Source: Simmondsia chinensis
Taxonomy: Eukaryota > Streptophyta > Magnoliopsida > Caryophyllales > Simmondsiaceae
DNA: 64,000 nt
Direction: 5' to 3'
NCBI GenBank assembly: GCA_018398585.1
Contig: JAGTTD010000001.1
Location: 24,621,438 to 24,685,437, forward strand
Positions 1 through 64,000 of the stretch are shown in pieces. The notes under the pieces were generated by a model. The model saw nothing but the letters and a program-made list of their open reading frames with translations, made no database searches and was not told the origin of the DNA. How positions within the stretch are numbered: position 1 is the stretch's first letter; the number at the start of each line of letters is the position of its first letter. The position numbers and the translations under genes were made by a program.

Positions 1-327
1 AGAGTTGCTAATACTAGTTAACAGTGGATCAACTCATAGTTTTGTGGATCCAAAAGTTATGAGAGTTGTGGGACAAGAACTGATTCAGACCAACCCTTTA
101 TCAGTCACGGTTGCTGATGGGAATTCAATATTGACACACACTAAGTGTAAGAACTTTTGTTGGAAGATGCAAGGACACAAATTTGAATATGATTTTAGGG
201 TTTTGATATTAGGAGGTTGTGATATCGTATTGGGAGTGGACTGGATGAAAAGCTTCAGCCCAATACTCTTTGATTTCTCTCAATTAACCATGTCCTTTGA
301 GGAAGATGGAAAGAAGGTGCAATTGTA
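1..327 (+). pseudogene. G1 retropepsin (aspartic protease) remnant
   Basis: The open stretch encodes the plant Gypsy protease core. The usual L-V/I-D-S-G-S-T-H-S-F motif reads LVNSGSTHSFVD, so the catalytic aspartate is asparagine (codon AAC near position 20). The downstream D-I-V-L-G-V-D-W motif is intact at about 222-243. It stops with TAA at 326. The start is cut by the window edge. The family cleaves the Gag-Pol polyprotein; with D to N at the active site this copy should be inactive. Confidence 0.88.
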
Positions 328-472
328 AGGAATTGTGGAACATGGTCAACTTCAATTGATGACGGGGAAAAGCTTGCAAAAGGTGCGTAAGAAGGGTGGC
401 TATAGTTGGGTACTACAGCTTTACTCACTCACGGCTGACTCAAAAGTTTAATCCACTGAGTCTACTGTTGAA

Positions 473-1405
473 TTGACTGCCTTGCTCAAGGAGTATGGAA
501 AATTGTTCGAGCAACCAGATACATTGCCACCCAAGAGGGAGCTTGATCATGCAATTCCCTTGAAAGAGGGGACTGATCCTGGGAATTTACGACCCTATAG
601 ATATCCTCATTCACAGAAGGATGAAGTTGAGAGACAAGTTGAGGAGTGGTTGAAAACAAGATTCATACGACACAGTCACAGTCCCTTTACCTTTCCTGTG
701 ATTTTAGTGAAGAAAAAGGATGGAACTTCTAGAATGTGCATTGATTATCGACAATTGAACTCTCACATAGTCAAGGACAAGTTTCGCATTCCTATTATTG
801 ATGACTTGTTGGATGAATTGCATGGAATTTGGTATTTCTCTAAATTGGACTTCAGGCAGGGTTATTATCGGATTAGAGTTCAAGAAAGACATCTATAAGA
901 CAGCTTTTCGAACTCATCAAGGGCATTAGGAATTTGTGGTGATGCCCTTTGGACTGTCAAATGCACCTTCAACATTCTAGGTATTGATGAATCTTGTATT
1001 CCAGCCATATTTGACAAGTTTGTGGTAGTAATTTTTTATGATATTTTGGCCTATAGCCCTACCGTGCAGAAGCATTGCTCCCATCTTGAACTGGTTTTTC
1101 AATCCGTGAGGCAACACAAGCTTTATGCAAAGTTGTCTAAATATACCTTTGCTAAGACACAGGTAGAATATCTTGGCCATGTTATTTCAGGAGTGGGTGC
1201 TGCAACTGACCCAAGCAAAGTACAAGCAATGAAGGATTGGCCACAACCTAAATCCCTCAAGCAGCTAAGGGGGTTCTTGGGGTTAACAGGACATTACCGC
1301 AAGTATATAGGTGGCTATGGCATTAGTGCCAAACCATTAACAGATCTACTGAAGAAGATGGGTTCATATGGGATGATAAAGCAAAAGAAGCTTTTGAACG
1401 CTTGA
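473..1405 (+). pseudogene. G1 reverse transcriptase remnant
   Basis: Two open stretches (473-898 and 1022-1405) carry the Gypsy RT palm. Seen in order: the LPPKRELDHAIPL entry motif, VILVKKKDGTSRMCIDYRQLN, KLDFRQGYYRIRV, then a frame break near 897-1020. After that come the polymerase box and HKLYAKLSKYTF, and LKQLRGFLGLTGHYRKYI. The catalytic F-F-D-D-I-L box reads F-Y-D-I-L (about 1033-1050), so the first aspartate is lost. The family copies element RNA into DNA; this copy cannot. Frame breaks plus the lost Asp make pseudogene status firm. Confidence 0.9.
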
Positions 1406-1429
1406 AGTAGGCTACGACTATGGCTCCTG

Positions 1430-1840
1430 TGCTTGTGATGCTGATTTCAGCTTACCCTTCTTGTTGGAAACTGATGCTTGCAGTACTAGTATTGGTGCAG
1501 TGCTTTCTCAGAATGGAAGACCTTTAGCTTTTCTTCGTCAAGCTTTGGGTCCTAAGAATCAGAAGTTCTCTATTTACGAGAAAGAGTATATGGCTATACT
1601 CCTAGCGGTTTAGAAATGGCGGTATTACCTTGAGGGACATCAATTTCTGATCAAGACAGATCACCAAAGCCTCAAGTATCTACTTGAGCAAAGAATTTCG
1701 ACAAGGGTTCAAAGGAAAGGGCTAATGAAGATGCTGGGGTTAGAATATACAAATTAGTACAGAAAAGGGGCTGAAAATGTTGTTGCTAATGCCCTTTCTA
1801 GAAGATTGGAGGAATTGGAAGGTGATCAATTTCTATGAGC
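1430..1840 (+). pseudogene. G1 RNase H remnant
   Basis: Translation gives LLETDACSTSIGAVLSQ, then YEKEYMAILLAV, W-RYYLEGHQFLIKTDH and SLKYLLEQRISTRVQRKG, which is the Gypsy RNase H domain directly after RT. It ends in a NVVANALSRRLEEL-like stretch. In-frame stops occur at about 1611 (TAG before KWRYYL) and 1755. The first catalytic Asp (TDA) is present. The domain normally degrades the RNA strand of the RNA-DNA hybrid; here it is a frame-shifted relic. Confidence 0.85.
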
Positions 1841-1939
1841 ATGATGCTTTTGCTCAGGCATGCATTGTTCCCAATAGCATACACGCTAGTTTTGACAAAA
1901 CTGATTCAAAGGTGATAGTGAGCAATGGAATTGTTTGAG

Positions 1940-3200
1940 TTAAGGGCAGAATTTACATTGGTGAAAGCCAAGGACTGAGAAAGCAAGTCATCAAAGCTTC
2001 ACATGACTCACCATAGGGAGGCCACTCCTATATAGAGGGTACTTATAGAAGAATGAAGCTATATTTCCGGTGGAAGGGATTGAAGAAAGATGTGCAAGAG
2101 TTTGTGCGGCAATGTAAAGTTTGTCAACAGAAAAAAGTTGAGCATACTCCCTATAAAGGGTTGCTGCAGCCACTCCCAATTCCGGAGAGAGCTTGGGCTC
2201 ACATAAGCATAGATTTTGTGGATGGCCTGCCTAAGTCAGAGGGAAAACAAGTCATTTGTGTGACTGTTGATCATTTCACCAAGTTTGGGCACTTTGTTGG
2301 TCTCCGTCATCCCACTGCCGCAGAAACGTTGGCAAGATTGTTCTTGGATCAGGTGTATTGGCTTCATGGACTTCCTTGGTCTATTGTTTCTGACAGAGAC
2401 AGGTTGTTCACAAGTTCTTTTTGGCATCAGTTGTTTCTATTGTTAGGCCCCACATTGGCTATGAGTTCTTCGTACCATCCGCAATCTAATGGCTAGAATG
2501 AGAGGGTTAATCAGTGTATTGAACAGTATTTGAGAGGGATGACATTTACTCATCCTAGGCAATGGTACAAGTAATTGGCTCTTGCTGAGTATTGGTACAA
2601 TACTCATTTCCACTCATCTTTAGGTTCAACACCTTTTAAGGCCTTATATGGGTATGAACCACCATCTCCTTTGGTACAACAAGGAATGATTTCTCATGTT
2701 GCTGGAGTAAATGAGTTGCTGCTACATAGAGCTCAGTTAACACGGCAGCTCAAGGACAATCTTCAGTTGGCACAAGCGAGGATGAAGTTTTTTGCAGATA
2801 AGAAGAGGATTAACCAAAATTTTGAGGTTGGATATCTTGTTTATCTCAAGTTGAAACCATACAGGCAAAGTTCAGTGGCTATTCACCAAAACCTCAAGTC
2901 ATCAGCCAGGTACATTAGGCCTTATAAGGTTCTGGAGAGAATTGGCAAAGTAGCCTACAGATTAGATCTTCCATGTTGCTTTGCTTAAGAAGTATGTGCC
3001 AGATAAAGTCAAGGAAGTCATTGATGTTTTCCAAGCTTCCTCCCAAGGTGAGTTGATTCAAGAACCTGTAGCCATCTTTCACAGCAAAGTGGTGCAGGAG
3101 CATGGCATTGACAGCCAGTAGGTGCTGATACAGTGGGCTAATCTTTGTCCTGAAGGTTCTGCACGGGAGAGCTAGAAGTTTCTCAAGTCTCAATCTCCTT
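1940..3200 (+). pseudogene. G1 integrase with chromodomain-like tail, remnant
   Basis: The zinc-binding HHCC region is degenerate at its start, with CKVCQQKK intact at 2116-2139. The DDE core shows SIDFVDGLP (first Asp) and IVSDRDRLFTSSFW (second Asp). The glutamate segment reads SNG-stop-NERVNQ, keeping E but losing the preceding Gln to TAG (2494). A stop at 2572 precedes the ALAEYWYNTHFHSSLG block. A frameshift near 2975 leads into the LLKKYVPDKVKE... chromodomain-like C-terminus with VLIQWANL (about 3121-3145), in which a stop lies just before VLIQW. Chromodomains of this group are thought to steer integration to marked chromatin. Confidence 0.88.
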
Positions 3201-3242
3201 CCTTCTATTCTTGAAGCAAGAATGTGCTTGAGGGGAGGGTAT

Positions 3243-3643
3243 TGTCATGATCAAGACTGATTTTAATTGGTCATGTCGAGCTTTTTAGCAATTGGCGGGA
3301 ATTAGTTGCAATTGAGGTTCTTTTGCTTTTGGCGGTAAAGTTAGTTGTTGGTTAAAGTCTTATTTTGCTCTTAAGTCAATTGTGGCGACTGGTTCAGGTT
3401 GTTTTAGTCGGTTAGTTGCAATATTGGAGTCCAGATTCATTGTTTTTGATTCTATCTTGTAACTAGTATAAATAAGGGATTGGTTGTAAGGTTTGATTCA
3501 TTGAATGATAATTGATTGACATTTTCTCTCTCTCATCTAAACTCTCTCTAATTTCTCATCTCCTTCCCTTCTTTTCTCATCTAAACTCTTCCGTATCCGA
3601 TCCAAACCTTGGTTAAGATTCAAGATTGAACTTGAATCATAAC
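3243..3643 (+). repeat. G1 3' LTR with polypurine tract
   Basis: The LTR begins TGTCATGATC right after the purine-rich tract GAGGGGAGGGT (3230-3240) and ends CATAACA at 3643, giving TG...CA ends and 401 bp. A TATA-like AGTATAAATAAG lies at 3464-3475, where the U3 promoter is expected, followed by a CT-rich leader. The ends were set by the tract, the TG/CA rule and likeness of the CATAACA end to the G3 and G5 LTR ends. The partner LTR is outside the window. Confidence 0.85.
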
Positions 3644-3981
3644 AAAAAGTTAATTTTTTAACTACAAAAATTATTTTTAAATATTTATAATTTTTTACAT
3701 ATTTATATCTTTAGATATATTAAAACTATTTAAAAGGAAAATTTTAATTCCTATATATTTAAAATTTGATTTATGAGTATTTTATACATTTAAAATTGTT
3801 GTTAATATATATTAAATTTATTTTTAAATGAAATTTGAATTTTTAAATTTTTAAATTCAAATTTATAAATGTTCAAGATATTTAAAATTATTTTAGTAAA
3901 TTAATGAATATTAGTAGTTTTAACATTAAACTGTAACATTGAAAAGTAGTACGTATCATCTATTTACTATTTTGATTTTGC
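3644..3981. other. AT-rich module, first copy of a local duplication
   Basis: No reading frame or RNA gene is seen. The sequence AAAAGTTAATTTTTTAACTA and the following 300 bp recur in diverged form from about 4455 to 5090, interrupted there by another insert. This looks like an old duplicated non-coding repeat. Its class is unknown. Confidence 0.5.
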
Positions 3982-3998
3982 TATATTAGTTTTATTCA

Positions 3999-4256
3999 GA
4001 GGATTCGTTTAATAGGCGCAAAGACACTGGACCACATTAGAACTCCGAAGTTAAGCGTGCCTGGGCAAGAGTTGTACTAGGATGGGTGACCTCCTAGGAA
4101 GTCCTCATGTTGCCAACCCTATAAGGTTGGGGGTCCTTGGTAAAAGCCTTTCAGTAAGGTTACACCCTGAAGGGGTAAGGCTGCGTACATCCACCCTCCC
4201 CCCCAGACCCCGCTTAGGCGGGAGCCCTTGAGGCAATGGGTCTCTTGTTGTTGTTA
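3999..4256 (+). mobile_element. SINE with 5S rRNA-derived head and plant Angio-domain tail
   Basis: Positions 4001-4120 align end to end with plant 5S rRNA at full length (120 bp). Highly conserved blocks are AGTTAAGCGTGCCTGGGC and GGATGGGTGACCTCCTAGGA. From 4121 the sequence changes to a plant SINE body with AAGGCTGCGTACATCCACCC (4177-4196), CAGACCCCGC and GGCGGGAGCCC, ending in a (TTG)n tail. A perfect 17-bp duplication, TATATTAGTTTTATTCA, flanks it (3982-3998 and 4257-4273), so the chimera moved as one unit by retroposition. Plant SINEs normally have tRNA heads. LINE machinery acting in trans would have mobilised it. Boundaries are set by the duplication. Confidence 0.92.
4049..4100 (+). 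promoter_or_regulatory. 5S-type internal RNA polymerase III control region of the SINE
   Basis: Box A (4049-4066, AGTTAAGCGTGCCTGGGC) and box C (about 4080-4100, GGATGGGTGACCTCCTAGGA) have the positions and nearly the sequence of the plant 5S rRNA gene control region, which binds TFIIIA and then TFIIIC. This implies a type 1 promoter, not the tRNA-like type 2 promoter (A and B boxes) of ordinary plant SINEs. Present activity is not known. Confidence 0.8.
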
Positions 4257-4489
4257 TATATTAGTTTTATTCATGTAATAAATATAGTATATGAAATATT
4301 AAATTATATTATAAAGTAAGTTAGTTAATATAGAGAAATTATTATTATACAAATTCTTATGTTATATTGTTGTATGATATCCATTCGTTTTAAAATTTTC
4401 AATACTACACTTTAATGTAATACCCTTAATATATGTTAATTTTTATTGAAGATTCATTTAAAAAGCTAATTTTTTAAGTACAAAAATTG

Positions 4490-4561
4490 TCTTTTAAATA
4501 TTTATAAATATTTTACATTGAAATCCTTGTTTAAAAAAAAGGTCCTCAGGGTTTTCATTGA

Positions 4562-4620
<59 letters not shown>

Positions 4621-4879
4621 GAGCGCATCTTATGCAGCTTTAGATAGGAAACAATATCATAAAATCACTCTTTCCAACCTTTTCCCTTCGACTAAGACAT
4701 TGCCTTTCTATTGCATTTTAAGGCTGTTCACATTTTAGTTGCCAGGTTTGAGACTCTATTCCCTTCGTCCCACATGACAGGGAAATTTCTCAAGGATTCT
4801 AAACCTTTTCTAGCCTCTTCTTCTGGGCATATGACTTAACACAAAACTTATCTTTTAAATATTTATAAATATTTTACAT
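4490..4879. other. Insert of unknown origin flanked by a 29-nt direct repeat
   Basis: An identical 29-nt AT-rich direct repeat occurs at 4490-4518 and 4851-4879. Between them (4519-4850) is DNA of different composition that interrupts the second copy of the AT-rich module. The insert begins with TGAAATCCTTG, holds a 54-nt G run and continues with mixed-composition sequence without stop-free frames or familiar motifs. The flanking repeat could be a long target duplication or repair filler. An organellar origin is possible but I cannot recognise a gene. Confidence 0.55.
4564..4617. repeat. 54-nt poly(G) tract
   Basis: An uninterrupted run of 54 guanines lies between CATTGAGA and CACGAGCGC. Runs of this length are very rare in plant nuclear DNA and hard to clone or sequence. 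It is either a real G-tract able to form quadruplexes or an assembly or sequencing artefact. Confidence 0.95.
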
Positions 4880-5157
4880 ATTTAAAATATTTTTAGATAT
4901 ACTAAAGTATTTAAAGGAAAATTTGAATTTTTTATATACTTAAAATTTGATTTATAAAAATTTTAGATATTTAAAATTATTGTTAATATATATTAAAATT
5001 ATTTTAAAGTAAAATTCAAATTTTGTAGATATTTAATCAAAAAATTTATGAAATATTTTATTAGTCTACAGGTTTTAGATATATTTAATGATTATTTGTT
5101 GTTTTATTATGGGTAATCAAACTAGAAATTATGGTCTGCACTACAGTGACATTATTG

Positions 5158-7544
5158 GGTCATTATGATGGAAATACGATGCAAAATATTGATGGTGTTG
5201 ATTACATGGGTGGAAGATAGTTTGTACTCAGGGCACGAACTTGAATTTCACTTGCTGAGTTGAAGGGGATGATGCATGAAGCTATTGGGTGGGATAGTAA
5301 CACAACTGAAATAGTGATTATATGGAGAATATTGGTATCCGAAAATCCTATGCATTATGCACCTATTAAGATCACTTGTCCAATGACTTTGAGGTCTATG
5401 TTTTGAAGTGGCCTTAGAAAGTAGGGCAACATGCATAGAATTACATGTAAATGATGTAGATGTTGCAGACAGATCTCAACATCATGTACCTCATTTTCAA
5501 TTTGATGCTTCTGGTCTGTCTAGAAGAGCTTCTGGCCCGTCTAGAAGCCTTGATTTTGATGTTTCATTGATAGATGGAATCATTTCAAATGAGACAAGAA
5601 GTATTTTTGATGGGGCTTATGCCAACAATGATTTCCACCCATCTGATGACGATGTAGATGTTGGTATTGATGCTTGTGAGGCTATACCAAATAATGCTGA
5701 CAGGCCTACAATTACCTAAGCCCCTGTCCCTGAGTTTGAAGATGTTAGTTAGGCAAACTAGGCAGTATATTTTGACTGGGAGGCAAGTAGAAGATAGAGA
5801 ACCATGGGATCTAGCTTGAACCAAGGTCTATTATTCTAAACAAATGATGAGCTAGTCCATGCAGTAAGCTTGTCGCAAATTAAGAGAAAACTGCAATACA
5901 CGGTGTACAAGTCGACGCCACAATTTGTAGCCCTAAAGTGTGTGCAAGTACCACAATGTGAGCGGTATCTGCATGGGGCACTCAAACGAAGGACGTGGCC
6001 GTTTGAGATATTGTTTTTTAAAGGGGCCACATACATGTTCTACCACTGTATTGGAAGAAGACCACCGGCTCCTGTCCTCCAAAGTTACTGCGAATATGGT
6101 GTTAGCTATTATTACTGCGGATCTTACGCTGAATATTAAAGCAATCCGAGTAGCAGTGAGACAACAACATGGGTACACAGTTTTGTATTTCAAGGCATGG
6201 AAAGCTAAGCAACAAGTGCTTGAGTAGTTGCTTGGCTCCCGTGAGGAAGCACTTTTGATGCTAGCAAAGCTTCGCAATGCGTTGAAACCGTCAAATCCAG
6301 GCACTGTTGCTGACTTGCAGTTAAATAGGCAAGCAACTGGTGAAGCACTATTTGACAGTGTTTTCTTGGCATTTGGGGGATCCACAGAGGGGTTCAAGTG
6401 TTGTCATCCCTTCATCAGTGTTGATGGTACCCATTTATATGGGAAATATATGGGGAAGTTGCTAGTTACAGTTGCATTTGATGCCAACAACAGTCTATAT
6501 CCATTGTGTTTTTCTTTAGTGGACGAGGAGAGCCCATGGACTTGGACTTAGTTTCTGCAATGTCTACGATCCTATGTGAGAGATGGGTGCTTCTTGATGT
6601 GCATAATTTCTGATCGACATGCTGGAAAATAGAATGGGATGTTTGCGATATGGCCTGTGCCTGTAGGGTACCATCGGTATTGCACTCGTCACCTTGTTTG
6701 TAACTTCAACCACAAATTCAACAATCCTACCCTAAAGAGAAGGTTGAGTTTGATGGCAAGGGAACCTTCTGAGAAGAAGTTCGATGCTTGGTATGATCAA
6801 TTTATCCACGTTAATGATGACATGAAAGAGTGGATCATGAGAGAGCTGAAAGAATGTTAGGCACTTTCGTGTGATGGTGGTTATCATTACGGTAACATGA
6901 CCACCAATTTATCTGAAGTATTCAACGGTGTTCTAAAAGGCAAACGAGTGCTCCCAGTAACTGCCCTTGTGCGACTAAAATTTTTTAGATGCAACAAATA
7001 CTTTATCAACCGCAGGGATTTTACTCGGGAGTTCCTTTCATGGGGTGCTCCATGGCCACCCACAATCTTCATTGAAATAGAGCAAGCCACCATAAAATCG
7101 AGACACCATCAGGACGTGCTGTTTGATTGAGATACCATATGCTTTTAGGTAACAACTATGCTTCAGACTGAAGCAGGCTTAAGAGGGGAGATTCGCCATA
7201 CTATAACATTGACCGAATAGAGTTGCACTTGTGGTACATGTCAACTGTTTCATCGCTCATGTTCACATGTGATGGCATGGTTTGCAGCATTTAAGATCGA
7301 ATATGGACAATTTGTTGATTTGTTGTATATCCCTGACATGTACGCAAGCTCGTATGCTGCATTGTTTCACCCTCTTCTTGATCAATCTCTATGGATGGAG
7401 TACACTGAGCCTACATTGGTTTCAGATCACACTAGGTGGAGGTTTGGTAAAGTACGACTAAAATCAACCTGGTTACAGAATGAAATGGACTTTGGGGAGG
7501 GCTCGTCCAAAAATAAATGTAGTATATATGGTCAGGGAGGCCAT
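5158..7544 (+). pseudogene. MuDR-like Mutator transposase (mudrA type), decayed
   Basis: The reading, spread over several frames, follows MULE transposase. The N-terminal region has LKGMMHEAIGWDSNTTEIVI-like sequence (about 5260-5325), then an acidic linker with a DDDVDVGID stretch. The DDE core shows ISVDGTHLYGKYMGKLL (about 6415-6465, first Asp) and CIISDRHAGK (about 6600-6630, second Asp). Next come GYHRYCTRHLVCNF (6667-6708) and the N-L-S-E-V-F-N block. A SWIM zinc finger, SCTCGTCQLFHRSCSHVMA, lies at about 7220-7277, and a degenerate zinc knuckle, CSIYGQGGH, just before the A-run. Stops include 5717, 6225, 6548, 6630 and 6858. The family cuts and pastes DNA between terminal inverted repeats; this copy is inactive. 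Confidence 0.88.
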
Positions 7545-7566
7545 AAAAAAAAAAAAAAAAAAAAAA
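7545..7566. repeat. 22-nt poly(A) run
   Basis: A run of 22 adenines lies directly after the GGCCAT of the transposase zinc knuckle, replacing its expected second cysteine. It looks like slippage expansion of a lysine-coding A-rich stretch, since the knuckle is normally followed by basic residues. Confidence 0.9.
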
Positions 7567-8038
7567 CCGGTCCTATTAGACAATGTTGCTTTTGTAATTA
7601 AGTTCATATCTTGATAATTTATTTCATTCTTTATTGTGATTTTGTAATAAAATGTAATATTAGCCATTGTAAAAACAAATCAATGTGACATTGTTATGGT
7701 ATATGTAATTTTATTTATTGGACTATTTTAGTAAATGTAACTTTCATTTTAGACCAATAATAATTTGGTGCTTATGTCCTTTTATGGTCAAACTAGATAC
7801 TATTTTAAATGTTATTAGTGAAACGGTAAGTTCATGAGGAGCACATACATCTGGTGGTACCGGTTTTCTTGAACACAATCCGAGTCCAGACACAATTCAT
7901 TGCTATGTCTTCAAGACCAACATTGGTAAGAGGATGTTTGGGTCTATGCAGTATGTTAACAATTTATATAATTCCATAATACATTATATTTTAATTATTC
8001 GGATAGTTGAGTGATATATCTGATGTCTTGTTTTGCAG
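7567..8038 (+). other. Spacer between transposase and PMD pseudogene
   Basis: AT-rich DNA without a clear frame. The segment 7947-8038 starts near GCAGTATGTTAAC and ends TTGTTTTGCAG, which reads as a decayed plant intron ending at the splice acceptor of the PMD exon. Upstream exon sequence, if any, is not recognisable. Confidence 0.4.
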
Positions 8039-9470
8039 GGCGACGACAAGATCAGGGTGAGGCACCATCATCCGTTATCCCTTCAAGATAGAGTACGACC
8101 TTATATCATTCAGGCCAGTATCATTGGATTGACCCAGATAGGTCATATATGAATTGATAACTGTTTGATTAGTGCTTTGTTGGAGAGGTGGAAGCGAGAG
8201 ACTCACACATTCCATCTACGTGTTAGTGAGATGATGCCAACACTACAAGATCTAGCCTTCTAGCTAAGTTTACCAATACACGGCATGACAGTCACTAGTG
8301 CCTCAAATTATTATTAGAAGGACGAGTGCCTGCAGTTATTGTGTGCAGCTCCCTCTCTTAAGTTGTTGAAGGTGGCATGATCGTAAATCAAAGGTTGAAG
8401 GAACAGTTTCAACATGAACCCTCAAATGATGCTGACAAGCAAGTGCTGTTGCAACAGGCTAGGGCTACATCCTCTATTTGATCGGCTATGTGTTGTTCAC
8501 CAACAACACTAGTGATCGAGCACCACTCATCTTCCTCCCATTGCTCGAGACGACGGAGGAGTGTAGGTCACACAGCGGGGGCTCAGCAGTTTTAGCCGAC
8601 CTATAACAAACAAGTGTGTTGAGATTGCATGAAGGGCACCCAGCAACTCGGCTGATGTATTTCATTACCGCAGGTATGAACCATAATGATATTCATGTTT
8701 AATTTTTAAATGTGTTGTATTCCTAATTTTTTACACTTATCATTTGTAGCTATGATCGTGGGGGCACTTACACATCAGACAACCAACTGTCACTGCCCAC
8801 CATCAATAAGTTGTGCTTAGTGTTCCAATGCTTCCATTGGGCACTCGATTAGAGAAAATATTTCGTAAATCTTACTTTAATATATATGTAATATTATGTA
8901 CATATTGTAATATAATTTACTACAAATTTAATCAGACAGGTTGCCGCATATACATTCCGCGAGAACACAAGGTATTCTCAGTCCTTTTACAGAGACCAAC
9001 TTGATGTCCAAGAACCTCATCAACTATATAAGTGAAAATAGACATATTTTTTTCATTTAATATTTAATATAATGACCAAGTTATTTTTTCTGTTTGCTAG
9101 GTTGATTGGACGTCGTATCGGCAACCTCGGTTAGCCTCTTTGCCCAAGATTTGTTTCGAGGGTTGGCACATCTGGCAATATGTAGGACCCCTGACATGCT
9201 TTGACATTGTCGAACTAAATTGTCCTTACAGAGTGTTGCGTTAGTTTGGACTAAGGCAGCATGTCCCAGATTATGTCGACACACTCAACTCTCTACACGA
9301 TACATCTCGTCGGGGCAGGTCCGACGAGATTGGGCTGTCTACCATGCCAACTGGATCGAGGTGTGGAATGCACGAATGCACCGTATTCCCTACGAGCGTA
9401 ATCCTTTGACATTGCCTATTGAGTACATGAAATCGTATCTATCTATCACTAGGTGTGTCATCACATAGCG
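8039..9470 (+). pseudogene. Plant mobile domain (PMD, MAIN-like) pseudogene with introns
   Basis: Exon-like blocks translate to the PMD of the MAIN/MAIL1 and PP7-long type. [20 protein letters not shown] with TLQDLAF and LSLPIHGMTVT lies at about 8173-8302. YRDQLDVQEPHQLY lies at about 8985-9030. VDWTSYRQPRLASLP, then CFEGWHIWQYVGPLTCFDIV and ELNCPYRVLR, lie from 9101, and WIEVWNARMHRIPY at about 9351-9392. Clean GT-AG introns are visible at 8674-8749 and about 9032-9100, with an acceptor at 8938-8939. Stops in the exons (8149, 8262, 8479) make it a pseudogene. It lies on the same strand about 0.5 kb after the Mutator transposase. PMDs are known both in host proteins and in Mutator and Gypsy elements, so it is probably element cargo. 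Confidence 0.8.
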
Positions 9471-10330
9471 TGAGATGCATATTCCGCGCCGCTCTTGGCT
9501 TGGTTTTTACCTAAGTGGCAACCGTCTTCAATGAGTAGTATGTACTTTGAAAATATTTATTTTCTTACTTATTCAATAGTACATTTTAATGACATTTATA
9601 AGTAATACGTGCTACGTCGATCTTGTTACCAATCAGACTCAAAGAGCAGCCTGGGCAGTATGTAACAGTGTTGGCCACACTGTATAGTTGATCTCCACCG
9701 ATTGGCTTACAGGTTGTAGTAGCATACTAGAAGCTGCTGGTGAGGAACACCAATTTTGTTATATCCCACAATAAGAAGGTGCTGACTACCGTTTATTTAA
9801 TCACGCGGAAGGAAGTAGATGTAGAAGTCGAAGTAAACGTCCTCCACGACGCAGTTTTTTGGTTCATTGGGAGTTCACAGTCTCATTCGTAGATGATGGT
9901 GAACCTAGTCATAGATCCACGTCACAATTTGCACTATAATTTACATTATTTATTTATATTAATTATTTTTATATTTTTAACATTTATTATGAATTATTGC
10001 TCAGGAAGGGGGAAGTCACAAGTTGCTTTGGGAAGGGGAAGGAATGTGGCAGGGAAGGAAAAATGGTGCCTATTGGTAAAATTAAAGAAAAATTTAGGGA
10101 GGTGAAATTTCAATAATTTTACACTCAGAGACGTTGTTTAAAACGGAGCCTCTATTAATTTTACAATAGATGCTGTTTTAAATGGCTCCTTCTTGTTAGA
10201 GACGCCAATTCAAATGGCGCCTACACACTTCTACTTACACACTGGGTCATTTTGCTAAATTTTTTCGGAAATAGGTCACTTTTCTAAATTTTTTTTTTAA
10301 ATAGGGTACTTTGCTAAATAATTCCTATTT
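9471..10330 (+). other. Probable 3' non-coding end of the MULE-PMD unit
   Basis: After the last PMD exon there is only short basic and arginine-rich coding-like sequence (about 9800-9870), then AT-rich DNA. From 10128 come three imperfect palindromes. From 10233 there is repetitive TTTGCTAAAT / TTTCTAAATT sequence up to about 10330, resembling the low-complexity ends of plant MULEs. I could not find the matching inverted end upstream of 5158, so the element boundary is not proven. Confidence 0.4.
10128..10221. repeat. Three imperfect palindromes near the MULE-PMD end
   Basis: Three related units, GAGACGTTGTTTAAAACGGA (10128-10147), GATGCTGTTTTAAATGGCTC (10169-10188) and GAGACGCCAATTCAAATGGC (10199-10218), share the plan GACGCC-(A/T)n-GGCGCC. 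Each is a small hairpin with an AT centre. They may be subterminal sites of the transposon. Confidence 0.5.
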
Positions 10331-11094
10331 TCTGGGATGCCTTTAGGCTTCTATTGGGGAACAAACTGGTAAATTGGGTGGCTGCATAGGGTTCGATTTG
10401 ACAAAGTTCGAGAGTTTCTAAGGAGAGAATTCGTACGCACATTCATTAGTTAATTCAAATCAATCGCTAGACCTTTTTAACTTTGATTATGAAACCTTGT
10501 GTTCTCCTAATGTCTCTACAATACAAATTTAATTGTATCTAATCAATTAATTTGGATATTAGACAATAATTATATATAGTAAAACAATAACTTTGGGTAC
10601 TGGCTTGTAGGATTCCAATAAAATATATGTTTGCAGCAAGTCTTATTATGCCACATTTGTACGAATTTGACATAAATGGGATCACACGGCAAGAATGTTT
10701 AGTCCGATCCAAAAGGGACTTATTGTGGTGAGATAAGTTTGATCGCAGTAGGCCTAGTCCATATATCGCCTGTTGCAGAAAGTTGTAGTCAATGTATTAG
10801 GCATGGTCCAATTAAAGTTGGCCGTTATTAAGTATTGTACAACCATGCAAGCAGTGACCGTGAGGGGTTCTGTTGATTACGATATACGCAAGGACATGGA
10901 TTGATGAGTACGACCTTGTGGTGACATAATGTATTAAGTGGAAAAGACAATATCGGTCCCATGGAATTCACATATCCACTACATAATGTAACTTAGATTC
11001 GTAAGTTCATCAGAAAAATAATAGAATGGAGCGTCATGACTAAAATTACGATAAAATTGTATGAGAATTGCTATTCGAAAAATACGGATGATGT
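10331..11094. other. Unassigned sequence
   Basis: No conserved coding frame, RNA gene or repeat structure is recognisable on either strand. It lies between the presumed MULE end and the truncated Copia gag, so it may be older flanking DNA or decayed Copia gag. Confidence 0.4.
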
Positions 11095-11231
11095 TAGCAG
11101 TTTAGCCACTCGCCTAACTTGTAATCCTCGCATATTAATACAACATCTAAATTTATTTTCCTGGCAAAATAATTAGGTCCAGCTAGAGCATTATCCTTAA
11201 GAATCGAATGAAGAGCTCAAATCACAGCCAT
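11095..11231 (-). pseudogene. Copia gag N-terminus, truncated
   Basis: On the minus strand the ATG at 11231-11229 opens a frame reading MAVI-stop-ALHSILKDNALAGPNYFA, then a LDVVLICEDYK stretch. This matches the start of plant Copia Gag, where a LTGPN(F/Y)-x-W block comes early. Similarity is lost below about 11095. It lies after the LTR, primer site and leader in the correct order, showing that internal sequence follows this LTR. Confidence 0.6.
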
Positions 11232-12326
11232 TATAAATTTCTGTAAATGTAAGCATCTGTGTAACTTTAAAATATGAGACGTGTATAATGCAGTGATATC
11301 TATTCTTTTAATTTTAGCATACATAATGAGTCAGGTGTCCACAAAACTGAACTATCATGCATGCAAGATGCCCAAACACACCACTCTTTACTATCAGCAG
11401 TAGGGCCATATGAAATTAGTTTATGTGAGAACTATTCTCAATTAACACGCTTTCTTGTAACTCTTACTAAACATGATTAACTCATCACTTTTCCTTAGTC
11501 TCTGACATGACACAACAGAGTTCCCCGTGGGCAATTGTATCATGCTAGTTAAGTGTAAACCATTACCTAAACCTCCGTACAAATAAACGTAATACTCCAT
11601 GGCAGCATGGTCAGATCATTTCTTTGCACTTTAGTTTATCCCATTAGAAGTCTAACCTTGTAACCTACAAATCGACACCTTCCGTGGGGAGTGATGCCGA
11701 ATCAATATACTGTTAGATCAGTAATGGAGACGGTAAGGTCTCAACCATGTGACCTCGCTCCCACTTAAATTTTGTAAAGTAGTTGTTTTATTTAAATTGT
11801 ATTTACAGCTAGATTATCTCATAATCTATGTTAGAATCACATCCTTAAATAAATTAATTAATGAAATTAATTTATTATTGTTATTATTAATATCTAATAT
11901 AGTACTGACGTCTGCATGTCCCAAAAAAATATTTTTTAAAATTTCAACATTAGTGCTAACGTCAGCACCGTGCTAGCGTTAGCCTCAGAAAAATAATTAT
12001 ATTTTCTATTTAAAATATTCATTATAATCTCCTTAGATCAATTTATCCAATTTTGACAATCTTTTTACAAAATATGCAAAATTACATTATACATATACAA
12101 AATATAAATTTCATAAATTAAGATCTACAGATATTGATTAACTTTTAATCCAATCAATATTTCAAACAATTTAAAAAAGAATCATCAATTATGATCGTTA
12201 CCAAACAAATAACTAAATCATCTTTCCTTTTCATTTTAATAAAATCTCTATTGTATTTAATCGCAAGTGTATTTATTTTGATCTTACTATATCGATCATA
12301 TAATATTGTGAGCGTAATCAGAGGCT
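11232..12326 (-). other. Copia 5' leader (untranslated) of the short-LTR copy
   Basis: The segment aligns over most of its length with the leader of the Copia element at 26986-28837. Shared blocks include GAACTATTCTCAATTAAC, ACTCTTACTAAACATGATTA and CTCGCTCCCACTT. It has a single unit of each array that is expanded in the other copy (one GATTATCTCATAATC hairpin at about 11814-11829, one TAATCTCCTTAGATCA at about 12026). No frame is expected here. Confidence 0.75.
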
Positions 12327-12341
12327 GGCTCTGATACCAAT
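12327..12341 (-). promoter_or_regulatory. Primer-binding site (tRNA-iMet type) of the short-LTR Copia copy
   Basis: Read on the minus strand, ATTGGTATCAGAGCC directly follows the LTR end ...CCCAACA. This is the common plant site complementary to the 3' end of initiator tRNA-Met, where minus-strand DNA synthesis starts. Confidence 0.85.
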
Positions 12342-13927
12342 TGTTGGGACAAATTTGAAAAATTTTCCCTAAGTAATTAGATTAATGTAGCAGAACAGTT
12401 TAAAATTCTGATTTTTAACCTACAGGTGATTTAAAACTCATAATTTTAACGCTACAGACTTAAAATTCCTAATTTTAAATCTACAAACCTTTACTCTAAA
12501 ACATTCATAATAACAACATGAATATTAACTAGCATAATAAAAATGTAATAGATAATAGAAAAGCAAAAACTAAAAGTAAAGGAAAGAAAAACACCCGCAA
12601 ATTACACCAACAAAGAAAAACCGAGACTCGGAGAGCTTCTATGCAATCACCTCAAAAACCTGGAGTGTGGGCTCTGAATAGTATTAAACTAAGAGAAAAA
12701 ATTTCAACAGAAATTTTCCCTCTTTTAGTTCTCCGAAACTCAACACTTTTAGAAAACGTTTAATCCATAAATTAATGCTAAACCTTAATTTTAGTACCCT
12801 TATTTATAGTAGGCTACTGGAATGTGAAAAATCACAAAAACCAATGTGGAATACCCAAAAATAAGCCAAAATGATGTCGTTTCTTTTACCCGGCATAGAA
12901 ATGGCTTGCTCCACAAGCTAGCGCCATCGTGGTGCGCGCTCGATCGCGTCGATCACTACTTGTGACCGTGTTGCTCTCCGATTGGCCCGTACTAGGGCAC
13001 GCGAATCCCCAGCCTATCCAGTCATCACAGGAAACGTGTCGCACCGTGAATGGCTGTGCACGTAGGTGCATGGATTACTATATTGTTCAACTTTTGTTTT
13101 TGTTTTTGTTTTGTTTCCCACAAGTAAAAATCCATCTCATGAATTTTAATTTAAAAAACAAAATTTATTTTTTAATTTTAACTTTTGTTGATCTATTGAA
13201 TAATGTTTAGAAAATTTAAATTTACTCATCTCATAAATAAATAATTCATCTCATGAATTCTCTAATATTTTCTGATGGCATTTAAAATGGAGGCATGCGT
13301 AGGGCCTCATGGACAATTTAAATCTAGCTCCAAACGGTTAAATTAATTACCATCTCATGATAAAATTTAATTACCATTTAATGAGACTTAATTCTACTAA
13401 ATAAATGCCACTATACTCTAGACTTAAATTATTTGCACGATAACTCCTAAATAGATTATATTTACAACGACAACCCCTCTATATGACATCCATGAGGAAA
13501 AATAACTATAAATACTACCATTATTTTTCTTAAGGCTTTTCCTTTACTTCTCAACTTGCCCTTTTTCGAATAATTTATTTATACTTGAACAAATTTGCAG
13601 TACAAATTCCAAATGTCAAACACTTGGAACACTTTGGCCAAAGTTTTCGTATTAATTCAAACATTTGCAAATCAACTAAGGAGACATCTGTATATCGTAA
13701 GAGACTACAGATTCCATAATGAATACCTGATTCTTGTCACACTTCATGCCGTTACCCAGTGCGTGTGGGACTTAGGCCATTTATTAAGACCTTACCTACC
13801 ATGCACAAGTCCAGAATACCCTTAGAATTTCGAGCCGTCGTTCAAATAGTACATCATGAATCACTCATTTTCGACAATAGTGTAGAAATAATTAATTCAC
13901 ATGGTCCAACTCAGTGCATTAATGTTA

Positions 13928-14925
13928 TTTTTTTTTTTGGTAAATCAGTGATAAATACGATATATAATCAAAATATATGTACAAGTCTACGAGAGGCATA
14001 CCCCAAGCCAAGGCCAGAAGGCCTACAAAAAAGAATCAATCAAAGAAAGAATCAAAGCAAGATGTATCAACGATCAACATGATCAAACAGAGAGAACAAG
14101 CAAATGAAGGCAAACAAGCTAATGCTCAATCCCCCACTCATGCAGAAGCTGCGAGTGGCAATGAGCACCGCGAAGTGTAGGGGCAGCAATTAGACGACTG
14201 CGGACCAATCCTGTGATCTTCTCAGTGATGACTGCAGAAGGCCTGGACTGGGACCGATGAATCGTCAGGTTACGCTCATACCAGAGGGTGTAAACCGTAG
14301 CGGAGAAACAAAGGCGGGCAAGAATCCGATCCACCCCGCAGCCACGAAGCCTGGTAGCAGCCCACTGAACCAGCTCGCGCCATGAAAGTGTGGGCCAGGA
14401 AAAAGAGGTGCGAGAGGACACTCTGGACCAAACAGTAGCAGAGTAGCTGCAGGTAAAGAAAAGATGGTCATGCGACTCAACATCTGACCCGCACAACATG
14501 CAAGTAGCCCAAACATTCTGCACACGATGTCTCAGCAATCTGTCAAATGTCTGTAGATGCTCATAGGAGGCAAGCCAAAAAATGAAGGAGTGCCTCGGAA
14601 TGTGAAGCTGGAACCAAAGGAGATGATGCATGGAGTCCTCCTCCCTCCGCCTGCGAATCGTCTCCCGTGTCGATCTAGTGGTGAAAACCCCAGATGGGTC
14701 CCTCATCCATCGTACACTGTCAGCTACCCCTGGTCGGGGCCTAAAGTCAATAGAATCCCAGATAGGAAGAAGCTCCTCAATATCCCATGGGAAACGCCAC
14801 TGATCACCCGCTATAATATCTGAAACTCGAGATCCCAAACGATGACCAGTGGAATGGAGGAGGCGGAAAGTGAACCATTCATATGACCAAGACACATTTG
14901 AACACACCATTCATATGACCAAGAC
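13928..14925 (-). mobile_element. 5'-truncated LINE (L1-type) inserted in Copia LTR 'a'
   Basis: The minus-strand insert ends in a poly(A) tail (T run at 13928-13938 on the plus strand) after a 3' UTR of about 180 bp, and carries the last part of a LINE ORF2. Comparison with the intact LTR copies shows about 30 bp of LTR lost at the site. A 19-nt repeat, CATTCATATGACCAAGACA, occurs at the 5' junction, once in the LINE and once in the LTR. The truncation is typical of target-primed reverse transcription. Confidence 0.82.
14119..14910 (-). pseudogene. LINE ORF2 C-terminus (zf-RVT region)
   Basis: A 263-codon open stretch encodes the C-terminal end of a plant L1-type ORF2. Seen: WDSIDFRPRPG and the WMRDPSGVFTTRS block, LLWFQLHIPRHSFIFWLA (about residues 98-115), the cysteine/histidine pair CMLCGSDVESHDHLFFTC (about 137-154), and a VYTLWYERN block near residue 215. 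These match the zinc-binding RVT-associated domain that follows reverse transcriptase. Endonuclease and RT are missing, so this is a fragment, although the frame is still open. Confidence 0.85.
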
Positions 14926-15246
14926 AAGTTATCTAAAGTGCCACGTTATAGCCTTAGCAGACAAGTGGTCGAAACTTCTCATTGACTACAGGTTCTTCAA
15001 ATAACATTTCATTCTATTTGGTCCAAGTCTATCTGTGGCTTAATCATATAATCCACTTAGAACAAACATGTATTTATAGTCTGAGGACAAAATCCATCTC
15101 ATGGGTTTTATTTAAAAGAAAATCACATGGAATGCATGTGCTGACTTACAAAACTTAATGACTAAATGACTAGAACTTAAATTTCATTCTATACCAAAGT
15201 AACAATTACATGATAAATTTCAATTTTCAAGACACTATTCCTAACG

Positions 15247-16000
15247 ATCTTCCACTTGTCCCAAATCTAAATTACTGTACACTTTATTACCATCCCTTCT
15301 AAATGTGATTCAAAGGTCTTCTGAGTCAAATTCTTTGTAAAAGGATCTGCAAGGTTATTGCTCATATCTATCTTCAAGATCACTATCACACCATTCTCCA
15401 CTAGTCTCTAATGAGGTGGTATTTCTTTTCAATGTGTCTGGACATCTTGTTTCTTCTAGGTTCCTTAGAATTAGCCGCTGCACTCGAGTTGTCATAAAAG
15501 ACTTTGACCGGTGTTAGACTATCTCTAACTACCTCAAGATCTTTCAGGAACTTCCTGAGCCAACATGCCTCCTTTGTAGCTTCTAAAGCTGCAACATATT
15601 TGGCTTCCATGGTTGCGTTAGCAATACAAGATTGCTTGACACTCCTCGAACTGATGGCTCCATCTACAAAGGTAAAGACATATCCAGATGTGGAACATCT
15701 GGCATCTCTGTCTGGCTGAAAATCTGAATCGGTATAGCCAACTAGAACCAGCTCGTCACTATTAAAAATTAGCATATAATCTCTATTTCTTTTCAAGTAC
15801 TTGAGAATATGCTTCGCTGCCACCTAGTGTATTGGACCTGGGTTAGACTGATATCTACTCACCATGTCTATCGCATAGCAGATATTTGGTCTCGTGCACA
15901 GCATGACATACATAAGGCTTCCCGCAGCCAATGCATATGGAGCATTCCCCATCTGCTCTTCTTCTTTAGGTGTCTTAGGACACTGCTCTAATTAATTAGG
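15247..16000 (-). pseudogene. Copia reverse transcriptase end and RNase H
   Basis: On the minus strand the RT end (EQCPKTPKEEEQMGNAPYAL, a GSLMYVMLCTRPNICYA block) continues into RNase H. There, VGYTDSDFQPDRDARCSTSG, VKQSCIANATMEAKYVA and VFYDNSSAAANSKEPRRNK are seen, ending SRHIEKKYHLIRD. A stop follows at 15401, then NNLADPFTK-like sequence and a polypurine tract (about 15247-15262) against LTR 'a'. The set resembles the Angela-type group of plant Copia; the lineage name is tentative. RT is truncated at about 16000, where Gypsy G2 starts. Confidence 0.88.
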
Positions 16001-16039
16001 TTTTTTAAGCTACCGATTCCAACAGCTCTTCATTCACAG

Positions 16040-18216
16040 AATGCCTTTGGCACACTTTAAGAATGCCAGCTTTGCATTAAATTCAGTAAATGTTCCTTGC
16101 AGCCTTAAAGTTGGAATATTTGGGCCATAGAATCTCTGCTCAAGGGGTTTCCACGGAACCAAGCAGGGTAGCAGCAAGTCTGAATTGGCCTAAGCCAACT
16201 AACTTGAAGCAACTAAGGGGATTTTTTAGGTTAACTGAGTATTATGGCTGATTTATTCGAGGATATGGTGCATTGTCAAAGCCTTTAACTGAATTCTTGA
16301 AGAAGGATTCATGGCAGTGGCAAGAATCATCTCATCAAGAATTTTAACAACTGAAACAGTTAGTGCGTACTGCACCCACATTGGCATTGCCCAACTTCTC
16401 AAAACTGATGCAAGTAAGTTTGCTATTGGAGCAGTGTTAACACCAAGATGGGCATCTAATGGCCTTTGAGAGTAAGGCTTTAAGTCTCAAGAAAAAAGCA
16501 ATGTTTGTTTATGAGAAGGAGCTCTTATTTGTGGTCTAAGCAGTGTAGAAATGGGAACAACACCTATTAAAAAACATGTTTATTATCAAAACTAATCAAA
16601 GAAGGTTGAAGTTCTTACTGAAATAAAAACTTAGCACTCATTTTCAGAATGTGTGGCTCTCAAAGCTCATGAGGTTCAGTTATTTTATTCAGTACAAGAA
16701 CGGCAAAAAGAATGTGGTGGCAGACACTCTAGAGTTCAATATAATATCTATGCTCTTCGTACAGTTGTCATGGAAGTAAGATCCCATATTACAAGTGTTA
16801 TTTCTCAATTGCAACAGCCGGGTACTTCCCACTTAAACTATACTTGGAAGGATCAACAATTGCGTAGGAAGGGCAAGCTAGTTATTGGTAGTGATTCAAC
16901 TCTTAAGCATAAGATTCTGCACTGGCTTCACACCTTTGCGTCAAGAGGACATTCAGGTAGAGATGCCACATTACAACATATTAAGTCCTTATTCCACTGG
17001 AAGGGAAGGCATAACTTTGTGTTAGAATTTGTCTAATCCTGCTCCATACGTCACACCTAATAAATGAAATTGTTGTTATGTTAGGTCTTATTCAACCTTT
17101 TCCTGTTCTTAATTCAATTTGAACTAATGTCACCAAGTAATTCATTGAAGGATTACCGAAATCCTTCGGTAAGGAAGTTCTGTTTGTTTTGGTGGATAGC
17201 TTTAGTAAGTAAACTCTATTTATGGCACTTTCCCATAATTGTACTGCTCTCACTATTGCTCAAATCTATATGGATAATGTATATAGACTCCATGGAATGC
17301 CTCAATCGATCATTAGTGGTAGAGATGCTATTTTTTAGAGTGAATTTTGGTAGTCTCTTTTCTCTATTCAAGGTGTTGATATGTTATTATCTTTCCAAAC
17401 CCTGCTCACGCGGGAGCCCTTGAGGCACTGGACTTCTTGTTGTTGTTGTTTCTACCTACCATCCCCCAAATGAAAGGTCAATTAGAGGTGGCTAATAAGC
17501 ATCTTTAAACCTATCGACGCTGTACATGTGGCATAAATCCAACTCATTGGGCTGAATGGCTGCCTTTAGCCGAGTGTTGGTATAATACCAGATGGCACAC
17601 CTTAACCAATACCATTCCATATGCAGTTTTACATAGGTAAGCACCACCTTTACATCTCCCTTACTTGCCTGGTGAATCACATGTGGAAGCAATGGAAAAA
17701 AGCTTAGCCAATCATGTGGATATGCTTCCAATGTTGAAGTTTCATCTCACATGAGCTAAGAACCACATGTCGGACTTCGAACAAACAAAGGAGTGACATG
17801 ACCTTCGAAGTTGGGAATTAGGTTTATCTCAAGTTCCACCCCTACAAGCAGATTATAGTTGTCACTTGTGTCAATCAGATTCTTTCTTCTAAGTAGTTTG
17901 GTCCCTTCACAGGTGTAGATCATATTGGGAAGGTGGCTTATCAGTTATTATTGCCTGCTACAGCTAAAATACATGATGTTTTTCATGTTTCATAGTTGAA
18001 GAAGCATCGTGTTTGAATTCACCTGACTTCACATTGCACAGGGAGCTAGAGCAGAGTCTGGATAAGAAGCTTGTTTAGTGTGGCAATAAGGCAGCCACAA
18101 AAGTCCTCATGAAATGGATGCATCAACCTCTTCAAAATGCAACCTGGGAATTGCTTTATGATTTTCTTTAGAAGTATCCTTCTTTTCATCCTCAAGTTCA
18201 AGGGTCCATAGGAAAG
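16040..18216 (+). mobile_element. G2: Ty3/Gypsy pol remnant
   Basis: A heavily broken + strand Gypsy copy. Visible are the RT end (LNWPKPTNLKQLRGFFRLTE with YG-stop-FIRGYGALSKPL, 16175-16290), RNase H pieces, HKILHWLHTFASRGHSGRDA (integrase zinc region, about 16909-16968), and an integrase core with IISGRDAIF where the second catalytic Asp is Gly (about 17311-17337). The core continues after a SINE scrap with TYHP (17452-), then AEWLPLAECWYNTRWHTLT, and a chromodomain-like end KWMHQPLQNATWELLYDF (about 18115-18170). It lacks gag, protease and the 5' LTR. Confidence 0.85.
17395..17448 (+). mobile_element. 3' tail of a plant SINE inserted in G2 integrase
   Basis: CCCTGCTCACGCGGGAGCCC followed by TTGAGGCACTGG and a (TTG)n tail is the end of the same 3' domain seen in the SINE at 3999-4256. 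It separates the MLLSS and STYHP parts of the integrase. Only about 54 bp remain, so it is a strongly 5'-truncated insertion. Any target duplication is limited to a few Ts and is not clear. Confidence 0.75.
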
Positions 18217-18512
18217 CTATTGATACAGTGCAAATAACAAGTAGCATGACTTGAGTGGGAAAGTTAGTTGTAATTGTGTGATTAGTTAGGACCTTGTTAG
18301 AATTGGCTAGAGGGAAGTTAGAAGTGTGTATAAGGCTGAGAATTGTAATGTGCTGGGGTTAGACATTTTTTGATATCAATACAATACTCTTCTTCTCCCT
18401 CCAAATTCTCTCTTTCTCTCTCTCCATTTCTCGGTTACACTTGAATTCTTGATTGACTATTGATCGTTCCTTAATCCTCTGTATCACTCCACTTGTCGCA
18501 ACCCTCACCGTG
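18217..18512 (+). other. LTR-like leader between G2 and a Copia gag
   Basis: After the G2 coding end comes sequence with GTGTGTATAAGGC (TATA-like, about 18324-18336), TGATATCAATACAATACTC and a CT-rich stretch (18390-18430), the plan of a plant LTR U3-R-U5. A Copia gag ATG follows at 18513. I cannot decide whether this is the G2 3' LTR or the 5' LTR of the Copia piece (a possible TGTTAGAATT start at 18296). No standard primer site is present. Confidence 0.45.
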
Positions 18513-19165
18513 ATGGCCAATTCAAATGATACGACCACGTCTTCTCTTACACCTCTTTCCACTTCTGTTACTTCTTCAAATTCTCTTCCCTTAAAAAAAA
18601 TATAAGAGATTCACTCAGTAAAAGCCTTAGTTATAAAATTACATGCTCCGGATAAACTTTTTGTTAATACTCTCAGATGCCATGGCAATATCATACATAT
18701 TACTGTAGACTCTCCGTGCCTGGAATGTGATCAACCGAATTACGATGAATGGAAACAAACTGATTCTCTTATCATTAATTGGATATATTATTGTTGCTCT
18801 CATGAAATTGTGCATATGGTGATGAAACTGGGGCAAGATTTGATTGGAGTAAGATTAAAGTGTTGTGTGAGGCTCAGGTTTAGGCTATTGCTCTTAAATT
18901 TAAGGGGGAGTTTCAAAGTAGAGAAAAAGGTAAACTTTCTATTTCTGCATCTTAAACGAATGAAAACCCTCGTTGATCGTTTAAATGATGTTAATTGCAA
19001 GATTATTGAATATGACCTTGTTCTTCAGCTTGTCATATTTTACCTGATGAGTATAATATTGTAGCCATTGCTTTAACTCATATAATTCCTTTTCCAAGCC
19101 TTGCTCATGCTTGAAAGGCTTTATTTACTGAGGAAAGTTTATTAGCCATGTTTTCAATATCTTCA
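18513..19165 (+). pseudogene. Copia Gag (UBN2-type) remnant
   Basis: ATG at 18513 gives MANSNDTTTSSLTPLSTSVT. Further downstream, across frame changes, are the NYDEWKQTDSLIINWIYY block (about 18735-18790), a LKRMKTLVDRLNDVNCKIIE block (about 18951-19010) and DEYNIVAIALTHIIPFPSLA. This is the UBN2 gag-polypeptide of plant Copia elements, which forms the virus-like particle. A start is visible, but a stop at 18603 and frameshifts break it. Protease and later domains are missing; the following 200 bp show no coding sequence. Confidence 0.72.
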
Positions 19166-19374
19166 TCTTATATTTAAGTCAGTTTTCCGAATAATAACTA
19201 ATAAAAGAATTATAAAATTAGAAAAACAGAACTATTTTCCAAATTTGTTTCCACTGGGACAAACTTATTTGTGTGGAAGCATTCCAAAAAAATATACTTT
19301 CTAAAAAATTTTGATTAAAACAATCACCCAAAAGGGAGGCTAACTCAAGCATTTGCCTCCCCATGGGTGGCAGA

Positions 19375-19596
19375 CAGGGCCGACACAACCTCAAGTAACC
19401 CAAACAATCGCCTTTTTTTTTTTTTGATCACTCCCAAGCAACCACTTGGGTCCCCAATTTTTGTATTTGTGATTTTTAAAATATTAATTATTAATATTAA
19501 TAAATTTTATGATTAAATGTTTTATATTTTATTGTATGTGAATGATCCCATTTAAAATTTTCGCTTGAGGCCCCAAGAATGGTGGGATTGGCCCTA
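19375..19596. mobile_element. hAT-like MITE, 222 bp
   Basis: It begins CAGGGCCGACACAACCTCAA and ends in the inverse CTTGAGG...TTGGCCCTA, giving short imperfect terminal inverted repeats (C/TAGGGCC-A). An 8-bp duplication flanks it: GTGGCAGA at 19367-19374 and GTGGTAGA at 19597-19604 (7 of 8 equal). Eight-bp duplications and short repeats ending in CAGGGC fit non-autonomous hAT elements. No coding capacity. Confidence 0.75.
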
Positions 19597-19604
19597 GTGG
19601 TAGA

Positions 19605-20528
19605 TAACAATTTTTTAATAAAAATATTAATCATAAATATTAGTTTTTCTAATAATGTGTATGTATAATTAATTACATATTTTTACAATTATAGATAAAT
19701 AAAGGTATAATGAAATATTAATGCGAGTATTGATAACATTTTTATTTTTACTTTAAATTTTTTGTTTTATGTTTGTACAAACTTTTACCTTGCAAACACA
19801 AAATATGTCATATAGTTATACAAGTTTCTAAGCTTATATACAAATCAAAATACATTGTTATGTTTATATAACGTTTAAACTTCTTATATATCAAAATACG
19901 TTATATGTATTCCATAATAAAATCATTATCACATTTACATATGTATTCAAAAAATAATTGTCCACGTAAGACAGTGGGATCGCAGCTAGTTTCCAAGTGA
20001 TAAGCACATGAATGTCCATGTTCGCTAGTTCAAATCACAATGAATATCCTGGGATCCCACTGCAATAATTCATTCTATAAATGTGAGGCAACAACAAATA
20101 CGACCTTAATAATATTCACGTACAATTTGGTAAACAACTGTTAATTAATAACTTGTTAAAGGCTTGATAAAGGCCCCTTAATGGTTGGCGTTAATTCCAA
20201 AATTGTTCGGTAATAGAAATAGTAACTATAATAGCTTAGCTCAGTAGCAAACTCGGATCAGTATCGAGCTCGACTTGATAGCAAGCTTGGCTCAATTATG
20301 CATTCGACTTGGATCGATCGCAAACTTGGCCGCGTGACTCAATATTGAGCTTAACCTTGCTTGATTAGGATGACAAACCGAGTACACGCACTAATATCTT
20401 GTCAAACTGAGTAAGAATAGAGGCTCTAAAGTTTGATAAAAGTGTAACTCAAAACTCGATTGCTATAAGGCTTATCAAGCTCGAGTTCGAACCAGGGATG
20501 TTCAACTTGACTCAACTTGTTTACATTC
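19605..20528. other. AT-rich spacer
   Basis: From 19605 to about 20100 nothing is recognisable. From about 20225 to 20520 a loose series of GCTCGACT / GCAAACTTGG / GCAAGCTTGG phrases recurs. This resembles the AGCTCGACTCG-rich non-coding repeats common in plant transposons, but no boundary can be set. No gene is seen. Confidence 0.45.
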
Positions 20529-20813
20529 TGTCATGGTTATGCACACATTATGTGCTTTAGTCCAAACGTAGGTTTTGGCGTGAAAGGTGGTTGGTTGTTA
20601 TGTGAACTAGTGGCCGGAACAGTTGTTTAAATTGGTTGGTCAGTTAGTTGAGTCGTTGTTAGTCTATATAGGATGTTGGTATGATTGTAAACGAGATTGT
20701 GATATCATAGAATCAATGCAAACTCTCTCATCTCATCTCAATCCTCTTCTGTAGTTCTCTTCTTCGCATCCAATCTCATTGGTTATCTCCTGTTATGATC
20801 TAGAATCATAACA
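20529..20813 (+). repeat. G3 5' LTR
   Basis: It starts TGTCATGGTTATG and ends AGAATCATAACA (285 bp), directly before the primer site. TATA-like TCTATATAGG lies at 20663-20672. A CT-rich block follows, as in G1. Confidence 0.85.
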
Positions 20814-20828
20814 ATTGATATCAGAGCC
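20814..20828 (+). promoter_or_regulatory. G3 primer-binding site
   Basis: ATTGATATCAGAGCC directly follows the LTR end. It differs by one base from the usual ATTGGTATCAGAGCC complementary to initiator tRNA-Met. Confidence 0.85.
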
Positions 20829-20989
20829 TAAATATTGTGGAATTTTGGGAAAATTCTTCAAGTTGGCTCAAGGAAAGAAGCAACAACGATAGCTTCTAAT
20901 TCTGCAACAATTCCCAAAAATCAACAACAATTGAGTGAGCTCTAGTAACGGCTATAAGATCTGGTACAATGATTGGCAACTTGCATCAA

Positions 20990-21710
20990 CCATAAGAACA
21001 ATTGTTGCAACAACTCATAGGTATCCAGGAAATGGTGAAGCACAACAATGGAATTGAGGACTCTATACCTATAGTACAACCCAATGTTCGACCTCCAGAA
21101 CCCTAGCTTCCCTTTTCAAAGCTTCAAAAGCAAGGAGGAGAATTTACCAAGCCTGGAAAGCACAATTCATTTCAATAGCCAAAGTTGGAGTTTAGTTTCT
21201 TTGAAGGAACTCATCTCCAATCATGGGCTCAAAGGTGCGATCGATTTTATAAATTCTATGGTCTACCTGAAAGTGAGAAAGTGGAATGGGTTTCAATTTA
21301 CCTTCATGGGGACCGTGAGATTTGGCTTAATAGCTTAATTACAAGTAGACTAAATTTGTCTGGGAAGGAATTCGTGGAGGAGTTGTGTGATAGATATAAA
21401 GGTGATGAACTTGGAGATGTTGTTGATCAACTGAATAAGCAGGCTCAAACTGGATCAGTTAAGGAGTATATGACTGTTTGAACACCTTAAATCCTTTGTG
21501 ATGGTGGCCAATCTCGGGGCAAGTGAGAGCTATTATGTGTCAAGCTTCATCAGTGGACTCAAGCCCAAGATTAAGAATCTAGTGAAGATGTTGAATCCTG
21601 AATCATTATCTAAGGCTCACTCTAAAGCAAAGCTCTTTGAATCTATAGGAGAGGTAATGGTGGAAGGACCCTCTAAGAGCAAATCAACACCAAACCGTCA
21701 AGCTTGAATG
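20990..21710 (+). pseudogene. G3 Gag remnant
   Basis: The capsid region is readable across three frames: LQSWAQRCDRFYKFYGLPES (about 21211-21270), IYLHGDREIWLNSLI, FVEELCDRYKGDELGDVV and SVKEYMTV, then YYVSSFISGLKPKIKNLVKM (about 21531-21590). These are the retrotransposon gag (capsid) signatures shared with G4 and G5. The stop at 21479 and a missing clean start show decay. Gag forms the particle in which reverse transcription occurs. Confidence 0.88.
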
Positions 21711-21779
21711 AATAATTCATCTGCATTTGCATCTGATAGTAAATCTTCATAGACCAAGCCTTTAAGCACAGAAGCAAAG

Positions 21780-22327
21780 ATGGCTCAAGACCTATGTTTT
21801 GAATGTAACCAAAAGTACTTCTTTAGGCACAAATATAACCCAAAATTGCTTACACCTGTATTAGGAGTCGAGCTAGAAAATTCACATAAGGATACTGCTA
21901 CACTCAATTTAATGAATGAAGTTATGAGAAAGGAAAGAGAGGATGAAGTTGAAATCTTAATCCATGCTCTCATTGGGGGTGTCACTCAAGGTACAATTAG
22001 ATTCAGAGTGGCTAAGCAATACTCTTTCTTGATCTTTATAGACACTAGAAGTCCCCACAGTTGCTTGGATCCTAAACTTGCCAAGAAGGTTGGCATAAAC
22101 TAGTGCAAGGATTGCCATTTTCTATCACTGCGGTCAATGGAAACACTATGCCAATGCAAACTACGTGCAAGTAGTTTAGTTGGGAGATGCAGGGACATCA
22201 GTTTGTCTATGATTTTAGAATACTGGAGCTTGGTGGATGTCGTATGGTGCATGGGGTTAGATTGGATGTAGACAATTAGTCCTGTTGTCTTCGACTTTAC
22301 TAATCTATCCACGTCTTGTAAGAGGAT
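21780..22327 (+). pseudogene. G3 zinc knuckle and protease remnant
   Basis: LCFECNQKYFFRHKY (about 21793-21837) is the Gypsy knuckle with the last cysteine changed to tyrosine. The protease active site reads IDTRSPHSCLDPKLA (about 22038-22082), where S-G of D-S-G-S became T-R. The later LGGCDMVLGVDW motif is frame-shifted (22226-22265). A stop lies at 22101. Coding sequence runs to the point where the Copia element enters, and continues on its far side. Confidence 0.85.
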
Positions 22328-22332
22328 AGGTA

Positions 22333-24549
22333 TGTTGGGAAAAAGTATAAAATTTTTCGAAGAAAATAAACTCTGATGCCGACTATTGGATTCACAGTTC
22401 TCAACTACGGTCACAACAATAGGCACCTATTAGAGCACTTAGAGTAGGAGACTCTTTTCACTACCTAAGCCCCCGGTAGGAGGGTCACGCTTCGTGACAC
22501 TTCAGGTGCGAAAGTTCTCGGGAATAGATTTATTTCTATAAACCCTTTGCTCTAATATCGGTTGTTGGGAGGAATTTCGAAAAATCTCCCTACTTTCATA
22601 AAGTTTACGCAGCGAAAGGGGTTTAGAATTCATATTTCTAAACCTTGGTTGATTTAAAATTCGTAATTTTAAATCTACATATTTAAATTCTTAATTTATA
22701 TCTATAGGCCTTTTACTCTAATACATTCATAACAATATATAAACTTAAACTGGCATAATAACGAATATTGTAAAATAAATAGAAAAGTGAAACTAAAAGA
22801 ACAAGAAAAGAAGAACATATCTAGAATTGCTCTAATTATAAAGAATACCAAGAAAATTGAGACCCTGCGATCTTCTACGCAATGACCTTAAACTGCCCGG
22901 AGGGTGGGCTTCAAAAAATATTAAATTGAAGAAAGAAAAATTTCAACGGAAAATTTTCTCTCCAATTAGGTTTCCGGAACAATTTCCAGAAACCCAAAAA
23001 TTTAATTTGTAATTGAACACCAAACCCTTAGAATAAGAACCTCAATTTATAGTAGTGTACCAGAGGGAAAAATATTTAATTTTTCGATGTGGGATTCGTT
23101 GAACAAGAGCAAAACGCACTGTTTTGATTTCAAAAACAAGTAAAACGCAACGTTTTTATCCTGTAAAATCGCGCCTTTATTTTCAATTAAGCGTGACACA
23201 TGGCGTCGTGTGATTTGTCCTCGTGTGGGGACGTGCATACCAATGGTGGACGTCCCACTTGAGCACTGGTTTGTCTGATTCAGTTCATGCGGATCACGGA
23301 CTGCACAAATGCGATTTTGATTTTTTTTTTTTTTTTTGCTTTGTTTTTTACATGTAAAAATTCATCTTATGAATTTGAAATTTTCAAAATTATTTAATTT
23401 TATAATTTTTAATTTTTATTCATCTCATGAATAATGTTTGGCAAAATTAATTTACCCATCTCATGGATAAATAATTCATCTCATTAATTCTTTAATATTT
23501 TTTCGAAGGCAATAAATACAGAGGCTTGCGTAGGGACCCCAGGGACAATTTAAATCTAGCTCCAAATGGGTTAAATTAATCATCTCATGAATAATTTAAT
23601 TACCATTTATTGAGACTTAATTCCACTAAATAAATCTCACTATACTCCAGACTTAAACCATTTATTCGATATCTCCCTAATAGACTGCATTGATGAAAAC
23701 AACCCCTCCACTACATGTCTATGACAAAGGAAAAATATACCACTACCATTATCCTTCTCACAGCTTCTCCATTAGTTAGCGACTTGCCCTTCACTGAATA
23801 ATTCATTTATACTTAAACATATTCATGGTATAAATTCCAAAATGTCAAACACTTGGAATACTATAGTCAAAGTTTTTGAACTATTCAAATATTTGCGAAT
23901 CAACTATGGGAACATCTATATCTCATAAGAGATTGTCGATTCCCAATTGAATACCTGATCCTTGTCGCACTTCACGCCGCTATGTAGTATACGTGGGAAT
24001 TCAGTCATGTGTTTAAACCTTACTTATAGTACACCAAAGTAACTAACATTCCATGCACAAGTTCAGAATACCCTCAGCATTTAGAGTCGTCGTTCAAATT
24101 GTACAATGCGAATCACTCATCCCTAATACTAGTATAAAAATAAGTAATCCACATGGTCCTACTCAGTGTGTCAATCTTATTAATCACACTAACCTAACAC
24201 TTTTGGATCTCTATCCACATGACCGAGACAAGTCATATAAAGTGTCACGTTATAGTCTTAACAACAAGTGGTCCATGCTTGTCGTCGACTGTGAGTCTTT
24301 CAAACACGAATTTGTACCATTTGTTCAAAGTCCATATGTGGCTTAGTCTCCAAACCACTTAGAACAAACATGTAAATTGTAGTATGAGGACTACACCCAT
24401 CAGATGGATGTCTCCCACAAGAAAATCACATGCAGTATAAAGTCTTGCTTACACAAGTTTAACTAGGAAACGATTGGGACTTCAATTTTATTTACTAATC
24501 AAATAATAGATCCAGAATAAATCTGGATCTTAGGACACTGTTCCTAACA
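22333..24549 (-). repeat. C1 3' LTR (extended type, 2217 bp)
   Basis: On the minus strand it starts TGTTAGGAACAGTGTCC at 24549 and ends CTTTTTCCCAACA at 22333, next to the AGGTA duplication. A TATA box, CTATAAATTGAGG, lies near 23041-23055. It has an inner CCTCCCAACA end at 22563, followed by a primer-site-like sequence and about 230 bp that the short-type LTRs lack. A T-rich run is at 23323-23337. Confidence 0.9.
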
Positions 24550-25330
24550 ATTTTCCACTTGTCCTAAATCCAATTTATGATGAAGTCCATACTCACCCCT
24601 TTTAAGTTTGAACCAATGGTCTACTTAGCCTAACCCTTGGCGAGCTCAATTATTCTATTGTGAAGTTAGCATTACAATACTGCTTGACATTCCTCTCACT
24701 AATGGCTCCCACTCTAAGAGTAAAGACCTGCCCAGACGTTGTACTTCTATCATTTTAATTTGACTGGAAGTCTTTAATCAGTACTGCCAACTGGAACCAG
24801 CTCGTCACTTTGAAAGATCAGCATATAATCTCTAGTCCTTCTCAAGTCCTAGAGAAAACACGTCATTGACCCAAGTTAGACTGACACCTGCTTACTATAC
24901 CACAGCATAGCAAATATCTTGTCTCATGCACAGCATGGCATACAAGAGGCTCCCACTACCAAAGCATATGGAATATTCCTCAACTATTCCTCTTCTTGAG
25001 GTGCCATAGAACACTGCTCTAATGAGAAAAAGGGACTTCATGCCTGAAAGGTAAAAGACCTTTCTTAGAGTCCTGCATGCAATACCTTGACAACATTTTG
25101 TTAATATAAGTGGCTAGAGAAAGACCCAACACCCTACTTTTACAACCTCGCAAAAGCTTAATCCTAAGAGTAGAGCTGGCTTCAACTATATCTTTCATAT
25201 TGAGCTATTATGACAACCAAGTCTTTGCAGCTATTGACACCCCCACATCATTCCTAATGAGTAGTATATTTTTGGCATACAATACCAAAAAAGTCACTAC
25301 TTTCTCCTAATATTGTTTGTACATGCATGG
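24550..25330 (-). pseudogene. C1 reverse transcriptase and RNase H remnant
   Basis: Against the LTR is a purine-rich tract (minus strand of 24550-24566). Further in, the minus strand reads QLAVLTDSDFQ-like RNase H scraps, GSLLYAMLCMRQDICYAV (about 24900-24955), KGLLPF-like sequence, and YAKNILLIRNDVGVSIAAKT (about 25210-25290). The last is the polymerase active site YVDDILLIGND in which both aspartates are changed. Much of RNase H is deleted compared with 15247-15823. Inactive. Confidence 0.78.
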
Positions 25331-26300
25331 CTCATTCAACCAATTGTTCAAAACTATAAGACTTAATTGCTTCATTGTGACTAAAATGATCAGATTCAAT
25401 GCCACGGTCAACCACTAAAAATTCTCGCTATGAACCTGTCAGGTGTCCTGACAATCGTCCCACCACACTTAAGCTCTCGTATACCGGGAACATTTTTGTT
25501 CCTATCATTCGGTTCATCTAATGCATCCACTATGTCTTGAGCTGTGTCTAGCTATTTAGAATTAGTGTCGTTTTCCTTTAATAGTATTTTCAATTTATTT
25601 TTGTCGCATACTTGCAAAATGCTATCGAAGTATTTTGCATTATATTTACAAAAGACCTTTTAAATAAAAAAAACTGTGGAAAAGACCGTCCTTGTTCCTT
25701 TTATTTGCAACACCATTCTGCTGCCGTATACTCAAAGCAGAAAGCTGAGATCTAATCTCATTTGCAGTTAGGAAATCCAAAAACTCACCCAAAAAATATT
25801 CATCACCTCGATCTGATCGAAGTGACTTACCTTGTTTACCTAATTGCTTTGCAACTTCAGCTTTGTTCTCTTTGAACTTTTCAAAAAAGCCTAACTAATG
25901 CCTAATTAGGAAAACATATACATATCTTGAGTGATCTTCACTAAACGTGATTAAGTACTCATACTCACCTCTTGCCTGAACATGTATTGGTCCACATACA
26001 TCTATGTGAACAAGCTCAAGCAAGTCACCAACCTTGTTTCCTTTACTTTTAAAGACATACTTGGTCATCTTTCTTTCTATGCAGGATTTGCAGATTGGTA
26101 ATGACCTCAAGTCCAAAGCCTCTACCGGTCCATCTTTTACTAGTCTTTGGATCCTGTTTGAATTTGTGTGACCTACACGCTGGTGCGAGGTGTAGGCATT
26201 ATGACTTTCAGGGTGTTTTATTTTAGAAGCTTGAACAAGTGAACTTATGTTAGATTTATTTAAACAATTACCAGAGTTCTGATAAGGAAATAACATGAAT
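25331..26300 (-). pseudogene. C1 GAG-pre-integrase and integrase remnant
   Basis: The zinc region reads SHQRVGHTNSNRIQRLVKDG, then LDLRSLPICKSCIERKMTK (about 26080-26190), a normal HHCC set apart from small changes. The core shows LVHIDVCGPIHV (first Asp, about 25980-26015) and SLRSDRGDEYFLGEFLDF (second Asp, about 25775-25830). In NGVANKRN (about 25705-25730) the catalytic glutamate of the usual NGVAERRN is asparagine. The stop at 25895 breaks the frame. Below 25600 only linker sequence (ALDEPNDRNKNVPGI) is readable. Confidence 0.85.
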
Positions 26301-26689
26301 AAACAATTTATTTATGTACATATGCAAATAAACAATTTATTTCTTGTATTAAAAGGTTCATTATCAAAATCAATTGAATAGCAATTACTCATTAACCGAA
26401 ATACAGAAATCAAATTCCTGTACAGCGAATGTTTAAATAATCAATCCTTTAAAACTAAACTCTACCATTAAAGTCTAAGCTTACATCTCCAATACTTAAG
26501 ACCACTACTATTATTGTACTGTCCCAGACCATCAGGTACACCCCCCATTGTGTAGCCTTTAGCCTAGCTTGAGCTCTTGTAACATATTACAGATATGGTG
26601 AGTTGAACTTGAGTCCACCCACTAAGAACCTGGTGGACTCTCAACTGCGCATGACTCAACTAAGTGAGATATCAAAATTTCTCCACCAG
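26301..26689 (-). other. C1 internal segment without clear domain
   Basis: This is where the Copia protease should lie. No D-S/T-G-A active site is readable on the minus strand in any frame, only stop-rich sequence. It is probably a decayed or rearranged protease region. Confidence 0.4.
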
Positions 26690-26985
26690 ATGGCTTAGCA
26701 GTCTTTGCAAGAAAAGTAGCTATGTACTTGGTGTAGTTCCTCCCCCAGGGGCCTAGTTTTCTTGCAAAAGAAACACTTTTCTTTTGATGACTTCCTTATG
26801 GACTTGGTTGCGACAATAGCAACCTTGTCCTTTCCATTCTTTCTAATAGGTCCCTTGTGAGCAATGACTAAGTCTAACTCATCTTTCAAGGCAAAGTGAC
26901 TCGGTCCAGTGAGCACATTATATATTCAAAATCAAGTGAAGTTCGCCAACCGTATCCATATCAAAAATACTATAAGTGCAAACAT
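26690..26985 (-). pseudogene. C1 Gag remnant with internal deletion
   Basis: The minus strand reads MLTGPSHFALKDELDLVIAH (about 26857-26916), comparable to the LAGPNYFA block at the Gag start of the other copy. It then jumps to a lysine-rich stretch and KCFFCKK (about 26755-26775), the start of a zinc knuckle whose second half is degenerate. The capsid domain between these blocks is missing, so Gag is internally deleted and this copy could only have moved with helper proteins. Confidence 0.6.
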
Positions 26986-27483
26986 TTGTGTAACTGTCTA
27001 ACAAGAGCAATATATAATGCAGTGATATATATTATTTCAATTTAGCATACACAATTACTCCCCAGTAGCAGGGTCACACGAAGCTAGTTCGGGTGAGAAC
27101 TATTCTCAATTAACCTGTTTTCGTGTAACTCTTACTAAACATGATTAACTCACCATTTTACCTTAGTCTCTAACATGACATAATAGAGCTCCTCGGGGAG
27201 GCTAATGCATCACGCAAGTTAAGCGTAAACCATTACCTAAATCTCCATACAAATACACGTAATACTCCACAGTAGCGTGGTCGCATCGCTTCTTTTCACT
27301 TTGGTTTATCATAATAGAAGTCTAACCCTGTCATTTGCAAACGGACATCCTCCATAGGGAGGTCTATCGATCCACTATACTGCTAGACTGGTAATGGAGA
27401 CCGTGAGATTACAACAATTGAAATCTCGCTCCCACTTTATTTTTATAACCAATGGTTTTTTAATTAACTCGCATTTACAACCT

Positions 27484-28016
27484 GGATTATCTCATAATCC
27501 CCTTTAGAATCTCATTCTAAAATTAACCAAAATTAATTAATTAATTTACTCAAAAATATTATTGTTTTACAACATCGATTATCTCATAATCTTGCTTTAG
27601 AATCTCATTCTAAAACCAATCAAAAAATTAATTAATTAATTTTAATTAAAATAATACCAATATCTAATTTAGATTATCACATAATCTACTTTTCAAAATC
27701 TAATTCCAAAATTAAATTAAAATAATTTTATTTAGAATCAGTGGCGATTTTGTGCTTAGACTATCTCATAATCCATTTTTAGAATCTCATTCTAAAATTA
27801 AATAAGCTCAGACTATCCAATAGTCAAGTTTAGAATCTTATTCTAAAATTTAGTTAATAAAATTTAACTTTTATTTTTAAAAAAATGTTCACTTAGACTA
27901 TCATATAGTCTATTTCAGAATCTTATTCTAAAATAATTTAAAATAACTTTTATTTTAAATAATACTGATTCACGACTTAGATTATCTTATAATCTAATTT
28001 AGAATCTCAATCTAAA
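27484..28016 (-). repeat. Seven units of paired small hairpins
   Basis: Each unit has hairpin A (type GATTAT-CTC-ATAATC) followed by hairpin B (type TTTAGAAT-CTC-ATTCTAAA). A copies: 27484-27500, 27577-27591, 27671-27687, 27759-27774, 27811-27825, about 27895-27911, 27979-27995. B copies: 27503-27521, 27596-27614, 27691-27710 (degenerate), 27778-27796, 27829-27847, 27914-27932, 27998-28016. Unit spacing varies from about 50 to 90 bp. In several units stems carry matched changes (GACTAT with ATAGTC), so pairing is kept. The loop is CTC or one base different in most cases, GAG in element sense. Confidence 0.85.
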
Positions 28017-28114
28017 AGGAAATTAATTAATAAGATAATTAATTTATAATTATTATTTAAATTAGTACTGACGCCTACATGTCCCAAAAATAAAATAATA
28101 AAAAACTTTTGTTA

Positions 28115-28203
28115 ATTGCTGACATCAGACGTCAGATGCTGACATCAGTTGTCAGACGCCAGCAGTAGGTGCTGACGTCAGCATGTCGTCAGCATCTGCT
28201 GAT
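28115..28203 (-). repeat. TGACGTCA-rich cluster in C1 leader
   Basis: Repeated GCTGACATCAG, GTCAGACG and GCTGACGTCAGCA phrases occur, including the perfect 14-bp palindrome TGCTGACGTCAGCA at 28170-28183. TGACG(TCA) is the core bound by plant bZIP/TGA factors. The other copy keeps only two such sites (near 11905 and 11960). Confidence 0.7.
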
Positions 28204-28241
28204 AATTTTTGAAATTAAAATAATTTAATTTAAAGTAAATA

Positions 28242-28430
28242 ATTGAATCTAATCTCATTAGATTAATTTTATCCGATTTTGTAAAATTAATTGAACCTAA
28301 TCTCATTAGATCAACCTTATCCAATTTTGTTAAAAATAATTGAATCTAATCTCAATAGATCAACTTTATCCAATTTTGTAAAAATTGATTGAATCTAATC
28401 TCATTCGATCAATTTTCTCTGGTTTCGCAA
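28242..28430 (-). repeat. Four 48-bp tandem units in C1 leader
   Basis: Each unit contains ATTGAATCTAATCTCATTAG followed by ATC-ATTTTATCC-ATTTTGTAA. The TCTAAT-CTC-ATTAGA part is again a hairpin with the CTC loop. Units start at about 28242, 28290, 28338 and 28386. The short-LTR copy has one unit at about 12026. Confidence 0.85.
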
Positions 28431-28531
28431 ATCATATCAAAATATGCATAACCTCATTATAGAAATAACATAATCGCAAGTTTATAAATTGATGTAACTG
28501 AATTAACAATTAATTAATTAACAATTTTAAC

Positions 28532-28735
28532 AATTTAAACCGTTACTTTAAACAATCTAGTTAACTATTAAAACTTTTAACCCATTTAAACAATTTAAAT
28601 CGATACTTTAAATAACCTAGTTAACTACTAAATCCTCTAACCGATTTAAACAATTTAAATCGATACTTTAAATAACCTAGTTAACTATTAACTCTTTTAA
28701 TGATTTAAACAATTTAAATCACTAATTCAAACAAG
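28532..28735 (-). repeat. About 3.5 units of a 60-bp repeat in C1 leader
   Basis: Units start with AACAATTTAAATCGATACTT and contain AACCTAGTTAACTA. They begin near 28530, 28589, 28649 and 28708 (partial). The array is absent from the short-LTR copy. Confidence 0.85.
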
Positions 28736-28837
28736 TTTTTCCTTCTCAATAAAATATCTAATTTATTAAATTGCAAATCCATTTATTTCGATTTTAATAT
28801 ACCTATTTGTGTATATTATGAATGTTATTAGAGGCTG

Positions 28838-28851
28838 ACTCTGATACCAAT
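28838..28851 (-). promoter_or_regulatory. C1 primer-binding site
   Basis: On the minus strand ATTGGTATCAGAGT directly follows the end of the 5' LTR (...TTTTCCACTA). It matches the initiator tRNA-Met type site apart from the last base. Confidence 0.85.
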
Positions 28852-30991
28852 TAGTGGAAAAAATATGAATTTTGTTGAAAAATAAACTCTGATACCTATC
28901 GCTCGATTCACAGTTCTCAACTATGGTCACAACAATAGTCACATATTAGAGCACTTAGAGTAGGAGACTCTTCTCTCTACCTAAGCCCTCGGTCGGAGAG
29001 TCACGCTTCGTGACACCTCACGTGCTAGAGTTCTTGGGAATTAATTTTTCTCCATAAACCCTTTGCCCTAATACCGGTTGTTGGGACAAATTTCAAAAAT
29101 TCTCCCTACTTTCTTAAAGTTTACGCAGCGTAAGGGGTTTAGGATTTATAATTCTAAACCTGGGTTGATTTAAAATTCCTAATTTTAAATCTACAAATTT
29201 TAATTCATAATTTAAATCTACAGATCTAAATTTTTAATTTTGATCTATAGGCCTTTTACTCTAGTACATTCATAACAATACATAAACTTAAACTGGCATA
29301 ATAACGAATACTGTAAATAAATAGAAACGCGAAACGAAAAGCAGAAGGAAAGAAGAACATACCTGAAATCGCTCCAGCTGTAAAAAATATCACGAAAATC
29401 GAGACCCCGCGATCTTCTATACATTGACCTCAAACTGTCCAGAGGGTGGGCTCCGAAAAATATTAAACTGAGGCAAGAAAATTTTCAACGGAAATTTTTC
29501 TCCCCATTTAGGTCTCTAAAACAATTTTCAGAAACCCAAAAATTTAATTTCTAATTCAATACCAAACCCTTAGAATAAGCACCTCTATTTATAGTAGTAT
29601 CCTAGAGCGAAAAAAGCTGATTTTTCGATGTGGGATTCGCTGAACTAAAGAAAAATGCATCGTTTTGATTTCAAAAACAAGTAAAATGCAGCGTTTTTAC
29701 TCGATAAAATTGCTCCTCTATTTTGAATGAAGAATGACTCATGGCGTCGCATGATTCATCCCCGGGTGGGTAAGCAGATTCCCATGGTGGACGTAGAGCA
29801 CTGGCACGTCCAATTCATTTCACGGGGATCGCGTGCTGTATAAATTCGATTTTGGTTTTTTTTTTTTGCTTTGCTTTCCACATGTAAAAATTCATCTTAT
29901 GAATTTTTATTTTCTAAAATTCATTTATTTTATAATTTTTAATTTTTATTCATCTTATGAATGATGTTTGGAAAAATTAATTTACCCATCCCATGGATAA
30001 ATAATTCATCTCATGAATTCTTCAATATTTTTCCGATGGCAATAAATACGGAGCCTTGCGCAGGGACTCCAGGGATAATTTAAATCTAGCTCCAAATAAG
30101 ATAAATTAATCATCTCATGAAATAATTTAAGTACCATTTAATGTGACTTAATTCCACTAAATAAATCTCAATGCACTCCAAACTTAAACCATTTATTCGA
30201 TATCTCCCTAATAGACTGTATTGATGACAATAATCCCTCAATTAGATGTCCACGATAAAGGATAAATATAACCACTACCATTATCCTTTTCACAGCTTCT
30301 CCATTAGTTACCAACTCGCTCTTCACTGAATAATTCATTTATACTTGAGCATATTCGTAGTATAAATTCCAAATGTCAAACACTTAGAATACTTTAGCCA
30401 AAGTTTCTGAACCATTCAAATATTTGCGAATCAACTAAGGGGACATCTGTATCTCATAAGGGACTGAAAATTCCCTGTTGAATACCCGATCCTTGTCACA
30501 CTTCACGCCACTACCCAGTATATGTGGGAATTCAATCATGCGTTTAGACCTTACATATAGTACACCAAAGTAACTAACATTCCATGCACAAGTCCGGAAT
30601 ACCCTCAGGATTTAGAGTCGTCGTTCAAACAGTACAATGTGAATCGCTCATCTCCGATAGTAGTTTAGAAAGAGGTAATCCACATGGTCCAACTCGGTGT
30701 GTCAATCTTATTAAGCACACTAACCTAACACTTTTGGATCTCCATCCACATGACCAAGACAAGGCATCTAAAGTTTCACGCTATAGTCTTAACATACAAG
30801 TGGTCCAAACTTGTCTTCGACTACGAGTCTTTCAAACAACAATTCATACCATTTTTTCCAAGTCTATGCGTGGCTTAGTCTCATAAACCACTCAGAACAA
30901 ATATGTAAATCGTAGTCTGAGGACTACACCCATCTCAGGGAAAAATAATATATCCAAAATAAATCTGGATTTTAGGACACCGTTCCTAGCA
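28852..30991 (-). repeat. C1 5' LTR (extended type, 2140 bp)
   Basis: It pairs with 22333-24549. The outer end at 30991 (minus TGCTAGGAACGG) abuts AGGTA. A TATA box, CTATAAATAGAGG, lies near 29582-29597. The inner, older end CCCAACA is at 29079. It is followed on the minus strand by ACCGGTATTAGGGC (29065-29078), a relict primer site, and then about 210 bp to the present end at 28852. A deletion near 30940 removes part of U3. Confidence 0.9.
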
Positions 30992-30996
30992 AGGTA

Positions 30997-32386
30997 CCAC
31001 CATTATGCTTCAAGGTGTAGTTGATCAGGGGTCATTAAAGGTCATGAGCTGCAGAGACCCCGCAGAGATACTGAAGAAAGGAGTTTACCGATGGATAGGT
31101 CAATTTCATTCCATCAATGCTGAACCTATGAAGCATCCAGTAGTTTTTGACCTTTTTCTACTGCGTTTGCTACATGACTATAAGGACGTATCTAAGTTTC
31201 CTACTTGTCTTCCTCCGAAAAGAAATCTAGATGATGCTATTCCACTCAAATCAAACTCTTCCCTTGTAAATCTCAGACCTTATAAATATCCTCATGCTAA
31301 AAAATCTGAAATAGAAAGACAAATTGATGAGATGTTGGAAACTGATTTTATAAGTCCAAGTCATAGCCCTTTTGCTTCCCCTATCATGCTCGTCAAAAAG
31401 AAACATGGAACTTCACAAATGTGCATTGATTAGAGAATACTTAATACACTAACAATCAAGGTTAAATTTCCAATTCCTATCATTAGTGATCTTCTGATGA
31501 ACTCTTTAATTCCAAATACTATTCCATACTGGATCTGTGACAATCTATCACCAAATCCAAGTCAAGGATGGAGATATTTCTAAAATTGCCTTTAGAGCAC
31601 ACCATGGATAGTTCGAGTTTGTGGTGATGCCATTTGGCTTACCTAATGCTCTAGCCACCTTCAAGGCTCTAACTTTTCAGACCTTTCTTGAGGAAATTTG
31701 TTCTTGTGTTCTTTAATGACATCCTTGTGTATAGTTCATCATTTTCATCTCATCTGGTTCACCTACAACATGTCTTTGGTACTATGAGAACTCACAAGTT
31801 ATTTTCCAAACTTTCAAAGTGCTCTTTTGCTCAAACTGAAATTGAATACTTAGGTCATATGGTATCTAAGGATGGGGTAACTATTGATCCTTCAAAAGTT
31901 CAAGCTATGGAGAATTGACTAGTGCCTACAACACTTAAATCCTTAAGGGGATTTCTCAGATTAATTAGGTACTCAGGAAGTTCATTTATCGCTATGGTAT
32001 TACAGCCAAACCATTAACAGAGTTGCTAAAAAAGGTGTATTGCTTTGGTCAACAGAAGCTCGGGAATCATTATATATATTAAAGTTAGCTTTGTGTTCAG
32101 CTCCTGTCTTGGCTATTCGCAACTTTGCAGAGCCTTTTGTGCTGGATGCAGGTGCTTGCCATAAGGGAATAGGGGATGTCTTATTGCAAAATAAGAGACC
32201 TATTGCATTTCTGAGTCAAGCACTTAGTAAATGACATCAAGCTTGTCCATCTATGAGGAGTATTTGGCTATCATTATTGCAGCTCAGAAATAGGGACAGT
32301 ATCTAGAGGGCCACTATTTTATCATACCTACTGATCATGAAAGTCTGAAATACCTCATGGAGCATAGAATCTCCACAAAAGTTGTT
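30997..32386 (+). pseudogene. G3 protease tail, reverse transcriptase and RNase H (continued)
   Basis: Readable blocks are LPPKRNLDDAIPLKSNSSLV (about 31211-31270), PYKYPHAKKSEIERQIDEML, SPFASPIMLVKKKHGTSQMC with ID-stop, then FVLVFFNDILVYSSSF (31694-31741), where the RT box FFDD has become FFND. These are followed by FAQTEIEYLGHMVSKDGV and RNase H LDAGACHKGIGDVL. A stop at 31432 and several frame shifts are present. The sequence ends at MEHRISTKV (about 32358-32384), where the Tat LTR starts. Confidence 0.88.
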
Positions 32387-33742
32387 TGCTTTATTTGTTT
32401 GCAATTAAGTGTGATGTGGTCACTGTAGAAATTTGAACAAACAAACTTGCAAAAGGGACTCACCGGGACTAGGGAGTGAGCCTAAATTCGGACCGTACAT
32501 CTTTGACCTCAACCACTTACCATTTTTAGAAAAAAGGTTGTGATATTTCAGTGTACCTAACTTCAATTACACCGTGAGTTTAGCTCATGCTTTAATTAAA
32601 AAGACTTGGATAACTATTTTTGTGAATTTTTATGTATATTAATTGATAGAAAATTAAAGGGATATGAATCTAACTCAAGTAGTAGTTATAATGACGGAGT
32701 AGGGCCAACAGTCACCTTTCCTCGTATGCTTAAAGGTCAAGAATTGGGGTGGCGACAAACCCAAGACCTTAGTAGTCCACTTACAAGCTTAAGTCAATCA
32801 GGTTTTTAAGTTTGGCACCCTTGACTTATAATAACTCGAATGAGTTTAGGTCTAATAAGATTAAGGTGGAGCCAACCGTATTCAGGTTACTGGACTAGAA
32901 CCAATGCAATTAAGGTCAAGCCTTGGCCATTAAAGCCATAATCAATGGTGCAAATCTAAGTTCACCTAACTCATTAAGTAGTGACAGTAGTGTTAAGACC
33001 AATGAAATTAAGGTTAAGCCATGGCCGACAAAGCCTCAAACTGAAGCCTCAATTCTTAACTTGTCGAAATTTGGGAACATATTGAAATGGAGAGTTCATA
33101 TTTGAAGCCCGAGATACTGTATTACTAAGCAAGAAAGTACAACACGATCTAAGCTAAGCTAAGCCACATTAAGTTACTCCTAGGAAAAGAGCACAAGTGT
33201 GATGTAAATAAAACTTGAAGAAGTTTTGTATTAAGTGTATGTACTACTTTAAACCCTTGTAGAGTCTCTTATTTATAGAAAAACAAAATAGCGGCTGCCC
33301 CCTAATTCCACATCATTTTATCCCCCCATCAGGTCATTAAGCTCCTTCTTACGCAAGAATGATCAATGAACTTGCCCTTGATTTAATGCTTAAGGGAATT
33401 CCTTCGAGCTCAAGTCCGCATATTCAGTTGAAGTCCCTTCTAGAAGCCCCACGTATCTATGATTGTGCTCCAACTAACTGTCTTGAGCTTGGAAACAACC
33501 TGTCTTATAGCCTTCTTAGCAATCCCTTGAGCTCAAGCTCCCTTCACTCTGTAAGCATCTTAAGCCTTGGGGGGCTGGTACTCTTGTTAGGGTGACAAAC
33601 GTCTCAGGATGTTGGGCTCGAGACATCACTATCTTAGCACTTAAAGGTCTAATTCCCCTCGAGGAGGACCTCACATGGTAAGCACTTGGCACTTTGCTCG
33701 AAACATCGTTGTCCCAACTCCCTCAAAATTCGATTGTAAACA
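32387..33742 (-). repeat. Tat 3' LTR
   Basis: It aligns with 59377-61645 minus the TRIM insert. On the minus strand it starts TGTTTACAATCG at 33742 just after a purine tract, and ends near AAAGCA at 32387. A TATA box, CTATAAATAAGAG, lies near 33267-33280. Length 1356 bp. Confidence 0.85.
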
Positions 33743-33757
33743 AATGCCCCCTTTTTA
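33743..33757 (-). promoter_or_regulatory. Tat polypurine tract
   Basis: The minus strand reads CTAAAAAGGGGGCATT directly before the LTR TGTTTAC. Plus-strand DNA synthesis starts from such tracts. Confidence 0.8.
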
Positions 33758-34020
33758 GCCGTTGGTAAAGTAAAATTTACAATGGGTAAATGATCTGCCT
33801 TATTTGACCCTCAACAGCTATAAGGAGCTCGAGAGAACATTGTTTGTCGTTTTCTCCTTTTTCCCGCGTGTCTATAAGTATGATAGTTAGGGATTGAAAT
33901 CTTCAGTTTTTCGCCCTATGCTCTTTCTTTGGGAAAATTAAGCGCTCTTAAAACACTTACTGTTGTTGCTCTTCAATCTTTTATTCTTGATTCAATTTGC
34001 TCCTAAAACCAATCTGATAA

Positions 34021-36566
34021 TGGCCAAAATTTCTTTCATGGTCTCTACTCCCCTTCCTCAAGCTGATAGCCCTATTAAATAATTGACACGTCTGGTCCAA
34101 TCAGACACTTCAATGGTCTCTGATGTGATTCAGAGTCCTATTGATCTAAGTAAGATCGAGAAGGATCTTTCTTCGTTGTTAGAGGATGACCCTTCATCAA
34201 CCTTGGCATCCTGTGCCCTGGGGCCCATCTTTAACCCTTCTCAAGATGTCCCCAGTCTTCAAGGCATGTTTCTGGATATTGATGAATCTCTTTTACTTCT
34301 TTCAAGTCCTGCGGGTGAATATTGTGGTGGAAGAAGCATTTGCAAAGAAGTAGTTCCTTTTAAAGGATGGACGCTCCTAACAATGCGGTACATCGAATGG
34401 ATAGACTGATTAATGTTCACCGAGGGAGAAAAATGGAAAAACCTTTGCATTTAGGAAGCCGTCAGGCATTCCACAATTGCCCTTTGGTATATGACTACCC
34501 CATCGTGACTTTAGTCACCTGCTGTTGGAATGTTTGTTATAACACTTTTGTCCTCCCAGAGGGGTTTCTTGGTATCACTTTGGAGGACATAGCGGCCTCG
34601 ATAGGTCTTTCACTAGGAGCGGCAGAGTTGCCTTTTGATTCTTTTATTTCTACATAGGCCGAAACCTTTGCCTCTTTTTTCTTTGTAACCAACTTGTCTG
34701 GTGGTTATGCGTCTTTTGTCAAAATGTTTTTCATAAGGGGCACCTAACTTTAGGCAAGGATTTAGAAAAGAAGAGGCATGTTTTTACTTGTTTTGGTCAA
34801 ACAAGTTTTTTTTTTTCCTTTGCTAATTCCTCCAATTCGGTTCTCCAATCTCTTAAGACCATGCCTCTCAATTTGACCTTTAGCACTAGTCCATTAGCCC
34901 TGGGTCCATTATTTTTGGCTCAAGTGTTTGGATGCCTTAGGATCATCATAGTTCAGAACTATGCTGTCCAAATAAGAGGACCCTTATGGTTGGTCCAACA
35001 TTGGGCCCTGGCCTATTTTCCTACGATTTTCCCCAGAGGCCCCTATGTCCCCACAGGTGATGGGCTATCTTGTTATCGAGAATAGTTTGCTTGTCGTGAG
35101 GTCCTTTTACCCGCATGATGGTCTTTTGACCAATGCCTTAAGAGATTAATGCCTCCTTAAGGTAGAAACGAGACTTAATCGACTCCTTTCATAGGGAGGG
35201 ACCTTGGTCCGTGTTGGTCACGAAACTAGACCTTCATCTTTGTGCCTTTAGTATTGATTCTTCCATCATCAAACTGATCTTGGTGTAGAGACGTACAGGC
35301 CTAGGTTGTTTGCCAGGTAATTTGGAATGGTCCAAGACATTCCCTTTCCAAGTCTAAGGACCACAAATCTCTGGTGGGCTAGAAGGATCTCCATCAAACT
35401 CCCTCAATGTAGAGAGCTCTGTGAGTCCAATCGAGAAGTCAAATCCCTCTATGGGGCACCGTGTCTTTTTGTAGGTACACTATGTGTACCACACCTACTT
35501 TTATAGCTTAGTTTCAAGTCTAATGGACCTCTTTGGACGCCTGAGCCTCAAAGCAGTAGTTCACACCTTCTTTTGAGCTTGCAGGCTCAAGCTCGAGAGG
35601 GGGTCAGCTAATCAACATCAGGAAGACTCCACAGAAGGCACAATCAGTTAAACAGCCACCCCTGAGGTATGCTTTAGTTCTATTCCTTAGATGGCCTGAA
35701 CAAAGGCTGATCATTTTTCTTCTTCTATTTTTTTAAGCCGCAATTATCCAGGAAATGCCTAAGAGTGCAAGGACTAGGAGTTTTACCAAAAATGTTGCTA
35801 GAGGAATCTCCTCCAGCAACTTCTCGACCAGCCCTTAAAGTTGGTGTCTCAAAGAAGATGAAGGAGAAAGATATTCCCCCAACTCCTCCAATTGTAGCCA
35901 TGCAGACAGTAGAGGGGGAGGAAGAAGATGAAGAAGTACCCCTCTTCCAGTTGGCGAGGAGCATAAGAGCAAGGCTCCCTAAACTTTAGGCACTAGCCTT
36001 TCTTAATTGGCATTTCATGCATTCATCTTCTACCAAAAACTATCCCTAACTTGGCTTTGTGCAGGCACAAGAGGAACCAACTTTAGTTATTGTCGAGATA
36101 GCACACCCTCCATCTTAAGAAGCTGCACCATAGCTCCCTTATGATACTGAATCATTTAGCTCAGGCACTAAAGAAAGGGGAGACATAGCTACCTCATCTA
36201 TGGAGCCAATTATAAGTTATCCTCCTAAAGAAGTTTCCCTCCTAGTTCTTCTAAACCAGGGCCTAGTGTGGGCTCCATACCTCTCTCCAAGAGATTCAAT
36301 CCCCATTGAAAAGATCTTTGAAGGTATCATTTTGTCATCTGGCTTCTCAATTCTTGATGTTGGAACCATAGTTGGTTTTAACATATAGGTGTTGCTTTTT
36401 AACAACCCCGTTGAAGAAGGCTTTCTGGTGGCTGAAGAGCCAATAGAGGCCGCAATGGCAGAAATGTCAATAGAAGTTCCTCCTTTGCCTCCAACTATGA
36501 TTTCAGAGATAAAAATAGTCCCTTTAACTTTGGTTATCTTCCAAAGTTAAGATTTAGTTTGACTCT
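34021..36566 (+). pseudogene. Antisense PMD (aminotransferase-like) frame of the Tat element, first part
   Basis: ATG at 34021 opens MAKISFMVSTPLPQADSPIK, then a stop (TAA 34078). The frame continues to 34366 and shifts into HRMDRLINVHRGRKMEK (34391-34441). The domain core CCWNVCYNTFVLPEGFLGIT and LEDIAASIGLSLGAAELPFD (34522-34640) and a LGPLFLAQVFGCLRIIIVQN block (34900-34960) match the plant mobile domain. Its W-x-x-x-T-N-T-F-V-F-P and T-L-E-D positions are recognisable. A low-complexity, proline- and acid-rich region follows. The frame is opposite in strand to gag-pol and lies between integrase and the 3' LTR. It is interrupted by a solo LTR at 36567 and continues at 38593. Confidence 0.72.
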
Positions 36567-38592
36567 TGTGAGGGCGAATTTCAAAACCTTCCCTAATTTG
36601 ATAAAGTTCATGCAGTGGAAGGGTTCAAAATTTTAATTTTATACCTAAGGTTGATTTAAAATTCCTAATTTTAAATCTACAGACTTAAATTCATAATTTA
36701 AATCTACAAGCCTCTACTTTAATATATTCATAATAATTAAATGAACTATTGCTAGCATAATAAGCAAACAGTAAATAAAAAGAAAAGCGAAAAGCTTAAG
36801 GGAGAAGGATAGAAGAATGTCTGGAATTGCTGCAATAATAAAGAATACAAGAATGTTAAAGAACTCCGAACAAGCCGAGACGCAGAAGTCTTCTATGCAA
36901 TGACCTCATAAAGCTCAAAGACTGGGCTCCGATAAAATACTAAACTGGGGAAAGAAAAATATCAAAGGAAAATTTTCTCTCTAATTAGATCTCTGAAAGT
37001 GAATACTTCAGGAAACCTTTTATTGTTAATTATAATTGAATGCCAAACCATGAAAACAAGACCCCTATTTATAGTAGGATACCAGAGCAAAATATTTTCA
37101 ATTTTTTGATGTGGGATGCAACATTAAAAAACAAAATGCAGCATTGTATAATAAATCAAACTCAAAAAGTCACATTTTAATCTGGGAAAAACTGCATGTT
37201 TTTTAAATTCAAAATGTGTGCCACGTGTTGCATAGAGGTTGGTAAGCACCCGAAGGCGCTGAACGCTCATTAGGTTGTGCTAGAGTATGCCACATGGTAC
37301 GGTCGGATTGGTCTGCGCCCGAAGGCGCTGATCCTCCCCTCAGAACTGCCCAGGGCGATCCGCGTATACTCGGATCATGGTTGGGTTTTGCGATCTTTTG
37401 ATATTTATATTAATTTTAAAAAATTATTTTATTTTATAATTTTCAACTTTTATTCATATCATGAATAATGTTTGGCAAGATTAAATTTACTCATCTTATT
37501 AATAAATAATTCATCTCATGAATTCTTTAACATTTTTTCGACGGCAATAAACATAGAGGTTTGTGCAGGAACCTCAGGGACAATTTAAATCTAGCTTCAA
37601 ATGGGTTAAATTAATTACCATCTCATGATAAAATTTAATTTCCATTTAATGGGACTTAATTCCACTAAATAAGTCCCACTGTGCTATAGACTTAAATGAT
37701 TTATTCAATACTTCCCAAATAGACTGTATTGATTGCAACAACCCCTCCATTGGATGTTCACGACAAAAAATAATTATAACTAGTACTATTATTTTTCTCA
37801 CGGCTTCTCCATTAGTTAATGACTCGTCATTTATTGAATAATTCATTTATACTGGGACATATTCATAGTATAAATTCTAAATGTCAAACACATGGAACAC
37901 TTTGGCCAAAGATTCCGAACTATTCAAACACTTGCGAATCAACTAAGGGGACATCTGTATCTCATAAGAGATTGTAGATTCCGCATTTAATACCTGATCC
38001 ATATCGCACTTCACGCTACTTCCTAGTGTACGTGGGAATTCAGTCAATTGTCTAGACCTTACTTATAGTACACCAAAGTAACTGACATTCCATGTAGAAG
38101 TCCAGAATACTCTCAGGATTTACAGTCATCGTTCAAACAGTACAACATGAATCACTCATCTCCAATAGTAGTCTAGAAACAAACAACTCACATGGTCCAA
38201 CTCAGTGAGTGAATCTTATTAAACACACCAACCTAACACTTTTGGATTATCATCCACATGACCAAGACAAGTCATCTAAAGTGCCATATTAAAATCTTAG
38301 AATACAAGTGGTCCAAACTTATCTTCGACTATGAGTTTTTCAAACAACAATCCATACCATATGTTCCAAGTATATCTGTGGGTTAATCTCATAAACGACA
38401 GTAACAAACATGTAAATTGTAGGTTGAGGACTACGTCCATCTCATGAACGTTACTTAAAAGAAAATCACATGCGACATAAATGCTCGCTTACACAAATTT
38501 AACAAGGAAAATGACTGGAACATTAATTCTATTCTTTAATAAAATAAATTTTTGACAGTGAAGTTTGGATTTCCAGGACACCGTTCCTAACA
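36567..38592 (-). repeat. Solo Copia LTR 'd' (short type) inside the Tat antisense frame
   Basis: Same family as the C1 LTRs. The minus strand starts TGTTAGGAACGGTGTCC at 38592 and ends AATTCGCCCTCACA at 36567. A TATA box, CTATAAATAGGGG, lies near 37064-37078. Flanks ACTCT (36562-36566) and ACTCC (38593-38597) form a near-perfect 5-bp duplication. No internal region remains, which fits LTR-LTR recombination. It lacks the 230-bp extension. Confidence 0.87.
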
Positions 38593-39240
38593 ACTCCATT
38601 TGCCCCTTTTTGGCTGCAGTGCCAAGGGTTGCTCCTTCCCAATCTTAGGAGGAATGTTATCTCCATTGGAGAAGCTAGAGGTGAGTCGAAGACAGGCCTT
38701 CCAGCAATTGGACCAAGTATCCCCAAGACTCCACAGACGAAGAGAGATTGCACACTTCCCTAGTTTAACCCTGACGGGAAGGGGAACTTTCTAGGAGGCC
38801 ATTTCTCTGGTCAAGTCCTTAAAGCAAGAACCTAAGGTTGCTCCAGCCATTGTCAGAGAACTCAAGGTTCTAGAGGAAGTGTTTGTGGAAGTAAGTCATG
38901 AGGTCCTAAACTTCTTACGAAGAAATGGCACTGTCAAGATGCCATTAGGGACCTAGGATGTTTAGCTGGCCTAAGTGGCTTGCAGCTACTTTTTGAAGAA
39001 CTCCGAGTGGCAAAGAAAGTCCAGAGTCAACAAGCCCAAGATATCAAAGGCCAAGAGGATGAGATACATTACCTAGAGGAGAGACTGAGTCATCTTAGGG
39101 TAGATCTATTTTCCCTTAGACAACAGCATATTTTTCAAGGCTCAATGCTTGGCGAGCTCGGTAAAGCTACCATAGAGGTCAAAAGAGTAGCCAAGCCCTC
39201 CAAGAAGAGGCATTCTCCTTGGATCAATAGTTGAATGAAG
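38593..39240 (+). pseudogene. Antisense PMD frame of the Tat element, C-terminal part with coiled coil
   Basis: The frame reading on from the solo LTR gives LEKLEVSRRQAFQQLDQVSP (about 38660-38720), later LLFEELRVAKKVQSQQAQDI (38983-39042) and KGQEDEIHYLEERLSHLRVD. Its heptad spacing suggests a coiled coil. It ends at a TGA at 39232. Stops at 38792 and 38955 break it. The C-terminal coiled coil after a PMD is common in TE-borne PMD proteins; its function is unknown. Confidence 0.6.
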
Positions 39241-39540
39241 CAACAAGCCAGTTGTTAACTATATAGGAATCCTTAATTACAATTAGGAATCAACTTTTTT
39301 GATTTGGTTTTTTTTTTTTTTTTTTGTGTAAAGATGTTTTTTTGGCCATACAAGTCACTTGCTTGTATTATTTTTTCTTCAACATTGTTAATGAAATATG
39401 CATTTTGTAAAATATGTCTCTCAGTTTGGCTATTCCTTTTTCTTCTATTTTTTAAACTTAAGGATTATGGAATTGATCCTCAAGATGTAGATATTGAAAT
39501 TGAGCCCATAATTGAGGGAATCTAAACTTAAGGACTTCCT

Positions 39541-40510
39541 TATTTGAATCTTGAATTGATGGCACATATTTCTTTAGAACCTTCCATTGATGGCCCTTGA
39601 GTGAGTTCTTCCATCTAGGTCTTGGAGTACGTAAGCATTACCTCCAAACATCACTATGACTCTAAATGTGCCATCCCAGTTTGGAGACCCTTTTCCAAAT
39701 ACACGATCTTTATGGCCAATGGATAAAACCACTTTCTAGGCTAAATCCCCTAAGTCAAAAGATCTGGGTCTGACCTTTTTGTTGTAGGCTTTGGGCACCG
39801 TTTCTTTTTTTTTTTTTCCCCTAAGTTGTGAAGGGCGTCAAGCCTAACTTGGCCCCAGTTAGTCAACTCGTCCACCAAAGCCTGCTTATACTCAACTTTC
39901 AAAAACTTCCCTTGGTGACCTAGCCTAATAGACTGAGTCGTGACTTCCATTGGAAGTACGAGATCATGGCCATATATTAAATGGAAGGTAGTTGTCCCGG
40001 TTGAATCAGGTTTGGACATTCTGTAAGCCCAAAGAGCATTCAGTAGTAAATCTTGCTACTTGCTGGGATTGTCCTCAATCAATTTTTCAATGTTGGCCTT
40101 CGTAATCTTGTTTGTTGATTCTGTCTGACCATTAGCTTAAGTGTAGTAGCAGGGTGGGCGGTGAGTTCAAGATTTCTATATTAAAACTCGTAGTGAATTA
40201 ATATAGGCCTCATTGAACTCCTTAATCTGGGACCCAAACCTAAATTGGATTATTTGATAAGATCAATCATATCTTGTTGATTGATTTTCCTACATGGTTT
40301 TGTCTCCAGCCATTTTGTGAAATAATATGTGGCCACAAGGATGTGAGATTGTTGGTTGCTAGATGGGGGATTAATCTCCCCTATAATGTCCATTGCCCAA
40401 CCTCTAGCATCCCTCTTGTATAACTCTCTAGATTTATCATCTAGATGGAATCTATGAGCTTTGATTTTGATTTTTCTGTCTTTGACATAGTCTTGAGGGC
40501 TCATGAAGTG
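39541..40510 (-). pseudogene. Tat integrase remnant
   Basis: The minus strand reads YVKDRKIKIKAHRFHLDDKS and YKRDARGWAMDIIGEINPPS (about 40385-40445, first Asp kept). It continues ILVATYYFTKWLETKPCRKI, where TDYF became TYYF. The middle part is frame-shifted (40030-40245). The C-terminal FHLIYGHDLVLPMEVTTQSI block is at about 39925-39985. The second and third catalytic residues are not readable. The WGMDIIGPI...PPS style is that of Tat integrases. Confidence 0.85.
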
Positions 40511-41455
40511 ATCTATTAAAGGTTCCCTCCAATTCTTACGCTAACTTGTGATAGTTTGATGGGGCTCAAAGCAACCCAAGTGTTCACTTGGTATGACTTC
40601 ACTCTCAACACTGAAAGATTGAGTGAATTCGATAGAACTTTAGTCTTGATGACCATGGTTTCTTCAATCCAAGTGTAGGGCAACTTGTATCCTGAAGCTA
40701 ACTGAGCCAAATCATTGGCTGCATCGTTGTGTTCTCTGGGGATATGCTCAAACTACACCCCATCAAATTTGTTCTATAGTTTTTGCGCTACTTAAAAGTA
40801 TTTGTCCAAGGTGTCGCTTAAAAACTGAAATTCCCATTCTACTTGGAAATGACCAACTATGAATTATTCTCTTTAATGATGACATTAGGGACTTGCATTG
40901 TCTGTAGGCCTATGATTAATTCCTCATACTCTGCCATGTTGTTGGAGAACTCACCAACCAAGGTAACTGCTACTTTGGTGATGATCCCAACAAGGGACTC
41001 AATCACGATCCCAACAGCGACACTCGAATTGGTCCTTAATCAATTGAAGTACAACTTCCAAGGGACCATTTCCACCACTAGGAGATGGTTGAGCTCGTGG
41101 TCCAAGCCATTATGAATGTTTGGATGGTCACCTAAAAAGTCTGCTAAGGCGTGACCCTTGACTGACTTTTGTGACGCATAGACCAACTTATACTGAAGTA
41201 GAGAAATACTAGACGTGTTTAAGCTTCCACTCATTAAGGATCTATCTAGCATGTATTTAAGGATATCCGTCTGCGCAGCCACGTATATGGTAAATGCTAA
41301 GAAGTAATGTCCTAATTTCAATCGAGGAATATTTTATTTAAGATTCATTTCAGCAACGGCTAAGGTAGAACACAGCTTGTTCAAATGCTTACTCATTGTC
41401 TTGTACTGGCAAACATCCAATAGATTCATCAGAAGCAGAGACATAAATCTTCAAA
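40511..41455 (-). pseudogene. Tat tandem RNase H domains (Gypsy RH and archaeal-type aRH)
   Basis: The first, normal RNase H is degenerate but ends in LGHYFLAFTIYVAAQTDILK, YMLDRSLMSGSLNTSSISLL and YASQKSVKGHALADFL (about 41115-41321). A second domain begins at VPWKLYFN-stop (about 41045-41065). It continues with VGIVIESLVGIITKVAVTLV and NNMAEYEELIIGLQTM (about 40890-40945), the archaeal-type RNase H with its conserved NNxAEYEALI motif. Two RNase H domains in a row mark the Tat lineage. Stops (41040 and others) show it is dead. Confidence 0.82.
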
Positions 41456-42600
41456 AGGTTGGCCCTGTTTTGGTGGGATCCATACTGGCAGCCTCATCAA
41501 GTACCCCTTGATGGCCTCGAGAGCTTCTTGATGTGGTCCTCCCACCTGAAGTCCTTTTCAGACTTGAGTCTAAATATTGAAGAGAAGAATTTAAGTTTCC
41601 ATGCGGCATTTGAAGTGAGCTAGAAAACCAAGAAATTTTCCAATATGTATGCCAAAGGCATACTTTAACAGATTCATCATAAGGATATGGGTGCTCATTC
41701 GAAGGAATGCCCGCCACAAGTCTTCCAAGTGCTAACAAGGGATTTTGATTTGGCCACGATATCATCTATCTTGCCAATTAGGTCATGAAAGATCATGTCT
41801 ATGGCCCTTTGGTAGGTGGTACCAACGTTCTTCAAACATAGCCACCCATTCAAAGGTCCCTATTGACCTAGGACATCTGAACGTTGCTTTATGGATATCC
41901 TCCGTAGCAATCATAACGTGATAGTACACACAATAGTCATCCATACATGATAAGACCTCATGCCACGAGGCTGAATCAATGAGCACATCAGCAATTGGCA
42001 TTGAGTATTCATCCATTGGTTGGCCACATTCAGATCTCTCAAATCAATACAGACTCTAGTTTTACCATTTTTCTTAAAGACAGGAGCAAAATTTGCCAAG
42101 CATTCAACGTATTTGGCAATCCTGACAAATTTTGTCTTTATGAGTCTTCCGATTTCCTCTATGACCAAATCAATTACTTGTTGGGACATTCTTCTCTAGG
42201 CTAGAATGATGGCTATCAAGCCTGGCTTGATAGGTAGCCTAGGTCAGGCATCTTGTGATGGTCCCAAGCAATCCTTGAACTTGCCAAGCAAGGTGAAATA
42301 CTGCTCTCTCTGCTCCTCAGAAAGCATTCGCTCAGATAGGCAGGTCTTGGGTCTTCTGTTGAGCCCATGTTAACCTCAAGGAGGGGGTCTTGAACTTCAG
42401 CCCACAAATCCCTCCTCTTGGTTGTTCTGCTCTTAAGTCAGATAGCTCCATCTCTTTTTCTTGCATCATCTGGACCTCAAAGGAATTGAATGGTTGTTCA
42501 ATCCAAAGTTGGTCCTCAGCATGCCAAACCATGAGCCTTGCTAGTGCTGAGGAAGTGGCCTCCTGAGCAATTAATGGGAGATCTTGGCCCATTCGCATAA
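41456..42600 (-). pseudogene. Tat reverse transcriptase remnant
   Basis: The minus strand gives VIDLVIEEIGRLIKTKFVRI (about 42120-42180), VFKKNGKTRVCIDLRDLN, DEYSMPIADVLIDSASWHEV and IATEDIHKATFRCPRSIGTF. IFHDLIGKIDDIVAKSK (about 41745-41795) is the YIDD box shortened by a deletion that removes its tyrosine. The end carries SLQYLDSSLKRTSGGR. Stops at 41783 and frame shifts make it non-functional. Above 42260 the linker from protease reads poorly. Confidence 0.82.
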
Positions 42601-43116
42601 GGCTTTTGGTGTGCCTTGGAGATCTCCTTCATCAGGAAGGGCTCTCATATATCCCGAGTGATAAGAGTCTTCTGACTTCAAATCAACTTTAGTAAGCTTA
42701 GCTTCAATGAGGGGGCTGTTAAGGATGGATGTCATGTCTTGCTATTGGGCGGACTGTGAAGTGGTCCTTTTGACGTTAAGTGGCCACACGCCTACTTCGT
42801 AGAATTTTGCCTCATCATAATTGAAGTAAGCCATAAATGGCTTGTTATCCACCATAACAACCTAATTCTTGTCATTGTTCGAGAATATTAACAATTGGTG
42901 CAGTGAGGACGGGGTACAATAATTGGCATGTAACCAATCTTTCCTAAGTAAAACATTGTAACTCGAGGTATTGTCCACTACAAAGAATTTTGTTAGCTTA
43001 CTTAAGCTGCCAATAGTTAACTCAATCGGGATGACCCCTTCGGACATAGTAGTAGCTCCAGAAAAGCTACTGATCGCAAAGTAATAAAATCATCTCAAAA
43101 TTTATTAATGACCCCA
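42601..43116 (-). pseudogene. Tat protease, C-terminal part
   Basis: The minus strand reads SGATTMSEGVIPIELTIGSL (about 43005-43065), then KLTKFFVVDNTSSYNVLLRK, DWLHANYCTPSSLHQLLIFS (about 42875-42935) and DNKPFMAYF. This is the half of a Tat retropepsin following the active site, with the YNALLGRDWIHA-type motif. It is separated from its active-site half at 45115-45393 by solo LTR 'e'. Confidence 0.83.
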
Positions 43117-45114
43117 TGTTAGGAATGGTGTCCTGAAAATAAAAATTTGTCCGGTAAATGTTATTTTATTAATGAATAAAATTGAAGTTCCCGTCGTTTT
43201 CTTGTTAAATTTGTGTAGATGAGCAGATACACGGCATGTGATTTTCTTTTAGAAACATCCATGAGATTGGTGTATTCCCCAGACTACAATTTACATATTC
43301 GTTCTACGTGGCATATGAGATCAACCCACAGATAGACTTTGAGCAAATGGTGGATTGTTGTTTGAAAAACTTGCAGTCAAAGACAAGTTTGGACAACTTG
43401 TCTGCTAAGACTATAATGTTACACTTCAGATGACTTGTCTTGGTCATGTGGATGGTGATCCAAAAGTGTTATGTTAGAGCGTTTAATAAGATTGACACAC
43501 TGAGTTCACCACGTGAGTTACTTGTTTCTAGACTACTATCGGAGATGAGTGACTCATGTTGTACTATTTGAACAATGTCTCTAAATCTTGAGAGTATTCT
43601 AGACTTATGCATGGAACGTTAGTTACTTTGGTGTACTATAAGTGAGGTCTAGACAAATGACTGAATTCCCACGTACACTGGGTAGCTGCATGAAGTGTGA
43701 CAAGGATCACGTATTTAATATGGAATCTACAGTCTTTTATGAGATATAAATGTCCGTTTAGTTGATTCGCAAGTGTTAGAATGATTAGGAAGCTTTGGCT
43801 CAAGTGTTCCAGGTGTTCGACATTTGGAATTTATGTTGTGATTATAGTCTTGTGTAAATGAACTATTTAGTAAAGGGCAAGTCGATAACTATTGGATAGG
43901 CTATGAGAAAAATAATGGCTGTAGCTATAATTATTTTTTGTCATGGACTTCTAATGGAGGGTTTGTCTTCATCAACATAGTCTATTTGAGAATTATCGAA
44001 TAAATAGTTTAAGTCTAGAGTGCAGTAAGATTTATTTAGTGGAATTAAGTCTCATTGAATGGTAATTAATTTAACCCATTTGGAGCAAGATTTAAATTGC
44101 CTCTGAGGTCCTTGGGCAAGCCTCTATTTTTTATTGCCATCAAAAAAATAGTAAAGAAGTCAGGAGATGAATTATTTATTCATGAGATGAGTAAATTTAA
44201 CTTCACCCATGAGATGAATAAAAATTAAAAATTATAAAATAAAATAATTTTTTGAAAATTAAAATTCATAAGATGAATTTTCAAATGTGGGAAACAAAGC
44301 AAAAAAATAAAAAAATTAAAAAATTAAAAAATACAAAAACACGTTAGCGATCCACCTCTTCCCGTCTAATGAACCAGCGCACGACACCCACTGAGTATCC
44401 ACGTGCATTTGCGCAGGCCAATCACGGCCTGCCATGTGGCACATGGAAATAGGCCAGAGAAGCACATGGTTTAAATATTGCGTTTTGATTGTATTTTTAT
44501 TTGAAATGATGCATTTTGTATTTAAATTTGCGCGTCCCACATTGAACTATTGACTTCTCTTCGGTATCCTACTATAAATAGGGGTGTCGATTTTATGGTT
44601 TGGCATTGAATCCAATTCAAAATTAAAGGTTTCTGAAAGTGTTGACTTTCGGAGACATAACTCCGGAGAAGAGTTTCCATTGAAAATTTTTCTTTCAACA
44701 GTTTAATATTTTTTGTAGTCCACTCTCCGGACGTTTTGAGGTCATTGCGTGGAAGACAGCTAGGTCTCGGTTTTCTCAGCTTTCTTGGAGTTATTATTTT
44801 TTTGGTTTTCATATTGTAGAGCAATTCCAGCTATTCTTCTTCCCTTCTATTTTAATTTTTTTTGCTTTTCTATTTATTTGCAGTTTTTTTTATTATGCTA
44901 GTTATAGTTCATGTAATTATTATAAATGTATTAGAGTAGAGGCTTGTAGATTTAAATTAGGAATTTAAACTGTAGATTTAAATTTGGAATTTAAACTGTA
45001 GATTTAAAATTAGGAATTTTAAATCTATCTTAAGTTTAAAATTAAAAATTTTAAACCTTTCCACTGTGTTAATTTTATCAAATTAAGGAAAAGTTTTGAA
45101 ATTCATCCCTACGT
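43117..45114 (+). repeat. Solo Copia LTR 'e' (short type), opposite orientation, inside Tat protease
   Basis: On the plus strand it starts TGTTAGGAATGGTGTCCTG and ends GAAATTCATCCCTACGT (the last bases are mutated from CCCAACA). A TATA box, CTATAAATAGGGG, lies at about 44572-44584. CCCCA duplications flank it at 43112-43116 and 45115-45119. It is the only copy of this family on the plus strand here. The protease frame resumes directly on both sides, confirming the insertion point. Confidence 0.88.
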
Positions 45115-45420
45115 CCCCAATATATTCGAAGGTAAGACATCGATGACTGCACCATTATCCACCAAGACCCTATTCACCAGAATGGCATTGAATTTGGCTT
45201 TGGTGTATAGGGGCTTGATGAGTTTATTGGCACAATTAGGCCCATCAAACATCATCTTCATTATGCCAGCTGTATCATCATGCAATTTGGATGTTGGGAA
45301 AGATTTTTTAAAACACAGAGGATCAGGGTTATCTTTGGTAGCTGTTACTTTAGTTACACGCTCCACCTTGGGATCATCGTTAGATGTTATCATATCTCCC
45401 TCAAGACCCTCTTAAGTCTT
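45115..45420 (-). pseudogene. Tat protease, active-site part
   Basis: The open minus-strand frame 45109-45393 includes CANKLIKPLYTKAKFNAILV and NRVLVDNGAVIDVLPSNIL (about 45115-45175). L-V-D-N-G-A is the usual active-site form of Tat-lineage proteases, so D-N-G here is not a lesion. It precedes the block at 42601-43116. Confidence 0.83.
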
Positions 45421-47520
45421 AGTTTCCATGAACTCCAAAGGGAGGAGCAAGGCAATTCTAATATTTACCATCTCGCGGAGCGTACTAAATTGCATTTGGA
45501 CTCCTTGATCTGTTTCCTTTTAGGGCTGTCATCCGTTGGCCCATCCTTATCTTGCTTTCAAGGAGTGCCATCAATTAGAATATCCTAGTCTAGAGGTCAT
45601 TTTTTTTGGATCAACCCCTAGAGTTTGAGACTGCTCCATAGGTTGGGGGAAGTCCTCCCCGTGGAAGTCATTCTCAATGTCAGCAGTGGTAAAATATTTG
45701 GGCTTAGTTGTTTGATCTTCAACATCCGTACGCTCAGGTTGCTTACCCTTGTGGTCCCTGCCTTCTTTTTCAAAGAGCCTAGTTAAACAAGTATTGCGTA
45801 GAGCCCTTTGTTGAGCTGCTTACTGCAGCTGCCTCCTCTTCTGAGTTTGTGCAAAACTGAAGGAACTAGCATCCGCTTGACTGAGGTGGTCTCTCCTCCA
45901 AACATTACCAAAACAGACCACAGAAGGCTGGTGCCCTGACTGTCATGGTCCCTTGCTAGCGTTCACGTCTAGTAGGTGGTAATTCGGATTTCTCCTTGGG
46001 TGCCCAGCCCTCGTAATGATCTGGGCCTTTAATGTAAGACCTGAAGGAGGTCCGATCAATGATTTCTTCATTGAGGGTGCCAACGTTTTTAGTGGATAAA
46101 GGCTGCTTCATTCAAACACTAACTTGTGGCCACAACTCCCACTAAAATCAAGTGTAAGGCACATGGGTTTCTTCGATGCCAACTTCTTTGTAGTAATGGC
46201 GGATTGCCAATGGTGGTCAGTGAGAATTCCCATGGCTAACTCTTCTTCCTTAAAGAGGAGAATAACTCCTTCCACTAATTGTTTCTTCAAGGACCTGTTG
46301 AATGTGGCATATTCGTGTATTGAATGTTTAGCTATTATGTGCCACTTGTAGAAATCTTCTGAAAATACCACCAAAGTTCTGGGAAACCTGAGTATCCCCA
46401 ACTCTAGTATCCTATTAAACACGGTGTTGGCTATAGCCAGACTGTCTTTGTCTCTACCCATCCTGCACAAAGATCTGCCAATAGTTTGGCTGTTATGGGA
46501 GCTATAAGGTTCTGCTACCTCTACTATATTGACATGGGCATGACAAGGGAAAGTGTCTTTGTCGACGGCAGTTTGTCCTTCCCCTAGGAAGATCCATTCC
46601 CTTGCCTCTAGGGCTTCCTGAACCACGCTCCTAAAGATCACACTGTTCTTTATCGAATGGGTCAACGAATCGTGTCATTTACAATATACCTTCTCCTTAG
46701 TGAAATTCGGGTTAGGCTTTCAATGTTTACCCTTAATCTTGAGTTCGTTATTTACCTCAAGCTAATTGAATATTACATTGGCTCTTCAGAGGCCAAATGA
46801 GTATTTTCTCAAGTCTTGTGACTCATAAGATTTCTTGGCTTTGATTTCTTTCTTGACCAAAGGATTGGAAACCATAGGAGGTCCCTTAATGTATTCAGCG
46901 ATGTCAATCTATTAAGGAGGATCTTCATCCTTTTTTAATAAATCGTGTATGTAAGTCCCATACACACTATTTTTCTTAAGGCTTTCTTCTTTTAAGATGG
47001 CTTCATATCTAGCGGAACATTACTTCTTCCTAAATTTAATGTCCAAGCCAATCAAGGCTAGCTTGGTGTATTCAACCTTAGGAATGGCTACAGTGCACTT
47101 TAGCTTGGCTCTTTTGTACTAGTTAATTTAGTCTTGCACTGATTCACCTCGCTTTTGTTTCATTTGAGCTAAGTCATACATGAAAGTTCCTAGTTCAATT
47201 CTTTGGAACTAAGCTTAGAATTCCCTAGCCAGGCCATCCCAATAGTAAATGAAATTAGGAGGTAGGCCAATGTACCAATGCAAAGCGGTCCCTATTAAAC
47301 AACTAGGGAACAACTTAAGCTTAAAATGTTGATTTATAGCTGCTTCTCGACACTGGCAATTGAACCTTGCCAAGTGCTTGAGGGTAGACACAGTTCCTTC
47401 TCTTGAGAAAAGCGTAAACTTGGGTATTTTGTATCCTTGACAAAAAGGGTAATCCTTATCTATGTAGTCAGGGTAAGATATACTATAAAAGGGTCTATTG
47501 ACCCTTGCGAGGTCTCACCT
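45421..47520 (-). pseudogene. Tat Gag, central and C-terminal part
   Basis: The minus strand reads YPFCQGYKIPKFTLFSREGT (about 47395-47455), STLKHLARFNCQCREAAI, KLKLFPSCLIGTALHWYIGL and PPNFIYYWDGLA (about 47235-47330), the retrotransposon gag capsid signature. LALIGLDIKF follows, and later the open 185-codon frame 46108-46665 starting MTHSIKNSVIFRSVVQEALE. HDSLTHSIKNC-type sequence is typical of the Gag C-terminus in this lineage. Several stops occur between 46666 and 47440. The N-terminal part lies beyond the 47521-52089 insert. Confidence 0.82.
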
Positions 47521-47675
47521 ATACATTCATTTAATAACAGTGATAAGTCCAATTTAGTATATAATTATTCATATCAATTAGGTTCATTTTCTAACTATTT
47601 TACATTAAATTTTTATCGCTTTTAATCGCTTTTGCTCTTTTCGCATCTATTGCTATTTTTTTGCACAAACACTCA

Positions 47676-48674
47676 TGTTATGTCAAGGAAGTCATCTATG
47701 ACCGGAATTGGAAACTTGTCTTTTACGATCAAAGCATTCAAACGGCGCTAATTGATGCACATTCAGGCCGTCCCATCCTTCTTCTTAACAAGGATTACGG
47801 GTGAGGCAAAAGGACTTCGGCTCGGTCTAATGAAGCTCAAATGAAGAAGCTCCTCCACTTGTCTTTCTATTTCAGCCTTTTGGCCATGAGGATACCGATA
47901 TGGCCTAATTTTGAACGGATCGGCATCTCCACATAAGGGTATAGCATGATCCACACTCCTTTGGGGTGGAAGACTCTTTGGCTCCTCAAAGATGTCCCCA
48001 AAGTCGTTGATCAAGGACTGCACATCAGGAAGTAGGTCTTGCTGCACCATAACCAAACCAATCATGAACAAGTGCCCGATCCATTGGATCGCCTTCTTTT
48101 TAATTCCGCTTTGCACTCCCTTAGCTTCAATCAATTTGAGCTGAGCTTCCTCGGACATGCCTTGCAAGGACACTTTGACACCATGAACCTCGAATGCCAT
48201 GGTCATTTTGTCAAAATCAAATACAACCGGGTTGAAGGTTCTCATCCAATCGACCCCGAGCACCATATCGCAACCACCCAAAGGAATAACTCTAAAGTCA
48301 AAAGTGAATTGATGGTTTTGTATAGACCTTGGGAATGCTATGAACTTATTTTGAGTTGTTAAGGAGTTACCATTAGCCGCCATTACCGACAAAGGGTGTG
48401 TTTTCGTCACTTTGTGCTTGATCTTCTTAAGCAACTTTGGGTCAACGAAACTGTGAGTGCTTCCACTATCAACGAGACTAATAATGGAGTGTTTTCTAGC
48501 CCGCCCCTTGATTTTGATTGTGTTATGAGCTCCACTTCCGGTTAGAGCTTTCATGAAAATCTCGACCTCATCTTCGCTTGAGTTTCCTTGAGAAATGCAT
48601 TCGATTTCATCTGCATCTGCATCTGAATCGGTACTGTCATTTTTAGCAGGGACTTGGACTCCTTTTGCATACAT
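47676..48674 (-). pseudogene. G4 protease and N-terminal reverse transcriptase
   Basis: A continuous 303-codon frame holds acidic linker sequence, then SIISLVDSGSTHSFVDPKLL with an intact D-S-G active site (about residues 66-85). CDMVLGVDWMRTFNPVVFDF follows at about 134-153. The RT entry SLPPQRSVDHAIPL lies near 239-252 and VILVKKKDGTA closes the frame at a stop at 47763. Beyond it MCIN, a stop, RRLNALIVKDKFPIPVIDD is readable before truncation. Just upstream (about 48680-48730) the knuckle CFRCNQPYQPGHRY has its last cysteine changed to tyrosine. Confidence 0.88.
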
Positions 48675-48782
48675 AAGTGCTTGTGATTTGTACCTATGTC
48701 CGGGCTGGTAAGGCTGGTTGCAACGAAAACAAAGCCTCGCTAAGATTCTGTCACTGTTTTTGATGCTGAAATTTTTGTTCTG

Positions 48783-50042
48783 CTACTGCAAGTGTCTCGG
48801 TTTACTGCTGAGCTGCTTCCCTTTTTCATGTGAAGGGACTTGAGTTGCCTCTATCAAATTTGCCTTGTTGTAAGCACTTGACAAAGTCTTAGGACCAATG
48901 GCTTTCACCATGTTTTTGATCCTAGGCTTAAGCCCACTCACAAAGCACGAGATATAATAGGATTCCGCATCTTCGGGAGCAATGGCCAGAACTGACATCA
49001 AATTGGCTCTCAAATTCTCAAATCTAAGCATGTATTCTCTCACACTTGATGTTTGGGCCAACTTGTTGAAGTTATCCACAACATCCGTTGATTCTTCTTC
49101 TCCATACCATTCACACATCTCTTCTACGAATTGGCCCCAAGAAAGATGTGGTTTGCTTTTGAACAAACTATAGTACCAAATCTCATGATCACCATGAAGA
49201 TGGACTGCGGCCAGCTGAAGTTTTTCCTCCTCAGGAATGTTGTAATATAAGAAGTATCGATCACACCTCCTAAGCCACGATTCCGGCTGCTTTCCATCAA
49301 ATGGATCGATTTCTACCCTTGGCTGCCTATAAGAGCCACTTTTACCCCAATTTGTGTTGTCATTAGTCATGGTTCTATGCTGGAATTGACGATCAGGTGG
49401 TCTATCCCAATGTTCGAAATCATTGGCAGCAATATTTTGATGCATAACAGAATTGTGCGGCCAGTTGTTATGATCTGAATTTTCAACGTATGATCTATAA
49501 TTTAGAGGTCCAGAAGCACGATCTGGAATTTCTATATTAATTTCAAGTCGAACGGATTGTTTTTCAGCTGATCTAATGTCAATTGATGATCCAACAGCAG
49601 GTTGCATCATAGGAGATTTACCTCGAGTTCGCACTCTTTCATCAGACTTGTCTGCACTAGCTTACTACTGATATGCTTCAGCTAATCGGTGTATCTGACT
49701 CGTAGGCTTAAGGATGGCTTTGACACTCGATTCACCTTGCTCGTTAACTTGATCTTGCAAGTGCTCAGTTTTTTCTTTAATCTGCTTCAAGCAGTCATGT
49801 ACTTTCGCATCCTTTGCATCCTTGTCCAACAACAATGCCAGAATTTGATCCATCTTGTGATTAAAACCTTGCTGTAACTCGTGAAGGTCTTCTTTAGTAG
49901 CATTTTGAGGACCGATCGTTGCATTTCCAGTAACAGCAGCTATGAAATCCAAATTTTGACCGGTTACATTTGTTCCACCAGCGCCACACCTGGTTCTTAC
50001 ACCATCGGCCATAATTTTTCCTAATTTTGCTAGGTTAATCAA
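48783..50042 (-). pseudogene. G4 Gag
   Basis: ATG at 50042 starts MINLAKLGKIMADGVRTRCG; MADGVRTR may be the real start. The first frame runs 125 codons with a coiled-coil-like KIKEKTEHLQDQV region. Two adjacent stops (49660-49665) follow, then a 283-codon frame. That frame includes the capsid signature ESWLRRCDRYFLYYNIPEEE (about residues 118-137), HLHGDHEIWYYSLF, FVEEMCEWYGEEES, SSVREYMLRFENLRANLMSV and YYISCFVSGLKPRIKNMVKA. The frame ends at 48783 with TAG. It is nearly complete and close to functional in length. Confidence 0.9.
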
Positions 50043-50061
50043 TTAAGTAATTGTTAAACCA

Positions 50062-50075
50062 GCTCTGATACCAAT
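50062..50075 (-). promoter_or_regulatory. G4 primer-binding site
   Basis: The minus strand reads AATTGGTATCAGAGC directly after the LTR end GGAAGCTAACA, the initiator tRNA-Met type site. Confidence 0.87.
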
Positions 50076-50486
50076 TGTTAGCTTCCAAAATTGAATTTGG
50101 AAGTCTAACCTTGTAGAAGAGAGTTTGAGATGAGAAAAGAAGGGAAGGGGATGAGAAATTAGAGAAAGGAGATGAGAATTAGAGAATTTCCCTTAGGAAT
50201 AAGATTTCATTTAATTGGATAATGCAAATACACCTTTAAGTTCCAAATATATACACAATTGAAAGCAAAGAAAATTGATCTAACTACCAACTAGAACTCC
50301 CGCCAAAACCCTCATTTGTAACCGATTTTCCCGCCAGGTGCAGGTCAGGAGCTGCACATGTGTACCGTGGGAAATTCTGCAGTTTTGTGGCACTCTTAAG
50401 TTGTTATTACATCATATAAGACTCTAATTAAAAGTAATACAAAGAAATTAAAATTCATTACAAGTAAAATATATTAATTTGTAACA
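50076..50486 (-). repeat. G4 5' LTR
   Basis: The minus strand starts TGTTACAAATTAATATA at 50486 and ends GGAAGCTAACA at 50076 (411 bp, TG...CA). A TATA-like GTGTATATATTTGG lies near 50246-50260, with a CT-rich leader downstream, as in G1 and G5. Confidence 0.85.
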
Positions 50487-51596
50487 CTACGGTGCAGCTA
50501 CAACGTCGATTAAGCCTTGCTATGAAGGAGGTGGTAAGGAAAGAAGTTGCCACATTATTAGATGACTGGATCATTTATTCCATATCTAATAGTATGTGAG
50601 TAAGTCCAATGCAAATAGTTCCAAATAAAGGAGGAATAACCATAGCAGAAAATGGAACAATGAGCTCATCTCTACTTGGACTGTCATAGGGTGGAGGGTA
50701 TGTATGGATTACATGAACTTAATGATGTCACCCTGAAAGACCATTTTCCCTTACCGTTAATTGATCAAATGTTAGAAGAACTTGCTGGCCATTCATATTA
50801 CTGTTTCCTTGATGGTTATTCAAGATAAAACCAAATTACCAGAGCATCGGAAGATTAGGAAAAGACCACTCTTACTTGTCCTTATGGTAACTTTGCCTAT
50901 AGGAGAATGCTTTTTGGATTATGCAATGCTCCTACCACATTTCAACGGTATATGATGGCAATCGTTAGTGACATGGATGATTTTTCAGTCTTTGGTGCCT
51001 CATTTGATGATTGTTTAGCGAATGTCTTTGTACTTTTACAAAGATGCACTGACACTAATCTTGTTTTGAATTGAGAGAAATGTCATTTCATGGTAAAGGA
51101 AGAAATTGTGTTAGGGCGTATGATTTTGAAAAAGGGAATTGAGGTTGATAGACCAAAAACCGAAGTGATGGAGTGATTACCACCCCCTACTAATGTTAAG
51201 GGCATTTGAAGTTTCTTGGGTCATGCAGGTTTCTATAGAAGGTTTATTAAAGACTTCTCCATGATCACCAAAGCCTCTTTGACATTTATTGATGAAGAAT
51301 GTCCCTTTTAACTTTAATAGTGATTGTATGCATGCCTTTGAAACTTTGAAGGGAAAACTAGCATTAGCACCAATACTCGTAGCACCCAATTGGGCCTTGC
51401 ACTTTTAACTTATGTGCAATGCTAGTGACTATGCAATAGGGGGTGTGCTAGGGCAATGAAGGAACAAAAATTTGCATGTAATTTACTATGCTAGTAAGAC
51501 TTTAACAGAAGCACATGTTAACTATGCTACCACCGAGAACGAATTACTAGCGGTTGTTTTTGCATTTTAAAATTTTCATTCTTACTTGCTAAAGTG
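50487..51596 (+). pseudogene. Athila-lineage Gypsy reverse transcriptase and RNase H fragment
   Basis: The plus strand reads MKEVVRKEVATLLDDWIIYS (50523-50582), VPNKGGITIAENGTMSS, KDHFPLPLIDQMLEELAGHS (about 50739-50800), YYCFLDGYS, TCPYGNFAYRRMLFGLCNAP (about 50875-50935) and DFSVFGASFDDCLANVFVLL. Then come KCHFMVKEEIVLG, PPPTNVKGI and FLGHAGFYRRFIKDFSMITK. The block before MDDFSVFG lacks about eight residues, so the polymerase box is damaged. RNase H is traced to FHSYLLK at 51596. These phrases are typical of Athila elements. No LTR is attached. Confidence 0.87.
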
Positions 51597-52089
51597 ATAA
51601 ACACCACAAATTGAGTGAATGCAAGAGAGAGATTAACACGATTTATGTGGTCTTAAGTAAAAGCCATGAATCTTCAAAAATCTTTTCTAATTTAAATTCA
51701 TGCAAGAGATCGATGAGTTAATATGTAAATGAGCATACTAAATGTTGCTTGAGAGAGAATATTTATTAAACTGGGGTTTTCGACCATTAACATGTAATAA
51801 CAACTTCAATATCGACGTATCGGTGCAACTAGGTGAAATCAGATGCATTGGATCTTATTAAATCATTAAACTCATCTAAAATTAGAAACCTTTTCATAAA
51901 AATTGGTAAACATTTAGTTCTTTTTCGTTTTGTTTTGTTTCATACCAAAAATCTAAAATTTCGGTCTTTCAAATAGTGCTGAAACTACTAATTTTGGTAC
52001 TCACTCAATAATCAAACCTCGTGGGATGATACTTTGCTCATTTTCTATTACTTAATATGACTTGGTGCACTAGCTAAGCAACTACCAAG
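51597..52089. other. Unassigned non-coding part of the 47521-52089 insert
   Basis: No frame is recognisable. The end CAAACCTCGTGGGATGATAC followed by TTGGTGCACTAGC (about 52012-52075) resembles the leader or LTR-end phrase of some plant Gypsy elements (CCTCGTGGGATTCGA...), so this may be Athila-type non-coding sequence. That is a guess. Tat gag resumes at about 52090. Confidence 0.4.
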
Positions 52090-52981
52090 TAGGCCTCAAA
52101 GAGCGACCAATTGGTCCAAGTGAGGAAGGTTAGGCACATGATTATTTGCTTGCCATTGCCCCCTAATGGGTGAGGATCTTGAAGAGGGATCTACAGGATA
52201 CCTCCGAGCACCCATCACATTTATGTAAGGCAATGGTGGTTGCCCCCCAGACCCGAGGTAACCACCATTATGATTTTGGCTATGTGTTTGGTTGGCCTGG
52301 AAGTATATTATAGCAAAACCCGGGTTATATGGTATGCCTGATGGTGCACTAATATTAGCAAGCTGTCTGTTCATCCTTGCTTGATCATTCCTCGAGTTAT
52401 AATCTTGAGGACATGGGTGTTAGCTTGCCCACTAGTGCGATAAGGATGAAAAGGTCTAGGGAGGAAGGTCCGGTCCCCAGCAGTGGGTACCTGTCCTTGC
52501 ATTCCCATTTTAAGGCCTTGAGTGGGCCTTGAGGAAACCTCTCCTACTTGAGGAGGGCATGAACGGTTATGTCCTCTAGTTTCATGGACAGGTGACAATG
52601 GAACATTAGCGTTGAGATCCCTCAAAGCCAAAGGGAAACCCTAATTCGAAGGTCCAGCAATACCTAGGGGCATGTTGTCATTCTTATGACTAGGTTCCAA
52701 GTCTGTGACACTTAGGTTAGCCACAATTGGGTTTTCCATTCTCTCACAAAAAATGTACTCAACCTGAGCAATTGGTAATCGTGCGCTCGAAGGAGCATCA
52801 CCCGGATATCCAGTTGGGACTGACAGAAGAGGTATAGGCCTAAGTTTCCTGATGTCCTCTCTAACGACTTGAGCCAAGCCATTGTGAGTCTCAGCCCATT
52901 TAACCAAGATCGGCTCGACCTCAAATATTGTCTATCATGCCACGTCCTTAGCAATAAGGGTAGAAGTAGAAGTCAAGGTTG
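52090..52981 (-). pseudogene. Tat Gag, N-terminal linker region
   Basis: Three overlapping minus-strand frames (52641-52907, 52371-52631, 52096-52374) give WAETHNGLAQVVREDIRKLR, then IANLSVTDLEPSH-like and a proline-, glycine- and glutamine-rich region (LGSGGQPPLPYINVMGARRY). Such low-complexity N-terminal Gag regions occur in Tat elements. It is placed by position between the capsid part (45421-47520) and the Gag start beyond G5 (58861-59150). No catalytic motif is expected. Confidence 0.6.
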
Positions 52982-52986
52982 AGTTC

Positions 52987-53377
52987 TGTTAAACCTCTAG
53001 ATAAATCTTGAAGCTTAACCTTGTGAAAGAGAGAGATTAGATGAAAAGAGAAGTGAAGGAGATGAGAATATGGAGAGAATTGGATGAGGGTGAGAAAGAT
53101 CTCGAAAGAGATTAGGTTGAATTTTCATTGAATGAACTCCCATTACACATGATCTAAATACTTATATGAAGCAAGATACAATGGACTTGGACAAGCTAAT
53201 GCCCAAGCTTACAAACCAGCCTTACAAACCAGCCACCACTGTTGACTCATCTTGACCTAACTGAAACAACTAACCTTCAATCCTAATTTGGCGCCAAAAC
53301 TCCTAGCTCACAATACAAGCTATTACAAATCAAACAATTAAGCTTTATTACATAACAATCGACTTATAATCATAAAA
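52987..53377 (-). repeat. G5 3' LTR and polypurine tract
   Basis: The minus strand starts TTTTATGATTATAAGTCG (53377) and ends TAGAGGTTTAACA (52987). The purine tract CAAGGGAAGGGGAT lies at 53378-53391. The first bases are mutated from TGTTATG, as the 5' LTR shows. Confidence 0.92.
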
Positions 53378-53406
53378 ATCCCCTTCCCTTGAAAACATTC
53401 TTGTCC

Positions 53407-54978
53407 TCAAGGATTAAAAGAAGGAAATTCGCTCAACAAAAAACATCTTTCTTCCCAAGTAGTGAAAGAGTCATCCAGATTGTTCCAAGTCAGTCGAACC
53501 TCTGGTATGCTTGTGTTAATAGCTCGCATCTGCCGGGTCTCCAATACAGCTACAGGTTGCAAAGTTAATGAGCCATTTGAACCAACCTCCGGAGGTGATG
53601 AAGAGGGACTTTGTCCTTGCTTTACCTGCTTTTTGAAAAGAGAAACATGAAAAACAGAATGTATATATGAGTTAGGTGGAAGCTCGAGCTTGTCTGCCAC
53701 TTTGCAAATTCTTTCCAAGACCTTGTGAGGTCCAAAGAACCTCGCACAAAGCTTCACATTCTTCCTCACAGTAGCTGTGGACTGCCTATGAGGCTGCAAT
53801 CTCAAGTAAGCCATGTCTCCCACGTCAAAAGTTCTGTCCACTCTCTTTCGGTCGGCACAAAGCTTCATCCGGGCTTGTGGTTGATGGAGATTATCCTTCA
53901 AAAGTTGCATTTGATGCATGCTTTGCTACACTAATTCAGTAACCTCTGCCACATGTGAAACAACTCCTTGCAACATCGAAGGGGATGGTGGATCATATCC
54001 ATACAAGGCTTTAAATGGAGTAGTGCCTAGAGAAGCGTTAAAATGGGTATTGTGCCAATACTCAGCATACGACAACCACCTTCTCCATACCTTGGGATGG
54101 CTAAACACCATACTTCTAAGATATTGCTCAATGCATTGATTGACCCTTTCAGTTTGGCCATTAGTTTGTGGATGATAAGATGAGCTAAGGGCCAAGGTAG
54201 TTCCCAACAAGCTAAACAACTCCTTCCAAAAATGACTTGTGAAGAGCTTGTCCCTGTTAGAAATTATGGACTGAGGTAATCCATGTAACTTGTAAATGTT
54301 GTCAAGGAACACACGAGCCAATTTTTATGCTGTTACAGGTCGAGCTAAAGCAATTAAATGGCTGAACTTGGTGAACTGCTCAACTACTACCCAAATCACC
54401 TCTTTTCCTTCTAATTTTGGCAATCCTTTTATGAAATCCTTGCTTATGTTTTTCCATAAACCATCTGAAATAGGTAATGGTTGAAGAAGCTCTTGATATA
54501 TATGCTCTCCAAGCTTAGGTTGCTGACATACTTCACAACTTTTCACCAAATCTGTCACTGCCTTCTTCAATCCTGGCTAACTGAAATGAGCTTTGAGCCT
54601 TTGATATGTTCCTTCCACTCCTGAATGGCCACCCCATGCTGCATCATGTGAAGCACTAATAACTTGGTGTCCGAGATCAGTGGAAGTTCCAATGTACAGC
54701 TTCTCTTTGAGTCTGATAATGCCTTTAGCCACTGTCACTTCTGCACCAGAAGCTAAGTTGTCTACCTTTCTAATGCTGGAAGCTGCTATGCATTCTTGTG
54801 AAAAAGGATCATCCACATAGGACTTATGTACCTCTTCAATCCAAGGAGGTAGAATCACTGAAAGTGCCCCATAAGAGCCCTGTTCACAGTCCTCTAATTT
54901 GCGTGACAGAGCATCAGCCGCAGCATTCTCGTTTCCCTTCTTGTACTCGATGTCATAATCGAGACCCAACATCTTCAT
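53407..54978 (-). pseudogene. G5 integrase with chromodomain-like tail
   Basis: The zinc region holds HQVISASHDAAWGGHSGVEG (about 54640-54700) and CEVCQQPKLG (about 54515-54545). The core has ISKDFIKGLPKLEGKEVIWV (first Asp, about 54400-54460), then IISNRDKLFTSHFWKEL (about 54215-54270), in which the second catalytic Asp is Asn. YHPQTNGQTERVNQ keeps the Glu. The C-terminal part has FDVGDMAYLRLQPHRQST. The chromodomain-like end carries LTWNNLDDSFTTWEE (about 53440-53485). Stops at 54574, 54325 and 53926 split it into four frames. Confidence 0.9.
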
Positions 54979-56276
54979 TAGCCCTTTTCTCTGAATCCTC
55001 GTGGCAATTTTCTATTCAAAGAGATGTTTTAGGCTTTAGTGATCATTCTTGATTGTAAAATGGTGTCCATTTAAGTAGTGTCTCCACTTCCCCACAGCAA
55101 GTAAGATAGCAAGATGCTCCTTTTCATATGTGAACAGTGCTTGTTGTTTACGACTAAAAGCTTGGCCGTGATAAGCTATAGGTCTCCCTTTCTGAGACAA
55201 CGCTACCCCAATTCCATTTCCACAAGCATCAGTCTCTAATATGAATCCCAAAGTGAAATCAGGCATAGCTAACATAGGTGCTTTACACATTGAAAATTTT
55301 AGAGTCTCAAATGCCACTTGATCTTCATCAAACCACTTGAAAGCATCTTTTTTCAAAAAATCTGTTAGAGGCTTGGCTATGGCTCCATACTTAGCCACAA
55401 ACTTGTAGTAATATCTAGTCAAGCCCAAAAATCCTCTCAACTGCTTCAAGGTAACTTGAATAGTCCAATCTCTCATTGCTTGGGCTTTAGAAGGATCAGT
55501 AGAAACTCCCTCTAAGGATATCACATGGCCTACATACTCAAAATGAGTCTGTGCAAAGGAACGTTTGGCCAATTTTACATACAACTTATGCTTGCGCATG
55601 ACCATGAACACTTCTCTCAAGTGCTTCAAATGTTCTTCAAAGGAGGCACTGTAAATTAGGATGTCATCGAAAAACACCAACACAAACTTCCTTAAGAACT
55701 GTTTGAAGACATTATTCATGAGGGCCTGGAAGGTAGCTGGGGCATTTGTCAATCCAAATGGCATAACTACAAACTCGAAGTGTCCATGATGTGTTCTGAA
55801 TCCAGTCATGTACACATCTTGCTCCATTACTCTGATTTAGTGATAGCCCTGTCATTGATCAAGCTTAGAAAAGACTTGTGCTCCATATAACTCATCAAGC
55901 AAGTCGTTTATAATTGGTATGGGAAATTTATCCTTCCCTGTCAAAGAGTTGCACTACCTGTAATCAATACACATTCTTGTCGTGCCCTCCTTTTTCTTGA
56001 CAAGAATGATCGGAGAAGCAAAAGGACTGTGACTTTGCCATATGAAACTGGTCTTGAGCAATTCATCCAATTGTTTCTCAATTCCTGTCTTTTGAGCATG
56101 AGGGTACTTGCATGGTCTACTGGCTCTGCATCAGATTTGAGAGGAATAGCATGATCTAAACTTCTCTTAGGAGGCAAAGCCATGGGTAGCTCAAACATAT
56201 CCTCAAATTCATTTATCACTGCTTGCACTTCAGGCTGGGCAATTTTTATAACCTCTATTGGTGATATAGCAAACAA
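54979..56276 (-). pseudogene. G5 reverse transcriptase and RNase H
   Basis: ALPPKRSLDHAIPLKSDAEP opens RT (about 56150-56210). After frame changes (55830-56100) an open 263-codon frame (55036-55827) holds FEFVVMPFGLTNAPATFQAL, the intact polymerase box VLVFFDDILIYSASFEEHL (about 55640-55690), FEYVGHVISLEGVSTDPSKA and LKQLRGFLGLTRYYYKFVAK. It continues into RNase H (FILETDACGNGIGVALSQKG, YEKEHLAILLAVGKWRHYLN). The frame stops at 55036, with RNase H continuing to about 54890 (ADALSRKL). FFDD is kept here, unlike G1 and G3. Confidence 0.92.
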
Positions 56277-56864
56277 CTATCCTACCCACCGGTAATCCTT
56301 TTTCCAACTTCCTTCATTTCATAATTTGCAATTGAGCTTGATCTGCCATTCCTTGCAAAGTGACCTTGGAACCTTGAATCTTAAAAGAAACTGTCAACTT
56401 AGCAAAATCAAACAGAACTGGACTATAGGATCTCATCCAATCAACCCCAAGTACCATGTCACATCCCCTAAAGGCAGGATCCTGAAATCATAACCAAACT
56501 TGCGATCTTGCATAAACCATTGGAATCATTGGCACTTGTTCTGAGTCATCATTGAATTTCTATCGGCTACTATAGCTGCTAGAGGATGAGTCTTGATCAC
56601 CTCATGACCCACTTTCTTAACCACCTTGGGGTCAATGAAGTTGTGGGTGCTCCCACTATCAATAAGGATGATGATAGATCTCTTCCCTACCTTTCCCTTG
56701 ATCCGGATTGTGTTGTGTGTTCCATTACCAGTCAAGGCCTTCATGGAAATTCCAACTTCATCATTAGCAAGGTTCTCAAATGTTTCCTGATCTGAGTCAT
56801 TCCCACTAGCAGCAGATTCTTCACCCTTTGAGTGTTCATTAGCACTGATTCCTTTAGCTGACAT
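56277..56864 (-). pseudogene. G5 protease
   Basis: The open frame 56526-56864 encodes an acidic linker then SIIILIDSGSTHNFIDPKVV with an intact active site (about residues 67-86). It reads on across a stop into the frame-shifted remainder (MVLGVDWMRS at about 56435-56465). The family processes the polyprotein. The active-site residues are intact but the domain is split. Confidence 0.88.
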
Positions 56865-58298
56865 AAGGAACTTTAGATTACATTTATGGCCAAATTGATA
56901 AAGTTGATTGCACTTGTAACACAGCCTATGCGGTTTCTTCTCATCTGATCGTTAAACTTGGGCCTAACAGATCCTTTTCTGAGATCTGAAGCTGCCTTCA
57001 TGACCCTTGTTTCCATCACTTGAAGCTAAGACTGTTGTTTAAAAAAGCTTAGCTTTAGCATAAGCCTTAGACAACGTTGTAGGTCCAACTGCTTTGACGA
57101 GATTCTTCACCTTAGGCTTCAATCTACTTATGAAACTTGAGACATAATATGACTCAGTGGCATGGAGGCATTCAGTTATCATACTTGCTATAAGGTTGTC
57201 AAACCTTGTCATATACTCCTTCATAGATGTTTCTTGTATCACCTTATTAAATCTATCAACAATGTCACTAGAATCTTCATCACCATAACGCTGACACAAC
57301 TCTTTCACAAACTCAGCCTAAGTGAGAGTAGGATTGCTCTTTAATAAACTATATAGTCATACCTTGCGATCACCAAGAAGATAAACAACAGCAATTTAAA
57401 CCTTTCTAGCCTCATCAATGTGGTAAAATTTGAAATAACGATCACATCTCCTCAACCATGAATGAGGTTGCTTTCCATCAAAAGGACCAATCTGCAGCCT
57501 TGGTTGTCTATAGCCACTTCTTCTATTGTTCGATGTCACATCCTTACTGCCTGAATGTTGCTAGTTCCACTGATCAGGAGGCCGATCAAAATGCTCTTCA
57601 ATAAAATTAGCAGATCTGTGAATATCTGCTTGTTCAGGGGGGCGAATAACTTGTTCTAAATTCAAGCTAGTAAGTCTGGATTGAGCTTGATTAAATAATC
57701 GATCCCATCTAGCAATTTCCTCTTCTTCTTGACTTCAAATTTGAGTTCTGACATCAGCTGCTTAAGCCATAAATTGTGGCCTTTCACTGGCTACGACAGG
57801 TCTAGCAAGAATATTAGAGTTTAACATTACTGGTAGTCTTATCTGCACATTCACAGGCAACGAACTAGCAGGGAGCAAAGGATCAGGAACTAAAGGTACA
57901 TTTTATGTATTGAACTGACTTTGAATTTCAGCAATCTTCTCACTGAACATCCGTGTTTGTTGATCAATTTGCTCAGCCAATGTCTCCTCAAATTGTTTCT
58001 TATGTTTCTTTAATTGATCACCAATGTTCTCATCAACACGCTTTGATTGTAAGCTGAACCTCTCACTAAATGTTTGCTCTTGTTCCTTCAGCAGGTTACA
58101 CATTCGATCCTCAGTTCTTTGTTCTCTTTCCAACTGTGATTGATTAAGCTGAACAATCATAGCTGTTATTTGCACATTCAAAATGTCCAGAGTGATAGCT
58201 TGGGGTGCATGCTCAGCATTACCACTAACAACCTTAGCATATGAAGGATGAGCTACTGATTTAGCAACTGCTGATCTTGTAATGACTCCACTAGCCAC
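56865..58298 (-). pseudogene. G5 Gag
   Basis: ATG at 58298 starts MASGVITRSAVAKSVAHPSY. A 131-codon frame with a long glutamine/lysine-rich coiled-coil-like region (EQEQTFSERFSLQSKRVDEN) ends at 57903. The capsid part is broken up to 57308, where KELCQRYGDEDSSDIVDRFN, TSMKEYMTRFDNL and YYVSSFISRLKPKVKNLVKA are readable. The zinc knuckle LCYKCNQLYQFGHKC (about 56885-56930) is intact in its C-x2-C-x7-H-x-C form. Confidence 0.87.
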
Positions 58299-58467
58299 TG
58301 TTCCAAGTTTTTATGTATCAATTCAATTCTTTTTATGTGTTTAAAGGCAATTTCCTTGAAGTAATCGCAGTAACTACAATAAAATTCAGAACTGAATTCT
58401 CAAGAAATTTGCAATGCGATTCAAGATATGTGATATCAAATCACGTTTGATTTGGAAGCCAAACGAA

Positions 58468-58481
58468 GCTCTGATACCAAG
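58468..58481 (-). promoter_or_regulatory. G5 primer-binding site
   Basis: The minus strand reads CTTGGTATCAGAGC immediately after the LTR end GTTTAACA, an initiator tRNA-Met type site. Confidence 0.88.
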
Positions 58482-58855
58482 TGTTAAACCTCTAGATAAA
58501 TATCGAAGCTTATCCATGTGGAAGAGAGAGATTAGATGAGAAGAGAATGAATGAGATGAGAAATATAGAGAGAAAGATCTCAAAAGAGATTAGATTGATT
58601 TTTCGTTGAATGAACTCCCATCACACATAATCGAACTACTTATATGATGCAAGATACAATGGACTTGGACAAGTTAATGCCTAAGCTTACAAACCAGCCT
58701 TATAAACCAACCGCCACTATTGACTCATCTTGACCCAACTGAAACAACTAACCTTCAATCATAATTTGGCCCCAAAACTCCTAGCTCATAATACAAGCTA
58801 TTACAAATCAAACAATTAAGCCTTGTTACATCATAATCGACTTAGAATCATAACA
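58482..58855 (-). repeat. G5 5' LTR
   Basis: The minus strand starts TGTTATGATTCTAAGTCG at 58855 and ends TAGAGGTTTAACA at 58482. It aligns throughout with 52987-53377 and abuts the AGTTC duplication. Confidence 0.93.
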
Positions 58856-58860
58856 AGTTC

Positions 58861-59345
58861 ATTTGAACTAAGACTCTATCAGTCTCTTTATGAAGCCTTT
58901 CATATATTAGGGTTCCAACGTCATTTATCATGGCTCTCATGGAGGCAAAGTTTTTACATGTCTGCTAGATTATGCTTTCTTTCAACACATTGTTTCTGAA
59001 AGGCCTCTTGCAGTTTTTGTTGGACTCCTTGATCCACGAATTCTAAATGGTGTTTGAGCATTGCCTTGAAACTCTTACGAGAATGGCCATCTAGCTCAAT
59101 GCATTTGTGTTCTAGGATTCCATCATTGCCATCGCTTTCGCAGCCATGGCTGTGACTTGATTCATCCCTTGGTGTTATAGGGATTTGTTAAAGAGGATGC
59201 TTAAGTGAGGATCTAGTAAGGGCTATGCCTTCTTGTAACTCATGCTTGAGAGCACTGGGCCTCCTTATTATGAACGTCGGCAAATGGCCTGAAATTATGT
59301 TATGGTAATCCGCGATGGGCTAAAGACAACAAAGTCTTGCTTTAA
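58861..59345 (-). pseudogene. Tat leader and Gag start
   Basis: The minus strand carries a candidate start MAAKAMAMMES (about 59115-59147), followed by basic, helix-like sequence (VSRQCSNTI, NSWIKESNKNCKRPFRNNVL) leading to YERLHKETDRVLVQMN next to G5. Stops are present. It is assigned to Tat Gag only because of its place between the primer site and the Gag linker on the other side of G5. Confidence 0.5.
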
Positions 59346-59365
59346 GCCTCCCACCGTGGTCGCAA
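59346..59365 (-). promoter_or_regulatory. Tat primer-binding site (tRNA-Arg type)
   Basis: The minus strand reads TTGCGACCACGGTGGGAGGC. This is close to TGGCGACCACAGTGGGAGTC, the complement of the 3' end of a plant tRNA-Arg (recalled, not searched). tRNA-Arg priming is known for Ogre-like Tat elements. It lies about 10 bp from the LTR edge I could define by alignment. Confidence 0.7.
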
Positions 59366-59376
59366 AAAGGCATTTT

Positions 59377-61650
59377 TGCTCTATTTTTTGCAATTAAGCA
59401 TGATGTGGTCGCCGTGCAAATTAAAAAAAAAAAAAAAGTGCGAAAGGGACTCATCGCGACTAGGGAGTGAGCCTAAATTTGGACTGCGTGTCTTTAACCT
59501 GAACCAATCTCCATTTTTAGAGAAATGTTTGCAATATTTTGGTGTATTTAACTTCGATTTTGCCGTGGGTTCAACTTATGCTTCAATTAAGAAGACATGG
59601 ATAAATATTTTTTAGATTTTCATATATATTAATAGAGAAAAAATTAAAGAGATATGGACTTAACTCAAGTGGCAGTTATAGCGACGGAGCGGGGCCCACA
59701 GGCACTTTTCCCCATACACTATTATGATTCAAGCTCAACTTGAATCGTTACCAAAGGTTTTGATAGTAAATCACACTAAGAAATGAGATCAAGATATGAA
59801 TCAATAGAATTCAATGGAGAATTAGTGATTATAGATGAGGTTAAGAAGGATGAGATGAGACCAAGAAGAGATAACAAGAAGAGAAGTTGAGGTTGAGAAG
59901 AGAAGTTAAGAATTGAGAAAGAAGCTTAAGAGAACTTGGAAGAACAAGAGAAATAATCAATTCATTTCATGAACATTATGAACCTTACAAGAGAAGGAAC
60001 ACTACTTATAATATCCTAAGCTAATGGAGGTGCAAGAGAGATACAAGGCACTTGGACATATGGCCTAACCGACCCTTACAAGACTAATACAAGCTCATTA
60101 TTGACTAATGCAATTATTGCTAATTACTTCCCTATATTTGTAATCATAATAATACTCCCCCCTTTAAAATCGAATTGACAGCAGCTCAATCTCCAAGTAT
60201 GATCAACAGATCCTGATTTTGTTATAGCAAGATCAAGTATAAGAATCGCAACACTGAATTTCCAAACAATAAGAAGTGCAATCTTGATCAACACAATGTC
60301 ATATCGCAGCCCTTGACAACAACTTAACAGTTCTTGATCACCAATATTTAAATCTAAAGTGCAAAACCTGAGCAACAACAACCGTAACTGAAATTCACAC
60401 AATTTAAACTCGAACTTTTTTTCTTTTTGTGTTCTTGATCAAACACACAATGATCAAGATTTTGACATCAATTAACTTGATTTGGAATCAAATCAAGGCT
60501 CGGACCAATTGTTATGATTCAAGCTCAACTTGAATCATAACCTAGGGTTTTGATAGTAAATCAGACTAAGAAATGAGATAAAGATATGAATCAATAGAAT
60601 TCAATGGAGAATTAGTGATGATAGATGAGGTTAAGAAGGATAAGATGAGATCAAGAGGTGATAACAAGATGAGAAGTCGAGGTTGAGAAGAAAAGTTAAG
60701 AATTGAGAAAGAAGCTTAAGAGAACTTGGAAGAATAATAGAAAGAATCAATTCATTTCATCAATATTACGATCATTACAAGAGAAGGAACACTACTTATA
60801 ATATCCTAAGCTAATGGCGGTGCAAGAGAGATACAAGGCACTTGGACATATGACCAATACAAGCTCATTATTGACTAATACAATTATTACTAATTACTTC
60901 CCTATATCTAGAATCATAACATACACTTAAAGGTCGGTGACTCGGTTGGAGGCAGAGGCAAGAACACAGTAATCCACTAACAAGCTCGAGTCAATCAAGG
61001 TTTTGACCCCTAACTTATAATAACTGAATGAGTTTAGATCGGACAAGATTAAGGAGGAGCAAACCGTATTTGGGTCACTGGACTAGGATGAATGCAATCA
61101 AGATCAAGCCTTGGCCATGAAAGCCCTAATCAATGTCTTGAACCTAAGTTCACTTCACTTATTAAGTAGTGATAGTGGTATTAAGACCAACGCAATTAAT
61201 GTCGAGCCATGGCTATCAAAGCCTCAACCTAAAGCCTCAATTCTTAACTTGTCAAAATTTGGGAATTTTAAAACCCAGAGTTCATACTTGAAGCCCGAAA
61301 GACTGTATTACTAAAGTAGCAAGTACGGTAAGATCTATGCTGAACTAAGCTACATTAAGTTACACTACTCCTGGGAAAAGAGCACAAGTGTGCTGTAGAG
61401 AAAATTTGAAGAAGTTTGTATTGAGTGTATCATTACTTTGAACTCTCGGAGAGTCTCTTATTTATAGAAAATACTAAATAACGGTTGCCCCCTTATTTTG
61501 TGGCATTTTCTCCCTGCATCAAGCCACTAAGCTCCTTCTTGCACATGAATGATCAATGAATATGCCCCTGATTTGATGCTTGAGGGAATTCCTTGGAGCC
61601 TGCCTTCACATTTTTAGCTCAAGTCCTTTTTGATGAGTCTGCCCCACTAC
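59377..61650 (-). repeat. Tat 5' LTR, truncated and carrying a TRIM-like insert
   Basis: It aligns with 32387-33447. Matching phrases are GACTAGGGAGTGAGCCTAAA (59458-59477, also at 32468), GCCTCAATTCTTAACTTGTC (61223-61242) and GAATGATCAATGAA. TATA near 61459-61468. The last ~295 bp present in the 3' LTR are missing beyond about 61650. A 1.2-kb element with TSD TACAC sits at 59720-60921. Confidence 0.87.
59720..60921 (-). mobile_element. TRIM-like non-autonomous LTR element, 1202 bp
   Basis: Two direct terminal repeats (59720-60151, 432 bp; 60510-60921, 412 bp) flank a 358-bp core. TACAC duplications occur at 59715-59719 and 60922-60926. On the minus strand the core starts after ...CATAACA with ATTGGTCCGAGCC, a primer-site-like sequence. 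It ends with the purine tract TTTTAAAGGGGGGAGTATTA next to the left LTR. The core has no recognisable protein domain; a 92-codon frame (60124-60402) has no known match. The LTR ends (GATTC...CATAACA) resemble G3 and G5 LTR ends, so it may use Gypsy proteins in trans. Confidence 0.88.
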
Positions 61651-61779
61651 ATCCGCCACACACGCCCTCTTTAATTCGTGATTCGGGTTAGGTGCTGAAG
61701 CCTAATGATAGTCAGATACAGTCATATACTTCATATCAGCAGCAGGTAGACAGACTCAGGTTCATACGTTTATCTTCTG

Positions 61780-62757
61780 TTATATGTTGACAATTTGTTG
61801 ATTGCAGCTAAGGACATGACTGATGTTAATACTTGAAAACAATGTTGAAAAGTGAGTTCACGATGAAGGATTTGGGAGCAAGCCAAGAAGATACTTGGTT
61901 TGGAAATCAGCAGGAACCGAAAAGTAGGAAAGTTATACTTATCTCAAGAGAAGTATATTGAGAAGGTTCTGGATCGATTTCATATGAAGGATGCTAAGCC
62001 TGTTAGCACTCCGTTGGCAGCTCAATTTAGGCTTTTTGCATTGGATTCGCTTAGACAAAGGAGAATGTCAGGTACATGTCACAGGTCCCTTACTCTACTG
62101 CAGTTGGTAGTATTATGTATGCAATGATATGCACTCGTCCAGATATTGCTTATGTTGTTAGCAAAGTGAGTAGATATATGACGAATCCAGGAAAAGAGCA
62201 TTGGCACGCTGTTAAATAGATTCTCAGGTACTTACATGGCACTTCTGATGTTTGTTTTGGAGTTTGGGAGGAGTAAATGCTATTTAGTTGGGTATGTGGA
62301 CTCAAACTACGGTGGAGACCTCGATAAGAGGAAGTCTACTTCTGGTTATGTGTTCTGTTTAGGTGACAGTGCTATCAGTTGGAGAGCATGTCTACAGTCA
62401 GTTATCGCACAGTCAATTACAGAGACCGAGTATATGGTAGTGACAGAAGCATTCAAGGAAACTGTTTGGTTGAGAGATTTGATTAGTGAACTCGGTGTTG
62501 ATCAGGGCACAGTTAGAGTCTACTATGATAGCCAGTCTGCAATTCACCTAACTAAAGATCAGATAACGCATCATGACAGGACGAAGTACATTGATGTCAA
62601 GCATCATTTTATTCGAGATATGATAGATGAGTGCAAGGTGGAGTTGAAGAAGATTGGTACTGAAGATAATCCAGTAGACATGTTCACTAAAGTTCTACCC
62701 GACAGTAAATTCGAGCATTGCTCAAACTTGGTAGGGCTCTTAATTTCTGTTTGTTAA
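61780..62757 (+). pseudogene. Tork-like Copia reverse transcriptase end and RNase H
   Basis: The plus strand reads LLYVDNLLIAAKDMTDVNT (about 61783-61840), the YVDD box with the second Asp changed to Asn. It is followed by LKSEFTMKDLGAS, SQEKYIEKVLDRFHMKDAKP and VSTPL (about 61939-62015), then MICTRPDIAYVVSKVSRYMT. An open 173-codon frame (62236-62757) is RNase H: YVDSNYGGDLDKRKSTSGYV, SITETEYMVVTEAFKETVWL, YYDSQSAIHLTKD and TKYIDVKHHFIRDMIDECKV. The phrases fit the Tork group. Upstream domains are absent; 61651-61779 is unassigned joining DNA. Confidence 0.88.
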
Positions 62758-62832
62758 CCTCGATTGTGGGGTGTCAGTGGAGAAGGTGGAGGTATTTTAT
62801 TTCGGTGTTAAATTTGAGTCAAGGTGGAGGCT

Positions 62833-63288
62833 TGTTAGGAATATGCCTCAAATTATTAGATTTATGAGGAGGCAAGCAGGGAGCACGCCGATCGATCGGG
62901 GGAAGAAGCCGATCGATCGGGAAAAGTACGCAGATGAATCCTGCGTCCAGAGGGTCCGCCGATCGATCAGTGATCTGCCGATTGATCGGGAGTCTATTTT
63001 TTCATGGGGCTATATATGACCCTAGGGTTCACGTGAAGAGTATCTAATTAAAGTGAGCACCGCTGTCATCCTTGAGAGAGAGAAAGAGATAAGTGAATTG
63101 TAATTCTTCTATTCTTAAATCAATAAAAGTCTCCAGCTTCGCCTGTAGTTTTCTCCCCTCTCGATTGAAGATGGGTTTCCACGTAAACTATTGTGTTCAT
63201 GTTTTTGTCCTTCTTTATCCGTATTACTTCTCATTTGGTCCTAGTATTTGATTCGAGTTAAGTACTTAGGATTCCATATTTCTGCACA
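62833..63288 (+). repeat. 3' LTR of the Tork-like Copia element
   Basis: It starts TGTTAGGAATATGCC directly after the purine-rich AAGGTGGAGGCT. A TATA box, GCTATATATGACC, lies at about 63009-63021 and a polyadenylation-like AATAAAAG at about 63122. The end is uncertain; TTTCTGCACA at 63288 is the best CA end. U3 holds four near-palindromic 13-mers. Confidence 0.72.
62887..62989 (+). repeat. Four GCCGATCGATCGG motifs in the LTR U3
   Basis: Copies lie at 62887-62899 and 62908-62920 (exact), 62958-62970 (GCCGATCGATCAG) and 62977-62989 (GCCGATTGATCGG). CCGATCGATCGG is a perfect 12-bp palindrome. They lie 20-120 bp upstream of the TATA box, where LTR enhancers are found. Confidence 0.85.
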
Positions 63289-63303
63289 AAACCCTTCTAT
63301 TTA

Positions 63304-63650
63304 ATTTGGAAGTACATTTAGTCATTAATCAAACTCATTTGGGTAGTATCAATGGGCACCCTTGCAATTTCAAAAGAGTTGTAAAGCCCCACTTCTTCTT
63401 CCATACATCTCCCGGGCAGTTTCCAATATTAGCAAAGTTTTCTGTTAACTTCCCATGTAGGGGAACGGCATGGATATCAATCCTAACACGTCGGGTTTGA
63501 CACTATTTTTCGTTACTCCAAGCTTTCGCTTTCTCACACCATAATTGTAGCTACTGTCCTTCTTCCTTTAAAAACTTGTCCCGAATCCCAGGATTCTCAA
63601 AGGTTAACAAAAACTTGAAACTCCCTCTACATCCCACGCCTTAAAAAATT
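63304..63650 (-). pseudogene. DUF4283-like (LINE ORF1-type) remnant
   Basis: On the minus strand, with frame changes, the sequence reads FENPGIRDKFLKEEGQ, LWCEKAKAWSNEK, then CQTRRVRIDIHAVPLHGKLT and ENFANIG (about 63425-63515), and later EIARVPIDTTQMSLIND. This follows the DUF4283 plan, where a W-x-x-x-x-G-V/I-P-L-H-x-W segment precedes E-x-F/N-x-x-I-G. Such domains are in ORF1 of plant LINEs and related nucleic-acid-binding proteins. Short and broken. Confidence 0.5.
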
Positions 63651-64000
63651 TTATCAATTAGATAAACCTTTGTTAAAATTCGATAGATTTTCATCAGAAA
63701 ATGCTAAAATTAAACACAATTTCAACAACATATCAATATCTTCATCAGAATTTGATGATTTTTAGCCAAAAGATGCAAAAAATGACACATGATTGTGGTA
63801 AAATTTAGACAGCTTACATCAACATTTAGTGAATGTTTTACCATAGTTCGCTGAATTTTTGATTAAAATATTGACATGACTTATATATATATTATTATAA
63901 TCATGTATCATATAAGCATTTTTTATATAAAATTGGTTAGATTTTTACAAAAATTTATTACATTTCGACACATGGTACCCAGGTGATAAAATATTTAAAT
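63651..64000. other. AT-rich end of window, nothing recognised
   Basis: No frame, repeat boundary or RNA gene is seen. ATTTGATGATTTTTAGCCAA-type phrases do not match other parts of the window. Confidence 0.4.

Follow-up and report, generated by a model that had tools for sequence, protein, structure and literature searches.

A probable SINE family of the jojoba genome with a 5S rRNA-derived head and the 3' end of an RTE-like LINE

A segment of the jojoba (Simmondsia chinensis) genome, 64,000 nucleotides in length (contig JAGTTD010000001.1, positions 24,621,438 to 24,685,437 of the forward strand; hereafter the window), contains a retroposon at positions 4000-4256 that consists of a 5S rRNA head, a body and a TTG tail and is flanked by a perfect 17-bp target duplication. 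This locus raises the question whether the combination of a 5S rRNA with a SINE-type 3' end is an accident of a single site or the signature of a family, and, in the latter case, where its parts originated. Our best reading is that it represents a new plant SINE family, whose general plan, 5S rRNA plus RTE tail, is already known from the springhare and whose RTE-type tail is known from the tobacco TS element.

All parts of the unit lie on the plus strand. The left and right target-site duplications (3982-3998 and 4257-4273; TATATTAGTTTTATTCA) are identical at 17 of 17 positions, and the TTG-repeat tail spans 4245-4256, with the repeats proper at 4245-4255; on both counts the preliminary description is borne out. 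The same holds for its claim of a head that corresponds to 5S rRNA end to end: the head (4000-4123, with both termini altered) was delimited by alignment with array genes and by a match to RF00001 at 4003-4118 that covers model positions 1-120 of 120 with 51.2 bits (cmscan; gathering score 38) and is the only Rfam match in the window at gathering scores. ARAGORN detected no tRNA in the window, and within the window sequence the head is not repeated on the opposite side of the unit. The regions of box A and box C of the 5S internal promoter are located at 4048-4063 and 4080-4099, and the block GGATGGGTGA in the box C region has a mean identity of 0.97 to the family consensus. Between the head and the TTG repeats lies a GC-rich body (4124-4244) that is homologous to the 3' terminus of an RTE-like LINE, as found by alignment with one LINE copy (L159) and 16 further ones. 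The joint between 5S and tail, previously placed at 4120/4121, is real but is better set at 4123/4124, given that the 5S-related part ends at about 4120-4123 and clear LINE 3'-end homology begins at 4124 (AGGTTGGGGG; consensus position 125). Likewise, the Angio-type motif (GGTAAGGCTGCGTACATCCACC, 4174-4195) is present as described but does not directly follow the 5S part, from which it is separated by 50 bp of LINE-related body.

The surroundings of the element are rich in remains of LTR retrotransposons; open frames at window positions 899-2496, 47763-49661, 53407-55836 and 62182-62757 resemble, by eye, pieces of gypsy- or copia-type elements. The apparent end of another LINE-type frame, without a TTG tail, lies on the minus strand at 13900-14910, and a long run of G (4565-4600) begins about 290 bp past the element.

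The genome (831 Mb in 35 contigs, 26 of them 17-50 Mb long and 9 small) was searched for further copies. The family search returned 41 matches at 40 loci including the window, with 40 scored of 6,630 first candidates; the 39 further loci were taken with 300-bp flanks and aligned with the window copy (n = 40), the aligned copies being those chosen by likeness to it. The 25-nt junction sequence GTTGCCAACCCTATAAGGTTGGGGG has 823 exact matches in the genome and the 22-mer GGTAAGGCTGCGTACATCCACC of the tail has 1,370 (SINE and LINE tails together), compared with 0 for the reversed control in each case, which excludes chance. Realigned, all 40 copies begin within the first 8 consensus positions. The window copy is a divergent member: outside CpG sites its distance from the consensus is 9.0%, compared with a median of 6.1% among the aligned copies (n = 40), which were chosen for likeness to the window.

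Convincing target duplications (score of at least 10) were detected in 22 of 36 copies but in only 0.4% of 1,000 mismatched flank pairings. This test looked for both duplications at fixed places, and four loci (L010, L040, L043 and L046) fall outside the 36; a 12-bp duplication at L040 comes from a looser initial scan that the fixed-place test superseded. The duplications are 11-21 bp long; where they are unconvincing, in 14 copies, we attribute this to age. A twin of the window copy, 98% identical and sharing both its flanks and its target duplication, lies on the same contig at a distance of 470 kb (C31:24155783-24156039); the pair is a segmental duplication. Since these two copies share flanks, as do L019 and L025, neither pair is independent, which leaves 21 of 34 independent loci with good duplications that differ from one another. 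A search for junction copies with different target duplications had been proposed as a check, and the 823 junctions together with these loci provide it.

The number of copies in the genome can be put only roughly, at about 2,500-11,000. Capture-recapture put the number at 1,038 (SE 337) for a sample of 77 Mb, which scales to about 11,200 genome-wide, with a tail list that includes LINE tails (5 of 20 sampled plus 1 unclear) so that, at 70% SINE tails, the figure becomes about 7,850; exact counts divided by the rates in the 40 best copies gave about 2,500 and 3,200, which are probably biased low. Searches of viral contigs gave 0 and 0 matches, and the 11 matches in bacterial and archaeal contigs were taken as chance. 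Separately, C34 has four pairs of matches (near 0.12-1.16 Mb and 40.97-42.00 Mb) whose members score equally or almost so and are separated by about 40.84 Mb; its two ends thus seem to be duplicates of one another across some 1 Mb, which may reflect an unmerged haplotype or an assembly overlap. Many decayed pieces of plastid matK are also found in the nuclear contigs.

Two subgroups are distinguishable by variants at both ends of the unit, namely AATGCACC or AAGGCACC in the head and CTTAGG or CTTATG in the tail. The linked types account for 14 and 11 copies and the mixed types for 2 and 0, with 13 of 40 copies unassigned (Fisher p 6e-6), and hence head and tail constitute one unit that was multiplied as a whole. 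Exact junctions, target duplications and linked variants all support the view that this is a genuine retroposed unit. When only the tail half served as the query, 5S sequence was present in all 30 loci cut (of 40 matches ranked by likeness to the window copy). Among the 39 loci fetched in the family search, RF00001 matched over model positions 1-120 in each of the 20 scanned. Truncation within the head also occurs, with loci from the tail-half search starting at consensus positions 21, 32, 37 and 58 and one exact-tail locus starting at 41.

For a different view of the tail, 20 of 100 listed places with the exact 22-mer (of 1,370) were sampled at about every fifth, on contigs 1 and 2 only. This sample comprises 14 SINE-type loci, 5 LINE-type loci and one intermediate (L153). 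Among the SINE-type loci, 13 have the 5S head (one truncated at consensus position 41, one starting at 11) and are 85-93% identical to the consensus, and one is a tail truncated before the head. The LINE-type loci include 3 with a different upstream sequence and 2 truncated tails of the same second type. Two of these three, L142 and L144, have 1.1 kb in common at 93% identity, and 6.5-kb regions there led to an RTE-like LINE with an endonuclease-type domain and a reverse transcriptase in open stretches that lie in different frames. One ORF piece matches RVT_1 with 77.9 bits, above the cut-off; another gives 22.1 bits for RVT_1 and 25.6 bits for Exo_endo_phos_2, both below the cut-off; and there is no RNase H among the Pfam matches of the three LINE pieces scanned. 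Relatives in the PDB are LINE-1 ORF2p and R2. Sequence features and the TTG tail suggest the assignment of this element as RTE-like. Plant RTE LINEs are said to end in TTG in passages of Ohshima 2013 (PMC3747384).

The last 122 bp of the LINE (L159) align with SINE consensus positions 125-251, the first 26 nt being identical, and the alignment score of 177 compares with a maximum of 49 in 200 shuffles. With the last 199 residues of the LINE as the query, at least 150 places were found at 84% identity or above (of 17,077 candidates); in 16 further LINE copies picked by hand from the 150, the SINE-type 3' sequence is at the end in all 16 and TTG repeats close 15. Thus, the unit carries a 3' end that is also that of a LINE in the same genome. 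The bodies are less alike: the SINE has CTCTCGGCAGGGTTACACCCTGAAGGGG where the LINE copies read have CTCCTTTCCACTCGGAAGGGG or similar, and the exact SINE-type body, CTCTCGGCAGGGTTACACCC, occurs in 0 of the 16. Closer to the SINE body in that stretch are an isolated tail inside L160, L108 and L153. An intact donor lineage is thus not among the LINE copies read, and the donor would have been related to these.

At the joint, a stretch of about 10 nt (CAACCCTATA) is an exact match to neither module. In 12 of the 16 LINE copies, the local alignment extends weakly into consensus positions 79-119, mostly through GTTTACACACACTTC against GTTGCCAACCCTATA. We read this as chance or microhomology at the switch, but it leaves the joint blurred; microhomology may have been involved in forming the joint.

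That the SINE body is identical to no LINE 3' end read is also what one would expect if the family had not acquired its tail from a LINE directly, that is, if a pre-existing tRNA-headed SINE of the Angio or TS type had exchanged its tRNA head for 5S through a template switch between SINE RNA and 5S RNA. SINEs suited to this role exist, namely tRNA-headed plant elements with RTE tails such as TS (PMC3747384). No tRNA-headed copy appears among the 30 tail-selected or the 20 exact-tail loci, a number that is small beside the 1,370 tail matches, and the TS-type spelling GGTAAGGTCTGCGTACA occurs once in the genome, just as its reversed control does. We therefore regard such an exchange as rather unlikely. 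Of the two outcomes that the preliminary description envisaged, a new plant SINE family fits the data; that a known SINE exchanged its promoter is a possible but less likely course, given that the tail has its match in an RTE LINE from this very genome and that no tRNA-headed relative was seen in the loci examined.

The source of the head can be sought among the 5S genes of the plant itself, which form two arrays on C8, with a further match on C29. The C8 arrays, at 4.69 Mb and 6.41 Mb, have different spacers, and the genes compared are identical at 120 of 123 sites. The consensus head is identical to the array-1 gene at 112 of 121 positions (93%, with 5 gap columns) and to the array-2 gene at 109 of 122 (3 gap columns); for the head of the window copy, the respective values are 97 of 121 and 98 of 121. 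Consensus and array-1 gene agree over a 62-nt run that covers the box A region, and CCCATTAGAAC is common to the consensus and the arrays. The consensus retains GGATGGGTGACCTCCTGGGA where the array genes compared carry AGATGGGTGACCTCTTGGGA, so that the 5S sequence may tentatively be considered to have been captured in the ancestry of this plant before the arrays took their present form.

Both ends of the 5S part are altered, GGGTGCGATC corresponding to AGGGTTCATT and GCACCCCTTTT to GCCAACCCTATA. Of 12 5S genes of the plant examined, 10 end in CCCCTTTT; within the unit, the Pol III stop is missing, with TTTT present in only 1 of 40 copies, and a TTTT is found downstream within 249 nt in 36 of 40. 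In helix I, pairing is possible between AGGGTT and AACCCT at the two ends of the consensus, and each of the six pairs is retained in 28-36 of 36 copies, which is not proof of selection because the copies are inherited. Folding of the consensus and of the window copy is no stabler than that of shuffled sequences (z of -0.85 and +0.48, respectively).

The 5S sequence in the head could conceivably derive from the LTR of a Cassandra element rather than from 5S rRNA itself, and Cassandra elements do bear 5S sequence in plants, as parts of three articles attest (PMC10853983, PMC10886601, PMC7215508). We consider this source very improbable: the head extends over the entire 5S model and has no LTR sequence beyond it, and CCCATTAG is common to the head and the plant's own 5S arrays. 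As for two independent insertions that adjoin by chance, one of a 5S pseudogene and the other of the tail of a SINE or LINE, or a one-off chimera, nothing speaks for either beyond the modules being separable, and the joint in 823 exact copies, the single pair of duplications that in many copies encloses the entire unit and the linkage of head and tail variants leave them virtually no probability, the junction count being sufficient for refutation.

Taken together, these comparisons make it very probable that the SINE family arose as the fusion of a full-length 5S rRNA with the terminal 125 nt or so of an RTE-clade LINE at its 3' side, born by a jump of the LINE reverse transcriptase. The enzyme would have started at the TTG tail, copied about 125 nt of LINE RNA, then switched to a 5S rRNA at its free 3' end and continued through to the 5' end. 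Such a jump would account for the completeness of the 5S part at its two ends and for the position of the joint at its 3' end. The promoter sequence is retained in the head, and the type 1 promoter of 5S (boxes A, IE and C) could allow Pol III to transcribe the unit wherever it has inserted, as far as a T-run downstream. With the TTTT stop lost, Pol III would read into the tail, and new copies would carry both the promoter and the end recognized by the LINE. The LINE protein is predicted to recognize the common 3' end and to reinsert the unit by target-primed reverse transcription. In one copy (L003, C10:19787984-19788290), a tandem duplication covers roughly the initial 60 nt of the 5S head, as if the reverse transcriptase had slipped or jumped. 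This doubled head and the truncations within the head fit reverse transcription that stops or slips.

The sites of insertion are consistent with such a partner. Plant RTE LINEs and their SINEs show a T stretch about 10 nt before the duplication, which starts with T and then A, as described in a portion of the article by Nakatsuka and Ohshima (PMC13295347). At the 21 independent loci, the duplication begins with T in 17 cases (TA in 7, TG in 7 and TT in 3) and the frequency of T peaks at -9 to -12 (0.48-0.62), with a mean over -14 to -6 of 0.42 compared with 0.31 in the far flanks (p 0.004). T is elevated at -1 to -5 (0.41) and at -16 to -20 (0.42) as well; because these neighbouring blocks are also T-rich, the signature is not sharply placed and the resemblance of the insertion sites to the plant RTE signature lends mild support.

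There is no plant 5S-derived SINE among the matches listed in the open-licence literature. A 2022 review states, in the section concerned, that plant SINEs come from tRNAs (PMC9033089), and the 5S-headed SINEs on record in the extracts of four articles are from fish, mammals, moths and Aspergillus (PMC3747384, PMC8010984, PMC5063351, PMC10886601). A potato study reports matches between the consensus sequences of nine unknown repeats and non-coding RNAs, 5S rRNA among them (PMC4524691); one of these repeats could be a 5S-SINE, a Cassandra or 5S rDNA. A successful 5S-headed family would show that type 1 promoters are used for SINEs in plants, too. Given that the head, the tail, the donor gene and the partner LINE are all in one genome, the birth of this SINE is closely retraceable. 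The family also hints at a gap in repeat annotation. The program SINE-Finder searches for tRNA boxes. Since, in addition, AnnoSINE drops candidates nearly identical to Rfam RNAs (PMC8825457), 5S-headed families may pass as dispersed 5S pseudogenes.

In comparison with known systems, the family has the attributes of a SINE, namely a short dispersed unit, target duplications of variable length, a simple-repeat tail and a 3' end in common with a LINE of the same genome, and its 5S rRNA-derived head places it in the promoter class of 5S-type SINEs (SINE3). The motif TGCGTACATCCACC is present; the Angio-SINE superfamily has a conserved 3' Angio-domain of 37 nt, and the TGCGTACA-type 3' motif of the element is presumably the core of that domain. 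The families of this superfamily are reportedly tRNA-headed, as Seibt et al. are said to have described in 2020. The tobacco TS SINE and an RTE LINE of potato, each of which ends in TTG, have the 3' end in common; TS includes about 100 nt of the RTE LINE 3' end and a (TTG)n tail (passages of PMC3747384). The jojoba family matches TS in the RTE LINE 3' end and the (TTG)n tail but has a 5S rRNA head, whereas the head of TS is a tRNA with its boxes A and B. RTE-associated SINEs with LINE-shared 3' ends are also described from legumes in a part of PMC13295347.

The 5S-type SINEs named in excerpts of four articles, i.e., zebrafish SINE3, HaSE3 and PxSE4/5 of moths and AfuSINE3 of Aspergillus (PMC3747384, PMC10886601, PMC8010984, PMC5063351), are similar in their 5S-derived heads and differ in their hosts and 3' ends. 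The heads of the moth PxSE elements and of those of Aspergillus are, by statements in PMC8010984 and PMC5063351, about 63% and 50-65% like 5S, respectively, in contrast to 93% for the present consensus. Descent looks separate from that of the fish SINE3 and DeuSINE lineage, because the head resembles a 5S gene of this plant at 93% and the tail has its counterpart in an RTE LINE of the same genome.

Cassandra, a TRIM, likewise uses 5S rRNA sequence as a promoter in plants but is an LTR element with the 5S inside its LTRs and with 5-bp duplications, in contrast to the duplications of 11-21 bp and the TTG tail found here. A part of PMC10886601 contains the speculation that Cassandra originated when a SINE3 inserted into an LTR, an origin that requires 5S-SINEs in plants. 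The closest parallel in plan is the Ped-1 SINE of the springhare, which has a 5S rRNA head and a BovB tail (Ohshima 2013, PMC3747384, in the passage on this element) and thus combines the same two parts, a 5S rRNA promoter and the 3' end of an RTE-clade LINE; Ped-1 belongs to a mammal, and an independent origin is presumed. It seems reasonably probable that the jojoba family would be the first plant SINE class to rely on a type 1 promoter (5S rRNA) for Pol III, having arisen in plants by an RTE jump as an independent re-invention of the Ped-1 plan, and that it could serve as a model for the step from SINE3 into an LTR that would have led to Cassandra.
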